46,572 bases of DNA from a virus. The stretch lies in IMG/VR virus record IMGVR_UViG_3300024520_000008, positions 1 to 46,572 of that record; one strand, 5' to 3'. The notes beneath the pieces were generated by a model. It was given only the letters and a program-made list of their open reading frames with translations, ran no database searches and was not told the DNA's origin. The stretch's first letter is position 1; every line of letters starts with the position of its first letter. Of the stretch, positions 1 through 46,572 are shown piece by piece. The translations under genes and the position numbers were made by a program.

Positions 1-3
1 ATC

Positions 4-32
4 TTTACATTATTAAACCTCGTGTGTATAAT
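4..32 (+). promoter_or_regulatory. sigma70-type promoter, copy 2
   Basis: TTTACA at 4-9 and TATAAT at 27-32 are separated by 17 nt, an almost ideal housekeeping promoter. It reads into the small repeat-protein gene at 69 and the 68-aa gene at 199. The same promoter with identical flanks occurs at 45860-45888, because a 219-bp segment is duplicated across the ends of the window. Confidence 0.75.
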
Positions 33-68
33 GTATTTATTAACTGTAACTGATTAAAAAGGTATAAA

Positions 69-197
69 ATGACTAAAATATTAACACTAGAAGAAGCAAG
101 AGAGAAAGCTATATATTGTTATTCATATGATAACGGGGATTATTCATATCAAACGGAAAATGGAGTTATGCACGAAGTAAAACTAAATGAGGTATAA
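69..197 (+). CDS. Minimal single-unit member of the NGDY repeat-protein family (42 aa)
   Basis: This short ORF starts at ATG 69 after a GGTATAAA leader and stops at 197. It encodes only the N-terminal cap shared by the family (MTKILTLEEAREKAI), one CYSYDNGDYSY hairpin segment, and the common C-terminal tail ending HEVKLNEV. It has no LIRNGVDLLEGK segment, so it shows what remains when all internal repeats are lost, or the ancestral minimal form. The first 45 nt of the ORF, with their promoter, are identical to the start of the gene at 45925. Function unknown. It lies one base upstream of the next gene and is probably cotranscribed with it. Confidence 0.7.
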   Translation: MTKILTLEEAREKAIYCYSYDNGDYSYQTENGVMHEVKLNEV

Positions 198-198
198 A

Positions 199-405
199 AT
201 GATGAAAGTTGAAGACGTTTCGAAATACGATATAAATTTAAATGCTATTTGGATAGAAAACGCTTTAAATAAAACTAAATCAAAACTAAGCGGAAGAATT
301 TTAAAAAAATCAAAATCTCGAGAAGGTTTATCTTTAATGGATGTGGAAGATTTGTTAAATGTTTACATAAGTAAAAAAAAAATGACAATCCGGAAAGACG
401 GATGA
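199..405 (+). CDS. Hypothetical 68-aa basic protein, intact parent of two truncated copies
   Basis: The start is ATG 199, preceded by GAGGTATAAA, one base after the stop of the repeat gene. An in-frame ATG twelve bases upstream is unlikely because it lies inside the previous gene. The product is lysine-rich and opens MMKVEDVSKYDINLN; no known domain is recognised. The same opening appears twice more, at 45793 and 46489, where the Tyr codon after VSK is a stop (TAC to TAA) and homology ends soon after. This copy is therefore the only complete one. A run of ten A near the 3' end and a small ATCCG/CGGAT hairpin around 388-403 follow the gene. Function unknown. Confidence 0.65.
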   Translation: MMKVEDVSKYDINLNAIWIENALNKTKSKLSGRILKKSKSREGLSLMDVEDLLNVYISKKKMTIRKDG

Positions 406-433
406 TAAATTTATTAATAATTAAGGTGTAAAA

Positions 434-766
434 ATGTCTTTAGAAAATCAACTTTCAGAATTAAACAAATCGATATCAGAATTGATAAAGGTTATATGTA
501 ACGACAATGTATGTTTGAAAAAATCTACGTTATCAAATAGCAACGGGGGCGCTAAAGATGGCGGTAAGGTTAAAGAGGAAATTAAGGTTAGGGTTGTTAG
601 CCACGAAGATATTCAAGAGTTGGCTAAGTTGAAAATGAAATTACCTAACGTGGATAAAAATGATATTAAAAAAATTGTCAGGGGGGTCAAGAAGGATGCT
701 CAAATTTCAGATTTAAACCCTGAAGAGTTAATTCTTACTTATGACAATATTTCAAAATTAAAATAA
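434..766 (+). CDS. Hypothetical 110-aa protein upstream of the DUF2800 nuclease
   Basis: ATG 434 follows AAGGTGTAAAA. Residues 1-20 look like a short amphipathic coiled coil (MSLENQLSELNKSISELIKV). A Gly/Lys-rich linker follows (about 36-50), then a charged mostly helical part. It ends two bases before the DUF2800 gene, so the two are almost certainly translated together. Small proteins in this position are common in phages that carry the DUF2800-DUF2815-polymerase module, but I do not recognise a named family. A role in recombination or replication is inferred from context only. Confidence 0.7.
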   Translation: MSLENQLSELNKSISELIKVICNDNVCLKKSTLSNSNGGAKDGGKVKEEIKVRVVSHEDIQELAKLKMKLPNVDKNDIKKIVRGVKKDAQISDLNPEELILTYDNISKLK

Positions 767-768
767 CC

Positions 769-1977
769 ATGGGTATCAACAGAGAGAAGGCCCATGCCAA
801 ACTGTCTGCTTCAGGATCGGAAAGATGGTTGAATTGTGCGGGGTCCGTAGCCGCAGAAGCGTCCATGTTAGATAAAGCTAGTGGGGCGGCGGAACTCGGA
901 ACCTTAGCTCATGAGTTGGCGGATATTTGTTTGAAAAATGAACAATGCACCGACGAATGGGTTAATAATGAAATATCTTGCGAATATAACGGTAAGTTGC
1001 TGAAAATAATTGTAGATAAAGATATGGGTAAGTTTGTTCAAGAGTATCTTGATTACGTCAGATCTCATGAATCTTCTGATTCTCAATTGTTTACAGAAGA
1101 GAGAGTTGATTTTTCCAATTTCGTACCGGACGGATTCGGAACATTGGACAGCGCAATTATAGATTACGAAACGGGAGTCTGTCACATATTCGATTTAAAA
1201 TATGGAATGACTGAGGTCGATGTTGAGGGTAACACTCAGGCAAGACTTTATTGTTTAGGATTACACAATGGATTGGGGTTCTTGGAAATAATTAAAAGTT
1301 TTAGAATTCATATTGTCCAACCTAGAAGATTTTCTATCACTTCTGAAGATATATGTTTAGAAGAGTTACTTGAATTTGGAGAATACGCATGTGGAAGGGC
1401 CTCTTTTGCGTTAAGTGAAAATGCTATACGTACTCCGGGAGAGAAACAATGTCATTGGTGCAAGGTTAGATTCACTTGCGTGGCGTTAAAGGAATTTACT
1501 GAAAAGATAATTTGTTCTGAGTTTGAAAACTTAGATGAAGGTTTGGTAGATTATTCCGCAGGTGGTGATAAATGTCTCGATGATCCACTCACACGACAAC
1601 AGACACACACTTACATATCTGACCAACAAGTGAAATTGATTTTAGACAACAAAAAATTGATTGAAAAATTTCTTAATGATATCCGAGAAAACACATTAGA
1701 GAGATTGCAAAACGGGGAGAAGATACCGGGTTACAAATTGGTAAGAAAGAGAGCTAATAGAAAATGGGTAAGCGATGCTGAAGATCACTTAGTTCGTAAA
1801 CTAGGTGAAGATGTGGCATATGTCGATAAATTGATAAGTATTACAGAAGCCTCCAAACTTCTTGATAAGGAATATATAGACGGTATCACTTATAAACCTG
1901 AAGGGGCTGTCGATATTGCCCCAGATAAGGATAAAAGAGATAGTGTCGCTAGTATAATCGATGAATTTGGTAGATAA
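769..1977 (+). CDS. DUF2800 family RecB/Cas4-like nuclease
   Basis: The 402-aa protein begins with the family signature HAKLSASGSERWLNC at residues 9-23. The fold expected for DUF2800 is the PD-(D/E)XK nuclease fold shared with RecB and Cas4. Candidate catalytic residues are His in GTLAHELA (about 48), Asp127 (GTLDSAI) and the D142-x-K144 pair in FDLKYG, followed by Gln in NTQARLY. Cys23 with Cys228, Cys231 and Cys237 (CHWCKVRFTC) has the spacing of a Cas4/AddB-type iron-sulphur cluster. Such proteins process DNA ends for phage replication and recombination. It is followed by the SSB-like gene and polymerase, the usual order. The start codon sits in a weak context (TAACCATGG) and probably depends on coupling to the preceding gene. 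Confidence 0.88.
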   Translation: MGINREKAHAKLSASGSERWLNCAGSVAAEASMLDKASGAAELGTLAHELADICLKNEQCTDEWVNNEISCEYNGKLLKIIVDKDMGKFVQEYLDYVRSHESSDSQLFTEERVDFSNFVPDGFGTLDSAIIDYETGVCHIFDLKYGMTEVDVEGNTQARLYCLGLHNGLGFLEIIKSFRIHIVQPRRFSITSEDICLEELLEFGEYACGRASFALSENAIRTPGEKQCHWCKVRFTCVALKEFTEKIICSEFENLDEGLVDYSAGGDKCLDDPLTRQQTHTYISDQQVKLILDNKKLIEKFLNDIRENTLERLQNGEKIPGYKLVRKRANRKWVSDAEDHLVRKLGEDVAYVDKLISITEASKLLDKEYIDGITYKPEGAVDIAPDKDKRDSVASIIDEFGR

Positions 1978-2011
1978 GTACGATCTTAAAAACGTTTTAT
2001 GAAAATTTATT

Positions 2012-2131
2012 TTATAAACGACAAATTTTAATTACATTTTAAATTTGTCGTTTATAATAAATATTGTTTGGGTTTGGCAACCCTAACAATTATTTTGCCA
2101 ACATAACTATTAATTTAAAATGTAATTAAAA
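2012..2131 (+). promoter_or_regulatory. Structured leader with interlocking inverted repeats before the SSB-like gene
   Basis: A perfect 17-bp inverted repeat pairs 2012-2028 with 2041-2057 around a 12-nt loop (2029-2040). A second perfect 20-bp inverted repeat pairs 2026-2045 with 2112-2131 and ends on the A of the start codon. The two share bases, so they are either alternatives or form an H-type pseudoknot in which the whole 12-nt loop pairs with 2117-2128, just before ATG 2131. A smaller hairpin (TTGGCAA 2074-2080 with TTGCCAA 2095-2101) lies between them. The arrangement could hide the translation start or end transcription early. Because the gene encodes a presumed ssDNA-binding protein, autoregulation is a natural hypothesis. 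A replication-origin role is the main alternative. Confidence 0.7.
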
Positions 2132-2652
2132 TGACTGAAAGAATCAAAATTGAAAACGTAATATTATCTTACCCTAACATTTTCCGTAAAGGGTTTTATG
2201 AAGGTGTAGAAAACAAAAAATACACAGCTACGTTAGTATTAGATAAATCTAATCCTGAGCATAAAGCTATTAAAAAGGTTATTGATAAACAAATCGAAAG
2301 TATTTATAAACAAACCAAGAACAAAAGGAGCGATTTTAAAGACGATAGATTCTGTATAAAAGATGGCTCTGACGAATTTGAAAATTCTTGGTTGATTAAA
2401 GTGGGCAACCCAAAACGCCCTAAAATCATCGATAGAGATAGAACACCTTTATTAGAAAGCGATGATAAGATTTATGCGGGTTGTTATGTTAACGCCATTA
2501 TAGATTTGTATTATTATGACAAGCAATATGGTAAATTCCTGTTATCCAATTTATACGGTGTGCAGTTCCAAGCTGACGGAGATAAATTAGGTAAAGAAAT
2601 TCCCGATGTGACAGAAGAGTTTGAAGATCTAGATTCCTTGGACGATATATAA
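2131..2652 (+). CDS. DUF2815 family single-stranded DNA-binding protein
   Basis: The 173-aa product opens with RIKIENVILSYPNIFRKG, the typical start of DUF2815 proteins, which are predicted OB-fold ssDNA-binding proteins of the phage T7 gp2.5 type. Lys-rich stretches and a GNPKRPKIIDRDR segment (about 92-104) fit nucleic-acid contact. The C-terminus is strongly acidic (EEFEDLDSLDDI), as in most phage and bacterial SSBs, where the tail recruits partners. It lies between the nuclease and the polymerase. The start ATG 2131 has no Shine-Dalgarno sequence and is embedded in the leader inverted repeat, which suggests controlled translation. Confidence 0.85.
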   Translation: MTERIKIENVILSYPNIFRKGFYEGVENKKYTATLVLDKSNPEHKAIKKVIDKQIESIYKQTKNKRSDFKDDRFCIKDGSDEFENSWLIKVGNPKRPKIIDRDRTPLLESDDKIYAGCYVNAIIDLYYYDKQYGKFLLSNLYGVQFQADGDKLGKEIPDVTEEFEDLDSLDDI

Positions 2653-2667
2653 GAATTTAAGTTATAC

Positions 2668-2702
2668 TCCATCAAGCCTTATTTTGAATATAGCTTGATG
2701 GA
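2668..2702 (+). terminator. Intergenic hairpin between SSB-like gene and polymerase
   Basis: TCCATCAAGC (2668-2677) pairs perfectly with GCTTGATGGA (2693-2702) around a 15-nt loop. Only a short T-rich stretch follows, so termination would be partial at best. It could instead be an RNA processing or stability element that sets different levels of SSB-like protein and polymerase. Confidence 0.4.
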
Positions 2703-2730
2703 TTTCAAATCATCAAAACATTAATTACTC

Positions 2731-4662
2731 ATGGAGAACTTAGTAGTTTTAGATTGTGAAGTTTACCCAAATTACACATTGTTCGCTTTTAAAAACATAG
2801 GCAGTAACAAGACTGTAACTATTGATATAAAGGGTGAGAATGAGACGTTGGACGAGATGTCATATAGAAAATTGAACAGTATTATAAATACTCGGACAAC
2901 TTTCGGATTTAATAGTAGAAATTACGACATACCGATTATATTATTTGCCTTAAAAAAAAAATCGGCTTCAGAAATTCATAAATTATCATCTTTTATAATA
3001 AACAACAATTCCCATGGTTGGCAAACTATGAAGAGGTTTGGTTTGGTATGGGATAAAAACAAAATAGATCATTTTGACATACAAGAGCCTGTACCAAATA
3101 TACGAGCAAGTTTAAAACTTTACGGCGGTAGAATGCACTCTAAAAGATTGCAAGATCTACCCATCAAACCAGATTCTATACTCACTGAAACGGAGATGGA
3201 AGAAATGGAGCGCTATTGTATTAATGATTTAGATACTACAATAGATCTTTATAAGAATATTAAGAATCTGATAGATCTTAGGATTGATATGTCAAAACAA
3301 TATGATCAAGATTTAAGAAGTAAATCAGATGCTCAAATTGCAGAAGCTTTGATAAAATCAGAACTATCTAAAACAAGCAGCGGACGTTTGAAAGCTCCTA
3401 AGGTGTCTGAGGATTCGACCTTCAGAGTTACAATTCCAGATTTCATAAAATTTGAAACCGAACAACTTCAAAATCTTTTAGAAATCATTAGGGGTTGTGA
3501 TTTCAAAGTTGACGACAAAGGTTCTGTTATACTCCCATCAGCTTTAGAAGAAAATAGAATTGAAATAGGTAGGTTCACTTACGAGATAGGTGTCGGCGGT
3601 TTACATTCAAATGAAAAATCTCAGTCTATAATACCTGAAGATGATGAAATATTAATTGATAAAGACGTAGCCTCATATTATCCGGCTATCATTATTAATA
3701 ACAATCTGTACCCCAAACATTTGGGTGAGAATTTCCTAGATGTTTATAAAAGTATTATGGTAACAAGACTTAAAGCTAAAAAGGAAAAAAACAAAATTGT
3801 TAATGAATCTTTAAAAATTGTTTTAAATGGCACTTACGGAAAATTGGGGGATGTATATTCTGTCATGTATTCGCCAGATTTATTAGTTACTGTCACTCTT
3901 ATTGGTCAACTATCTTTATTAATGCTCATAGAGAAGCTAGAGAGCCGAGGGATATCTATTGTATCAGCAAACACAGACGGCTTTGTTTCTTTAGTTAAAA
4001 ATAAACAACGTGGGTTATATTCCGTTATATGTTTCGACTGGGAATTAATAACAGGATTTGATCTAGAAGAAACAATATATACGGGTTTATTTTCAAGAGA
4101 TGTTAATAACTATTTTGCTATTACAGATCAAGGAATAAAAAGAAAAGGTGCGTTTTCCGCAAACTCTTTGAAAAAAAACCCCAGTGGGAATATTTGCGTA
4201 GATGCTGTTATAGAATATACAATCAATAAAACCCCTATCGAAAAAACAATATCAGAATGTAAGGATGTCACCAAATTTTTATTTGTGAGGACTGTTAACG
4301 GCGGGGCTACGTATAAGGGTGATTATTTGGGTCGTGTCGTAAGATGGATTTATTCTACTGAAGGTGAGACAATTTATTATAAACCGAAAATTGATTTAGA
4401 TTTAAAAGAAACTAGAAATAAGCTGATATACAAATATAATTTGGAAAAAGGTGATCCTATATTGAAAATACCTAAAAAGAAACTAAAAAACAATTATGAT
4501 GAATATAAAGGTTGTTTAGTTTTCAAAACTTCAACCCCGAAAGTTTCTAAATCAGAAGGTTCTAGGCCTATCATGGAAATAGAAGGGTTTCCGGAAGATA
4601 TTGATTATTCTAGATACATAGATGAATCATTAAAAATATTAACTGTTTTAGGATTAAAATGA
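2731..4662 (+). CDS. Family B DNA polymerase with 3'-5' proofreading exonuclease
   Basis: The 643-aa enzyme has an N-terminal DEDDy exonuclease: Exo I D8-x-E10 (LDCEVYP), Exo II N61 to D66 (FNSRNYD) and Exo III Y162-x3-D166 (YCIND). The polymerase domain shows motif A near residue 312 (DVASYYPAII), motif B near 366 (NGTYGKLG) and motif C at 413-417 (ANTDG). Motif C has Asn where the classical DTD has its first Asp, leaving one catalytic Asp416, a variant I believe occurs in some phage polymerases. It is compact, with no obvious extra domain, and copies the phage genome. It overlaps the next gene by 4 nt (ATGA). The start lacks a Shine-Dalgarno sequence. Confidence 0.9.
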   Translation: MENLVVLDCEVYPNYTLFAFKNIGSNKTVTIDIKGENETLDEMSYRKLNSIINTRTTFGFNSRNYDIPIILFALKKKSASEIHKLSSFIINNNSHGWQTMKRFGLVWDKNKIDHFDIQEPVPNIRASLKLYGGRMHSKRLQDLPIKPDSILTETEMEEMERYCINDLDTTIDLYKNIKNLIDLRIDMSKQYDQDLRSKSDAQIAEALIKSELSKTSSGRLKAPKVSEDSTFRVTIPDFIKFETEQLQNLLEIIRGCDFKVDDKGSVILPSALEENRIEIGRFTYEIGVGGLHSNEKSQSIIPEDDEILIDKDVASYYPAIIINNNLYPKHLGENFLDVYKSIMVTRLKAKKEKNKIVNESLKIVLNGTYGKLGDVYSVMYSPDLLVTVTLIGQLSLLMLIEKLESRGISIVSANTDGFVSLVKNKQRGLYSVICFDWELITGFDLEETIYTGLFSRDVNNYFAITDQGIKRKGAFSANSLKKNPSGNICVDAVIEYTINKTPIEKTISECKDVTKFLFVRTVNGGATYKGDYLGRVVRWIYSTEGETIYYKPKIDLDLKETRNKLIYKYNLEKGDPILKIPKKKLKNNYDEYKGCLVFKTSTPKVSKSEGSRPIMEIEGFPEDIDYSRYIDESLKILTVLGLK

Positions 4663-4907
4663 AAGATAAGATATTACATTTAAAAAATATAGGTAGGGCC
4701 ATATCTAATTATGGTGAAGATTGTTTTATTTCAAAATATTTAAGTTCAAGGGAAGCTAAACTCTTGATTTATTTATGGGCAAGGGACTTCGAATCTAAAA
4801 GGAATGAAGAGGAGGATGAGCTTGACGATATTATAAAATGTGGTGAAGAGAAACTGAAATTTCTAAAATTAGGTGACACTATACAGGTCTTAACCACCCA
4901 TCAATAA
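4659..4907 (+). CDS. Hypothetical 82-aa protein coupled to the polymerase
   Basis: The start codon overlaps the polymerase stop (ATGA), so translation is coupled. The protein is charged, with an acidic stretch (EEEDELDDIIKCGEEKL) in the second half. No signal peptide, membrane segment or known domain is visible. Small unnamed proteins often follow phage polymerases; a replication accessory role is only a guess. The gene ends about 10 bases before a new promoter. Confidence 0.6.
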   Translation: MKDKILHLKNIGRAISNYGEDCFISKYLSSREAKLLIYLWARDFESKRNEEEDELDDIIKCGEEKLKFLKLGDTIQVLTTHQ

Positions 4908-4915
4908 AAAAAGGC

Positions 4916-4944
4916 TTTACAAATAATAAAATCTATTTTATTAT
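4916..4944 (+). promoter_or_regulatory. sigma70-type promoter with overlapping AT dyad
   Basis: TTTACA (4916-4921), a 17-nt spacer and TATTAT (4939-4944) precede the gene at 4976. A perfect 10-bp dyad, ATAATAAAAT (4923-4932) with ATTTTATTAT (4935-4944), covers the spacer and the -10 box. It could be an operator. This promoter probably serves the operon from 4976 to about 11049. Confidence 0.6.
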
Positions 4945-4975
4945 CTATGAATTAACAATTCAACTAAGTAATAAT

Positions 4976-5374
4976 ATGATAAACTTAAAAGATAAAACAT
5001 TTAAAGAATCGGTAGACACCTGCGGTAAATTTTCCCAAGATGGAAGGGATCTTAAGATTCATGATATGGTAAGTTGTATAATAAATTATAAATCTTCTAC
5101 TTCTAAAGAAGATAAGTTGTTTTTTTTAATCAGCCTCATTTTATCTTCTTTAGAAGTAGTTAAGAAGGAAGGTTTGTTTGATATCTACGATGAAGCGATC
5201 ACAGTGGTTGCAAAGGGTAGACCCTCTTTAATGGATGTCGGTGATTGTGAAATAAAATCACATTCAGTAGATCAATACGAACGTGCGGTAGGGGAGTTAA
5301 GAAAATTGGTTGAGGGGGAATCTTCACAAATGTCATTATTTGATAGTTTTCCAGAGTTCGATCATGGTCAATGA
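4976..5374 (+). CDS. Hypothetical 132-aa early protein
   Basis: ATG 4976 lies about 30 nt downstream of a good promoter. The sequence is mostly helical, with a hydrophobic stretch at about 46-62 (KLFFLISLILSSLEVVKK) that is too polar at its ends to be called a membrane segment with confidence. The C-terminus contains SSQMSLFDSF, which resembles the QxxLF-type short motif used by proteins that bind the replicative sliding clamp; this is suggestive only. It overlaps the following DUF6378 gene by 11 nt. No family is recognised. Confidence 0.65.
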   Translation: MINLKDKTFKESVDTCGKFSQDGRDLKIHDMVSCIINYKSSTSKEDKLFFLISLILSSLEVVKKEGLFDIYDEAITVVAKGRPSLMDVGDCEIKSHSVDQYERAVGELRKLVEGESSQMSLFDSFPEFDHGQ

Positions 5375-5648
5375 TATAAAAAAGACTCTGGAAGACAGGG
5401 GGTCACTTTATGGGAAATTTACAGATAACGCCGAAGTTTGTCAGAAGCTTCTTGAGGTTATTGAGAAAGCCCCAAGTTATTCAAAATTAAGCAGATTGCA
5501 TAAAGAATCTTACCATATGATCTTTCATAAGATTGCTAGATCTGTTTGCGGAGATCCTAATCATATAGATAATATCCATGATATAATAGGTTTCGCAAAA
5601 CTACTTGAGGATTTTCTTATGGGTAAAGGGGATAGAGGTAACCAATGA
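5364..5648 (+). CDS. DUF6378 (MazG-like) family protein
   Basis: I place the start at ATG 5364 rather than an earlier codon, because the product then begins MVNDIKKTLEDRGSLYG, the normal start of the family. The 94-aa all-helical protein has the conserved block KIARSVCGDPNHIDNIHDI in its second half, with the His/Asp residues expected for DUF6378. The family is distantly similar to MazG nucleotide pyrophosphohydrolases and is common beside phage replication genes. A role in nucleotide-pool management is plausible but unproven. It overlaps the gene before by 11 nt and the repeat-protein gene after by 4 nt (ATGA). Confidence 0.8.
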   Translation: MVNDIKKTLEDRGSLYGKFTDNAEVCQKLLEVIEKAPSYSKLSRLHKESYHMIFHKIARSVCGDPNHIDNIHDIIGFAKLLEDFLMGKGDRGNQ

Positions 5649-6100
5649 CTGAAATCTTAACACTAGACGAAGCAAGAGAGAAAGCTATATTTTGTTACTC
5701 ATATAATAACGGTGATTATGAGTATCAAACAGAAGATTACTTTTGGCATCTTCTAAGAAACGGTGTTGATCTTCTAGAAGGTAAGGATGCTATAGTTTGT
5801 TGGTCATTTGGTAACAGGGATCATAGCTATAAATTAAAAGGGGATAGGTTTTACCACCTTATAAGAAACGGTGTTGATCTTCTAGAAGGTAAGGGGGCTA
5901 TAGGCTGTTGGTCATATGATAACGGGGATTATGAGTATAAAACAGAAGATAAATTTTACCATCTTATAAGAAACGGTGTTGATCTTCTAAAAGGTAAGAA
6001 AGCTATAGATTGTTGGTCATTTGATAACGGGGATTATTCATATGAAACGGAAAATGGAGTTGTACACGAAGTAAAATTAAATGAGGTAACCAATGACTAA
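5645..6100 (+). CDS. NGDY repeat protein, cap plus 3 units (151 aa)
   Basis: The protein has an N-terminal cap (MTEILTLDEAREKAI), then three copies of the LIRNGVDLLEGK..AI.C.SY.NGDY.Y unit, then a HEVKLNEV tail. The tail is extended by three residues because the usual stop is shifted (GTAACC instead of GTATAA), so it overlaps the next gene by 8 nt. The variable residues around the unit Cys are F/Y (cap), V/W, G/W and D/W. The first unit carries the longer KLKGD linker, the others KTED. A 108-bp block (5810-5917) is identical except for one base to 44747-44854 in the other cluster. No signal peptide or membrane segment. Function unknown. Confidence 0.75.
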   Translation: MTEILTLDEAREKAIFCYSYNNGDYEYQTEDYFWHLLRNGVDLLEGKDAIVCWSFGNRDHSYKLKGDRFYHLIRNGVDLLEGKGAIGCWSYDNGDYEYKTEDKFYHLIRNGVDLLKGKKAIDCWSFDNGDYSYETENGVVHEVKLNEVTND

Positions 6101-6647
6101 GATACTAACACTAGAAGAGATAAGAGAGGGCGTAGGTTATTTTTTTGAGTATTACAACGGGGATTATGAGTATATAACAGAAGATGAATTTTTCCACCTT
6201 ATAAGAAACGGTGTTGATCTTCTAGAAGGTAAGAATGCTATAAATTGCCATTCATTTGATAACGGGGATTATTGGTATAAATTAAAAGGGGATAGGTTTT
6301 ACAATCTTATAAGAAACGGTGTGGATCTTCTAGAAGGTAAGGATGCTATAGATTGTTATTCATATGATAACGATGATTATGAGTATAAATTAAAAGGGGA
6401 AAAGTTTTGGCATTTTATAAGAAACGGTGTTGATCTTCTAAAAGGTAAGAATGCTATAATTTGCCATTCATATGATAACGGGGATTATTCATATAAAACA
6501 GAAGATAGATTTTACCACCTTATAAGAAACGGTGTTGATCTTCTAGAAGGTAAGAGAGCTATACGGTGTTGGTCATTTGATAACGGGGATTATAAGTATC
6601 AAACAGAAGATGAAGTTTGGCACGAAGTAAAACTAAATGAGGTGTAA
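6093..6647 (+). CDS. NGDY repeat protein, cap plus 4 units (184 aa)
   Basis: The start is ATG 6093, overlapping the previous gene by 8 nt. The cap differs from the commonest form: after ILTLEEIREGV comes GYFFEYYNGDYEY with no Cys, and the gene at 7319 has almost the same cap. Four repeat units follow, two with the KLKGD-type linker. Variable residue pairs around the Cys are N/H, D/Y, I/H and R/W. The tail is HEVKLNEV, with the stop immediately before the ankyrin-fusion gene. It is probably cotranscribed with the whole cluster. Function unknown. Confidence 0.75.
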   Translation: MTKILTLEEIREGVGYFFEYYNGDYEYITEDEFFHLIRNGVDLLEGKNAINCHSFDNGDYWYKLKGDRFYNLIRNGVDLLEGKDAIDCYSYDNDDYEYKLKGEKFWHFIRNGVDLLKGKNAIICHSYDNGDYSYKTEDRFYHLIRNGVDLLEGKRAIRCWSFDNGDYKYQTEDEVWHEVKLNEV

Positions 6648-6648
6648 A

Positions 6649-7317
6649 ATGAATAAATTATATGAAGCTTGTAAAACAGGAGATCTTAAGGAAGTTACGT
6701 TATTAGCTGAAAGTGGGTGTGATATTCGCAATGAAGATGACCGCCCTTTAATGTGGGCGGCAGAAAACGGTAATATTGAAGTGGTTAAGTTTTTAGTAGA
6801 TAAGGGGGCCGATGTCCATACTAATGAAGGTTATGCCCTAACTTTGGCGGCACGGGGCGGGCATATTGAAACTGTGCGTTATTTTGTAAAAGAGGGGGTT
6901 AAGATATCCGAATATACCTTAAAAATGGCGGCAAGAAACGAGCAGATCGAAGTGCTAAGGTTATTAATTATGAATGATGATAATAGAATCTTAACACTAG
7001 AAGAAGCAAGAGAGAAAGCAGTTTGTTTTTATAAGTATGATAACGGGGATTATAAGTATCAAACAGAAGATAGATTTTGGAATCTTATAAGAAACGGTGT
7101 TGATATTTTAAAAGGTAAGAGAGCTATATATTGTCACTCATACGCTAACGGTGATTATGAGTATAAAACAGAAGATGGATTTTACCATCTTATAAGAAAC
7201 GGTGTTGATCTTCTAAAAGGTAAGAAAGCTATAGATTGTTGGTCATTTGATAACGGGGATTATAAGTATGAAACAGAAGATGAATTTTTGCACAAAGTGG
7301 AATTAAATGAGGTATAA
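6649..7317 (+). CDS. Ankyrin-repeat protein fused to NGDY repeats (222 aa)
   Basis: ATG 6649 lies one base after the previous stop, behind GAGGTGTAAA. Residues 1 to about 107 form three to four ankyrin repeats, recognisable by LMWAAENGNIEVVKFLVDKG and LTLAARGGHIETVRYFVKEG. The sequence then enters the family cap (RILTLEEAREKAV), two NGDY units and a HKVELNEV tail. An internal Met sits just before the cap, where the stand-alone family members start, so the fusion looks like an ankyrin gene joined in frame to a repeat gene. The ankyrin part has visibly higher GC than its surroundings, suggesting separate acquisition. Ankyrin domains bind proteins, so the fusion may link NGDY repeats to a protein target; that is inference. 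Confidence 0.8.
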   Translation: MNKLYEACKTGDLKEVTLLAESGCDIRNEDDRPLMWAAENGNIEVVKFLVDKGADVHTNEGYALTLAARGGHIETVRYFVKEGVKISEYTLKMAARNEQIEVLRLLIMNDDNRILTLEEAREKAVCFYKYDNGDYKYQTEDRFWNLIRNGVDILKGKRAIYCHSYANGDYEYKTEDGFYHLIRNGVDLLKGKKAIDCWSFDNGDYKYETEDEFLHKVELNEV

Positions 7318-7318
7318 A

Positions 7319-8488
7319 ATGACTAAAATACTAACACTAGAAGAGGCAAGAGAGGGCGTAGGTTATTTTTTTGAGTATCACAACGGTGATTATAAGTATA
7401 AAACAGAAGATGGATTTTGCCATCTTATAAGAAACGGTGTGGATCTTCTAGAAGGTAAGAGAGCTAGATATTGTTACTTATATACTAACGGGGATTATTC
7501 ATATAAAACAGAAGATGAAGTTTACCATCTTATAAGAAACGGTGTGGATCTTCTAGAAGGTAAGAGAGCTATAGATTGTCACTCATATACTAACGGTGAT
7601 TATAAGTATAAAACAGAAGATGGATTTTACCATCTTATAAGGAACGGTGTTGATCTTCTAGAAGGTAAGAAGGCTATAATTTGTTACTCATATGATAACG
7701 GGGATTATAAGTATCAAACAGAAGATAAATTTTACCACCTTATAAAAAACGGCGTTGATCTTCTAGAGGGTAAGGAAGCTATAGATTGTAGGTCATATCT
7801 TAACGGGGATTATTCATATAAAACAGAAGATAGATTTTGGCATCTTATAAGAAACGGTGTTGATCTTCTAAAAGGTAAGAGGGCTATAGATTGTTACTTA
7901 TATCTTAACGGGGATTATTCATATAAAACAGAAGATAGATTTTGGCATCTTATAAGAAACGGTGTTGATCTTCTAGAAGGTAAGAATGCTATATTTTGTT
8001 ACTCATATAATAACAGGGATTATAAGTATAAAACAGAAGATGAAGTTTGCCATCTTATAAGAAACGGTGTTGATCTTCTAGAAGGTAAAAGAGCTATAAA
8101 TTGTAGGTCATATGATAACGGGGATTATGAGTATATAGCAGAAGATAAATTTTACCATCTTATAAGAAACGGTGTTGATCTTCTAGAAGGTAAAAGAGCT
8201 ATATATCGTTGGTCATATGATAACGGTGATTATGAGTATCAAACAGAAGATGAATTTTACCATCTTATAAGAAACGGTGTTGATCTTCTAAAAGGTAAGA
8301 AAGCTATAGATTGTTGGTCATTTGATAACGGTGATTATAAGTATCAAACAGAAGATGGATTTTGGAATCTTATAAGAAACGGTGTTGATCTTCTAGAAGG
8401 TAAGAGAGCTATAGATTGTCACTCATATACTGACGGTGATTATAAGTATAAAACAGAAGATGGATTTTGGCATCTTATAAGAAACTAA
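7319..8488 (+). CDS. Largest NGDY repeat protein, cap plus 10 units, truncated end (389 aa)
   Basis: ATG 7319 follows GGTATAAA. After the Cys-less cap (EGVGYFFEYHNGDYKY) come ten complete units with variable residue pairs Y/Y, D/H, I/Y, D/R, D/Y, F/Y, N/R, Y/W, D/W and D/H. In the eighth unit the Cys is replaced by Arg. The protein ends abruptly after LIRN: the reading frame runs AGAAAC into TAAATGAGG, the normal gene-end sequence, but out of frame. This is a junction formed by recombination at the shared AAAC, giving an early stop and no HEVKLNEV tail. All units use the KTED-type linker (IAED once). Function unknown. Confidence 0.75.
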   Translation: MTKILTLEEAREGVGYFFEYHNGDYKYKTEDGFCHLIRNGVDLLEGKRARYCYLYTNGDYSYKTEDEVYHLIRNGVDLLEGKRAIDCHSYTNGDYKYKTEDGFYHLIRNGVDLLEGKKAIICYSYDNGDYKYQTEDKFYHLIKNGVDLLEGKEAIDCRSYLNGDYSYKTEDRFWHLIRNGVDLLKGKRAIDCYLYLNGDYSYKTEDRFWHLIRNGVDLLEGKNAIFCYSYNNRDYKYKTEDEVCHLIRNGVDLLEGKRAINCRSYDNGDYEYIAEDKFYHLIRNGVDLLEGKRAIYRWSYDNGDYEYQTEDEFYHLIRNGVDLLKGKKAIDCWSFDNGDYKYQTEDGFWNLIRNGVDLLEGKRAIDCHSYTDGDYKYKTEDGFWHLIRN

Positions 8489-8500
8489 ATGAGGTATAAA

Positions 8501-9280
8501 ATGACTAAGATACTAACACTAGAAGAAGCAAGAGAGAAAGCTATAATTTGTTACTCATATACTAACGGGGATTATTCATATAAAACAGAAGATGGATTTT
8601 GGCATATTGTAAGAAACGGTGTTGATCTTCTAGAAGGTAAGAGAGCTATATATCGTTGGTCATTTGATAACGGTGATTATTCATATAAAACAGAAGATGA
8701 AGTTTACCATCTTATAAGAAACGGTGTGGATCTTCTAGAAGGTAAGAGAGCTATAGATTGTCACTCATATACTAACGGTGATTATAAGTATAAAACAGAA
8801 GATGGATTTTGCCATCTTATAAGGAACGGTGTTGATCTTCTAGAAGGTAAGAATGCTATAATTTGTTACTCATATGGAAACGGTGGTTATGAGTATAAAA
8901 CAGAAGATGGAGTTTGCCACCTTATAAGAAACGGTGTTGATCTTCTAGAAGGTAAAAGAGCTATATATTGTTGGTCATTTGATAACGGTGATTATAAGTA
9001 TCAAACAGAAGATGAATTTTTCCATCTTATAAGAAACGGTGTTGATCTTCTAAAAGGTAAGGATGCTATAAATTGTTATTCATATGATAACGGGGATTAT
9101 GAGTATAAAACAGAAGATAAATTTTACCATCTTATAAGAAACGGTGTTGATCTTCTAGAAGGTAAGAACGCTATATTTTGTTACTCATATAATAACAGGG
9201 ATTATAAGTATAAAACAGAAGATGGAGTTGTTCACGAAGTAAAATTAAATGGGGTGTACAATGAGAGAATCGATCGTTGA
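8501..9280 (+). CDS. NGDY repeat protein, cap plus 6 units, extended tail (259 aa)
   Basis: The start is ATG 8501 (MTKILTLEEAREKAI); an in-frame ATG 12 bases upstream lies inside the leader and is not favoured. Six units follow, with variable pairs Y/W (Arg in place of Cys), D/H, I/Y, Y/W, N/Y and F/Y. The usual terminal stop is lost: GGGGTGTAC replaces GAGGTATAA, so the protein runs on through VYNERIDR and overlaps the VRR-NUC gene by 20 nt. The unit with AIFCYSYNNRDYKYKTED is nearly identical in DNA to one in the previous gene. Function unknown. Confidence 0.75.
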   Translation: MTKILTLEEAREKAIICYSYTNGDYSYKTEDGFWHIVRNGVDLLEGKRAIYRWSFDNGDYSYKTEDEVYHLIRNGVDLLEGKRAIDCHSYTNGDYKYKTEDGFCHLIRNGVDLLEGKNAIICYSYGNGGYEYKTEDGVCHLIRNGVDLLEGKRAIYCWSFDNGDYKYQTEDEFFHLIRNGVDLLKGKDAINCYSYDNGDYEYKTEDKFYHLIRNGVDLLEGKNAIFCYSYNNRDYKYKTEDGVVHEVKLNGVYNERIDR

Positions 9281-9539
9281 AAATAAAGTTTGCGAATATG
9301 CGAGATTGGATGGTTGGTTAACGTTAAAATTTTCTAGCCCTGGGAGAATGGGGGTTCCGGATCGTATGTTTTTAAGAAACACCATTTGCTTCTTTGTTGA
9401 ATTTAAAATGAAAGGTAAGAAACCAACTAAATTACAAAATAAATTTATAGAAGACATCAGAAAGCAAGGCTTTGAAGCCTTTTGTGTTAATGATGTTGAA
9501 TACGGTAAAAATATAATTGACAGTTTCGGAGACCATTAA
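9261..9539 (+). CDS. VRR-NUC domain nuclease (92 aa)
   Basis: The start is ATG 9261, preceded by GGGGTGTACA. This gives MRESIVENKV, the normal beginning of phage stand-alone VRR-NUC proteins. The compact PD-(D/E)XK-like fold is recognisable from Glu7, the GVPDR motif with Asp34, the E47-x-K49 pair in VEFKMKG, and Gln59 in KLQNKF. Family members cut branched DNA such as Holliday junctions or flaps, and in phages they usually sit next to a SNF2-type helicase gene, as here. It probably helps to resolve replication or recombination intermediates. Confidence 0.9.
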   Translation: MRESIVENKVCEYARLDGWLTLKFSSPGRMGVPDRMFLRNTICFFVEFKMKGKKPTKLQNKFIEDIRKQGFEAFCVNDVEYGKNIIDSFGDH

Positions 9540-9543
9540 TACT

Positions 9544-10881
9544 ATGAGAAAAAGAGTGCAACTTTACGATCATCAAAAGTCAGCTATCAAAATAGCTAAA
9601 AATCTAAAAAAATGTGCGTTGTTTTTAGATATGGGTATGGGTAAGACGGTTACGAGTTTGACAATATCTTCTTTTTTCTATGATGACTTATTAATTGATA
9701 AAACTTTAATTATAGCACCTAAAAGAGTTGCCGAAAGTGTTTGGCATAAAGAAGCTGAACAATGGGAACATCTAAAAGATTTAAATATTAAAGTTTGTGT
9801 AGGTTCAGAAAAAGAAAGGACGTTAGCCTTGGACTCTGATGCAGATATCCATATCATAAATAAGGATGTCATCCCTTGGCTTGTCAAAACCTGCAAATGG
9901 AAATGGGATATGGTTATTGTAGATGAATCATCAACATTTAAAAACCAAGCCAGTAAGAGATTTAAATCTTTGCGAAAAAAATTAAATAATATAAAAAGTA
10001 TTATTTTATTAACAGGTACACCATCGCCAAACGGCTATATGGACTTGTGGAGTCAAATGTTTTTAATAGATCGTGGTGAGAGGTTGGGTAGAACCATAAC
10101 TAGTTTCCGCAGAAGGTTTTTTGATTCTGATTATATGGGTTACAAGTACACATTGAAGAATGGCGCCAAGGAGGAAATTGATAACCTTATAAAAGATGTC
10201 TGCATCACCATGTCAAGTGAAGACTATTTAAATTTACCAGAAGTTATGTTGTCTTCGGAATACGTCGATCTCCCAAATCATGCGTCCAAACAATATAAAG
10301 AATTGGAGAAAACTTTTTACCTAGAATTAGAAAAAACTAAAATCACCTCACCTTCGACCGCAGTTTTATCAAATAAGCTATTGCAAATGTGTAATGGGGC
10401 TATTTATGATGAAGATAAAAACGTTCATGAAATACATGACGAGAAAATAAGAACTTTAAAAGAAATAATGGAGGACAACCCCAATGAGAATTTCCTAATA
10501 AGTTATAATTTTAAATCTGATCTAAAAAGAATAAAACAAGCTTTCCCATGTTCTATAGAATTGAAAAGTGCTGAGGATGAGGATAAGTGGAATAAAGGTA
10601 AAATAAAAATGCTTCTGGCACATCCAGCTTCAGCCGGTCACGGTTTAAATTTACAATATGGGGGATCGGTATTGATATGGTTTGGACTAACTTGGAACTT
10701 AGAATATTATCAGCAATTTAATAAAAGATTACATAGACCTGGACAAAACAAACCTGTTAGGATTGTTCATATCATAGCTAAAGGCTGTTTAGATGAAGGT
10801 GTTATGTCGGCTATAAAGAACAAGGCGAAAACTCAGAAGGAGCTATTAGATTATCTTAAACATAAAAATAACATTTCTTAA
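9544..10881 (+). CDS. SNF2/SWI2-family DNA helicase (445 aa)
   Basis: I choose ATG 9544, just after the VRR-NUC stop; an upstream in-frame start would overlap that gene. The protein has both RecA-like lobes: Walker A DMGMGKT at 29-35, a Walker B variant DESS at 127-130, motif III LTGTPS at 156-161, and motif VI with Q390, R395 and R398 (RLHRPGQ). This is the usual compact phage SNF2 enzyme, an ATP-driven double-stranded DNA translocase thought to work with VRR-NUC in recombination or replication restart. A short membrane peptide gene follows. Confidence 0.92.
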   Translation: MRKRVQLYDHQKSAIKIAKNLKKCALFLDMGMGKTVTSLTISSFFYDDLLIDKTLIIAPKRVAESVWHKEAEQWEHLKDLNIKVCVGSEKERTLALDSDADIHIINKDVIPWLVKTCKWKWDMVIVDESSTFKNQASKRFKSLRKKLNNIKSIILLTGTPSPNGYMDLWSQMFLIDRGERLGRTITSFRRRFFDSDYMGYKYTLKNGAKEEIDNLIKDVCITMSSEDYLNLPEVMLSSEYVDLPNHASKQYKELEKTFYLELEKTKITSPSTAVLSNKLLQMCNGAIYDEDKNVHEIHDEKIRTLKEIMEDNPNENFLISYNFKSDLKRIKQAFPCSIELKSAEDEDKWNKGKIKMLLAHPASAGHGLNLQYGGSVLIWFGLTWNLEYYQQFNKRLHRPGQNKPVRIVHIIAKGCLDEGVMSAIKNKAKTQKELLDYLKHKNNIS

Positions 10882-10890
10882 TTAAAAAAA

Positions 10891-11049
10891 ATGAAAATAT
10901 TATATAGAAAAGCTATCCACGCTATGTTTATCACTCTTCTTATAATGATAATGGGTTTAATATTATATAAAGGTGTGTTGTCTTCACATAAAAAATGTAA
11001 GGCCCTCAATTCGAAAATCGAAGATTACAGATATTGCATGAACATTTAG
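10891..11049 (+). CDS. Small single-pass membrane protein (52 aa)
   Basis: ATG 10891 lies 9 bases after the helicase stop, following an A-rich stretch. The peptide has a short basic N-terminus, one strongly hydrophobic helix at about residues 11-28 (AMFITLLIMIMGLILYKGV), and a small Lys/Cys-rich tail of about 22 residues, cytoplasmic or periplasmic. It ends exactly where the last gene of the leftward late operon ends (stop codons adjacent), with no terminator between. It could be an early membrane effector, for example for superinfection exclusion, but nothing in the sequence proves this. Confidence 0.55.
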   Translation: MKILYRKAIHAMFITLLIMIMGLILYKGVLSSHKKCKALNSKIEDYRYCMNI

Positions 11050-11313
11050 TTAAACTTCTTCAAATATACCTGCTAGCACAGAATCTTGAAGATCTTTATT
11101 CTCATTATATAAGTTGTCTGTAATCTCCAAAGCGTCATTACAGTTGCACTTATGGACGACAGTGTCCACTAAAGTTTTTTCTCCGTTCACAACCTCATAA
11201 ACGTGACTCCTATTAACAAAATGCGCACCATCCTCTATAGTGGCACCCATTTCGGCGGCCATTTCATAAAACTTCTTAGCTCCAAACTCAGTTAATTTTA
11301 TTCTTTTTGTCAT
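11050..11313 (-). CDS. Hypothetical 87-aa protein, last gene of the late operon
   Basis: The start overlaps the stop of the preceding gene (ATGA), showing coupled translation. The product begins with a basic helix resembling a short DNA- or protein-binding segment (MTKRIKLTEFGAKKFYEMAA) and has a CNCN motif near residue 58. No known domain is recognised. As the last gene of the late transcript it may be a tail accessory or a late regulator. Its stop touches the stop of the convergent small membrane gene. Confidence 0.6.
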   Translation of the reverse strand: MTKRIKLTEFGAKKFYEMAAEMGATIEDGAHFVNRSHVYEVVNGEKTLVDTVVHKCNCNDALEITDNLYNENKDLQDSVLAGIFEEV

Positions 11314-12254
11314 AATAACCTAAAATTATTCTTTATACCCGCGTTGCTTAAATCTGTTTCCCCGACACCAACACCTATTCTTTTAATAGAAAGACCTTGA
11401 GTGCCGATTGTAGGTATGTTCACAATCTCAGGTGAGGTCATCACCAGATCCACGGTGTTTTGTTCTTGAGTCAAAAGCATATAACCTATAAATTTACCAA
11501 CAGGAAAAACCAATGTATCTCGCCCACTAGCTTTATTAGGGCTTATGGGTACAAAATTCCCCGGGGAAGGCTCGTACTCAGCTGTGTTTAAAGAAGTTCC
11601 AAAACTTCTAATGACATTATTTCTATCGCCCAAAGTTAAGAAGGAATTCGGTATATTTGGAACAAACACGGTATCAGAAGATTTTGTACCCTCATTATTT
11701 ATAAAACCTGCATCACGCAACACACCTCTACCTTCGAGAACATTTAATCCCAATGTACCGGGTACAATAGAGATATCAACGCCCATGGACAAACTATTAA
11801 TTGCCCCCAAAGCGTCTCCTGCCGCAGCTCTTCTGTTATACGCGTTCCCATCCCACTGGATTTGAGGTCCTCCGCTAGTGATTGTTCCATTTGTGACTGC
11901 TACAGAAGCGAGCTGAACAACATCATTCATATCTAACGTCGAAGGGTCGTAAGCTGGTAACTTTGGTAAATCGTTAACATTAGCAACTTTAACAGTATTG
12001 GTATTATCCACATACACAATATTAGGACCGTTAGCCGCTGGAGGTATATTTAAAGTAGGTTGCCACGAAAGATATCTAGGTTTAGCCCTAAAGGGGGATA
12101 AACTGTCTCTTTCTACTATCCGAAAGGTACCCCCGTGGTTAATATTCATAACCGAGCCTGTGAAAGTGAAAAAGGTGCTTACGTCACCGTCAATACTAAT
12201 CAACGCTGACGAAGCTATATTTTTTGCTTCAGATCTACTACGTTTATGGCTCAT
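11310..12254 (-). CDS. Putative tail appendage or fibre protein (314 aa)
   Basis: The start is ATG 12254, overlapping the upstream stop by 4 nt; an earlier non-ATG codon 15 bases upstream is less likely. The protein is rich in Asn, Gly, Thr and Val, with a beta-type pattern and no signal peptide. Segments such as IVYVDNTNTVKVANV and the GVDISIVPGTLGLNV region look like distal tail or fibre modules. It follows three small genes that are probably parts of the same appendage. No named family is recognised, so the function comes from its position after the second tail fibre and from composition. Confidence 0.6.
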   Translation of the reverse strand: MSHKRSRSEAKNIASSALISIDGDVSTFFTFTGSVMNINHGGTFRIVERDSLSPFRAKPRYLSWQPTLNIPPAANGPNIVYVDNTNTVKVANVNDLPKLPAYDPSTLDMNDVVQLASVAVTNGTITSGGPQIQWDGNAYNRRAAAGDALGAINSLSMGVDISIVPGTLGLNVLEGRGVLRDAGFINNEGTKSSDTVFVPNIPNSFLTLGDRNNVIRSFGTSLNTAEYEPSPGNFVPISPNKASGRDTLVFPVGKFIGYMLLTQEQNTVDLVMTSPEIVNIPTIGTQGLSIKRIGVGVGETDLSNAGIKNNFRLL

Positions 12255-12592
12255 AAGGTACTTCTCCAAAAATTCGAATTAGAAGGGTAAATAGTAGTCC
12301 CTTCTAAACCATCTAAAATAAACTCGTCATCCTCATAATTACCAGATGTACCTCTTATTATCAAATCAAAAGCAGAATCATCTACCCTTTTTATCAAAAC
12401 AAACCCCAAATCCCTGAAGGAATCATCCACTGTAGGTAAAGTGAGTATTATATCGCTGTTTGTGACGTTAACTTCAATAACGTTGTAGCCCGGCTCCAAT
12501 GTATAATCTTCAATAACGTTTTTTATACTAAAAGCTTTAATATTTGCCCCAGAGACGTTGCCGCCACCTAATATAGCGCTGAGTATCCCCAT
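12251..12592 (-). CDS. Hypothetical appendage protein with ANIKAFSI module (113 aa)
   Basis: The product begins with a Gly-rich stretch (MGILSAILGGGNVSG) followed by ANIKAFSI. The same ANIKAFSI string ends the 150-aa protein at 21677-22129, and the underlying DNA is also shared over about 20 bases, pointing to exchange between tail-gene modules. The rest is beta-rich, with pairs of hydrophobic strands (IILTLP, FVLIKR, LIIRGTSGN) like a small jelly-roll or fibre head. The start ATG has no Shine-Dalgarno sequence. It is translationally coupled to the next gene. Function inferred from position only. Confidence 0.6.
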   Translation of the reverse strand: MGILSAILGGGNVSGANIKAFSIKNVIEDYTLEPGYNVIEVNVTNSDIILTLPTVDDSFRDLGFVLIKRVDDSAFDLIIRGTSGNYEDDEFILDGLEGTTIYPSNSNFWRSTL

Positions 12593-12596
12593 ATCA

Positions 12597-12893
12597 TTAA
12601 GTATAATAAAAAATTTTCAAATCATCCTTAATAAAAGAGTCCCCCGTTTCGGTAAAATCGTCATCTACATTATTGCTTTTACACATCAAGTTTACCGTTA
12701 CATTGTTCCAATCTATACAACTAACCTTTATTAAGAAACCGTTAAGGCGGTTGACCCCTTCCGATAAGAAAGATTTTATGTTACTATTTGCAGTACCTAT
12801 TATTATTAGTTTGTAACTCATTAAACGATCTTGTGAATAAAATATGTCTGATTCTCCCGAAGGGGAATCTAAAATTTTTATAGAATGCTGCAT
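12597..12893 (-). CDS. Hypothetical 98-aa late protein
   Basis: A small protein with no recognised domain, signal peptide or membrane helix. It contains four Cys or Ser/Cys positions in its centre (VSCIDW, LMCKSN), alternating hydrophobic strands, and an acidic segment (NNVDDDFTETGD). It is part of a run of small genes between the YadA-like fibre and the end of the late operon, 4 bases before the next gene, so it may be a minor appendage or assembly factor. The function cannot be read from the sequence. Confidence 0.55.
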   Translation of the reverse strand: MQHSIKILDSPSGESDIFYSQDRLMSYKLIIIGTANSNIKSFLSEGVNRLNGFLIKVSCIDWNNVTVNLMCKSNNVDDDFTETGDSFIKDDLKIFYYT

Positions 12894-12917
12894 AACGTAT
12901 TATATTAATTATTTTGG

Positions 12918-13199
12918 TTATTTATTCATAGTGTCGATTATAATAATCTCAGCTTCAGCTTTAACAGCAACAGGTAAATTACCATCATTCTTTATACAGT
13001 CTATAAGTTTGACGGCCTCGTTTTTATCAATCTCGACTTTCTCATTATTATAAAAAGATCTTGCCCAAGAAACAGCCTTTATAGGTTCTAAACCAGTAGC
13101 TTTCATAAATAAGGCGTTACCTATTATTTTACCTAAATGGGCGTTCTTATCTTCAACACCTTCTAAATTTTTAATGTAGCAATTCAAATCGAGTTTCAT
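12918..13199 (-). CDS. Hypothetical helical 93-aa late protein
   Basis: The protein is predicted helical throughout and contains no Gly-rich fibre features. Conspicuous segments are LGKIIGNALFMKATGLEPIK and KNEAVKLIDCIKNDG, the second resembling small phage proteins of unknown role. A short AAGGTAAAA sequence precedes the start, giving one of the clearer ribosome-binding sites on this strand. It sits just after a 61-bp gap and a helical chaperone-like role for the preceding fibre is possible, but this is inference. Confidence 0.55.
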   Translation of the reverse strand: MKLDLNCYIKNLEGVEDKNAHLGKIIGNALFMKATGLEPIKAVSWARSFYNNEKVEIDKNEAVKLIDCIKNDGNLPVAVKAEAEIIIIDTMNK

Positions 13200-13260
13200 T
13201 TTTACCTTTATTTCAAGTTGTATCTAAAGTTAAACTGTTTATGTATAAATGCAAATATAA

Positions 13261-13707
13261 TTATATGTTGTATGGTTGCCATTGTCCGGAAGAATAAATT
13301 TCTTTCTGTGATGACGTTTCATTGAATATAATATCCCCATCAACCCAAGTAAAATAAACCTTCTGATCCTCAGATAAGGAGGGAACCGTTGTTGCAGGAT
13401 CGAAAAATAGAGAAGGGTATTTGATAATATCGCAGGAAGATAAAAATGAGTACATTTGTATCTTAGGGTTCTTCCCCTCTTCCTTCAATATTGAATCTGT
13501 AAAGAAAGCATTATAATCATCATCTTTAAGTATGACAGTTGTACTTTTTACAGCCAACTTATTACCTAGATAAGCTTGTCTATCTTTATAGACGTTAATT
13601 TTTGAAGCAACATAACCGTAGTAACGGATACTGGAAAAATTAGCGTAAGCATCAGTATATTCAGAACCACTGTCTATTTCTGTAAAACTCGGTATTATAT
13701 AAGCCAT
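13261..13707 (-). CDS. Hypothetical protein following the YadA-like fibre (148 aa)
   Basis: No family is recognised. The composition is rich in Tyr, Ser and Asp, with beta-type segments and no membrane helix. It follows the 912-aa fibre by 26 bases and ends with WQPYNI, the kind of aromatic end seen in small tail-tip proteins. Position suggests a fibre partner, adaptor or fibre-assembly protein. The 61-bp gap downstream contains an AT-rich TATAAT-like box on this strand but no convincing -35 sequence. Confidence 0.55.
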   Translation of the reverse strand: MAYIIPSFTEIDSGSEYTDAYANFSSIRYYGYVASKINVYKDRQAYLGNKLAVKSTTVILKDDDYNAFFTDSILKEEGKNPKIQMYSFLSSCDIIKYPSLFFDPATTVPSLSEDQKVYFTWVDGDIIFNETSSQKEIYSSGQWQPYNI

Positions 13708-13733
13708 TTTTATTTGAAATTAAAAGTTAATAA

Positions 13734-16472
13734 TTAAGCATTTGCTATTGTTGTTGTCGTTCCAGAGGTACCACGGTATTTTAAAGCCCCAGATTCACAA
13801 TATAATATCCCCCCTCCCGTTGGGTTGGAGGTTGGGGCTATTGTTCTATTGGCTATAAATAAAGTTTTTACACCTCCACCGAAACTTGCACCATTAAAGC
13901 CAAAGTTTCCGTTTTTCAATATAATGATTGCATCACTTCTTGAGCCTGTTGCCGTACCGTTACCTATCGAAAAAAGCCTATCCGTAGATCCCCAGCCCCC
14001 CGGTGTGACTGGAGTATAAGACGTATTCCATCTACCCATCACAGTCTCGTAAGTGGATATAGCACTCACATTATTTCCTATTGCTGTTGCACTACCTTTG
14101 CTAGCTGTCGTTGTGTCGCCCATTGCTATTGAGGCATAGCCACTGGCTGTATTAGTGCGCCCCATTGCAATTGTATAATCCGAACCGCTAGCTACATTCT
14201 GATAGCCAGCAGCAAAAGAACGTTGTCCGCTGACTGTGTTTCCGTCACCAATTGCACCAGAAAAAGGATTGCTTATAGTATTCCAGCGGCCAGCAGCAAA
14301 AGAATGATTCCAAGTTATATCATTTTGATAGCCAGCAGCAAAAGAGTATTGCGAGGTAATCGTATTTAAAGCACCTAAAGCTATTGATTGTGCGCCTGAC
14401 ACTTCGTTATTTCTGCCGATAGTTGCACTATACCAAGCGGAAATTTCGTTTTGATAGCCAGCGGAAAAGCAATAATTTGCCGCTGAGGTTATTATGTTTT
14501 CTCTTCCTCCAACTAAGGCATAAGCCCCATCAACTGCGGTGTTGTTATAACCAAATACTGCTGAATATTGAGCAGTTGAGCCTAAAGTATTATTGCGGCC
14601 AAATGTACAGGCGTCTGGGCTATTTATTGTATTAGTGCGCCCGCCAGCAACCGACCAATTGTGATTAACAACATTTTGCGAACCCATAGCCAAGGACTCC
14701 CCGCCAACGGTGTTGTTATAACCTAGCGCAACCCCCCTACTTCCAGCGTTAATAATATTTGATTCCCCCAGTGCATAGGCTTTATTGACAGTTAGGTTGT
14801 TTGATATTCCGATTGCCGCCGATGAAGAACCGCTGACTGTGTTGTTGTACCCCATTGCTATTGAATTATCACCGCCTACAATGTTCAGCCTTCCTATCGC
14901 TCCCGCCCAATTGCTAGTAATAGTGTTATCTGAACCAATGGCCGCCGCTTCACCAGTAACAGTATTTCTAAACCCTAATGCTGAACCACTAGCCCCACTT
15001 ACATTATTTAAATATCCTATTGCTGTGGAATATTGTGCAGTTACGGTATTTTCTGTACCCAAAGCAGAAGCTTGATTTGATACAACATTATCTCTTCCCA
15101 AAGCGATAGCATGGCTAGCACTAACGGTAGAATTAAACCCTAAAACCACCGAGTCACTACCGCTTGCGGTATTATTACGACCCATTGCTATTGAATAGTT
15201 CCCTATATTCACATCATCCCATTGGGTACTATTTACATTACCTGCCCTAAAAGCTGATTTTCTAGGATAGAAAAACATCCTGCTACCTGACCCAGAAATA
15301 CTAAGGGTAGGACTTGACAAGAAAGTGCCTTTATTTAATAAATTGCCCTCTTCCACATGCACAAGTTCTGTTGGGGTGCTTATTCCAATTCCAGTGTTGC
15401 CACCCTTAAGTATGGTTAAAGCATCGGACTTGGCCCCCGAATGTTCCCCGTTCCCAATTGTAAATAAACGGTCTGCAGGATCCCATGTTGTCGTTTGCAG
15501 GGGTATATAGTCAGTGTTAAATTTACCTACAACCACCTCATACGCTGACTTTGCGACAATACTTGCACCAAGGGTTGAAGCAGATAAACCACTTGCCGTA
15601 GAGTCGAACCCCAGTGCCACTGCCGCTTGAGAGCTGGCAGTGTTTTTAATCCCCATTGCTACAGCACCAGTCCCGCTAGCCTCATTGTCCTCACCCGTCG
15701 CTACAGAATAATAGCCTATATTACTATCATCCCATTGATCACCATCTACATTTCCAGCTCTAAAAGCTGCCTTCCGTGGATACCACATTAACCTAGTCCC
15801 TGCACCAGAAACCCCTATAATTGGACTGGTTCCAGAGCCTATACCTAATATATTTCCGTCATCAACCGTAAGACTTGTTAAAGAAGCAGAATTAAAAATT
15901 ACATCCGCTGTAATGTCGATATTCTGGATAGTGTTTATTTTACCACTAGTAAATTTTATATTATCCACATCTATGTTAGCACTTATCTCACCTGTAACAC
16001 TATTGTAATTTATACCATCCCCACCGTTAAGATCTTCGGGGCTAAGTAATATAGCGTCCATGTTTTCAAGCATCTTAGCTTGTAGGGCTAAGGGTGGCTG
16101 TGCATAATCAGTAGGGATACTGGTACTCAGTATTTTATACCATATCCTAATATTTGTAGCGGGATTAGGTATTTTATTGATTGTTATATTTGCCCCAGTA
16201 TGGGAACTTACGGAAATTAATGTGCCAAAAAATTTACCGGCAGAAGTGTATACATATTCTAAAGGATTATCCCCTGAAAATATTGCAGCGCTACCACCGG
16301 TTATTTTGGATATATCAAATGAGGCGTCATCACCATTCTCGTTAGCTGTTAGAATTATAGAAGTGGTTAATACCGATCCTGCTGCAAAATCCTGATACCC
16401 CCAGAGGAATGCTCCCGGAAAAGTGTTTGCCGATTCCAAACTATCAGCAAATATATTATTAAGAATACTCAT
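13734..16472 (-). CDS. Trimeric tail fibre with YadA-head-like repeats (912 aa)
   Basis: From about residue 270 to 330, and more extensively from 440 to 800, the protein is made of short repeats of the SxAIGxxNxVxG type, as found in the left-handed parallel beta-roll heads of YadA/Hia trimeric adhesins. Two copies of a larger module occur: an entry block (YPRKSAFRAGNV... and YPRKAAFRAGNV...) and an exit block (DRLFSIGNG... and DRLFTIGNG... followed by ILK.GN.G). The last 50 residues resemble a phage fibre end (GGGILYCESGALKYRG). The first 150 residues probably attach to the baseplate. It is likely the main receptor-binding or long fibre. The start overlaps the endolysin stop (ATGA) and has a good AAAGG ribosome-binding site. 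Confidence 0.85.
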   Translation of the reverse strand: MSILNNIFADSLESANTFPGAFLWGYQDFAAGSVLTTSIILTANENGDDASFDISKITGGSAAIFSGDNPLEYVYTSAGKFFGTLISVSSHTGANITINKIPNPATNIRIWYKILSTSIPTDYAQPPLALQAKMLENMDAILLSPEDLNGGDGINYNSVTGEISANIDVDNIKFTSGKINTIQNIDITADVIFNSASLTSLTVDDGNILGIGSGTSPIIGVSGAGTRLMWYPRKAAFRAGNVDGDQWDDSNIGYYSVATGEDNEASGTGAVAMGIKNTASSQAAVALGFDSTASGLSASTLGASIVAKSAYEVVVGKFNTDYIPLQTTTWDPADRLFTIGNGEHSGAKSDALTILKGGNTGIGISTPTELVHVEEGNLLNKGTFLSSPTLSISGSGSRMFFYPRKSAFRAGNVNSTQWDDVNIGNYSIAMGRNNTASGSDSVVLGFNSTVSASHAIALGRDNVVSNQASALGTENTVTAQYSTAIGYLNNVSGASGSALGFRNTVTGEAAAIGSDNTITSNWAGAIGRLNIVGGDNSIAMGYNNTVSGSSSAAIGISNNLTVNKAYALGESNIINAGSRGVALGYNNTVGGESLAMGSQNVVNHNWSVAGGRTNTINSPDACTFGRNNTLGSTAQYSAVFGYNNTAVDGAYALVGGRENIITSAANYCFSAGYQNEISAWYSATIGRNNEVSGAQSIALGALNTITSQYSFAAGYQNDITWNHSFAAGRWNTISNPFSGAIGDGNTVSGQRSFAAGYQNVASGSDYTIAMGRTNTASGYASIAMGDTTTASKGSATAIGNNVSAISTYETVMGRWNTSYTPVTPGGWGSTDRLFSIGNGTATGSRSDAIIILKNGNFGFNGASFGGGVKTLFIANRTIAPTSNPTGGGILYCESGALKYRGTSGTTTTIANA

Positions 16473-16948
16473 GTTAACCTTTTAAGTTCTCGTTCACCAG
16501 TTGTAGGATTAAGCAAATAGAAAGCGTACACCATTCTGTTTTCTGATTTTTTTCCATTTAAACGGCTTATATGTAGCCAAGATCCTTCGCATAAACATTG
16601 ATCTACTGTAAAGTTTAAAGAATGTAATTTTCTCATAATCTTTTCGGGATTTCCAAACCTATCTGCTTTTAAGTCAATAGCTAACCCCTTCAGGTGCTGA
16701 GAATTATCAGAAGATCCCACAGCGTCATTCAAAGCTTTACACCTGTAGGCACTATTGACATTTACCGGACAACCTAGAACATCTCTTATTTCTTGCCCCA
16801 TATCAGCAGTAGACATTAGATTATTTAGAATAAAACTTTTATCAAAAGGGGGAACAGTGTTGACGACACCCAGTTCCTTAGCTGTTTCAGATTTGAACCA
16901 CTCCGACCAATGAAAGTTTTTTCTACTCAGATCTTCTTTACTTATCAT
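16469..16948 (-). CDS. M15-family peptidase endolysin (159 aa)
   Basis: The protein has the zinc peptidase pattern of the M15_3 family: SAYRCKALNDAVG, then SQHLKGLAIDL (the His and Asp zinc ligands) and near the C-terminal third WLHIS (third ligand). Such enzymes cut peptide cross-links in peptidoglycan and serve as phage endolysins. The start is uncertain: ATG 16948 gives MISKEDLSRKNFHWSEWF, whereas a GTG 15 bases upstream directly follows the previous stop. There is no signal peptide, so a holin is needed. It lies in the lysis block between the outer-membrane protein and the large fibre. Confidence 0.85.
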   Translation of the reverse strand: MISKEDLSRKNFHWSEWFKSETAKELGVVNTVPPFDKSFILNNLMSTADMGQEIRDVLGCPVNVNSAYRCKALNDAVGSSDNSQHLKGLAIDLKADRFGNPEKIMRKLHSLNFTVDQCLCEGSWLHISRLNGKKSENRMVYAFYLLNPTTGERELKRLT

Positions 16949-16966
16949 TTTACAGGTGTTCACAAT

Positions 16967-17545
16967 TTAAAATAAAAAATTAACATTAAAAGATAAAGCC
17001 CCTTCCAAATCTAGAGATTCGCTAGGTAATATGTAAGTGATCGAAGATAAAACCTTTCTTGAAATGAAATAACCTAAACTGAAACCTCCCACAATCGCAT
17101 ATTCGTTATCGTAACCTACCATTTCCCCCTTATGATATAAATGTTTATCCATATTAACATTAGCCAAAACCACACCATAATTAAATCTATAGATCCTATA
17201 AGCTACATTTAATGAGTCGATGACAGTTTTAGTTTCATTTTGAAATACTAAACCGTCAGACTTTCTTTTAACAACCCTCTTGATCTTATCATTAAATGGA
17301 CGGTTAGTGCTTAAAGCAACATTAAACCCCTTATCATAATAAATAGAATATGTAAAATTGATAGTTCTAAATTGCTCTTTAAAATCTTTAATTAATTTGT
17401 ATTTGTCGACAAAATCAAAATGTCTATCTTTGATATCAGCGTACATATATGACACCCCCACACCAAATGTTTGTTTCTCAGCTAAAGCGATCGAGCATTG
17501 GAAAGGTGTAATTAAGAACACCATGTAAATAAACTTCCTAATCAT
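16967..17545 (-). CDS. Phage-encoded outer-membrane beta-barrel-like protein (192 aa)
   Basis: A clear signal peptide covers residues 1-22 (hydrophobic core, cleavage after ALA). The mature part consists of about eight alternating amphipathic strands separated by polar loops (for example FGVGVSYMYADIK, YNFNYGVVLANVN-like segments) and ends in FNVNFLF, with the C-terminal Phe used as an outer-membrane insertion signal. Size and pattern match small eight-stranded barrels of the OmpX/Lom type. Phage-encoded members often change the host surface, blocking superinfection or altering host interaction. It is placed between spanin and endolysin genes and may be expressed late, or independently as a moron. 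Confidence 0.75.
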   Translation of the reverse strand: MIRKFIYMVFLITPFQCSIALAEKQTFGVGVSYMYADIKDRHFDFVDKYKLIKDFKEQFRTINFTYSIYYDKGFNVALSTNRPFNDKIKRVVKRKSDGLVFQNETKTVIDSLNVAYRIYRFNYGVVLANVNMDKHLYHKGEMVGYDNEYAIVGGFSLGYFISRKVLSSITYILPSESLDLEGALSFNVNFLF

Positions 17546-17549
17546 TTTC

Positions 17550-17765
17550 TTATTTTTGGCAAAATTTCTTAAAATTCTTTTCGTGTCTAATTACATTTCT
17601 TTTTGAAGATATGCTTAATTTTTTTGCTTCAGTTAAGGTGATCAAATTAGCTTCCACCCATAAGCATTCTGTCTGCTTAATTTTTGAGCAAGCTATCAAG
17701 TTGATCATTAAGCCCATCATCAGGGATAGCCTTAACCTCTTTGCGGGTGATATTTGCTTCTTCAT
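17550..17765 (-). CDS. Rz1-like outer-membrane spanin lipoprotein (71 aa)
   Basis: The N-terminal half ends in a lipobox (LIAC, Cys26) after a hydrophobic stretch, so the mature protein would be an outer-membrane lipoprotein. The periplasmic part, from TECLWV to KKFCQK, has two Cys (34 and 69) and the pattern of the phage spanin family in which a CxW motif near the start and a terminal Cys frame a helix. Its first 89 bases overlap the upstream inner-membrane spanin gene in another frame, the classical Rz/Rz1 arrangement. Together the pair fuses inner and outer membranes during lysis. Confidence 0.75.
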   Translation of the reverse strand: MKKQISPAKRLRLSLMMGLMINLIACSKIKQTECLWVEANLITLTEAKKLSISSKRNVIRHEKNFKKFCQK

Positions 17766-17874
17766 AAGTTTTTATTTTTATTTTGTTTCGTTTATTTATA
17801 CCGCTCCGTTTTCCTAGGAAGAATGAGAATATACCTCCCACAAACAATAAAGCTGACATAATCTTAGTTAGCAT
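17677..17874 (-). CDS. Rz-like inner-membrane spanin (65 aa)
   Basis: The protein has one N-terminal membrane helix (residues about 4-21, MSALLFVGGIFSFFLG) followed by a basic, helical periplasmic tail rich in Lys and Glu and ending LDSLLKN. It is shorter than typical Rz proteins but has the same topology. The lipoprotein gene starts inside it in a different frame. Its start codon shares a base with the stop of the preceding membrane gene. Confidence in the pair is based on overlap, topology and lysis-cassette position more than on sequence similarity. Confidence 0.65.
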   Translation of the reverse strand: MLTKIMSALLFVGGIFSFFLGKRSGINKRNKIKIKTYEEANITRKEVKAIPDDGLNDQLDSLLKN

Positions 17875-18122
17875 TATTTTCTTTTAAATATTTTATGTAA
17901 ACTTTCACCAAGACCTAAACCTAATAGTAAACAGCCGATTGTTATTAAAGAGGAAGAGGCTTGTTGCATATATGATATTTGATCAACACTAATAGCTTTA
18001 TTGAAGAATCCGCAAAACCATTGCCCATTCTTCAATAAAATACCGTTACTTAAAGAAATTGATCCCCACAACCTTTTGGAACTCTTATTGCCTTTATCGT
18101 TTTGTAAAAATCCGGTTTCCAT
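17874..18122 (-). CDS. Small membrane protein, possible holin (82 aa)
   Basis: The sequence has an N-terminal soluble segment with the pattern GNKSSKRLWGSISLSNG, reminiscent of small phage membrane proteins that contain an NSSKRL motif, one weaker hydrophobic segment (about 23-40) and a strong one near the C-terminus (residues 57-73, SSLITIGCLLLGLGLG), then a basic tail (HKIFKRK). Length, topology and the position directly before the spanins fit a holin or holin-like protein that releases the endolysin. The exact number of helices cannot be settled by eye. Confidence 0.55.
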   Translation of the reverse strand: METGFLQNDKGNKSSKRLWGSISLSNGILLKNGQWFCGFFNKAISVDQISYMQQASSSLITIGCLLLGLGLGESLHKIFKRK

Positions 18123-18123
18123 A

Positions 18124-18300
18124 TTATTTGCAGTTAAAATTAATTATAAGATCATAAACAGCGTAACCTGAGTATATTGCTAATATTATAGAAAATAAAC
18201 TTAAAGATAAACTTAAATTAAAGAAAAACATCCTACCTTGGATTTTATGTTTATCAAAATGCCCCAAGAATATTTTTATAAATTGTAAAGTTTTTTTCAT
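18124..18300 (-). CDS. Small membrane protein of the lysis region (58 aa)
   Basis: I favour ATG 18300; a TTG six bases upstream is the alternative. The peptide has a basic N-terminus (MKKTLQFIKIFLGHFDKHK) and one hydrophobic helix from about 26 to 50 (SLSLSLFSIILAIYSGYAV). With the neighbouring small membrane proteins it is a candidate holin, antiholin or accessory lysis protein. No named family is recognised. Confidence 0.5.
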   Translation of the reverse strand: MKKTLQFIKIFLGHFDKHKIQGRMFFFNLSLSLSLFSIILAIYSGYAVYDLIINFNCK

Positions 18301-18302
18301 AA

Positions 18303-18653
18303 TCAATCTTCAATGTTTTCTTCAAACATATTGTTATGCTTCCCACTTAACTTTATCAATATCTTATTCATTAAATTAACTTGCAATTTAGAATTGTTAT
18401 CATCACGCGTTTTAACTAGTTCTAAATCTCTCCTAAGCTCATCAAATTTACCTTTGAGGTAAGATATATCATTAGTCAATTTGGTGTCAAAATATTTAAC
18501 CAGATCCTTTTCGATCTCCTCTCTCAAATTACCCCTCTGATGTAGAATCTTCAAATCTATAGAGCCGTTAAAAAGCTTATATATTACCGCAACTAACGAT
18601 AATATCAAAGCTGCGACAAACCAGAATGCCTTTTCTATGAATATTTCCGACAT
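18303..18653 (-). CDS. Membrane-anchored coiled-coil protein (116 aa)
   Basis: One N-terminal membrane helix at about 10-28 (AFWFVAALILSLVAVIYKLF) is followed by a long charged helix (about 35-100) with heptad-like spacing, including LKGKFDELRRDLELVKTRDD. Such small phage proteins in lysis cassettes can act as holins, as i-spanin-like proteins or as superinfection-exclusion factors. It overlaps the preceding gene by one base (TAATG) and is followed by a smaller membrane gene. The assignment remains open. Confidence 0.55.
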   Translation of the reverse strand: MSEIFIEKAFWFVAALILSLVAVIYKLFNGSIDLKILHQRGNLREEIEKDLVKYFDTKLTNDISYLKGKFDELRRDLELVKTRDDNNSKLQVNLMNKILIKLSGKHNNMFEENIED

Positions 18654-19285
18654 TACAATTTTTCTTTTGCATATATTGATAAGTCTTCTAAAATGTTGAC
18701 TACTCTATCTTTATCACAAGTTTCTACTCCAGCTCCAGTTTTACTCATGGCGAACACATAAACGATATTTCTTTTAATATTTTTAGTCACAGTTAAACCT
18801 AAAGAATCAATTTTCTTATTGGAAGATAACAAAGCTTCTTTTATAGCCTTGTAATTGTTTAACTTACCTACATCTTCGAAATATGCAACCATACCTGTAT
18901 CCATATTAGTAAGAAATTTATATGTGTTGTTATCTAATCTATGGTATGACTCGTTATAAAAAGGATTAAGTTTGGTCTCTTTGACTGAATACGAGCAGTC
19001 ATCCCCATCCCCAGTGTCATTATTACAACCTATCACTTCTTGAAAATAGTATTTTCTCTTAGATACATTTCCGTCAAGTACTATCCAACTAAGCCAGTAA
19101 TCTTTACCGCATTGATTTATCCGATCTTCTATTTTAGTTCTTATACTAACATTCGACATGGAAGCGTAATAATGATCTTTTATTTCAAAGAACTGCACAA
19201 ATAATATTAATATAACGAAAATCTGAATAAGTGCGCTTACTAAAGGACACATCAACCTACTTGCTATACGTCTAAGATTCTTCAT
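18653..19285 (-). CDS. Membrane-anchored protein with Cys-rich exported domain (210 aa)
   Basis: A basic N-terminus and a membrane helix at about 15-35 (ALIQIFVILILFVQFF) anchor a domain of about 170 residues that would lie in the periplasm. This domain has five Cys, probably forming disulphides (INQCGKDY, VIGCNNDTGDGDDC, VETCDKD). No family is recognised. It overlaps the permuted papain-like gene by 14 nt, and the two may form a functional pair acting in or on the cell envelope. It may also be a phage exclusion factor. Function unknown. Confidence 0.6.
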   Translation of the reverse strand: MKNLRRIASRLMCPLVSALIQIFVILILFVQFFEIKDHYYASMSNVSIRTKIEDRINQCGKDYWLSWIVLDGNVSKRKYYFQEVIGCNNDTGDGDDCSYSVKETKLNPFYNESYHRLDNNTYKFLTNMDTGMVAYFEDVGKLNNYKAIKEALLSSNKKIDSLGLTVTKNIKRNIVYVFAMSKTGAGVETCDKDRVVNILEDLSIYAKEKL

Positions 19286-19877
19286 TATCTATTTTAATTA
19301 TCTCTTCTATATAATTAAATTTCGCAAACTCTGTGGGGTTGGGAACCTTATCATCGAATTTAGTATCTTTGATACCTATTTCAATCATCGATTGCCTAGC
19401 CGCGGTTGAGCAATTATTATCATAAACCTTATTCTTATTGCCAAATAATTTATAAAACCAATTTATTGTAAAAGGTAGTTCCGAAAAAGAATAATCTTCC
19501 TTTCTGTCCCAATATTCCCCCACTGTCTTATTTTGGTCATATGTCAATCGGTGCGTATTAGATAATAAATATGATACTGTATGTTTTTGTTCAAATCTAG
19601 AATCTATTGAATAGTTAGAGGTGTCCACCTTAACGACATGATACTTCCTAATAACCTTACCTTGAGATGCGCTTTGTTCTCCCAATTTGAAGCTTACAGC
19701 TCTTTCTTTTCTAACAACATCGAACACTCCTGCAATGTGCGATAATTTGTTACCTGTAATCAAACTGATAAATCTTACAAATAAATAGTACCAAGGTTTT
19801 TTATAAAAACCTAAGAAATCGCCATTTTTAAGATTGTGGAATAGATAACCATAGGATTCTGATTTGTAAAACATCAT
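19272..19877 (-). CDS. Permuted papain-like (NlpC/P60 superfamily) enzyme (201 aa)
   Basis: The order of motifs is that of the circularly permuted NlpC/P60 group (YiiX/YebB type): an N-terminal GDFLGFYKKPW segment, then KLSHIAGV with the candidate catalytic His47, and in the C-terminal third DNNCSTAA with the candidate nucleophile Cys156. Members are amidases, acyltransferases or proteases. Its position between the first fibre set and the lysis genes fits a cell-wall or lipid-active enzyme, either structural or for lysis. There is no signal peptide. It overlaps both neighbours by a few bases. Family assignment is by motif; substrate unknown. Confidence 0.7.
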   Translation of the reverse strand: MMFYKSESYGYLFHNLKNGDFLGFYKKPWYYLFVRFISLITGNKLSHIAGVFDVVRKERAVSFKLGEQSASQGKVIRKYHVVKVDTSNYSIDSRFEQKHTVSYLLSNTHRLTYDQNKTVGEYWDRKEDYSFSELPFTINWFYKLFGNKNKVYDNNCSTAARQSMIEIGIKDTKFDDKVPNPTEFAKFNYIEEIIKIDNEES

Positions 19878-20389
19878 ACTATATTCAAATTCTGATTTTT
19901 AGAATAATTAATTGTGAAATCGTAGTTTTCAATTTCATTAACGGAAGCTAGATTATTAATTGCAGAAATATGAGCCTTATAAATCCCATAATTGGTATTA
20001 ACCACATCTAACATAAATATATGAAGATCTTGAAGCTGAGATAAACTTATATCCACAGAACCATCATTATAGAAATATTTGAATAATGCCATTTCTTCGG
20101 TAACAATACCTTTTTCAACTTTTTGTTTTAATTGTTGAATTTGTTCTGCAATTAAATTTCTACCCTCAAACGATAATGATAAAATAAAATACCCATTGAT
20201 CGACATCGACCTTATATCAGAAGAGTTGGAATGGTAATTTCGCAATTCTTCAAGTTTAACATCCCTCGCCTCTTGTATAATATGGTCAGCAACTTCCTGA
20301 TCTGTACATTCTCTCCATGGGATCTTACGGAAGCTAGACCCCAGATGACCACTTACTATATCGCCTGCACTATTTATCGAATATTTCAT
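19874..20389 (-). CDS. DUF4376-like tail protein (171 aa)
   Basis: The core has the features of DUF4376 proteins: a helical segment HIIQEARDVKLEELRNYH (about 36-53), a short strand region (SINGYFILSLSFEGRNLI), then helices QIQQLKQKVEKG and LSQLQDLHIFMLDVVN. The family is found at the ends of phage tail-fibre genes, where it seems to be a fibre-associated or assembly module. It follows the 417-aa fibre by 31 bases and overlaps the papain-like gene by 4 nt. It is probably an assembly chaperone or tip protein for that fibre. Confidence 0.7.
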   Translation of the reverse strand: MKYSINSAGDIVSGHLGSSFRKIPWRECTDQEVADHIIQEARDVKLEELRNYHSNSSDIRSMSINGYFILSLSFEGRNLIAEQIQQLKQKVEKGIVTEEMALFKYFYNDGSVDISLSQLQDLHIFMLDVVNTNYGIYKAHISAINNLASVNEIENYDFTINYSKNQNLNIV

Positions 20390-20420
20390 TTTATCCCCAT
20401 CTTAATAATAAAGTTTATAA

Positions 20421-21674
20421 TTATACGCTTTCCCATCCTAAAGTTGCTATCCCCAAAGTCCCCCCCGAGTCAGAACTCCTTGTTGCTATTTGAGAAGTTA
20501 AATTAGTCTGAACTAAAATATTAGTACTCCTCCTCCGACCCTCGTTAGAATAAAGAGTTGAAAGGGGGGCGGCTGTATCACTGGGGGCCAAATCTTCCGT
20601 TAGCGGGGAACTCACATAAATACTATTGGGGTTAGTTATCCAATCATAGTGTATATTTAATAATACCTTGGTGACCCTACCGTTTGGAGCGGATATTGTG
20701 TGTAAAGCCCTAGTGTTAGTGTTAGATCCTAAAAAATCTAAAACAGGTGTGAAAAGTAACATCTGTTTGCCAGTTTGTACAAACCTCATGATATTTGCAG
20801 ACCCGTCAGTGATTACACTTTCTATAAATGATTTCTTAGTGTAACCTACAGGTAAGCTTGGACTATTTAAATCGGTAGAAAAAATAAAGTCGCTGATTCC
20901 ACTAGGGTTGTAAATTGCAAAAAGATGATAAGTCGTATCGGCAGTAACTACCCCTGTATCTAGGCCTCCTGTGTTATCCCCAGCAGCCCAGAGCGCATCT
21001 ATACGCTTAGTTAAAGAGGTTGATAGAGCTTGACCGGATCCGTCATCAAACTGGAAATTACCTTCAGAAAAAGTTATATCATGTTCTATATCAACGCCGT
21101 TGGATATAGTTATAGCTTCTGGCAATATCGACACCCCTTGTTGTGCGGTTGTAGAAACGTTCTCAGGGAATATTGAAACTTTCCAACCGTCCACACCGTT
21201 ACAAATCAGCCTTAAAAATCCATAAGGTACATCTACATCTTCACTTGTAGCTGCGTCGATAGTGTCTGTTCCATCCCTTTGAATAGTGATCTTATTTGTT
21301 GAAGTAACTGAGCCAGACTCGTCAATAAGTATTAACTCCCCTCCCGCAGGAAATGTTGAAGCTGCTGGCAATGACCAAATCCTCGCAGCAGACATTGTGC
21401 CGATTTGGGAAACTACTTTATCAGTATTCACAATTGTATAATCGGAATCATTAACTGTAGTTCTCCTATCGATATCTAAATTTATCCTACCTTGTGCCTT
21501 ATCCGCTGAATTTAAAAACGTTTGGATATCTGTCGAGTATTGATCTGATATCTTTGTCAATAGCTGCGATATTGTAGTTTTCTTATCAACAGCCAACTCA
21601 TTCAAATGTAAATAGGCGGAATCGTCAATTGTACCTATTTTGGAAGGTAGTTGCGGAACAGTGATATTTCCCAT
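20421..21674 (-). CDS. Tail fibre / baseplate appendage protein (417 aa)
   Basis: The N-terminal part (about 1-60) has the pattern MGNITVPQLPSKIGTIDD..AYLHLNE..., a common adaptor start of phage fibres with a helical segment KTTISQLLTKISDQYST. From 75 on it has a pattern of beta strands with a recurring module (VVSQIGTMSAARIWSLPAAS, LILIDESGSV, ITIQRDGTDTI) known from fibre shafts and tail-spike necks. The C-terminal 150 residues look like a globular sandwich and may bind the receptor. The position after DUF2612 and the small appendage gene supports a fibre role. Confidence 0.75.
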   Translation of the reverse strand: MGNITVPQLPSKIGTIDDSAYLHLNELAVDKKTTISQLLTKISDQYSTDIQTFLNSADKAQGRINLDIDRRTTVNDSDYTIVNTDKVVSQIGTMSAARIWSLPAASTFPAGGELILIDESGSVTSTNKITIQRDGTDTIDAATSEDVDVPYGFLRLICNGVDGWKVSIFPENVSTTAQQGVSILPEAITISNGVDIEHDITFSEGNFQFDDGSGQALSTSLTKRIDALWAAGDNTGGLDTGVVTADTTYHLFAIYNPSGISDFIFSTDLNSPSLPVGYTKKSFIESVITDGSANIMRFVQTGKQMLLFTPVLDFLGSNTNTRALHTISAPNGRVTKVLLNIHYDWITNPNSIYVSSPLTEDLAPSDTAAPLSTLYSNEGRRRSTNILVQTNLTSQIATRSSDSGGTLGIATLGWESV

Positions 21675-21676
21675 AA

Positions 21677-22129
21677 TTAATTATTTTTAAAATTTATACT
21701 AAAAGCTTTAATGTTTGCCGCAGCAGCACCTTGAATAGGAACATCCCCATTAGCAGCAGGTGTTCCAAAAGTCAAAGTATTGCTACTAATTATCTTAGTG
21801 GTACCTGCCGAACTATTAGGTTTGTCAGCAAATCCAAAAACATAATCGTCCAAGTTGGTACTGTCAAAAGCAAAAATCATTGAAAAATGGCCATCTTTTG
21901 TTAACCCTGTACCCAAACCTGTGGTAACTTCAACCATATCATTTGTGAACTGGCTCCACAACCCTAAACCATTTAGCATAAAATTCAAATGGTTTAGCGA
22001 ATAATTCCCATCTAAGGATCCGTTCAGCTTTAACGCTTCTGTAGGCTCTAATTTATTACTTCCGCCTTGCCTAGTTTCTGCCGCAGAGTCGGTCGCCCAT
22101 TCTATAGTTGTTGTTGGTTTTGTTGACAT
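21677..22129 (-). CDS. Small tail appendage protein (150 aa)
   Basis: The N-terminal segment TTIEWATDSAAETRQGGSNK is similar to the beginnings of phage fibre-adaptor proteins. The C-terminal end, AAAANIKAFSI, is repeated near the N-terminus of the 113-aa protein at 12251-12592, with shared DNA, suggesting that these tail modules have been recombined. The rest is beta-rich and Gly/Asn-rich. It lies between the DUF2612 baseplate protein and the large fibre and probably links the two. Confidence 0.65.
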   Translation of the reverse strand: MSTKPTTTIEWATDSAAETRQGGSNKLEPTEALKLNGSLDGNYSLNHLNFMLNGLGLWSQFTNDMVEVTTGLGTGLTKDGHFSMIFAFDSTNLDDYVFGFADKPNSSAGTTKIISSNTLTFGTPAANGDVPIQGAAAANIKAFSINFKNN

Positions 22130-22148
22130 AATTTATATTTTATTATTC

Positions 22149-22901
22149 CTATTGATAAGCTAAAGTTGCTAAACCCCCATCTACAATGTTTTGATTTTCA
22201 TCATAAGCACCCAAGGTCGCCCCCGTGTCAGTTACTATGGTATAATTTTCATTAGTAACTATATTTAAAGTTTCCACAACCCCGAAAGCTATACCTCCAA
22301 ATATGTTTTGTAATTGGTCAGATGTCCACATACTCTGATAATTAACCTCAATTTGAGATCCGGCATCATCTACAATATTGTTACCCAAATCGTCTTGTAA
22401 GTCCGCCGATGTAGCTACAACTTCTGTTGCTATGAAAGGGGTATCTCCGGGGGAGGCGTAAACTAAAACAGAAACCCCAGCAGCTGACAATTTATCCATT
22501 ATGGAATGTATATTAGGAGGGGTTACAGAACCATTTGTGAATATTGTGTACGATGCGGGAGGATTGTCAGAGTAGACAACTTTAGTTGCTTCGGTTATTA
22601 AAGTTAAAATTTCAACCAGATCATCAACAAAACCCCTAGAGGTATTCTTAAATATTTTCAATCTTAAAGCTTCTCTGTAATCATTATCATTTCTACCCCC
22701 TCTTTTCTCAACAACAATATCTCCCAATAAATCCAATTGGGCGTTTGTTTGTGTTGAAATATCCAAGAGAATTCTCAAATCTGCAAAAACATCATTCAAC
22801 TCATCAAAAAAAGGAGATATAGATAATAAAACTTTATTGAAGTTGGGGGCATCTTTAAATTGCTCTATATTTAATTTCTTTATGGTGTCGTAAATACTCA
22901 T
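22149..22901 (-). CDS. DUF2612 baseplate protein (P2 gpI-like, 250 aa)
   Basis: The N-terminal half is helical and matches the DUF2612 pattern: FFDELNDVFADLRILLDIS, then LDLLGDIVVEKRGG and a DYREALRLKIFKNTSRG segment. The second half has beta segments and a module around IHSIMDKLSAAGVSVLVY. The family is equivalent to phage P2 gpI and joins the baseplate wedge to tail fibres. It directly follows the J gene with a one-base overlap (TAATG) and precedes the fibre genes, exactly as expected. Confidence 0.85.
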   Translation of the reverse strand: MSIYDTIKKLNIEQFKDAPNFNKVLLSISPFFDELNDVFADLRILLDISTQTNAQLDLLGDIVVEKRGGRNDNDYREALRLKIFKNTSRGFVDDLVEILTLITEATKVVYSDNPPASYTIFTNGSVTPPNIHSIMDKLSAAGVSVLVYASPGDTPFIATEVVATSADLQDDLGNNIVDDAGSQIEVNYQSMWTSDQLQNIFGGIAFGVVETLNIVTNENYTIVTDTGATLGAYDENQNIVDGGLATLAYQ

Positions 22902-24346
22902 TACAAACTTACCGTCATTCTATCTAAATCAAAATTAGGTTTCTCCCTTATAGACAAATTAACATTTGAAGGTGAATAAATAGGAGTACCACTAGGTAAT
23001 CCTGTAGCGGCGATAGTTATTGTAACTGAGCCTATCCCCGAAACACTAAACACAGGGGTGTAAAGCTTTTGAGTAACTATAATATCCCCTATATTGAAAT
23101 AAGTATTTGAAAATTCTAATAAGGCATCCTTGATCGCAGCTTCCCCAGCGATAGGGAATTCTTCTTCATCATTGTAAGAATCGATGACCACGTCAACCCA
23201 CAAATAATTGTTTATAGGTCTAGTAAATTTTATATTTTGAGGGGTCCCTTGAGCATTAGTAACTTCAACCGTTATGTCTCCACTAGAGGGAATACCTCCC
23301 GTCTTAAGCGTAGATAATTTTTCAGCAATATCCGTATTTGACCCACCCTCAACAACAGTTTCATACGATTTTGGCTCTATGCCGTCAACGTCAATTACCA
23401 AGGTGTCATTTTCGTAAACCTTACAATAACTCACCCCCACAACATCGTCTAATATTTTTGCTCTGATAGCATCTACAAAATTAAATCCTGAAACAGCTAT
23501 ATTTTGCACCCTCCTTATCCTCAGCTCTTGATCGGTTTCTATTTCTCTTCCGCTTTCTCCTGCAAAATAATTCCTCACAGAATCTAAACCTGAAAGAGCT
23601 GTTGAAATTTCATCAATGGTACTGGGTGCAATTTCATTTTTACCTATATCTAAGGCTTGCACCTCTATTACACTTTGAACCTTCCCAATAGTTATTTTAG
23701 AATCTGCGGAGATATCGTAAATATCATTCTTATCATCAGACTCAATAAGCATCAAACCTCCCCCTCCATCTGTAACACTCAAGCCGATAGCTGAAGATTC
23801 TACAATAGCTTTCAAACCTGCAACAATTTCATCTTCTGTAGCAGTACCGTCAGCAACGTAAGAATAAACATTACTGTCTATATAAAGTTTGTACGTGGCG
23901 TTGTCACTAACCGTTGTGATTGAAACTTGAATCCAATTTGTATTACTCTGACTAAGGAAATCACTATATAAAGTTTTAAGTATGATACCTGTTGAAGATT
24001 GTTTAACCTGAGTATCTATAGGGATCAATGTAGCGTTATCACCTCTAAAACTGACAGTGGCTGTTGACGCAGAAGCCCCCTTTCTCTCAACTCCAACTAA
24101 GGAAGACGCGTTATCTAAATCTACACCTTCAGCAACATTAACATTCGTAGAATTGTAAATGTTTTCCGCGACTTGCCAAAGCTCATCAGCCGCAGCTACA
24201 GTTAAACCTATTAATATGCTGTTAGGGGAATCTTCGCTAAGATCCGAATCTTGTCCAAAGTTATTCTTCCAATAGGTTTCCCCGTCATTTTTCAAATCTT
24301 CATTAGTTTTCCTATTGAAACCCGTAGGGGTGACACCAAAAGTCAT
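22901..24346 (-). CDS. Baseplate protein J (gpJ/gp6-like wedge, 481 aa)
   Basis: The protein begins GVTPTGFNRKTNEDLKNDGE and contains VGVERKGASASTATVSF and the ESGREIETDQELRIRR segment (about 266-281), hallmarks of baseplate J-like wedge proteins. It forms the wedge ring around the hub. The neighbours are gp25/W upstream and DUF2612 downstream, the conserved order W-J-I. The length is normal for compact contractile baseplates with an inserted Ig-like or beta domain in the N-terminal half (about 100-220). Confidence 0.88.
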   Translation of the reverse strand: MTFGVTPTGFNRKTNEDLKNDGETYWKNNFGQDSDLSEDSPNSILIGLTVAAADELWQVAENIYNSTNVNVAEGVDLDNASSLVGVERKGASASTATVSFRGDNATLIPIDTQVKQSSTGIILKTLYSDFLSQSNTNWIQVSITTVSDNATYKLYIDSNVYSYVADGTATEDEIVAGLKAIVESSAIGLSVTDGGGGLMLIESDDKNDIYDISADSKITIGKVQSVIEVQALDIGKNEIAPSTIDEISTALSGLDSVRNYFAGESGREIETDQELRIRRVQNIAVSGFNFVDAIRAKILDDVVGVSYCKVYENDTLVIDVDGIEPKSYETVVEGGSNTDIAEKLSTLKTGGIPSSGDITVEVTNAQGTPQNIKFTRPINNYLWVDVVIDSYNDEEEFPIAGEAAIKDALLEFSNTYFNIGDIIVTQKLYTPVFSVSGIGSVTITIAATGLPSGTPIYSPSNVNLSIREKPNFDLDRMTVSL

Positions 24347-24402
24347 AATATATAACAGTAATTTATAATAGTATAATGAATTAAATTTTATATAGAATTT
24401 AA

Positions 24403-24774
24403 TTAAAAGACAAGCAAATCATCAGTTATAACCGTATTGTTAATTGATATGGCGTTGAAAGAATATAAAAGCTTTCTGTCGGTAGGGTCATAATCTATAA
24501 GGGATTCTGTCACCTCTCTAACACCCTCTATATTTAAAAGTTGATCTCTGAACAAACTTTCAACAACATTCAGATCTATGTTTTTAGTTCCCAAGATGTC
24601 TTGGAAGTAGGGTAACCCATGTTCAGAATTTAAATACCACTCATCTTTGAAAAATCTGAGCCTCACACCTATCCTTTGTAAAATCTCATTATCTGTATCA
24701 GTACCTGACAAGATGGTCAATCTTCTGTCAGTAAAATACAAATCGTTATCTGAATTTAATGCTAATGTACTCAT
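24403..24774 (-). CDS. Baseplate wedge protein, gpW/gp25-like (123 aa)
   Basis: This is a small protein of the gp25/GPW fold. It has the pattern NDNEILQRIGVRLRFFKDEWYLN-type core (about 30-50) with the conserved ...EWYL...GLPYFQDILG motif, and a VESLFRDQLLNIEGV helix that ends in a strand typical for the family. It initiates sheath polymerisation on the baseplate and joins J to the hub. A 56-bp AT-rich gap separates it from J. Confidence 0.85.
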   Translation of the reverse strand: MSTLALNSDNDLYFTDRRLTILSGTDTDNEILQRIGVRLRFFKDEWYLNSEHGLPYFQDILGTKNIDLNVVESLFRDQLLNIEGVREVTESLIDYDPTDRKLLYSFNAISINNTVITDDLLVF

Positions 24775-24785
24775 AGTAATTTTTA

Positions 24786-25466
24786 TTAAGTTACAGGTCC
24801 GGTCGTCCCTGTTCCTGAAGTAACCCCCGGATGAGTATGTGTGGCAAAGTCCTTGCCACCAATTAAAGCTGTCTGCCCGACCAATCCGGAAGTCGCTTCA
24901 ACATTTTCGGCAGTCAATTTACCTGAAATAGTGACATCCCCTGTAACATCGACATCACCTGTAATATTTACATTATTCGCCGTTATATTAGCTTCGGTTG
25001 CGTTTATGTCAATAACGCCTGAAGGTTTTAATTTAATTTTCGACCCATCGTATTTTATTAATAAGTCTGTATTGTTTTCAGCTGACGAAGCCACCGAAAA
25101 TGGGTTTAACCCCAGATGCGCAATTGCGTCAGTCAAATCATTTTGCCTAGGGTCATCTGGTGAAACCTCCCCGCCAACATTCAACCACTCTTCCAAGCTC
25201 CTTTCTGAAAATACCAGTAGCACAGTATCCCCTATATTTACGGGGAATGTGATTGAAGCACCTCCCGAAGAGGGATGAATTACCGGTACGTTGTGTATTA
25301 TAGGTAAGATTACAACTTCCCCGTCATTATACGCTTGATTTAAAGCAGGTTGAACTTTAGCCCTTTGATTTTTATAATCGTACTTTACTATCTTACCAGG
25401 CATGCAGATGTGCATATCAGCAACCCTATTAGCCATGATGATGTTTAACAATTCTATTGTGTTCAT
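24786..25466 (-). CDS. Baseplate spike / central puncturing protein, Gp138-like (226 aa)
   Basis: The start is ATG 25466, overlapping the hub stop (ATGA); an in-frame TTG 30 bases upstream is disregarded. The N-terminal OB-type domain follows the Gp138 pattern: PGKIVKYDYKNQRAKVQPAL, then IGDTVLLVFSERSLEEWL. The C-terminal part has repeated VNITGDVDVTGDVTISG beta-helix turns and ends near HTHPGVTSGTGTTGPVT, a typical metal-binding tip of trimeric spikes (gpV family). It punctures the outer membrane when the sheath contracts. Confidence 0.88.
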   Translation of the reverse strand: MNTIELLNIIMANRVADMHICMPGKIVKYDYKNQRAKVQPALNQAYNDGEVVILPIIHNVPVIHPSSGGASITFPVNIGDTVLLVFSERSLEEWLNVGGEVSPDDPRQNDLTDAIAHLGLNPFSVASSAENNTDLLIKYDGSKIKLKPSGVIDINATEANITANNVNITGDVDVTGDVTISGKLTAENVEATSGLVGQTALIGGKDFATHTHPGVTSGTGTTGPVT

Positions 25467-26311
25467 TTCTCTATTGCTTTGATTACAGATCTCCAAGAAC
25501 CTTCTTTGGTGTCCCCTACGAACTTCACAGCTTTAACATAAAAATCCCCGTCAACCTCCCCACCTTGAACCTTTATTAAAACTTTAGGTTGTATGGAAGG
25601 TATTATTAAAGAATTAATAAGCCACCCGTCTACAGCTTTGTCATTTTTAATTTTTGTTTTCACACCCATTTCTTTAAATCTTTTAGGTTTATCTAGTAGT
25701 CCTGTGGACGGAGATAAAAATTGAGCCGTGGTTTGAGTATTAGACTCGTTAGGTTTAGTAATGATTAACACATTATTAACTATTGTCCATTCATGATTCA
25801 CCCTAGCTAGTACAGTATCTAAAGCAGTACCGGGGCGGCCCACAAAAGAGAAACCCTGCCTGTATGTATAGTTGGGGATATTTGAATAATCAGCTTTCGC
25901 TAGATTTAAATCACCCGCTATCTTATTTACGATTTGTTTCGTATTTGAATTTTCTACAAAAGATAAACTCAACTTCCTTTGTGTTAAGGGGATATATCCG
26001 TCTTTACAAATTATTTTGGTAATTACATCAACCCCTTTGAAATCATGTTCGTAAGAAACAATATCACCTATAAATAATGTACTCAGCTCATCATCGTCGT
26101 ACCCTATCTTCAAAATTGCAGAAGTGTCCTTCTCCTCAAGTAACCCTAAGGTCTCATCAGACAGATTATAAATGCTGATTCTCCCTGTGTTAGTCTCTCT
26201 ATTATCGTCCATATTTATGTCAAAAGAAATCCTTAACCCCTCAAGCAATTTACCAGATGAACCTAATTTACCTATTAAAACTTGGGCCTGCCGTTTGTAC
26301 AACCTCACCAT
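25463..26311 (-). CDS. Baseplate hub protein (gpD / gp27-like, 282 aa)
   Basis: The start is ATG 26311, one base after the preceding stop; a TTG 15 bases upstream is unlikely. The sequence starts MVRLYKRQAQVLIGKLGS and contains GRISIYNLSDETLGLLEEKD, KIGYDDDELSTLFIGDI and TKQIVNKIAGDLNLAK, the pattern of hub proteins of compact contractile tails. It forms the trimeric hub between tail tube and spike. It is followed by the spike with a 4-nt overlap and preceded by the plug and Dit proteins. Confidence 0.82.
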   Translation of the reverse strand: MVRLYKRQAQVLIGKLGSSGKLLEGLRISFDINMDDNRETNTGRISIYNLSDETLGLLEEKDTSAILKIGYDDDELSTLFIGDIVSYEHDFKGVDVITKIICKDGYIPLTQRKLSLSFVENSNTKQIVNKIAGDLNLAKADYSNIPNYTYRQGFSFVGRPGTALDTVLARVNHEWTIVNNVLIITKPNESNTQTTAQFLSPSTGLLDKPKRFKEMGVKTKIKNDKAVDGWLINSLIIPSIQPKVLIKVQGGEVDGDFYVKAVKFVGDTKEGSWRSVIKAIEK

Positions 26312-26312
26312 A

Positions 26313-26642
26313 TTATATATCTTCAATCTCTTCTTGTGTTAAATATAACAATTTTGCCTCACCTGAAGAAAAACTTGACCTACCTATAGAAGCTTCGATG
26401 TCTGCTATTTCACAATAAAAATCCCCAGGGGGTAATGATACATTTCGATAAGGGAAGGTGAGGGGGTAATTTGCAACAATTTTTATCCCTAAAAGTAATA
26501 TCTCGTCATCTTCATTCCATATATCCATTGACCAAAAACCACCGAGGGAATTATACAAGAACCCTAATTTATAAATTGAAGATTCTAACTCTATAGTTAG
26601 AGTATGGTTAGGGTTGTCTTTTATTGGTATTATCAGGCCCAT
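26313..26642 (-). CDS. Baseplate plug protein, DUF6983-like (109 aa)
   Basis: The small beta-rich protein has the family pattern DNPNHTLTIELESSIYKL at its start, followed by FLYNSLGGFWSMDIW and LLGIKIVANYPLTFPY. This is the plug fold described in compact contractile baseplates such as cyanophage Pam3, which closes the tube end before the hub. Its position between Dit and hub matches. The two flanking genes are 4 and 1 bases away. Confidence 0.7.
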   Translation of the reverse strand: MGLIIPIKDNPNHTLTIELESSIYKLGFLYNSLGGFWSMDIWNEDDEILLLGIKIVANYPLTFPYRNVSLPPGDFYCEIADIEASIGRSSFSSGEAKLLYLTQEEIEDI

Positions 26643-26646
26643 AATT

Positions 26647-27243
26647 TTAAAATAAAGATTTGATGAACTGTCTAAGTGTGATAGTGGACTTAGGGTTTAT
26701 TGTCTTTTCCGATCCTGTCTGCCTACCGAAACTACTTGTTTTCTTTGCACTGTCAGTTTTTATCCTAGAGTTGTCAAAGCTGACCAGTTGGCTTTCGACA
26801 ATATTTATTTCTTTAAAGATAGCGGTAAATCTTAAAGTTTCTCCGCTGTTCGCCTCATCAATAAAATTTAAATCTGATAAAAGCATATTTGCATATTGCT
26901 TATACTTCATTGCAAGAGTTATAGGCTCTTTATCATTTTTGATTCTATATAATTCGTCATGAGCATCTTTCAACCTGTTACTAATATCCCCACTAATTAT
27001 ATTAGTAACTTGAGCTATCTTGGAATTTTTTAAAGAGTATTTACTAATTATCCCTGTGATAGAAATTTGTGTAGGTTCGTCTTTAGCATTATCGGTATTG
27101 AACCCCCCCTCTATGGGATTATTTGTAATAGTCACCTTCTCCGAAATAATTCTTGACGAAACTATATCCACTTCCAATTTTCCCAATCTTTGAGTAAATG
27201 GCTGTTTAAATATTATTGCTACACTTTCGCTAAAAAAACCCAA
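26647..27243 (-). CDS. Dit-like baseplate/tail protein, probable TTG start (198 aa)
   Basis: The core contains segments such as VTITNNPIEGGFNTDNAKDE and PTQISITGIIS, followed by LRFTAIFKEINIVESQLVSF. This is typical of the N-terminal domain of Dit-like phage tail proteins that line the start of the baseplate. The only start consistent with this beginning is TTG 27243, two bases after the tape-measure stop, with a run of five G about ten bases upstream that can act as a ribosome-binding site. No ATG occurs in the first half, so a rare start codon is real or the start is mis-sequenced. Confidence 0.72.
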   Translation of the reverse strand: MGFFSESVAIIFKQPFTQRLGKLEVDIVSSRIISEKVTITNNPIEGGFNTDNAKDEPTQISITGIISKYSLKNSKIAQVTNIISGDISNRLKDAHDELYRIKNDKEPITLAMKYKQYANMLLSDLNFIDEANSGETLRFTAIFKEINIVESQLVSFDNSRIKTDSAKKTSSFGRQTGSEKTINPKSTITLRQFIKSLF

Positions 27244-27244
27244 A

Positions 27245-28822
27245 TTACAATACCCCCAGCTCCATATAAGATTGTCTATTTTCCTCCTGCAAAGCTTGCT
27301 TTATTGCAGCTTTTATAGCAGATGTATCAGCAGCACTTGCCCCTGAGGGGATATTTACCACTAAATTGTTGTTCACAGTCTTCTGATTATTAAAATTACT
27401 AGGCGTGGATTGTGGCCCCGATATAACAGCAGCTTGGGGATTGGATACTACCGGGTCCCCTCCGTCAAACCCTGCAAAATCTTTAAACTTTCCCCATACC
27501 CCACTAAGATTTATTTTAGATAACCATTGAAAGGCTTTATCAAATAACCCCACTAACTTTTCCCAAGAATCTATCAATAATGAAGTCGCATTTACAAGTT
27601 CCCCACTTGTAAAATCTTTAAACTTTTCCCATACTCCGCTAAGATTCATTTTAGATAGCCATTGAAACGCCTTATCAAATAACATCGTTATTTCTTTCCA
27701 ATAAACTATTATTGACAAACTTGCAGCAACAAACAAACCTAAAGGATTTGCCGCCAACACGGCCCCTAGAGTTCTAAAGGCCACAATAATTTTAGGTAGG
27801 GTACCCGCAAGTAACACTATAGGTCTTACAATAGCTCTAAATCCCAATACGGCAAAACCTAATATTTTTACTAACCCCCCAAGAGCCAATAACAGCGGAC
27901 CTATGGCAGCTAAAAATAAACCTATAGATAAAATAACCTTCTTACCCTGAGCGTCCAATCTAGCAAAATTATCACTGACTTTAATTAACCAACTGGCAAA
28001 AGCTGACATTTTATCGTTCACTCTAAAGGTTTCGTCTATACCACGGCCAACATTAATTCTTAACATGAAGAACGCGTTAGCTATACGGTTTACGTTGGCC
28101 CTAATTGTTTTGGATCCTTTTTCTATCGCAGCTCCATATTTTTTATTAATCGTGTCTGCCACCTTAGACAACACATCTGACGACACTTCACCTTGTTCCA
28201 TCATTTTCAACAATTCATCAGTACCAACCCCCATAGCTTCAGCGAATAAACCAACTGCCCCCGGTACAGCGTCACCTAATTGCAATTTCAATTCTTCAGC
28301 CATCACCTTACCCTTTGACTGCATTTGTTCTAAAGCCCTTATCACTCTATCAACGTCAGTTGGTGTTAAACCTAGCCCCGCGGACAATGCTAAGAATGAC
28401 CTTATCACCTTCCTGTTAGTTTCTAAACTATCTTTTGAAGCCGCTAAATATCTCGTGTAAGGTTTGACCGAAGAGTTGAAAGATACTCCCAGCTCATCGG
28501 TTACCATCTTTAAATGTTCTATCTCATTTGACACCGCCTGTTGAATAGGTAACCCTGTATCAAATTTTGATAATACCGATGTCAAAGCCGCTTCCAACGA
28601 CTGAATATCCGATGCAGCTTTAAGAGATGCGAAACCTAATGTGGCTAACGGTAAAGAAAGAGTTATCGCCAATTCTCTACCCAGTCTTGTGATAGATTCC
28701 CCCGTAGTCCTCAGCGATCTGGTTGTTTGTTCCAACTTGGAGTCTACTTTATTTAAAGCAGTCAACACTGGCTTGGCATTCGCTTCAAAGGTAACTATTA
28801 ATTCTTTAAGACTTGTCGCCAT
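27245..28822 (-). CDS. Tail tape measure protein (525 aa)
   Basis: Residues about 70-240 carry the tape-measure domain: ASDIQSLEAALTSVLSKFDT, LGVSFNSSVKPYTRYLAAS, LEQMQSKGKVMAEELKLQLG and DAVPGAVGLFAEAMGVG. Hydrophobic segments at about 290-375 (VILSIGLFLAAIGPLLLALG and following) may insert in the membrane during DNA injection. A 24-residue segment is repeated (FDKAFQWLSK.NLSGVW.KFKDF) near the C-terminal third. At 525 aa it predicts a short tail. The start overlaps the tail chaperone frameshift product by 17 nt. Confidence 0.88.
   Translation of the reverse strand: MATSLKELIVTFEANAKPVLTALNKVDSKLEQTTRSLRTTGESITRLGRELAITLSLPLATLGFASLKAASDIQSLEAALTSVLSKFDTGLPIQQAVSNEIEHLKMVTDELGVSFNSSVKPYTRYLAASKDSLETNRKVIRSFLALSAGLGLTPTDVDRVIRALEQMQSKGKVMAEELKLQLGDAVPGAVGLFAEAMGVGTDELLKMMEQGEVSSDVLSKVADTINKKYGAAIEKGSKTIRANVNRIANAFFMLRINVGRGIDETFRVNDKMSAFASWLIKVSDNFARLDAQGKKVILSIGLFLAAIGPLLLALGGLVKILGFAVLGFRAIVRPIVLLAGTLPKIIVAFRTLGAVLAANPLGLFVAASLSIIVYWKEITMLFDKAFQWLSKMNLSGVWEKFKDFTSGELVNATSLLIDSWEKLVGLFDKAFQWLSKINLSGVWGKFKDFAGFDGGDPVVSNPQAAVISGPQSTPSNFNNQKTVNNNLVVNIPSGASAADTSAIKAAIKQALQEENRQSYMELGVL
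27476..27547 (-). repeat. Tape-measure internal repeat, copy 2
   Basis: This 72-bp segment encodes LFDKAFQWLSK.NLSGVWGKF and is closely similar to 27611-27682. It is a recent internal duplication that lengthens the tape measure. Confidence 0.75.
27611..27682 (-). repeat. Tape-measure internal repeat, copy 1
   Basis: This 72-bp segment is the partner of 27476-27547, encoding LFDKAFQWLSKMNLSGVWEK. The two units are separated by 63 bp. Confidence 0.75.
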
Positions 28823-29443
28823 TATTTTTATTTAAATCGTCTTGTTCCAGTTGTTCACACGCAATTCTGAAATCTAAAATTGCGTTTAGCTTCAAAGCGT
28901 CAATGAAACTAAGATTCTCAATTTCAGAGTAAGTAATTATTTTATCTACTACAAGTCTCCAGATGAACATCTCATCTAAAATTTCAGAATTTAAACTCCC
29001 AACTAACCTTTCTTTACGTCTTTCAAGAATTGTTTTATTGCTTCCCCCATAGGAGCCAGCATCGGGACCCTCTTGGTTATTAGTGAAAGTGTATTTAGTG
29101 AAAAAAAACCATTCAACTCTAATACCTCCATGGCAAGTTCTAGTGGGCCGTCCAAATTATCAGAAAAGAAATTGTTGAAGTGTTCGGCGTCACCCAAACC
29201 CAATCCTTCAGCGGAACAATTTTTGAATAATTTTATAAACATATCTTCAGGAATCTCATATATAAGACTTGCAACAGCCTTTAAGATATCACCGTAGCCG
29301 TTACCAAGAGACACGCTATCACCAAGCTGCCCCTTTACACTTCCAACCAGATCCTTTCTTAGTTTCAAAGCTTCTAATGCGTCAAATTGGATTATGGTAA
29401 CTTCTTTATTCCCGATCTTTATTGCTTTTGTTTTTATACCCAT
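28806..29443 (-). CDS. Tail assembly chaperone, long form by -1 frameshift (about 212 aa)
   Basis: The short chaperone gene (29003-29443) contains the ideal slippery heptamer T-TTT-TTT (29108 to 29102, codons GGT TTT TTT TCA). After a -1 shift there, the new frame is open for 98 codons and ends at 28806, 17 nt inside the tape-measure gene. The extension encodes a charged helical domain (SEILDEMFIWRLVVDK and DALKLNAILDFRIACEQLEQ). This is the arrangement of lambda G/GT and P2 E/E', in which the long form binds the tape measure during tail assembly. The extension has no convincing independent start. Confidence 0.75.
29003..29443 (-). CDS. Tail assembly chaperone, short form (146 aa)
   Basis: A small helical protein between the tail tube and the tape-measure gene, with the features of phage tail chaperones: KVTIIQFDALEALKL-like start (EVTIIQFDALEALKLRKDL), a conserved central helix and C-terminal KQFLKDVKKG. 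It is probably produced in excess over the frameshifted long form. The two forms coat the tape measure so that the tube can polymerise around it. It does not become part of the virion. Confidence 0.75.
   Translation of the reverse strand: MGIKTKAIKIGNKEVTIIQFDALEALKLRKDLVGSVKGQLGDSVSLGNGYGDILKAVASLIYEIPEDMFIKLFKNCSAEGLGLGDAEHFNNFFSDNLDGPLELAMEVLELNGFFSLNTLSLITKRVPMLAPMGEAIKQFLKDVKKG
29102..29108 (-). promoter_or_regulatory. -1 frameshift slippery heptamer T-TTT-TTT
   Basis: On the minus strand the codons GGT TTT TTT TCA contain the heptamer X-XXY-YYZ with X, Y and Z all T. It lies 114 codons into the tail chaperone gene, and the -1 frame is open from here to the tape-measure start. Confidence 0.75.
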
Positions 29444-29445
29444 AA

Positions 29446-29880
29446 TTAATTATTACCACCTACGTTAACAAATATATTTGATCCGGTTCTAATAACCCAC
29501 TCCCTAGCCTTTGGCTCATTACCGAAAGCTATGCTTGTTGGAAACTTAGTTATCCACGATGAAGTTGCAGAAATGACAGTGTCCCCGCTTCTATCTTTAA
29601 TTAAAAATGGAAGTGTGACATTTGAAAGTAGATCTGTGGTATGAAGAGCAGATAAAACCTGATTAGTTGGGGAAGTTTGCCTAAGTCTTAAAGTTATATT
29701 TAAAAAATTGGAATGGTTTCTGACTCTATCAACCCCTCCGTCAGCACCTCCTACAGAATTGAAAGCGTCATTTTCTTGCGAAACTTCTATAGAATCACCT
29801 TCAGCGAATCCTGTTATTGGAGTCACACCAAAAATAACACTCACCTTTTTAAAATCGAAAGTTCCTAGTAATTGAGACAT
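29446..29880 (-). CDS. Tail tube protein, DUF3277 (144 aa)
   Basis: The product begins MSQLLGTFDFKKVSVIFG, with the family pattern VTPITGFAEGDSIEVSQEND followed by NHSNFLNITLRLRQTSPTNQ. DUF3277 proteins are the tail tube subunits of contractile phages whose sheaths are of the DUF3383 type, as here. The tube is formed of hexameric rings and transmits DNA. The gene follows the sheath by 23 bases. Confidence 0.85.
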   Translation of the reverse strand: MSQLLGTFDFKKVSVIFGVTPITGFAEGDSIEVSQENDAFNSVGGADGGVDRVRNHSNFLNITLRLRQTSPTNQVLSALHTTDLLSNVTLPFLIKDRSGDTVISATSSWITKFPTSIAFGNEPKAREWVIRTGSNIFVNVGGNN

Positions 29881-29903
29881 AATTTATTTTTATTTTAAAG
29901 TTA

Positions 29904-31184
29904 TTAAACCGAAAGATTTCCTGCAATAGCAACCTTATTAACCGCACCCGCTAAAGTCGCTTCGAAAGTTACCCCCGAAAATAATCTAGCTAGTCTATCA
30001 GTTTCAGCAATATCAGAGACGTCCGGAATAAATATTACATAAGTACCGTTCCCCAAGGCGTCTGATGCTATCAAACCGTTGGATGCACCTAAATCAAGAA
30101 CTTCCCTAATGGTATTTTCAATAATATCACCTCCGGCGTCAGTGTAAGGTATTTTTTTAACATTTATTAATGTTAAATATAAATTCTCTTGAAGTCTAGC
30201 TTGCAACCAGTCGGCCCCACGAATAACGTCTATATATTCACCACTTGCCACAGTGCCGAATTTAACTGTAGCAACGCCAGCTATTGTTTCATATGTATTG
30301 CCGTTGTTACCAAAAACACCGGTCTGACCAGACTGAGAAGACAACAAGTTGTCAGGGGTAACACCAGTTAAAGTCTCGTACGCCCAATTTGAAGACCCCG
30401 GAACAGTTGGAAGCATCACACCTAACCAAGCGGCATCTATAAACTCGGTCGCCGTATTTCCGCTATAAACTGTCATAGTCCTATCGTAGTTCAACGCTTT
30501 CAATTGGTACATCAAACTCCCTGTGTCAGCAGCATCCAAATTATCAACGTCAGAAGTCCTAGCGACAAAGGTTCTTTTTAAAGGTTGTATTTTACTAGCG
30601 GCACTTAATATATCAGCTTCAACATTAGAAGTAATTGTTAAAGAGTACCAAGAAGAATCATAATCAAAACAGTTTTGTATTGCGTTCGACCAAGTTTCTT
30701 CAGCTGTATAAGATCCAGAGCCAGTTGCAGGACTCGCTGAAGGCGTGGATGCGGCCGTGTATTGAAAATTATCATCATCAATTACCACAATTTCAAAAGT
30801 GCCGTTGTATTCAGCTTCATTAAAACCTATAACCGTAACAGATGCCCCGTTTTCCAAATTATGGGCAGCCTTTTCAATATTAACAACATCAGCAGAAGGG
30901 TTAGTAGCCTCTGTGATTGCTGTGGAAGTGGCCACCACCTTTTTACCTATATAAACTCCTACAGGTGTTGCACTTTGTGAAAAAGCGGCAAGTGCCATCA
31001 AATACTCAACGTCAGTTTCTAAGAAATCAACTAGAACCTCACTTACATTAGTATAACTTTTTACCCTCCTATCAGTTTTCATACTTTCCCCAAGTATCAT
31101 TTGAATACCGAAACCTTGCTGCGTAACCGTTTTCGTAGAAAGACTAATTGAAATATCTATTATCTGATCTAATTTATTTGCCAT
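29904..31184 (-). CDS. Tail sheath protein, DUF3383 (426 aa)
   Basis: The N-terminal part (MANKLDQIIDISISLSTKTV) and the C-terminal block (EATLAGAVNKVAIAGNLSV) match the DUF3383 sheath family. Residues about 100-165 form a separate beta module (VNIEKAAHNLENGASVTVIG and NGTFEIVVIDDDNFQYTA) that resembles a widespread insertion domain in phage virion proteins. It probably decorates the outside of the sheath. The sheath contracts to drive the tube through the envelope. Confidence 0.88.
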   Translation of the reverse strand: MANKLDQIIDISISLSTKTVTQQGFGIQMILGESMKTDRRVKSYTNVSEVLVDFLETDVEYLMALAAFSQSATPVGVYIGKKVVATSTAITEATNPSADVVNIEKAAHNLENGASVTVIGFNEAEYNGTFEIVVIDDDNFQYTAASTPSASPATGSGSYTAEETWSNAIQNCFDYDSSWYSLTITSNVEADILSAASKIQPLKRTFVARTSDVDNLDAADTGSLMYQLKALNYDRTMTVYSGNTATEFIDAAWLGVMLPTVPGSSNWAYETLTGVTPDNLLSSQSGQTGVFGNNGNTYETIAGVATVKFGTVASGEYIDVIRGADWLQARLQENLYLTLINVKKIPYTDAGGDIIENTIREVLDLGASNGLIASDALGNGTYVIFIPDVSDIAETDRLARLFSGVTFEATLAGAVNKVAIAGNLSV

Positions 31185-31214
31185 ACTTTTTTATTTAATT
31201 ACTATTATTAAAAT

Positions 31215-31754
31215 TTATTCCACTATTAAGTCAATAGAAAAAGGATCGGTGCTGTTCTCACCTTGCACATCCCCCCCAATACTGATAGACTCAACGGCCG
31301 GAAGACTATTTCCCGATGCGGAATAATTCTTAGAAACCCTAAAAATCATTTCAAAAGCTGCCCGCGTTTCAAAACTATTATCAATATCAACAGTTATATC
31401 CGCAACATCACTCTCCAATCCTACATACGCTAATTTATTCTGACACAATAAATCTAAATTAGAACTTAAATTTAATGAAATATCCAAATTAGTTAAAATG
31501 TCCATCCCATCTTCGCTCACAGCAATCAGAGATAACACTATCTCCCTATCTCCCTGAGTTTGTATATTTTCGTTAGAATCTGGCGCACCTTCCCAATCAG
31601 TACCCCCTAAATTTCTCACTGTTGATATTTTCAAAATTATATAATCTCCACTTGGGGTGGGTGCATTTTGATTTGACCATATGACAGATTCTCCGGTCAG
31701 CGTGTTTATTACAGTCGCAATATTTGTTTTTAGACTCTTAAATACTATTGACAT
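31215..31754 (-). CDS. Tail terminator / neck protein, LIC_12616-like (179 aa)
   Basis: The sequence VIWSNQNAPTPSGDYIILKI (about residues 24-43) is the conserved part of the phage neck terminator family (LIC_12616). The protein is expected to cap the tail and join it to the head. It lies between the head-completion genes and the sheath, as expected. The C-terminal 40 residues are a low-complexity Ser/Gly/Asp tail. Confidence 0.75.
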   Translation of the reverse strand: MSIVFKSLKTNIATVINTLTGESVIWSNQNAPTPSGDYIILKISTVRNLGGTDWEGAPDSNENIQTQGDREIVLSLIAVSEDGMDILTNLDISLNLSSNLDLLCQNKLAYVGLESDVADITVDIDNSFETRAAFEMIFRVSKNYSASGNSLPAVESISIGGDVQGENSTDPFSIDLIVE

Positions 31755-31755
31755 A

Positions 31756-32127
31756 TCAAACCCCTATCGCAGGTAATTCATCATTTGTAACCCTTTTAGA
31801 AGCTAAAACTTTATAATGGTCAATTACCCCATTCGACCAAGGGTATACACTGACCACCTCGTAATCGTCGCCATCGATTATTATAATGTCGGGATTCATA
31901 CCACTTCCTCTAATTATCCCGATTAATCTCGTATCTGTGTAAAGTTTTGTAGTTTCCTCCTCCCTCCTATTCTCTGGTAATAACTTCATATCACTACCGG
32001 TAGCCGGTTGAATACTAGCTTCAATTTCTAAAGTAGTGTCCGCACCTGTAGACTCAAAAAAACCTGACGTATTATATGATCCTCCGGATTTCCTTTTAAC
32101 TGTAAATTTCCTTCTAAAACTACTCAT
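31756..32127 (-). CDS. Head completion / neck protein (123 aa)
   Basis: The small protein begins MSSFRRKFTVKRKSGGSYNT and has the pattern IIIDGDDYEVVSVYPWSNGV near the C-terminus, as found in head-tail joining proteins of the same gene cluster in related phages. It overlaps the gp10-like gene by 4 nt and is followed by the terminator gene after one base. No precise family name is assigned with confidence; the neck role is inferred from order. Confidence 0.7.
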   Translation of the reverse strand: MSSFRRKFTVKRKSGGSYNTSGFFESTGADTTLEIEASIQPATGSDMKLLPENRREEETTKLYTDTRLIGIIRGSGMNPDIIIIDGDDYEVVSVYPWSNGVIDHYKVLASKRVTNDELPAIGV

Positions 32128-32585
32128 ACATTTCTTAATTCACTTGAAACGCTTATCCTAAGTTCCCCTGTATCAATCAAAGGGTTGCTTGATTTCTTTT
32201 TTATTATAGTCGATTCCGCATTTGGAGGAGTTCTAAGAGTGACTATTTTTCTCCTGATCGCAGCTTCTTGTTTTAATCCTATTAATTTTAGTTTACTAAG
32301 TACCTTATGATTTCCGCTAGACCTATCCAATAATTTAGCTTTTCTAAGTATAGCATTGTGTATTTTGACAAAGTCCTTAGCAACATCCTTATAATTTTCA
32401 TTATAAGTTGATCTTAGAAACGATCTTTCAGGAATATTCCCACTACCAAACTCATTAACTACACCCTTGGTTATTACTTCATCCCCCACATCAGCGAATA
32501 ATCCCACTGCCACCTTCGCAGAGCCTAACGCCTTCAAAGCATCATAATAATTGCGGAATCCTGTATCTTTCGTTTTAACAGCCAC
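32124..32585 (-). CDS. HK97 gp10-like tail/head completion protein, probable GTG start (153 aa)
   Basis: The protein has the pattern KALGSAKVAVGLFADVG near the start, VVNEFGSGNIPERSFLRSTY in the middle and NPLIDTGELRISVSSEL at the end, as in HK97 gp10-like and virion morphogenesis proteins. Upstream TTG 32621 would overlap the previous gene by 47 nt; GTG 32585 gives an overlap of only 11 nt and the expected N-terminus, so I prefer it. It probably completes the head-tail interface. Confidence 0.78.
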   Translation of the reverse strand: MAVKTKDTGFRNYYDALKALGSAKVAVGLFADVGDEVITKGVVNEFGSGNIPERSFLRSTYNENYKDVAKDFVKIHNAILRKAKLLDRSSGNHKVLSKLKLIGLKQEAAIRRKIVTLRTPPNAESTIIKKKSSNPLIDTGELRISVSSELRNV

Positions 32586-32931
32586 CGCCCTGCATGTAAA
32601 ATTTTGGCACCCGTACCCCAATTAACCTGTTATAAGAATCTAAGTATTGGGTAGTGTTGGTTTCCGCTGAATTTCCTCCACCATACCCCCTGCTCAAATC
32701 CCCTTCTTTTTCTGAAGTAAGCACACCCTTCGAGTTGCCATCTCTAGAGCTTAACTCTAACAGATGAGCAGCGTAATAGGCCACAGCCATATTATAGGTG
32801 TTGGTATCTGTGAACAGAGTGCTATCCGTTTCGCTTATCGCCACACCTATAAACTTATTTTTAGTTTCTGTAGAATTGTTAGCATCAATTGTTGGGGCAA
32901 TACACGATAACCACTCGGGGGCCGTTGTCAT
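32575..32931 (-). CDS. DUF4054 head-tail connector protein (118 aa)
   Basis: The small helical protein has the DUF4054 pattern: MTTAPEWLSCIAPTIDAN, then MAVAYYAAHLLELSSRDG and a Gly/Ser-rich C-terminal loop with QYLDSYNRLIGV. The family is an adaptor of the head-tail connector type (gp6-like), binding below the portal. It shares one base with the preceding gene's stop. Confidence 0.82.
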   Translation of the reverse strand: MTTAPEWLSCIAPTIDANNSTETKNKFIGVAISETDSTLFTDTNTYNMAVAYYAAHLLELSSRDGNSKGVLTSEKEGDLSRGYGGGNSAETNTTQYLDSYNRLIGVRVPKFYMQGGGC

Positions 32932-33242
32932 TACTTCTTATTTTTAGTTAGTAATTTAGCAGACTTCTCTAACGTTTTTTCATTATCATCCGCTAGGTCA
33001 TCATCTTTAAAAATAAGAGAATCTTTCTCATCTTTCACAACAGTCCTTTTTTTTCTAGTTCTAACCGCAGGTTCTGCAACTTCGACTAACCCTGAAGTTT
33101 TTACCATTGCCTCGAACATTGGGTGACTCTTAACCAGCTTAGATTCTTCATCAGACAGTTCGTTCTCTCCACTTTTTAAAGTCACGCCTCCAGAAGGCGT
33201 TCTAAATCTTAAAACGCCTTTTGTCCTTTTTAATATTTTCAT
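32931..33242 (-). CDS. Hypothetical 103-aa head-region protein
   Basis: The N-terminal segment KRTKGVLRFRTPSGGVTL looks like a small beta hairpin domain. The C-terminal half is extremely rich in Lys, Asp and Glu (RTRKKRTVVKDEKDSLIF and following), so it is probably disordered. It lies between the major capsid and the DUF4054 connector. Proteins of this place and size are often minor head or connector components. No family is recognised. Confidence 0.6.
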   Translation of the reverse strand: MKILKRTKGVLRFRTPSGGVTLKSGENELSDEESKLVKSHPMFEAMVKTSGLVEVAEPAVRTRKKRTVVKDEKDSLIFKDDDLADDNEKTLEKSAKLLTKNKK

Positions 33243-33312
33243 ACAAATACCTGTTAATAGTTAATGAATACAGAATTGCCAAGAAGATAAAAACCTTGGT
33301 AAAATGCAAATT

Positions 33313-34341
33313 CTATATACCTGTGTTAATTGACATAGAATAAGGAAAAAATATTCTTGCCCCCCCACATCTAGCTTCTAAAATATTCTTAGTCGCAAGA
33401 TTCTTAACTTGTGGAGCATGAGGCATCAATCGTATAGGTAAAACCCCTTCAAGTTTCTCTTGAGAGTTATTATAAAGACAAAATCCAGATTCTGTTCCTC
33501 CTACAAAGGAATTTTTAATCTGCTGCATTTTTACAACCCTTAAATTATATTCCTGTTCAATATACTTAAGAACTGACATACCCGAATAGTTAGTAACATC
33601 AAGAGCAAGCTTCCTGATATATTCGTAATTAGTATTGTCGAGAATCATAGTGTTTGCCATCTCATTACCTTTACTGATGTCGTCCATATCATCCATAGCA
33701 GAAGAAACATCGTTCAGAATATTCTGAGGGGTTTTACTTGTCCATAAAGTGGAGGAACCTGCACCTGTGGGGGCAACAGCAGAAATAGGAACATTGGCAT
33801 TGTTAAACATACCCGTTATCCCGTATCTGATATCACCAAAGCCCAGCATCTTCTCTATCTTCTGATCTACAGCACGTCTTGCAGCCAAGGCCTTATTAGT
33901 GACTACAGAATGGCCAACCTTATTGAGCATTCTATCACGTCTAGCGTCTTGCACAGAGTAAATATAAGAATCCGCAACAGATTTAATTTTGTTAATCTCC
34001 TCTTCCCCGAACACTTCGACAGTATTGATATCGTCCGCGAAATCTGAAATAATATCAGCTTCACCTGTGGAGTCTAAAATGTTATAAGTATCAGTCTCAG
34101 CACCTTCAGGAATTGCAGTGTTTATTGGTAGTAAACCACCATTCAACAATTTCAATTCAGAATATACAGGTGAAAATATTTTTTGACGAATAAATTCAAG
34201 ATTTCTTGCAAAAAAGAAAGCTTCATCCTTTTTTAAAATACCAACCTGATCAGCAGCTCTTTCATAGGCTTGGAATTCATTTGAAGAAATATCAATTTTT
34301 AACTCCTCCCCATTATCTAATTTAAAAGTTTTTATAGTCAT
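33313..34341 (-). CDS. Major capsid protein, DUF2184 (342 aa)
   Basis: The sequence matches the DUF2184 capsid family: FFFARNLEFIRQKIFSPVYS near residue 45, then INTAIPEGAETDTYNI and DARRDRMLNKVGHSVVTN. Later come the QNILNDVSSAMDDMDDISKG segment and EARCGGARIFFPYSMSINTG at the end. It has the HK97 fold and forms the icosahedral shell. It is located right after the cement protein and the protease-scaffold. A 70-bp gap downstream shows no clear terminator. Confidence 0.88.
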   Translation of the reverse strand: MTIKTFKLDNGEELKIDISSNEFQAYERAADQVGILKKDEAFFFARNLEFIRQKIFSPVYSELKLLNGGLLPINTAIPEGAETDTYNILDSTGEADIISDFADDINTVEVFGEEEINKIKSVADSYIYSVQDARRDRMLNKVGHSVVTNKALAARRAVDQKIEKMLGFGDIRYGITGMFNNANVPISAVAPTGAGSSTLWTSKTPQNILNDVSSAMDDMDDISKGNEMANTMILDNTNYEYIRKLALDVTNYSGMSVLKYIEQEYNLRVVKMQQIKNSFVGGTESGFCLYNNSQEKLEGVLPIRLMPHAPQVKNLATKNILEARCGGARIFFPYSMSINTGI

Positions 34342-34366
34342 TTTGTTACTAATTATAAGTTATTAA

Positions 34367-35128
34367 TTATGGTTGGTTAATTTCTAGTTTCGCTAAAACC
34401 GGAGACCCCGTTGTACCGGAGGCAGCACTTACAAATTTAGCACTAGAAACAACTAAGTTCCCCGAAGATACATTTGTAAAGTTACCTTGATTTGAAGTGT
34501 CTGACTTATCATTGGCAATATATACAGGGTCACCATAAGCGACACTAGAAATAACATTAACCCATATTACGCCTTTAGTTAAAACATTAACCCCTTCGCA
34601 TATTTGATAGTTGTCATCACCTCCAACTGTTACAGGTTGTCCATGTCTCAGAACACTAACACCTTCTACAACATCAGAAGAACTATAAATAACAGAACCT
34701 GTCGCTTGAGAAGCTCCTGCGGCAACAACCACATTGTCCACTGTGATATTCTCACCAGTATCAGTAGTTATCACGATAGTCCTAGAAGCACCATCTACAG
34801 CACTTATCCCTGTTAAAGCGTCAATTGACGCAACAAGTAACGCTTTAGTAGTCGCCTGATCGGTTAGGAAGGTGACTTCCGCAATCGGAACACCATTAAC
34901 ATTTAGATTTATAGTGTTAGAAGTTACGAAATCTGCATCAAAATCAAGAGTGGCTATATTTTTAGCTATATTCTTAACATCCAAACCTCCCACAATACCT
35001 TTAACAACACCCTTTCCAAAGTTGATGACCTCTTGGGCGTTTCTACTTTTAATGTTCCAATTTTCTAAAGTTGCAACTTGACCTGCTTGGCCAACGTCAT
35101 AATAATCTTGATATTTTATAATAGGCAT
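34367..35128 (-). CDS. Capsid cement/decoration protein with beta insertion (253 aa)
   Basis: The beginning MPIIKYQDYYDVGQAGQVAT and the end, with VLRHGQPVTVGGDDNYQICE and VYIANDKSDTSNQGNFT, match structural cement proteins of the Gp24/DUF2190 type. Between them, at about residues 55-145, there is an additional beta module (DADFVTSNTINLNVNGVPI and IDALTGISAVDGASRTIVIT) like those found in phage tail and capsid insertions. It probably stabilises the shell after expansion. It precedes the capsid gene by 25 bases. Confidence 0.75.
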   Translation of the reverse strand: MPIIKYQDYYDVGQAGQVATLENWNIKSRNAQEVINFGKGVVKGIVGGLDVKNIAKNIATLDFDADFVTSNTINLNVNGVPIAEVTFLTDQATTKALLVASIDALTGISAVDGASRTIVITTDTGENITVDNVVVAAGASQATGSVIYSSSDVVEGVSVLRHGQPVTVGGDDNYQICEGVNVLTKGVIWVNVISSVAYGDPVYIANDKSDTSNQGNFTNVSSGNLVVSSAKFVSAASGTTGSPVLAKLEINQP

Positions 35129-35133
35129 AATAA

Positions 35134-35664
35134 TTATTTATTTAAGGTTGATCTTTTAAGTAAGTCTGCTTGTAAATCTGAATTGCTAATTGCAATATCT
35201 GATCCAGAAGAGTCTTTCTTATTACTAGCTACTCTAAAATTCTCAGCCAAATTTAAATCTTTCCTAAGATCTAAAACAGCATCGAATCTGGCGGTTAGAT
35301 AGTCTTCGCTTTTTTCATCAGACTTGAACTCCGGGGAAAATGCACAAATAACTTTAGATTTAAGCTCCGAATCAGAAAGAGAAGATAAATCCTCATCCTC
35401 TTTTAAAAATTCACCGCATTTTCTTTCTAAAGATATTCTATCTTTAACCTTCTTAGCTATTTCCTCAGAATTGTCTTTTTTGGACAGCTCATCAAATTTA
35501 ACTTTTAAAGCATCTCTTTCACCTTCCAAAGAATCTACTTTTATTTTCAATACTCTCTCAGAGTCCTTAAGAAAGGAATTATCTGTTTCAAGAGTATTAA
35601 GCTTTTTTAAAAGCTGCTCCGAAACTTCAATTTCTTCATCATCAAGCTTATATTTTTTCAACAT
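35134..35664 (-). CDS. Possible nested scaffold protein (internal start, 176 aa)
   Basis: The ATG at 35664 is in frame with the protease-scaffold gene (codon 202) and begins MLKKYKLDDEEIEVSEQLL, just after the Asn-rich linker encoded by an AAT repeat. The product would be the free coiled-coil scaffold, as with lambda Nu3 inside gpC. No clear Shine-Dalgarno sequence is visible, so this is a hypothesis. Confidence 0.4.
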   Translation of the reverse strand: MLKKYKLDDEEIEVSEQLLKKLNTLETDNSFLKDSERVLKIKVDSLEGERDALKVKFDELSKKDNSEEIAKKVKDRISLERKCGEFLKEDEDLSSLSDSELKSKVICAFSPEFKSDEKSEDYLTARFDAVLDLRKDLNLAENFRVASNKKDSSGSDIAISNSDLQADLLKRSTLNK

Positions 35665-36267
35665 AATCAAATTATTATTATTATTTAAGTTATTAGAAAC
35701 ACAAATAGCCTCTTGTCCATCAAGTCTAAGTTTGGCTTTGTCGCCAGCCCTACCTTGAAAAACAATAGCCAAATGATTACCCTTTATGTCCGTTTGGACA
35801 TGATCATATCTTTCACCTTTATAAACTCCGTCCTTTTTAATTAGATTAACCTTATACCCATAAGATAATCCCCTTTTACCCGCGTTTATTTGCTCGATGG
35901 TATTTTTATCAGTTATTTTTAATTTTGTAACTAGGAAGTTGTCTTGTTTCTTTATTTCTTCCCCTGTGTACCCTACTGAAAGCTGTTTCACATTGTCAGC
36001 GTTCACCTCTTCTTCAGGGTGATCGTTTGTTATAGGTAACATTTTTAAAGAATTTACGGCATCATCCTTAAAAACTTCTTCCGGCAGCCTCAACTCTCTT
36101 TGTACAGACCCATCAGCCCGCATATAATTGAATACACCTGTGCGGGTAGCAACAGCATAACCTTCCAAATAACCCTCATCGGTTTTGGTTAAACCTGCGT
36201 TATCCAAATTAAGATTGTCATACCGTATAGCTTCAACAAAGTCTAATTTTGAGCTATCAATTGTCAT
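35134..36267 (-). CDS. DUF2213 prohead protease fused to scaffold (377 aa)
   Basis: Residues 1 to about 190 match DUF2213: GYLEGYAVATRTGVFNYM, LRLPEEVFKDDAVNSLK, MLPITNDHPEEEVNADN (candidate catalytic His) and AGKRGLSYGYKVNL. This is the phage prohead protease domain. After an Asn-rich linker the rest is a long charged coiled coil ending ISNSDLQADLLKRSTLNK, typical of scaffolding. A protein of this type builds the prohead and then digests the scaffold. An internal ATG at codon 202 suggests that the scaffold part is also made separately. Confidence 0.85.
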   Translation of the reverse strand: MTIDSSKLDFVEAIRYDNLNLDNAGLTKTDEGYLEGYAVATRTGVFNYMRADGSVQRELRLPEEVFKDDAVNSLKMLPITNDHPEEEVNADNVKQLSVGYTGEEIKKQDNFLVTKLKITDKNTIEQINAGKRGLSYGYKVNLIKKDGVYKGERYDHVQTDIKGNHLAIVFQGRAGDKAKLRLDGQEAICVSNNLNNNNNLIMLKKYKLDDEEIEVSEQLLKKLNTLETDNSFLKDSERVLKIKVDSLEGERDALKVKFDELSKKDNSEEIAKKVKDRISLERKCGEFLKEDEDLSSLSDSELKSKVICAFSPEFKSDEKSEDYLTARFDAVLDLRKDLNLAENFRVASNKKDSSGSDIAISNSDLQADLLKRSTLNK

Positions 36268-36287
36268 ATTGTCTTTCTCTACAATCT

Positions 36288-36770
36288 TTAATTAACGTTT
36301 ATTTTTTTTGACTTATCTAAATTCACTTTTGAAAATAAAAAAGCATTAAATAATTTTGTTCCTTTCCTCTCTATTATTTTTATCGTTTTATTATCATTAT
36401 ATAAATTATACCTCAGCACGTCTTTAGCTTCAATATAAACAACCAAATTACAATTCTTAGACTTAGCAAAATCTTTTAAACTTTGTTCGTCGACAAGAAA
36501 TGTATCATCAGTTGAAAATTTAGTAATATGTGTGATCGCATATTCTTCTAAATCAACAGACAACACAAGTAAATTCGTAGGTATCTCTTTTAAACTTTTT
36601 AATTTTATTAATTTTACTCTATTAACCTTTTCATTAACTTTTCTTAAATAAAGATCAGTATCAAACGTATTTTCTTTCAAAAATTGTTCAAACTCAACCT
36701 TTAAAAGAAATCTATTTAAAGGTGTACAAGATATAATAGATGCTAAAATTACAATTGTAAATAGTTTCAT
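36288..36770 (-). CDS. Lipoprotein inside the head gene cluster (160 aa)
   Basis: The N-terminus MKLFTIVILASIISC has a hydrophobic core and a lipobox with Cys15, so it should be exported and lipidated. The mature part is a charged alpha/beta domain with strands LLVLSVDLEEY and LVVYIEAKDVL. No family is recognised. A lipoprotein is out of place between the MuF and protease-scaffold genes. Phage lipoproteins of this size often mask a receptor to prevent superinfection (T5 Llp, Cor). Such a role is plausible, but not shown by the sequence. Confidence 0.65.
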   Translation of the reverse strand: MKLFTIVILASIISCTPLNRFLLKVEFEQFLKENTFDTDLYLRKVNEKVNRVKLIKLKSLKEIPTNLLVLSVDLEEYAITHITKFSTDDTFLVDEQSLKDFAKSKNCNLVVYIEAKDVLRYNLYNDNKTIKIIERKGTKLFNAFLFSKVNLDKSKKINVN

Positions 36771-36781
36771 ATATTTATTCC

Positions 36782-37642
36782 CTAATCAAACATTTCATCA
36801 GTTATTATTGGCTGAGCGGTACATCTACATAATGGGTCTGACCCGGGATGACCTGTAATAGGTGATGGTTTATCCCAAGTATATTCCTTTTTCTCATTAT
36901 TCAGGTGTGTCTGTCTCTCACGTTCATCTAAAGAACCACTCCACCAATATCTATCTATCCCTAACTCTTGCTGCCTCAATTGTGCCAAGTTACCATTAAA
37001 CTTGTTTGTTTGATCTCTAGCGATCCGTCTAGCCCTGTTCTCACCTATATTAAAATTATTAACTAACTCTTCCTTTATTACTTTAACACCTTTACCCGCA
37101 GCCAAATTTCTAAACAATGTTTGCTCCATCCTAGCCGCCTGTTCTACTGACAGCTTTTTAATTAAAGCTGCGTTCTCAGCTTGAAACAATCTAATTTGAG
37201 GTATTAAATAAGGCTCAGACATTAACGGGTTTACACTAACTGCCGAACGAACGACCTTTATTAATTGTGATTTGTTATATGTAGATATTCTAATTGCCTG
37301 TTGCCCTGTTAACTCATTGAGGGTTGGATCACTGATAAACGTAGAAGAAGTTAAAACGGTAGCCTTTATAATCTCCTCAACGTTATTAACTAAATCCGCA
37401 TCTAATCTCTTATTATTTTGATCAAATCTTTCCATCTTAGCTTGCTCAACCAAAGAAGGTAATCTGAATAAAACATATTCCAGTGACGTTTTTCCCATCA
37501 CCCTCTGCAAAGACACTAGCTCCCTTTCGTAAATCCGCTGTGCGTTATGGGGATAAAGCCATTTTGAATAATTTTCCCTAACCCTAACTTCCCCATTGTT
37601 TGCAAGTAGAGCCTGCTGTTTAAATATTGGATTTAAGGCCAT
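36782..37642 (-). CDS. Head morphogenesis protein, phage Mu gpF / SPP1 gp7-like (286 aa)
   Basis: The C-terminal MuF domain is clear: ARRIARDQTNKFNGNLAQLR, then GIDRYWWSGSLDERERQTH and HPGSDPLCRCTAQPII at the end. The N-terminal half is helical with the pattern QRVMGKTSLEYVLFRLPSL in the first quarter. MuF proteins are minor head components associated with the portal and often injected with DNA. The gene follows the portal with one overlapping base. Confidence 0.88.
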   Translation of the reverse strand: MALNPIFKQQALLANNGEVRVRENYSKWLYPHNAQRIYERELVSLQRVMGKTSLEYVLFRLPSLVEQAKMERFDQNNKRLDADLVNNVEEIIKATVLTSSTFISDPTLNELTGQQAIRISTYNKSQLIKVVRSAVSVNPLMSEPYLIPQIRLFQAENAALIKKLSVEQAARMEQTLFRNLAAGKGVKVIKEELVNNFNIGENRARRIARDQTNKFNGNLAQLRQQELGIDRYWWSGSLDERERQTHLNNEKKEYTWDKPSPITGHPGSDPLCRCTAQPIITDEMFD

Positions 37643-38973
37643 TATTCATTTTCTTCATTTGGATTGTTGTCTTCTTCCATTCCTCTTATATCAACTTCAC
37701 CCTCCGCCTCGGTTTCAATTGAATAAACACCTCCCCCAAATCTACTTTCTCTAACTTCTAAGGGATCAAGAACTCCGTTATTTATATAAATCTGATCCGT
37801 TTCGGCTTGTTGTTTTCTCATGACAACTTTCTCATTGTCGGTTTGCTGCCATAGAGAATTGAACTCAATGCTGTAAACCGCACTACCATCAATCTTAGAA
37901 TCCTTTGCCAACATTATATAATTATTTAATTTTAATAATGGATCGAGCATCTCTTCTTGTTGATCAGATTTGATCCTGTCATAATAAACCCGCAACTCAT
38001 TATCATCGTTACCCCCTAAAGATTTACCCCTGATACCAAACAACATAGGTGGTACACCCATGACACCAAATAACGCGGTTTGCGCCTTAGTGAAAGTTTC
38101 AGCAACACCCGTTAATGTTTGATTCACAGCATCAAAATCCTCTTCATTGTCCAGAAGTAATGTGGTAGAAACAGATTTAGCCAAATCAAACATTGCTATT
38201 CTAGCTTCTAATTGTTTTACTCCGTCGGGTGAGGATAAGAGATTCATCAGACCCCCAATCTTTAAAACGTCAATATTAGCCTTAGTTAATGATCTGAATA
38301 AGGCTTGTTGAGCCAGTCCATAATCTTCCATTTCTTCATGAATAGCCTGTAAGATTGACAACCCCCAGTAAATTTCATAATTTGTTTGCAATCCCAATTC
38401 GTCAAACGGGTAATATTCCCCATTGAAAACTAAACATCTACTTTCATGAATAATTAAATTTTGATTACCTGTCATAACGTTAAAAAATTCAGGATCACCG
38501 AATTTACTACTTGTGGAATCTGTGTAATAATTCATGGTGTCGATTGTCACATATTTACGACTAAAGAATTTCAGTTTCTTTACAGATTTTATATTGTTAA
38601 TATTTACAGGATCGTTAGGTTCACCCCCATCATCAATGACCATAAAAATTATTGATCCACCAAAAAGTTTAGAACATCTCAAAGCGTTTTTGAATTCCAT
38701 CTTAGCTTTCAAATTATCTAGATAAGATAATAACACCCCGTCAGTGTCCTCTGGAATAGTTATCCACTGCCTAGTCATATCATCGCTAAGAAGATCTATA
38801 TATCTTTTAGTTAGGCCGTTACCCGCATACAAGGACGCAAATAGAGAATCATCTGCTAAATTAATAAGAAAACCCGAATTACCTGATTTTCTTACACCTA
38901 ATTTCTTAGCACAATCTACATAACCATCATTGTTAAGGGTATATGCGTCACCTTCTTCAATTTTTTTTGTCAT
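37642..38973 (-). CDS. Portal protein, DUF1073 (443 aa)
   Basis: The protein fits the DUF1073 portal pattern: LYAGNGLTKRYIDLLSDDMT, LRCSKLFGGSIIFMVIDDGG, IIHESRCLVFNGEYYPFDE, and LFGVMGVPPMLFGIRGKSLG near residue 310. The C-terminal 30 residues are acidic and disordered. The portal is the 12-subunit entry ring for DNA packaging and the base of the connector. It overlaps TerL by 4 nt. Confidence 0.88.
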   Translation of the reverse strand: MTKKIEEGDAYTLNNDGYVDCAKKLGVRKSGNSGFLINLADDSLFASLYAGNGLTKRYIDLLSDDMTRQWITIPEDTDGVLLSYLDNLKAKMEFKNALRCSKLFGGSIIFMVIDDGGEPNDPVNINNIKSVKKLKFFSRKYVTIDTMNYYTDSTSSKFGDPEFFNVMTGNQNLIIHESRCLVFNGEYYPFDELGLQTNYEIYWGLSILQAIHEEMEDYGLAQQALFRSLTKANIDVLKIGGLMNLLSSPDGVKQLEARIAMFDLAKSVSTTLLLDNEEDFDAVNQTLTGVAETFTKAQTALFGVMGVPPMLFGIRGKSLGGNDDNELRVYYDRIKSDQQEEMLDPLLKLNNYIMLAKDSKIDGSAVYSIEFNSLWQQTDNEKVVMRKQQAETDQIYINNGVLDPLEVRESRFGGGVYSIETEAEGEVDIRGMEEDNNPNEENE

Positions 38974-40475
38974 AATCTATTAACTTCATTTATTAAGGAT
39001 GTGTAGTTTAAAGGTTTATTTTTACCATCATCAGCATCAAAAAGTAAATCTTTTATTGCATATGTTAATGTATCAACTTGATCCTTCTTATTATTATTCT
39101 TCTTTGATGAGAAAAGGAGCAATTCTCTTTCTAAGGCATTTAAAAAGGAGGCACCTTTAGGAAAAAGAACCTGCTTAGATTCCATTCTAGGTAATATATC
39201 GTTTGCTCGGGCAACCTTATCTTTCTCTGGTATTAACCTCGTTACTGGAATATTTGTTTCATCTTCCAGTAATTGAATTAACCCTATCCCTGACGATTTA
39301 TCTTCAATAGCAAACTTAATAAGTGGTACACCCCCATCATTGTTTTTATGTTTCAACCAGAATTCTTTAGAATCCCTTAAAAGTTTGGGGGTAGTCACCT
39401 TCTCCCTATAAACATCAATCAAATATGCGTAACGCCTTGAATTTTTCACCAATAAACCCCAGCACATGAAAACGGTATAGTCGTTGTTCCTCCCTTCTTT
39501 TGACGCAGTGTCAGCATATATCGCATAATAATCCATTTTAGGCAGAAACATCCAATATTTAAAATTTTCCCTCCTAAACACCTCCCCATCATCAGGCTCC
39601 GTTTCTTGAAAGAATTGTGCCTCATAGACTTTACTACCCATATCCCTTTTATCTTGTTCCATTTCACTATGGCCATATCTTCTTGGCTCAAGAAATTCAC
39701 CTTTCTTATAAACTTTAGTGATATTACCGAAACTGTAGGTTTTGGTCTCCTTAGCTTGTATAGGAATGATTACATTTTCCCAGTTATCATCGACAAATGT
39801 ACCTGTGAAATCCTCATCACCCAATCGCTGTTGAATATTAAGTTTTTGTCCAAGTTTCCTATTATTAAACCTAGAAAACGCTGTGCCGCGGGTCCACTCC
39901 AAAGAGGATTCCCTCTGAGTTACCGACATAGCCTCAGCAGGATTCATCAAATCATCAAAAATTAAAATGTTGCCACCTTCACCCGTTATTGCCCCATTTG
40001 TTGAAGATGCTATCCTAAACCCCCCCTCAGTTGTAATAAATTGAGATTGTGTGTTTTTGGTTTCGCTCTCGTCAATCTTTGCTAAACTTGCTGAGTTGTC
40101 TATTTTAAATCTTGGGAACGCCCTTTTATACCAGGCTGTATTTGAAATTGCCCTACCATAACCATGTAATTTCTGAGATAAGGTAGCGCCAAAAGATATG
40201 GTTATTATCTTCATTTTAGGATTAGCACCCAATAACCACATCGACAAAGAAACATTGCACAATGCAGATTTACCGAACCTAGGTGGTATATTAATATTTA
40301 AATTTCTTATCTCACCTCTAGCGAACGCTTCTAAATATTCACACAAAAGGTCTATATACCAATTATCTAAATAAGTCTCTCCTGCATCAAACTTTGAGAA
40401 AGCTTGCTCATAAAAACAAGAGAGTTTGCTCTGTACTAGGTGACTTATCGTATCATTAGTGTAGAGGTGCGTCAT
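38970..40475 (-). CDS. terL: Terminase large subunit (TerL, 501 aa)
   Basis: The ATPase domain has the Walker A motif PPRFGKS (64-70) and Walker B with catalytic residues in NILIFDDLM (about 170). The C-terminal RNase H-like nuclease starts at DYYAIYADTASKEGRNNDY with its first Asp and has the later segment LIKFAIEDKSSGIGLIQLL. It packages DNA into the prohead and cuts concatemers. It overlaps TerS by one base and the portal gene by 4 nt. Confidence 0.92.
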   Translation of the reverse strand: MTHLYTNDTISHLVQSKLSCFYEQAFSKFDAGETYLDNWYIDLLCEYLEAFARGEIRNLNINIPPRFGKSALCNVSLSMWLLGANPKMKIITISFGATLSQKLHGYGRAISNTAWYKRAFPRFKIDNSASLAKIDESETKNTQSQFITTEGGFRIASSTNGAITGEGGNILIFDDLMNPAEAMSVTQRESSLEWTRGTAFSRFNNRKLGQKLNIQQRLGDEDFTGTFVDDNWENVIIPIQAKETKTYSFGNITKVYKKGEFLEPRRYGHSEMEQDKRDMGSKVYEAQFFQETEPDDGEVFRRENFKYWMFLPKMDYYAIYADTASKEGRNNDYTVFMCWGLLVKNSRRYAYLIDVYREKVTTPKLLRDSKEFWLKHKNNDGGVPLIKFAIEDKSSGIGLIQLLEDETNIPVTRLIPEKDKVARANDILPRMESKQVLFPKGASFLNALERELLLFSSKKNNNKKDQVDTLTYAIKDLLFDADDGKNKPLNYTSLINEVNRL

Positions 40476-40912
40476 TATTTTTTCAACTTAGCGGCTTGCT
40501 TTTCAATTTGTCTGTCAATAAGTTCTTTTTCTTTATCTGTAAGCTCTTTACATTCATTCACTGTAGCATCAATAATATTCTTTTGAACAGGTTTACCGCC
40601 CAGTCTGTCCATCACATCCTTCCATACAGAAACCCTCACCTTCTCATCAACAAGATTGTCCGTTGCAATCTCTAGAAATGAGTAAACCTCTAAACCTATT
40701 TCCTTAACAAGCTCAGACTTTTCAATTTGTTCAGCTTTTTTTAGAGATTTTGATTTTTCTTTTCCTAAAAATTCAAGAGCAATCTTAAGACGTTTGTTCA
40801 AATCTCTTTTTCCCCTCCTAGCTACCCCAGATCTCTTACCACCTTTAACACTAATGCGTTTAGCTTCCTCTTTGGTTCTCTTATTTACTGGGATTAAATC
40901 TTTTTCAGCCAT
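40475..40912 (-). CDS. terS: Terminase small subunit (TerS, 145 aa)
   Basis: The first gene of the late operon has a strongly basic N-terminus (KGGKRSGVARRGKRDLNKRL), like DUF5681-type small terminases, followed by helices and the segment WKDVMDRLGGKPVQKNI. It should bind the packaging start site and stimulate TerL. Its start is 30 bases downstream of the late promoter -10 box. Whether packaging is headful or by cohesive ends cannot be decided here. Confidence 0.75.
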   Translation of the reverse strand: MAEKDLIPVNKRTKEEAKRISVKGGKRSGVARRGKRDLNKRLKIALEFLGKEKSKSLKKAEQIEKSELVKEIGLEVYSFLEIATDNLVDEKVRVSVWKDVMDRLGGKPVQKNIIDATVNECKELTDKEKELIDRQIEKQAAKLKK

Positions 40913-40941
40913 TTACATATATACATATCATTGAAATACAA

Positions 40942-40969
40942 ATTATATTTCATGTTCCGTAAAAGTAAA
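40942..40969 (-). promoter_or_regulatory. Late operon promoter (TTTACT-16-TATAAT)
   Basis: On the minus strand TTTACT (40969-40964) and TATAAT (40947-40942) are separated by 16 nt, just upstream of the small terminase gene. It is the only good promoter I find for the entire late operon of about 30 kb. Confidence 0.65.
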
Positions 40970-40997
40970 TTGAATATGTGAAGTTATATAAACTTTT

Positions 40998-41270
40998 AGT
41001 GATGTAACCCTCTAAAAACCAATGTAGGACACCTTTCGAAGCCGTCAGAGTTACAGGTTACAGGATACAACACATCTAAACCCTTATATATATATTATGT
41101 TTTTTTATTATTTATTACCTTTATTACTTTTATAATATATGTAGTATTAATATTAGTTGTAACTTGTAACCTTATATAAATAAAATAAATATAAAAACAA
41201 CATAGGTGGGTGTTTACGAGAAAATAAAAAAGTCACAAACCCCCTCGAGACTTGTGACTTTCCTTGTAAC
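40998..41270. other. AT-rich intergenic region with TGTAAC motif cluster, possible origin
   Basis: The 377-bp gap between TerS and the prim-pol gene (40913-41289) contains TGTAAC or its complement GTTACA at 41003, 41050, 41057, 41158, 41165 and 41265. The pair 41050-41062 (right-pointing) faces the pair 41158-41170 across about 95 bp of almost pure A/T. Two longer arms, GGTTACAGGATACAAC (41056-41071) and GTTGTAACTTGTAACC (41156-41171), form an imperfect inverted repeat with two mismatches. Iteron-like motifs around an AT-rich core are typical of replication origins or of large operators. The late promoter and the terminator at 41229 lie at its edges. Confidence 0.5.
41229..41261 (-). terminator. 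Rho-independent terminator of the prim-pol operon
   Basis: AAAGTCACAA (41229-41238) pairs with TTGTGACTTT (41252-41261), a 10-bp stem with a 13-nt loop. On the minus strand it is followed by a T-rich tract (TTTTTATTTTC). It ends transcription from the prim-pol gene before the late promoter. Confidence 0.75.
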
Positions 41271-41289
41271 TTAGCTTACTTAGTAACCT

Positions 41290-43623
41290 TCAACTTAACG
41301 ATCTTCTGATTTCATCATTAGAATAATCTTTCTTTTTCCAAATCCTTCTTGCTTTACCATCGATCTTTATCGGATTTGCAACAACACTATATCCGAGCTT
41401 TTTCATAAGAATATGCTTCTTATTGTTATTGATATCTAGTTCTGGATATTCAAATAACAAATCTCGGAATAAATCTACTGAGGAAACAACATTTTTATTA
41501 TAATACTTACTACCCTTATTGATTAACTCTTTTATTTCAGTAAGTCCCTCAAAACAAGCTTCCTCAGTAGCGATCATTGAAAGTTTGTAGTCTGTCATAG
41601 GAGCTTGCTTAATACTTAAGAAATGCTTAGATATCTTAAATTCTAATAACCATTTCCTCACCTCACTACCATAAACCCGAACAGCGTTAAAAAGTTTAGG
41701 GAAATATGTTTTGGCATCTTCTCCGACATAGTTGGCCATCTCGTTGAGAGATTCTATTTGAGTGAAGATAACCCACCAACGTCGATCATCTTGATCCACA
41801 GGGAGGGAATCTTTGTAATTGGTAAAACAAATATAGTTGGTGGTGTTGTAAGTCATATATTGTTTAACACCTTTATCATTAATTTGTATCATTCTGTCAG
41901 TCACTAAAGGTTTTAAAGAATTTATAGCATTATACCTGTTATACCCTTTAACCCGCAATTCTTCTAACACATTAACACTAACATTAGTCGCCCAGCCGTT
42001 AAAATCCGAAACAACTTGATTAGGGCTTACAGTTCCTACATTCCTATCACCTAAACAACATCTTAATAATTCACCGAAAAAAGACTTACCCACACCTTGA
42101 ATAGATTGAATAACCGGAGACCACAAAATTTGTTTCCCCGGAAATTGCACTTGATGAGCTAACCATTGTGTAAATATATCGGAGTTTTCTTTTGAGGTAC
42201 AAATAAAAGCAATATGCTTTTTAACCAAATTAACAGCTTCCCCACCCCCTTTAGAATATTCAGTTGAAGCAACGGGTACAGTTTTATGATTGAAGGAGTT
42301 TAGCACTTTATAATCATCAATATTACAAACAGTACTATTGCTATTAGGTAGATATGCTATTGAATCAACAGTTTCTATGAAACCTTTATCAGCAATATAC
42401 TTAGCCGCAGACTGTTTTGAACCATTAACTGACTCCGGGACATTCTTACCATTAAAAATATTAAACCCCTCTGTCTTTAATATTTTTAAAGTCTTTAAAT
42501 TTGCGAATGCTGCATGACTGTTGACATAAACCCAATCTTTACACCAAGGCGGGGTTTCACCATCCTCGACAAAGATACCGTTTACCACATCCACACTATT
42601 TAAAAGTTTTCTAACCTCATTTATAGGAAGTTTGACATTTGATAAATCTTTATATCTATCTTGGACAGCCTTTACTATTTTTTCTATTTTAATTTTACAA
42701 AAGTTATTTTTCCTTATTTCCGGGATAATTTCAAATTCCAATTTCTTTTCGTTAGCTTTCTTAATTTTTTCCAAATACTTGTTTAACTCCATACTAGTTT
42801 TATCATATTCAACATCCTTAACCATATGAAATATGGTACCTAGAGTTACCCCACCGTTTGAATCAAAACTTTTCCACCTCTTTTTAGTTTCCCCATCTTT
42901 ATAATTATCCCCGTTTTGAGACCATTCCTCCCATAATTTTAAACCGTCAATGGGATCCCAATCATGTAGAGCCATTCCAACCTTGACCCACTCACTATTT
43001 GACATCGACGGGTCTAGCTTTTCAAGCATGTCGACAACCTTCTCTTCCGACCAAGATGAGAATTTACCACCCAACAATCCTTCAAAATCCCCCAAGTCAT
43101 CGCCGAAACAATCTAGTGCAACCTGCTCACAACCAATAAAATCAATGATAGCTTCCGGAGCCTCATTTTGTTCAAATTTTCCAAAGAGGTCATCGGACCA
43201 AACATATTCACCATCAGACCTTTTACAGGAACAGATTAAACAATAAGACCCTTCCGTTAAGAAATCTATACCTACGTAATCCACCCCCAAAGTCTTTTTA
43301 AAAGAATAATCTTTATACTTTTCAGGAATCTTTAGATAAATGTGGAAACCACCCCGAGGAGTATTGACGGTAGGTTCTATATCATCCAAGTTAAGTTTTT
43401 CTTTAAGTTTCTTAAAACTGACATCTCCACCGTTTCTAGGGTCAACATCAATAACAAGATCCTCCTTAGACAGCTGCCATCCAACATTACCTTTATGATT
43501 ATAAAGTGTTTCTTTAGGAAACAACGTGTTCCTCCAGTTTTTCCTTGGGTATTTGACATTGTCTAAAGGCATTAAATTTTTACCTGATAAAATATACTGA
43601 CTAATTACAGAACTTTTAATCAT
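41290..43623 (-). CDS. Bifunctional prim-pol and SF3/VirE-type helicase (777 aa)
   Basis: The start is ATG 43623; a GTG six bases upstream is the alternative. The N-terminal prim-pol domain has the metal-binding D59-x-D61 (VIDVDPRNGG) and the His94 motif (TPRGGFHIY). A PriCT-2-like domain follows (about 205-275, MSNSEWVKVGMALHDWDP and WKSFDSNGGVTLGTIFHMV). The C-terminal helicase carries Walker A GVGKS (510-514), an acidic Walker B-like NVLEELR, and the segment YICFTNYKDSLPVDQDDRRW with an arginine finger or sensor. It should prime and unwind DNA at the origin. It ends at the terminator before the late region. Confidence 0.88.
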   Translation of the reverse strand: MIKSSVISQYILSGKNLMPLDNVKYPRKNWRNTLFPKETLYNHKGNVGWQLSKEDLVIDVDPRNGGDVSFKKLKEKLNLDDIEPTVNTPRGGFHIYLKIPEKYKDYSFKKTLGVDYVGIDFLTEGSYCLICSCKRSDGEYVWSDDLFGKFEQNEAPEAIIDFIGCEQVALDCFGDDLGDFEGLLGGKFSSWSEEKVVDMLEKLDPSMSNSEWVKVGMALHDWDPIDGLKLWEEWSQNGDNYKDGETKKRWKSFDSNGGVTLGTIFHMVKDVEYDKTSMELNKYLEKIKKANEKKLEFEIIPEIRKNNFCKIKIEKIVKAVQDRYKDLSNVKLPINEVRKLLNSVDVVNGIFVEDGETPPWCKDWVYVNSHAAFANLKTLKILKTEGFNIFNGKNVPESVNGSKQSAAKYIADKGFIETVDSIAYLPNSNSTVCNIDDYKVLNSFNHKTVPVASTEYSKGGGEAVNLVKKHIAFICTSKENSDIFTQWLAHQVQFPGKQILWSPVIQSIQGVGKSFFGELLRCCLGDRNVGTVSPNQVVSDFNGWATNVSVNVLEELRVKGYNRYNAINSLKPLVTDRMIQINDKGVKQYMTYNTTNYICFTNYKDSLPVDQDDRRWWVIFTQIESLNEMANYVGEDAKTYFPKLFNAVRVYGSEVRKWLLEFKISKHFLSIKQAPMTDYKLSMIATEEACFEGLTEIKELINKGSKYYNKNVVSSVDLFRDLLFEYPELDINNNKKHILMKKLGYSVVANPIKIDGKARRIWKKKDYSNDEIRRSLS

Positions 43624-43659
43624 ACTCACAAACCTACCGTTATGTTTTGTTAATTATTT

Positions 43660-44241
43660 TTATAAAATATGGCATCCACATTCCACTTTATCTTGAGTCC
43701 TATCCACCCAAGTTTCATCACCACAATCCTCTTCATATTCATGCCCGTCATGTTTCTCATCTTCGTCTATTTCTCTATAAACCTCTTCCCGTATACCGAA
43801 AAGATCATTTAGTTTTGTTAAATAATACCCCTCTTCAACCTTGTCACCTTTCTCAGAATAATAGTTAATCATTTTTTGCAACACCTTACCTTTTATTTCT
43901 TTATAATTAGACATCTTAGGATGGTCTTTTACAAACTTATATAAAACACTGATTAGACTGATATCTTTATATAGGTTTTGACTAGCTACTATATCAATAA
44001 CAGGGCTTACAATTTCTTCTCTCAGTTTCCAAATCAATCTCTCTTTCCCTACAAAAGTAGCCCTATTATTCTCGAGAAAATCCATAGAGACATCTAAACA
44101 TTTAACTGTTTTGATTAAGTCTTTGAGTTTAGAGATACCTACAATCTGTTCTCCACAATCTATTATTTTACAAATAGCTTCCATTTGATGTTTATCTGCA
44201 TCGGTATACAACAAACGTATCTGACTTTTACCCATTCTCAT
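43660..44241 (-). CDS. Hypothetical 193-aa early protein upstream of the prim-pol gene
   Basis: The protein starts MRMGKSQIRLLYTDADKHQM and is helical and charged. The last 40 residues are acidic and Cys/His-rich: DEDEKHDGHEYEEDCGDE, then VECGCHIL at the C-terminus. No family is recognised. It is the first gene of the leftward early operon, behind the promoter at 44281-44309, and the prim-pol gene follows 36 bases later. A regulatory or replication accessory role is possible. Confidence 0.6.
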   Translation of the reverse strand: MRMGKSQIRLLYTDADKHQMEAICKIIDCGEQIVGISKLKDLIKTVKCLDVSMDFLENNRATFVGKERLIWKLREEIVSPVIDIVASQNLYKDISLISVLYKFVKDHPKMSNYKEIKGKVLQKMINYYSEKGDKVEEGYYLTKLNDLFGIREEVYREIDEDEKHDGHEYEEDCGDETWVDRTQDKVECGCHIL

Positions 44242-44280
44242 AATAATTACCTATCAATATATTTTATTAAAGTGACCCGC

Positions 44281-44309
44281 ATTTTAAATTATCAATTGTG
44301 AAATGTAAA
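44281..44309 (-). promoter_or_regulatory. Leftward early promoter of the divergent switch
   Basis: On the minus strand TTTACA (44309-44304) is followed, after 17 nt, by TAAAAT (44286-44281). It drives the gene at 43660 and the prim-pol/helicase gene. It lies about 80 bp from the rightward promoter, across the direct repeats. Confidence 0.6.
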
Positions 44310-44345
44310 TGCTTATCTTATATATGTTAAAATATAATTATTTAT

Positions 44346-44397
44346 TAATAATTTAAAGTTTGCAAATAGATAAGTAATAATTTAAGGTTTACAAATA
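44346..44397. repeat. Two 23-bp direct repeats, operator candidates
   Basis: Copies at 44346-44368 and 44375-44397 (TAATAATTTAA.GTTT.CAAA plus TA) differ at two positions and start 29 bp apart. The first includes the palindrome TTTGCAAA. The second covers the -35 box of the rightward promoter. They look like tandem operators, probably for the small HTH protein that follows. Confidence 0.65.
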
Positions 44398-44416
44398 TAA
44401 AATTATATTTCATAAT
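44388..44416 (+). promoter_or_regulatory. Rightward promoter of the HTH and repeat-gene cluster 2
   Basis: TTTACA (44388-44393), 17 nt and CATAAT (44411-44416) lie just before the HTH gene. The -35 box is inside the second 23-bp direct repeat, so binding there would repress this promoter. Confidence 0.6.
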
Positions 44417-44443
44417 AACTTTTAATTAAAAATTGGTTAAATT

Positions 44444-44635
44444 ATGTCAAGTGGAGATCTGTTGTCTTTGGAAGAAATACAAGAATTATTACAGGATAAA
44501 AAACTATATACGGTGGCGGAGGTTACAGGATTATCCTACCCCACTCTTAAAAAACTAAATGATGGTAAAGCTGAAAATTACACATTTAAAACACTTCGTA
44601 AAGTGACCGACTATTTGAAATTTAGAAAAATGTGA
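44444..44635 (+). CDS. Small HTH (Cro-like) regulator (63 aa)
   Basis: The short protein has a helix-turn-helix at about residues 23-38 (VAEVTGLSYPTLKKL), followed by a second helical pair (FKTLRKVTDYLKFRK). The fold looks like the XRE/Cro-type or excisionase-like small DNA-binding proteins. It starts 28 bases after the -10 box of its own promoter, and the direct repeats directly upstream are probable binding sites, so it most likely represses itself, perhaps together with the divergent promoter. Confidence 0.75.
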   Translation: MSSGDLLSLEEIQELLQDKKLYTVAEVTGLSYPTLKKLNDGKAENYTFKTLRKVTDYLKFRKM

Positions 44636-44641
44636 TGGGTA

Positions 44642-44655
44642 CTACAGAGCTGTAG
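44642..44655. promoter_or_regulatory. Palindrome before the repeat-protein gene
   Basis: CTACAG and CTGTAG, separated by AG, form a perfect 6-bp dyad in the 51-bp gap between the HTH gene and the first repeat gene of cluster 2. It may be an operator or a short hairpin. No promoter is visible next to it. Confidence 0.4.
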
Positions 44656-44686
44656 ATTTAAGTTAAAAATGTAAAAATGGTATAAA

Positions 44687-45115
44687 ATGAATAAAATATT
44701 AACATTAGAAGAAGCAAGAGATAGAGCAGAAGACTACCATGAGTATGGTAACAGGGATCATAGCTATAAATTAAAAGGGGATAGGTTTTACCACCTTATA
44801 AGAAACGGTGTTGATCTTCTAGAAGGTAAGGGAGCTATAGGCTGTTGGTCATATACTAACGAGGATTACGCATATTTAACAGAAGATTACTTTTATCATC
44901 TTATAAGAAACGGTGTGGATCTTCTAGAAGGTAAGAGAGCTATGTGGTGTGATTCATATGCTAACGGCGATTATTCATATAAAACAGAAGATGGACTTTG
45001 GCATCTTATAATAAACGGCATTGATGTTTTAGAAGGGAAGAGAGCTATAGCTTGTCGTTCATATGGTGACGGGGATTATGAATATAAAACTGAAGATGAA
45101 GTTTACCATTTATAA
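44687..45115 (+). CDS. NGDY repeat protein, cap plus 3 units, truncated end (142 aa)
   Basis: ATG 44687 follows GGTATAAA. After a cap (NKILTLEEARDRAEDYHEY, no Cys) come three units with variable pairs G/W, W/D and A/R, and a fourth that stops after YHL. The third unit is more diverged than most (LIINGIDVLEGK). The end resembles that of the gene at 7319: the reading frame breaks off inside a unit at TACCATTTATAA and the normal leader GGTATAAA of the next gene follows, so a deletion has removed the rest. The cap and first unit share 108 bp, with one difference, with 5810-5917 in cluster 1. Function unknown. Confidence 0.72.
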   Translation: MNKILTLEEARDRAEDYHEYGNRDHSYKLKGDRFYHLIRNGVDLLEGKGAIGCWSYTNEDYAYLTEDYFYHLIRNGVDLLEGKRAMWCDSYANGDYSYKTEDGLWHLIINGIDVLEGKRAIACRSYGDGDYEYKTEDEVYHL

Positions 45116-45132
45116 AATTAAAAAGGTATAAA

Positions 45133-45822
45133 ATGAATAAAATCTTAACATTAGAAGAAGCAAGAAAGAACGAAAGTTATTTTCTTGAGTATCACAACGG
45201 TGATTATGAGTATAAATTAAAAGGGGGGCATTTTTTCCATCTTATAAGAAACGGTGTTGATTTTCTAGAAGGTAAGAGAGCTATAGATTGTTGGTCATTT
45301 GATAACGGGGATTATTGGTATAAATTAAAAGGGGATAGGTTTTGCCATCTTATAAGAAACGGTGTTGATCTTCTAGAAGGTAAGAGAGCTATACGGTGTT
45401 GGTCATATAATAACGGGGATTATGAGTATCGAACGGAAGATGACGTTTTACATCTTATAAAAAACGGTGTTGATCTTCTAGAAGGTAAGAATGCTATATA
45501 TTGTTATTCATATGATAACGATGATTACGCATATTCAACAGAAGATTACTTTTATCATCTTATAAGAAACGGTGTTGATGTTTTAGAAGGTAAGAGAGCT
45601 ATGCGCTGTTTTTCATATAATAACGGGGATTATTCATATACAACGGAAGATGAATTTTACCATCTTATAAGAAACGGTGTTGATCTTCTAAAAGGTAAGA
45701 GGGCTATAGGTTGTTACTCATGTGATAACGGAGATTATTCATATGAAACAGAAGATGGAGTTATGCACGAAGTAAAATTAAAAAGGTGTAAAATGATGAA
45801 AGTTAAAGACGTTTCGAAATAA
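45133..45822 (+). CDS. NGDY repeat protein, cap plus 5 units, fused to a truncated gene remnant (229 aa)
   Basis: ATG 45133 follows AAAAGGTATAAA. The cap (ILTLEEARKNESYFLEY) has no Cys. Five units follow, with variable pairs D/W, R/W, Y/Y, R/F and G/Y; the first two carry the KLKGG or KLKGD linker in front of them. The usual tail HEVKL is not followed by NEV and a stop. It continues KRCK through the leader of the next gene and then in frame through MMKVKDVSK, the truncated copy of the 68-aa protein. It therefore ends with nine residues of another gene. Function unknown. Confidence 0.72.
   Translation: MNKILTLEEARKNESYFLEYHNGDYEYKLKGGHFFHLIRNGVDFLEGKRAIDCWSFDNGDYWYKLKGDRFCHLIRNGVDLLEGKRAIRCWSYNNGDYEYRTEDDVLHLIKNGVDLLEGKNAIYCYSYDNDDYAYSTEDYFYHLIRNGVDVLEGKRAMRCFSYNNGDYSYTTEDEFYHLIRNGVDLLKGKRAIGCYSCDNGDYSYETEDGVMHEVKLKRCKMMKVKDVSK
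45793..45822 (+). pseudogene. Truncated copy of the 68-aa gene (remnant 1)
   Basis: ATGATGAAAGTT and following encode MMKVKDVSK and then a stop in place of the Tyr codon of the intact gene at 199. Similarity continues for about 13 bases (GATATAAATTTAA) and then ends. The frame is also read through from the repeat gene upstream. Confidence 0.7.
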
Positions 45823-45859
45823 GATATAAATTTAATTTCACATATATTAAAATTAAATC

Positions 45860-45888
45860 TTTACATTATTAAACCTCGTGTGTATAAT
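45860..45888 (+). promoter_or_regulatory. sigma70-type promoter, copy 1
   Basis: TTTACA (45860-45865), 17 nt and TATAAT (45883-45888), identical to the promoter at 4-32. It precedes the repeat gene at 45925. Confidence 0.75.
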
Positions 45889-45924
45889 GTATTTATTAAC
45901 TGTAACTGATTAAAAAGGTATAAA

Positions 45925-46518
45925 ATGACTAAAATATTAACACTAGAAGAAGCAAGAGAGAAAGCTATAGATTTTTATTCATATGATAACGGGGATTATT
46001 GGTATAAATTAAAAGGGGATAGGTTTTACCATCTTATAAGAAACGGTGTGGATCTTCTAGAAGGTAAGGATGCTATAGATTGTCACTTATTAACACTAGA
46101 AGAAGCAAGAGAGAAAGCTATATATTGTTATTCATATGATAACGGGGATTATTGGTATAAATTAAAAGGGGATAGGTTTTGGCATCTTATAAGAAACGGT
46201 GTGGATGTTTTAGAAGGTAAGGATGCTATAAATTGTTATTCATATACTAACGGGGATTATGAGTATGAAACAGAAAATGGAGTTTACCATCTTATAAGAA
46301 ACGGTGTTGATCTTCTAGTAGGTAGGAATGCTATATATTGTTATTCATATGATAACGGGGATTATGAATATCACGTTCATCTTCTAGAAGGTAAGAGAGC
46401 TGTATATCTTTGTTCATTTGATAACGGGCATTGTAAGTATGAAATAGAAGATGGAGTTATGCACGAAGTAAAATTAAAAAGGTGTAAAATGATGAAAGTT
46501 AAAGACGTTTCGAAATAA
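45925..46518 (+). CDS. Rearranged NGDY repeat protein with a second internal cap (197 aa)
   Basis: ATG 45925 lies 37 bases after a good -10 box. The gene starts with the cap MTKILTLEEAREKAI, has one unit, then, in the middle of the next hairpin, restarts with LLTLEEAREKAIYCYSY, a second cap fused in frame. Two further units and a partial one follow; in the last a segment is missing (YEYHVHLLEGKRAVY lacks FYHLIRNGVD), and several conserved residues are changed (LLVGRN, NGHCKY). The end continues through KRCK into MMKVKDVSK. These features suggest a decaying or actively rearranging copy. Function unknown. Confidence 0.68.
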   Translation: MTKILTLEEAREKAIDFYSYDNGDYWYKLKGDRFYHLIRNGVDLLEGKDAIDCHLLTLEEAREKAIYCYSYDNGDYWYKLKGDRFWHLIRNGVDVLEGKDAINCYSYTNGDYEYETENGVYHLIRNGVDLLVGRNAIYCYSYDNGDYEYHVHLLEGKRAVYLCSFDNGHCKYEIEDGVMHEVKLKRCKMMKVKDVSK

Positions 46519-46572
46519 GATATAAATTTAATTTCACATATATTAAAATTAAATCTTTACATTATTAAACCT
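46447..46572 (+). repeat. Long exact direct repeat, copy 2 (continues into 1-113)
   Basis: These 126 bases are identical to 45751-45876. The last 20 equal bases 1-20, so the repeat continues without a break at base 21 if the molecule is circular. Confidence 0.9.
46489..46518 (+). pseudogene. Truncated copy of the 68-aa gene (remnant 2)
   Basis: A second identical MMKVKDVSK remnant with the same stop, inside the 219-bp direct repeat. Confidence 0.7.

Follow-up and report, generated by a model that had tools for sequence, protein, structure and literature searches.

Repeats that diversify rapidly are an established feature of receptors for immunity and allorecognition. The HNWD (HET-D/HET-E) proteins of Podospora anserina are fungal STAND receptors that combine effector and NTPase domains with WD40 repeats of ∼42 amino acids (aa), each with four selected positions. 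In the het-d/het-e family, concerted evolution and variable copy number occur together with a few diversified columns per propeller-type repeat, a combination of features that underlies recognition (PMC1805685), and spontaneous repeat rearrangements alter specificity (PMC2873952). WRAP propellers (PMC6805158, PMC9218822) consist of highly similar, recently amplified tandem blades that are practically identical and contain no hypervariable set. Fourteen WRAP blades form two 7-bladed rings, and 2- to 5-blade fragments assemble as homo-oligomers (PMC6805158), a route by which few-blade fragments can complete a ring. LasAI/LasAII (HyvI/HyvII) of Liberibacter prophages are strain-variable tandem repeat proteins described as autotransporters or effectors (PMC4249863, PMC3708911), and were the only relevant case identified in literature text searches for hypervariable phage repeat proteins.

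The repeat family analyzed here was found in IMG/VR record IMGVR_UViG_3300024520_000008; the whole 46,572-bp stretch is referred to as the window. As in HNWD, the repeats evolve in concert both inside a gene and across paralogues, their number varies, and each combines a nearly fixed scaffold, here predicted to be of propeller type, with a small number of diversified positions. Unlike HNWD, the repeats lie in phage genes, are built of 35-aa units of unrelated sequence, and mostly occur with no other domain; no NTPase or effector domains were attached to the repeats of the window, where Pfam identified only ankyrin repeats, in one member. The family therefore resembles HNWD by anatomy but is not a member, given the differences in sequence, length, and domain architecture. 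Similar tandem units, recent amplification, and a propeller-like local fold (predicted) are shared with WRAP, whereas the phage unit is shorter and hypervariable, has no Pfam WD40 match, and may or may not close into a ring in the predicted fold. The prophage-borne, strain-variable LasAI/LasAII repeats are set apart by their description, and no match of this type was listed in a tblastn search of the phage collection at E values of ≤10.

Repeat genes and their genomic setting

The window encodes terminase, portal, head protease, tail sheath, and tape-measure genes, a set that identifies a contractile-tailed phage. Nine repeat-bearing open reading frames (ORFs) were present, occupying ∼5.6 kb together, or ∼12% of the phage genome (Table 1), and a 105-bp period was detected with TRF. 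All nine ORFs are open. The original prediction, made from the sequence alone, had described these nine ORFs, their clusters, and their unit counts, all of which were recovered, with 36 LIRNGVDLLEGK-type units in all; unit number and order are approximate, as this is a metagenome assembly of 105-bp repeats.

Table 1. Repeat genes and a promoter-like element of the window; units are of the LIRNGVDLLEGK type
Feature	Position	Strand	Description
Minimal repeat gene a	69..197	+	Cap, one SYDNGDYSY motif, tail; first gene of early operon
A1	5645..6100	+	3 units; AlphaFold2 pLDDT 95.8, pTM 0.86
A2	6093..6647	+	4 units; L009 divergence at 6089 just upstream of start codon
A3	6637..7317	+	Fusion: N-terminal ankyrin repeats, then 2 units of new repeat
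A4	7307..8488	+	10 units; ends HLIRN; AlphaFold2 pLDDT 91.6, pTM 0.73
A5	8489..9280	+	6 units; 136-bp exact stretch in common with A4
B1	44687..45115	+	3 units; ends YHL, without usual tail
B2	45133..45822	+	5 units; runs into truncated copy of ORF 187-405 start
Promoter-like TTTACA-17-TATAAT	45860..45888	+	Upstream of B3; 11/12 consensus matches
B3	45925..46518	+	3 units and one degenerate unit

The predicted architecture of cap, linkers, and tail was borne out in the ORFs carrying 35- to 36-aa units. The cap LTLEEAREKAI opens each protein in place of VDLLEGKRAI, and the tail HEVKLNEV, or a close variant, replaces HLIRNGVDLL at the end of most; it had been described as common to all, but A4 and B1 end differently. 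Gene a has the cap and tail expected of a minimal member but no complete LIRNGVDLLEGK unit.

Both clusters lie within the early/replication module. Cluster A sits between a gene of 112 aa and a weak VRR-NUC match, which is followed by a helicase gene, and cluster B follows a Cro/C1-type HTH gene. No secretion signal was seen by eye in the window proteins, and the proposal of a surface-interaction function finds no support in this or in the position of the genes. The polymerase is 42% identical to that of Pseudoalteromonas phage AL, which has an identical order of the replication module (primase, regulator, three genes, polymerase, nuclease, helicase) and no array at either site. In another relative (L044; polymerase 58% identical), two other genes fill the slot between the nuclease and the homologue of the 112-aa gene: one encodes 218 aa, and the other is deaminase-like. 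Repeats were absent from the five relatives examined, some of them fragments. The arrays, missing at these sites from related phages, one of which carries other genes in the slot, thus seem to be accessory cargo in the early region.

A second record from a different metagenome, L009, starts with window positions 46446 to 46572 and continues directly with positions 21 to 6088, with zero mismatches (100% identity). L009 thus joins the end of the window to its start, indicating a genome that is circular or circularly permuted and placing gene a, originally listed apart from the two clusters, in cluster B. From position 6089 onward, the L009 sequence encodes another repeat gene, whose similarity to the window does not exceed ∼86 to 88% over comparable lengths. 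Identity over ∼6.2 kb followed by divergence implies two strains that differ in the array, with unit number and order again approximate, as both records are metagenome assemblies of 105-bp repeats. The possibility that the array is an assembly artefact, raised with the original prediction, was not realized: the L009 assembly carries an identical first gene. The circular junction and the strain variation had been overlooked, as had the ankyrin fusion and hypervariable columns described below; these are the features most telling on function.

Unit exchange and hypervariable columns

From the 27 full units, the consensus GKxAIxCxSYxNGDYxYxTEDxFxHLIRNGVDLLE was obtained. The units had been thought nearly identical in DNA, which applies to the scaffold codons, where near-fixation is confined; full units differ on average by 17 of 105 bases (∼83% identity). 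Scaffold codons are uniform within each phage and different between the window and a relative, G002 (Ser, AGT versus TCA; Ala, GCG versus GCT, respectively). This codon pattern shows homogenization of the scaffolds within each phage. Scaffold piN/piS was 0.49 in the window and 0.30 in G002. The uniform codons and the long exact stretches across genes and clusters are those of concerted evolution with exchange of units between paralogues, and the stretches shared by A4 and A5 (136 bp) and by A1 and B1 (87 bp) indicate recent exchange or duplication. Larger blocks were also copied: exact repeats of 127 bp (at 45750 and 46446) and of 113 bp, the latter shared with the window start and carrying the promoter-like TTTACA-17-TATAAT element, show duplication of entire promoter-gene blocks. 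This promoter-like block recurs upstream of gene a, across the circular junction; promoter-like sites in total were no more numerous than in shuffles.

Variation among the units is concentrated in columns 3, 6, 8, 11, 16, 18, 22, and 24, each of which holds 5 to 10 different residues in a codon table of these 27 units; another ten columns do not vary at all. These eight hypervariable columns per unit are new in this analysis. The same columns vary in G002, most strongly 6, 8, 11, 16, and 24. Column entropies of the two phages are correlated (Spearman, 0.65), a value reached by 0 of 27 circular shifts, and by sequence comparison G002 is a replicate of the variability pattern in an unrelated phage.

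Nonsynonymous diversity at the variable columns was 3.7 times the synonymous diversity elsewhere in the window, and 1.6 times in G002 (bootstrap, 1.1 to 3.0) using the columns chosen in the window. The ratio of 3.7 was not exceptional under a neutral coalescent with the best columns picked afterwards, and piN/piS was abandoned as proof of selection after this control. In neutral models without recombination or uneven mutation, whether run on a coalescent or on a star phylogeny, none of 400 simulations matched for synonymous diversity attained the mean of 6.5 residues per variable column. A star phylogeny with higher diversity reached 6.5, but never in runs that also kept as many invariant columns as were observed. 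Diversification of the variable columns is thus well supported. Strict positive selection, for which the residue-count test and the G002 replicate argue, is, with models of this scope, likely rather than proven. Mutagenesis by a diversity-generating retroelement (DGR) was considered and rejected, as no RVT_1 match was identified in the record (the positive control matched in three genomes); conserved scaffold adenines also speak against adenine-specific DGR variation.

Predicted fold and search for relatives

AlphaFold2, run on A1 and A4 with an alignment of family members, gave confident all-beta models in which the cap forms a helix (Table 1), in line with the regular structure originally anticipated. 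Strands were placed near columns 4 to 9, 15 to 19, and 24 to 28, with a two-residue strand near 31 to 32, so that, set against a four-stranded blade, each unit has three clear strands and a two-residue fourth. In strands 1 and 2 (DSSP of the model), variable columns 6, 8, 16, and 18 alternate with conserved columns 5, 7, 9, 15, 17, and 19; as expected from this strand periodicity, the variable columns would lie on the exposed side and the conserved columns would be buried. The best Foldseek matches in the PDB were beta-propellers, with designed propellers of 40-aa blades near the top. A1 gave TM-scores of 0.4 to 0.55 against propellers, and A4 superposed poorly on whole rings (TMq, ≤0.32); VIA Z was ≤7.5 for A1 and ≤10.3 for A4 (rmsd, 5 to 8 Å). 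The modeled units are read here as propeller-like blades, and the variable unit number argues against a single fixed ring for the predicted fold, although members with few blades might complete one as oligomers, in the manner of the WRAP fragments. The repeat as such was not found in structure libraries, where absence excludes nothing.

That the family was unrecognized, as originally proposed, held up in Pfam and NCBIfam, with no match to the repeat over the cutoff, and among PDB sequences; a strong profile match to a characterized family was not obtained. The motif LIRNGVDLLEGK was not found in literature text searches, no credible relative was present in the phage and plasmid collections, and a peptide-pattern scan of GTDB genome contigs with a few short peptides identified none. 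Scans of viral contigs, confirmed by profile searches, identified relatives in four viral records besides L009: G002 (3300031566_000102; 44 kb), G003 (3300032286_001553; 49 kb), 3300027917_000294, and 3300008255_001397. Homologues with varied unit number, the support anticipated for the family, are therefore present in other phages. The family has been kept in five distinct phages with different codons. The G002 array lies between an HTH_3 gene on the opposite strand and the following operon. In a further relative, L018, the repeats are fused to a C-terminal part of unassigned identity.

Several candidate relationships were rejected or left unsupported. Whole-protein matches to phrog_26308 and phrog_3732 (∼3e−10) are repeat artefacts, because scrambled controls of the same periodicity (reversed and unit permuted) scored equally well or better, with PHROG E values down to 2e−17 and no passing stretch. 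PADLOC returned a Csx21 match (8e−14) with no passing stretch, and the scrambled controls gave no Csx21; a two-unit consensus matched Csx21 with an E value of 0.015 over just 25 residues, and a Csx21 link is unsupported, though not refuted. A match to Vibrio phage 1.031.O (E value, 2) came to nothing in a profile search of that record. WG_beta_rep (PF14903) is likewise a beta-rich repeat of 35 positions, but homology was rejected, with no Pfam match and an hhalign profile-profile probability of 0.1 to 0.2% against six WG proteins; a six-frame search of the record for WG_beta_rep found none, as did that of the control genomes. WD40 was absent among Pfam matches to an E value of 10 for the window proteins or 1 for the relatives. 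The N-terminal half of A3 consists of genuine ankyrin repeats (Pfam Ank_2; E value, 3e−20), but an ankyrin identity for the new unit was dismissed, as the match is confined to that part and the unit is all-beta in the models.

Candidate roles of the repeat family

The reading preferred here, to which a probability of about 0.5 is given, is that the family serves the phage as an accessory set of modular binders, made early and acting inside the cell, that evolves through exchange of units and through diversification. Each 35-aa unit would fold into a small antiparallel beta sheet resembling a propeller blade, and stacks of 2.5 to 10.5 units would make up propeller-like bodies, with the helical cap first and the short tail last. 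Purifying selection and exchange between units (concerted evolution) would hold the scaffold constant. Diversity would be maintained in eight columns of each unit, including four that share one side of strands 1 and 2, giving every gene its own mosaic surface. The repertoire could be renewed fast as units and genes are duplicated, deleted, and reshuffled. The variable face would bind proteins, and its targets may be variable proteins of the host or of rival mobile elements, most likely parts of defence systems: genes that are accessory and placed early point to a target inside the infected cell, and a variable surface points to one that itself varies, such as defence proteins or rival elements. 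Counter-defence, among the functions put forward originally, is the likeliest use by inference. A closer parallel to fungal HNWD, in which a self-diversifying phage recognition repertoire, its propeller-like units bearing selected hypervariable faces and recombining from gene to gene, would supply counter-defence binders against variable host immune proteins, is proposed only tentatively. An unrelated repeat family that evolves in a similar manner in a phage, with no effector domain in most members, suggests a strategy by which viruses more generally could keep up with variable targets inside the cell. The family may also offer a small, naturally diversified candidate binding scaffold that is predicted to fold confidently.

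Among the alternatives, docking of phage DNA-processing enzymes on a replication or recombination scaffold, with copy number varying without any contest with the host, is unlikely. In its favor are the placement of both clusters in the replication module, with A immediately preceding the VRR-NUC-like nuclease and helicase genes, and two features of G003, an array that continues in frame into a YqaJ recombinase and another located before ThyX; related phages, however, replicate without arrays, and a scaffold would need neither hypervariable columns nor strain variation. Slightly less probable is gene-dosage amplification, in which more of one protein is needed and copy differences are incidental; segmental amplification in T4 against toxIN is an example of such a gene accordion (PMC9391042). 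Tandem duplication of genes and units, with the promoter duplicated along with the gene, would fit, but the differences concentrate in the same columns in two phages, above neutral expectation.

Slippage and recombination might instead have enlarged a dispensable gene with relaxed constraint at its surface. Truncated tails and the cap placed mid-protein in B3 by an in-frame 153-bp tandem duplication look like recombination scars, and arrays are missing from related phages. Such nonfunctional expansion is nevertheless improbable in view of the open frames of all nine genes, scaffold piN/piS well below 1 in two phages, residue diversity at the variable columns above that of neutral simulations, and retention in five distinct phages with different codons. 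Least probable is a host-effector role in a phage of an endosymbiont or parasite, with proteins acting on a eukaryote as thought for some ankyrin proteins of endosymbiont phages, which the ankyrin repeats of A3 and the hydrophobic ends (by eye) of a relative, L023, would suit but which the location in the early replication module and the nearest polymerase (∼42% identity) and terminase (∼33%), those of phages of free-living marine gammaproteobacteria, oppose.

Duplication and assembly of the repeat arrays

The head of ORF 187-405, the gene that follows the minimal repeat gene (ORF 69-197), recurs in truncated form (KMMKVKDVSK and then a stop codon) behind both B2 and B3, two repeat genes of cluster B. 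Because these truncated starts come after B2 and B3, the duplicated block comprises the promoter, the repeat gene and the start of the following gene. Several contigs, those of L009 (identical to the window across the circular junction) and of the viral records G002 and G003, end inside repeat arrays, and the family is therefore probably under-assembled and under-counted in metagenomes.

Repeat units and neighboring genes

In L017, a single open frame carries repeat units followed by a YqaJ recombinase domain; the frame begins at the contig end and could represent a fusion. The shortest repeat relative (73 aa, two diverged units) is followed immediately by a Fic/DOC-family gene.

Other genes of the phage and its relatives

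In the G002 phage, an apparent intein, identified by eye (CCYSPETKVLTANYQWKQIKDLEIGEKI ... SHNS), lies within the terminase-like gene. The array-less relative L044 has a different pair of short repetitive genes: the repeat is Cys-rich (C..C..) in one of them and solenoid-like and N/I/D-rich in the second.

Coordinates of the features described
Feature	Source	Position	Strand
Truncated head behind B2	window	45780-45830	
Truncated head behind B3	window	46476-46522	
Tail-fibre-like protein, 912 aa (YadA head repeats, ice-binding beta roll match)	window	13734-16472	(-)
Repeat-YqaJ frame	L017	1-813	
Shortest repeat relative with the Fic/DOC-family gene	L010	82-842	
Terminase-like gene	L014	4977-6392	
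Short repetitive gene	L044	8164-8574	
Short repetitive gene	L044	2688-3095
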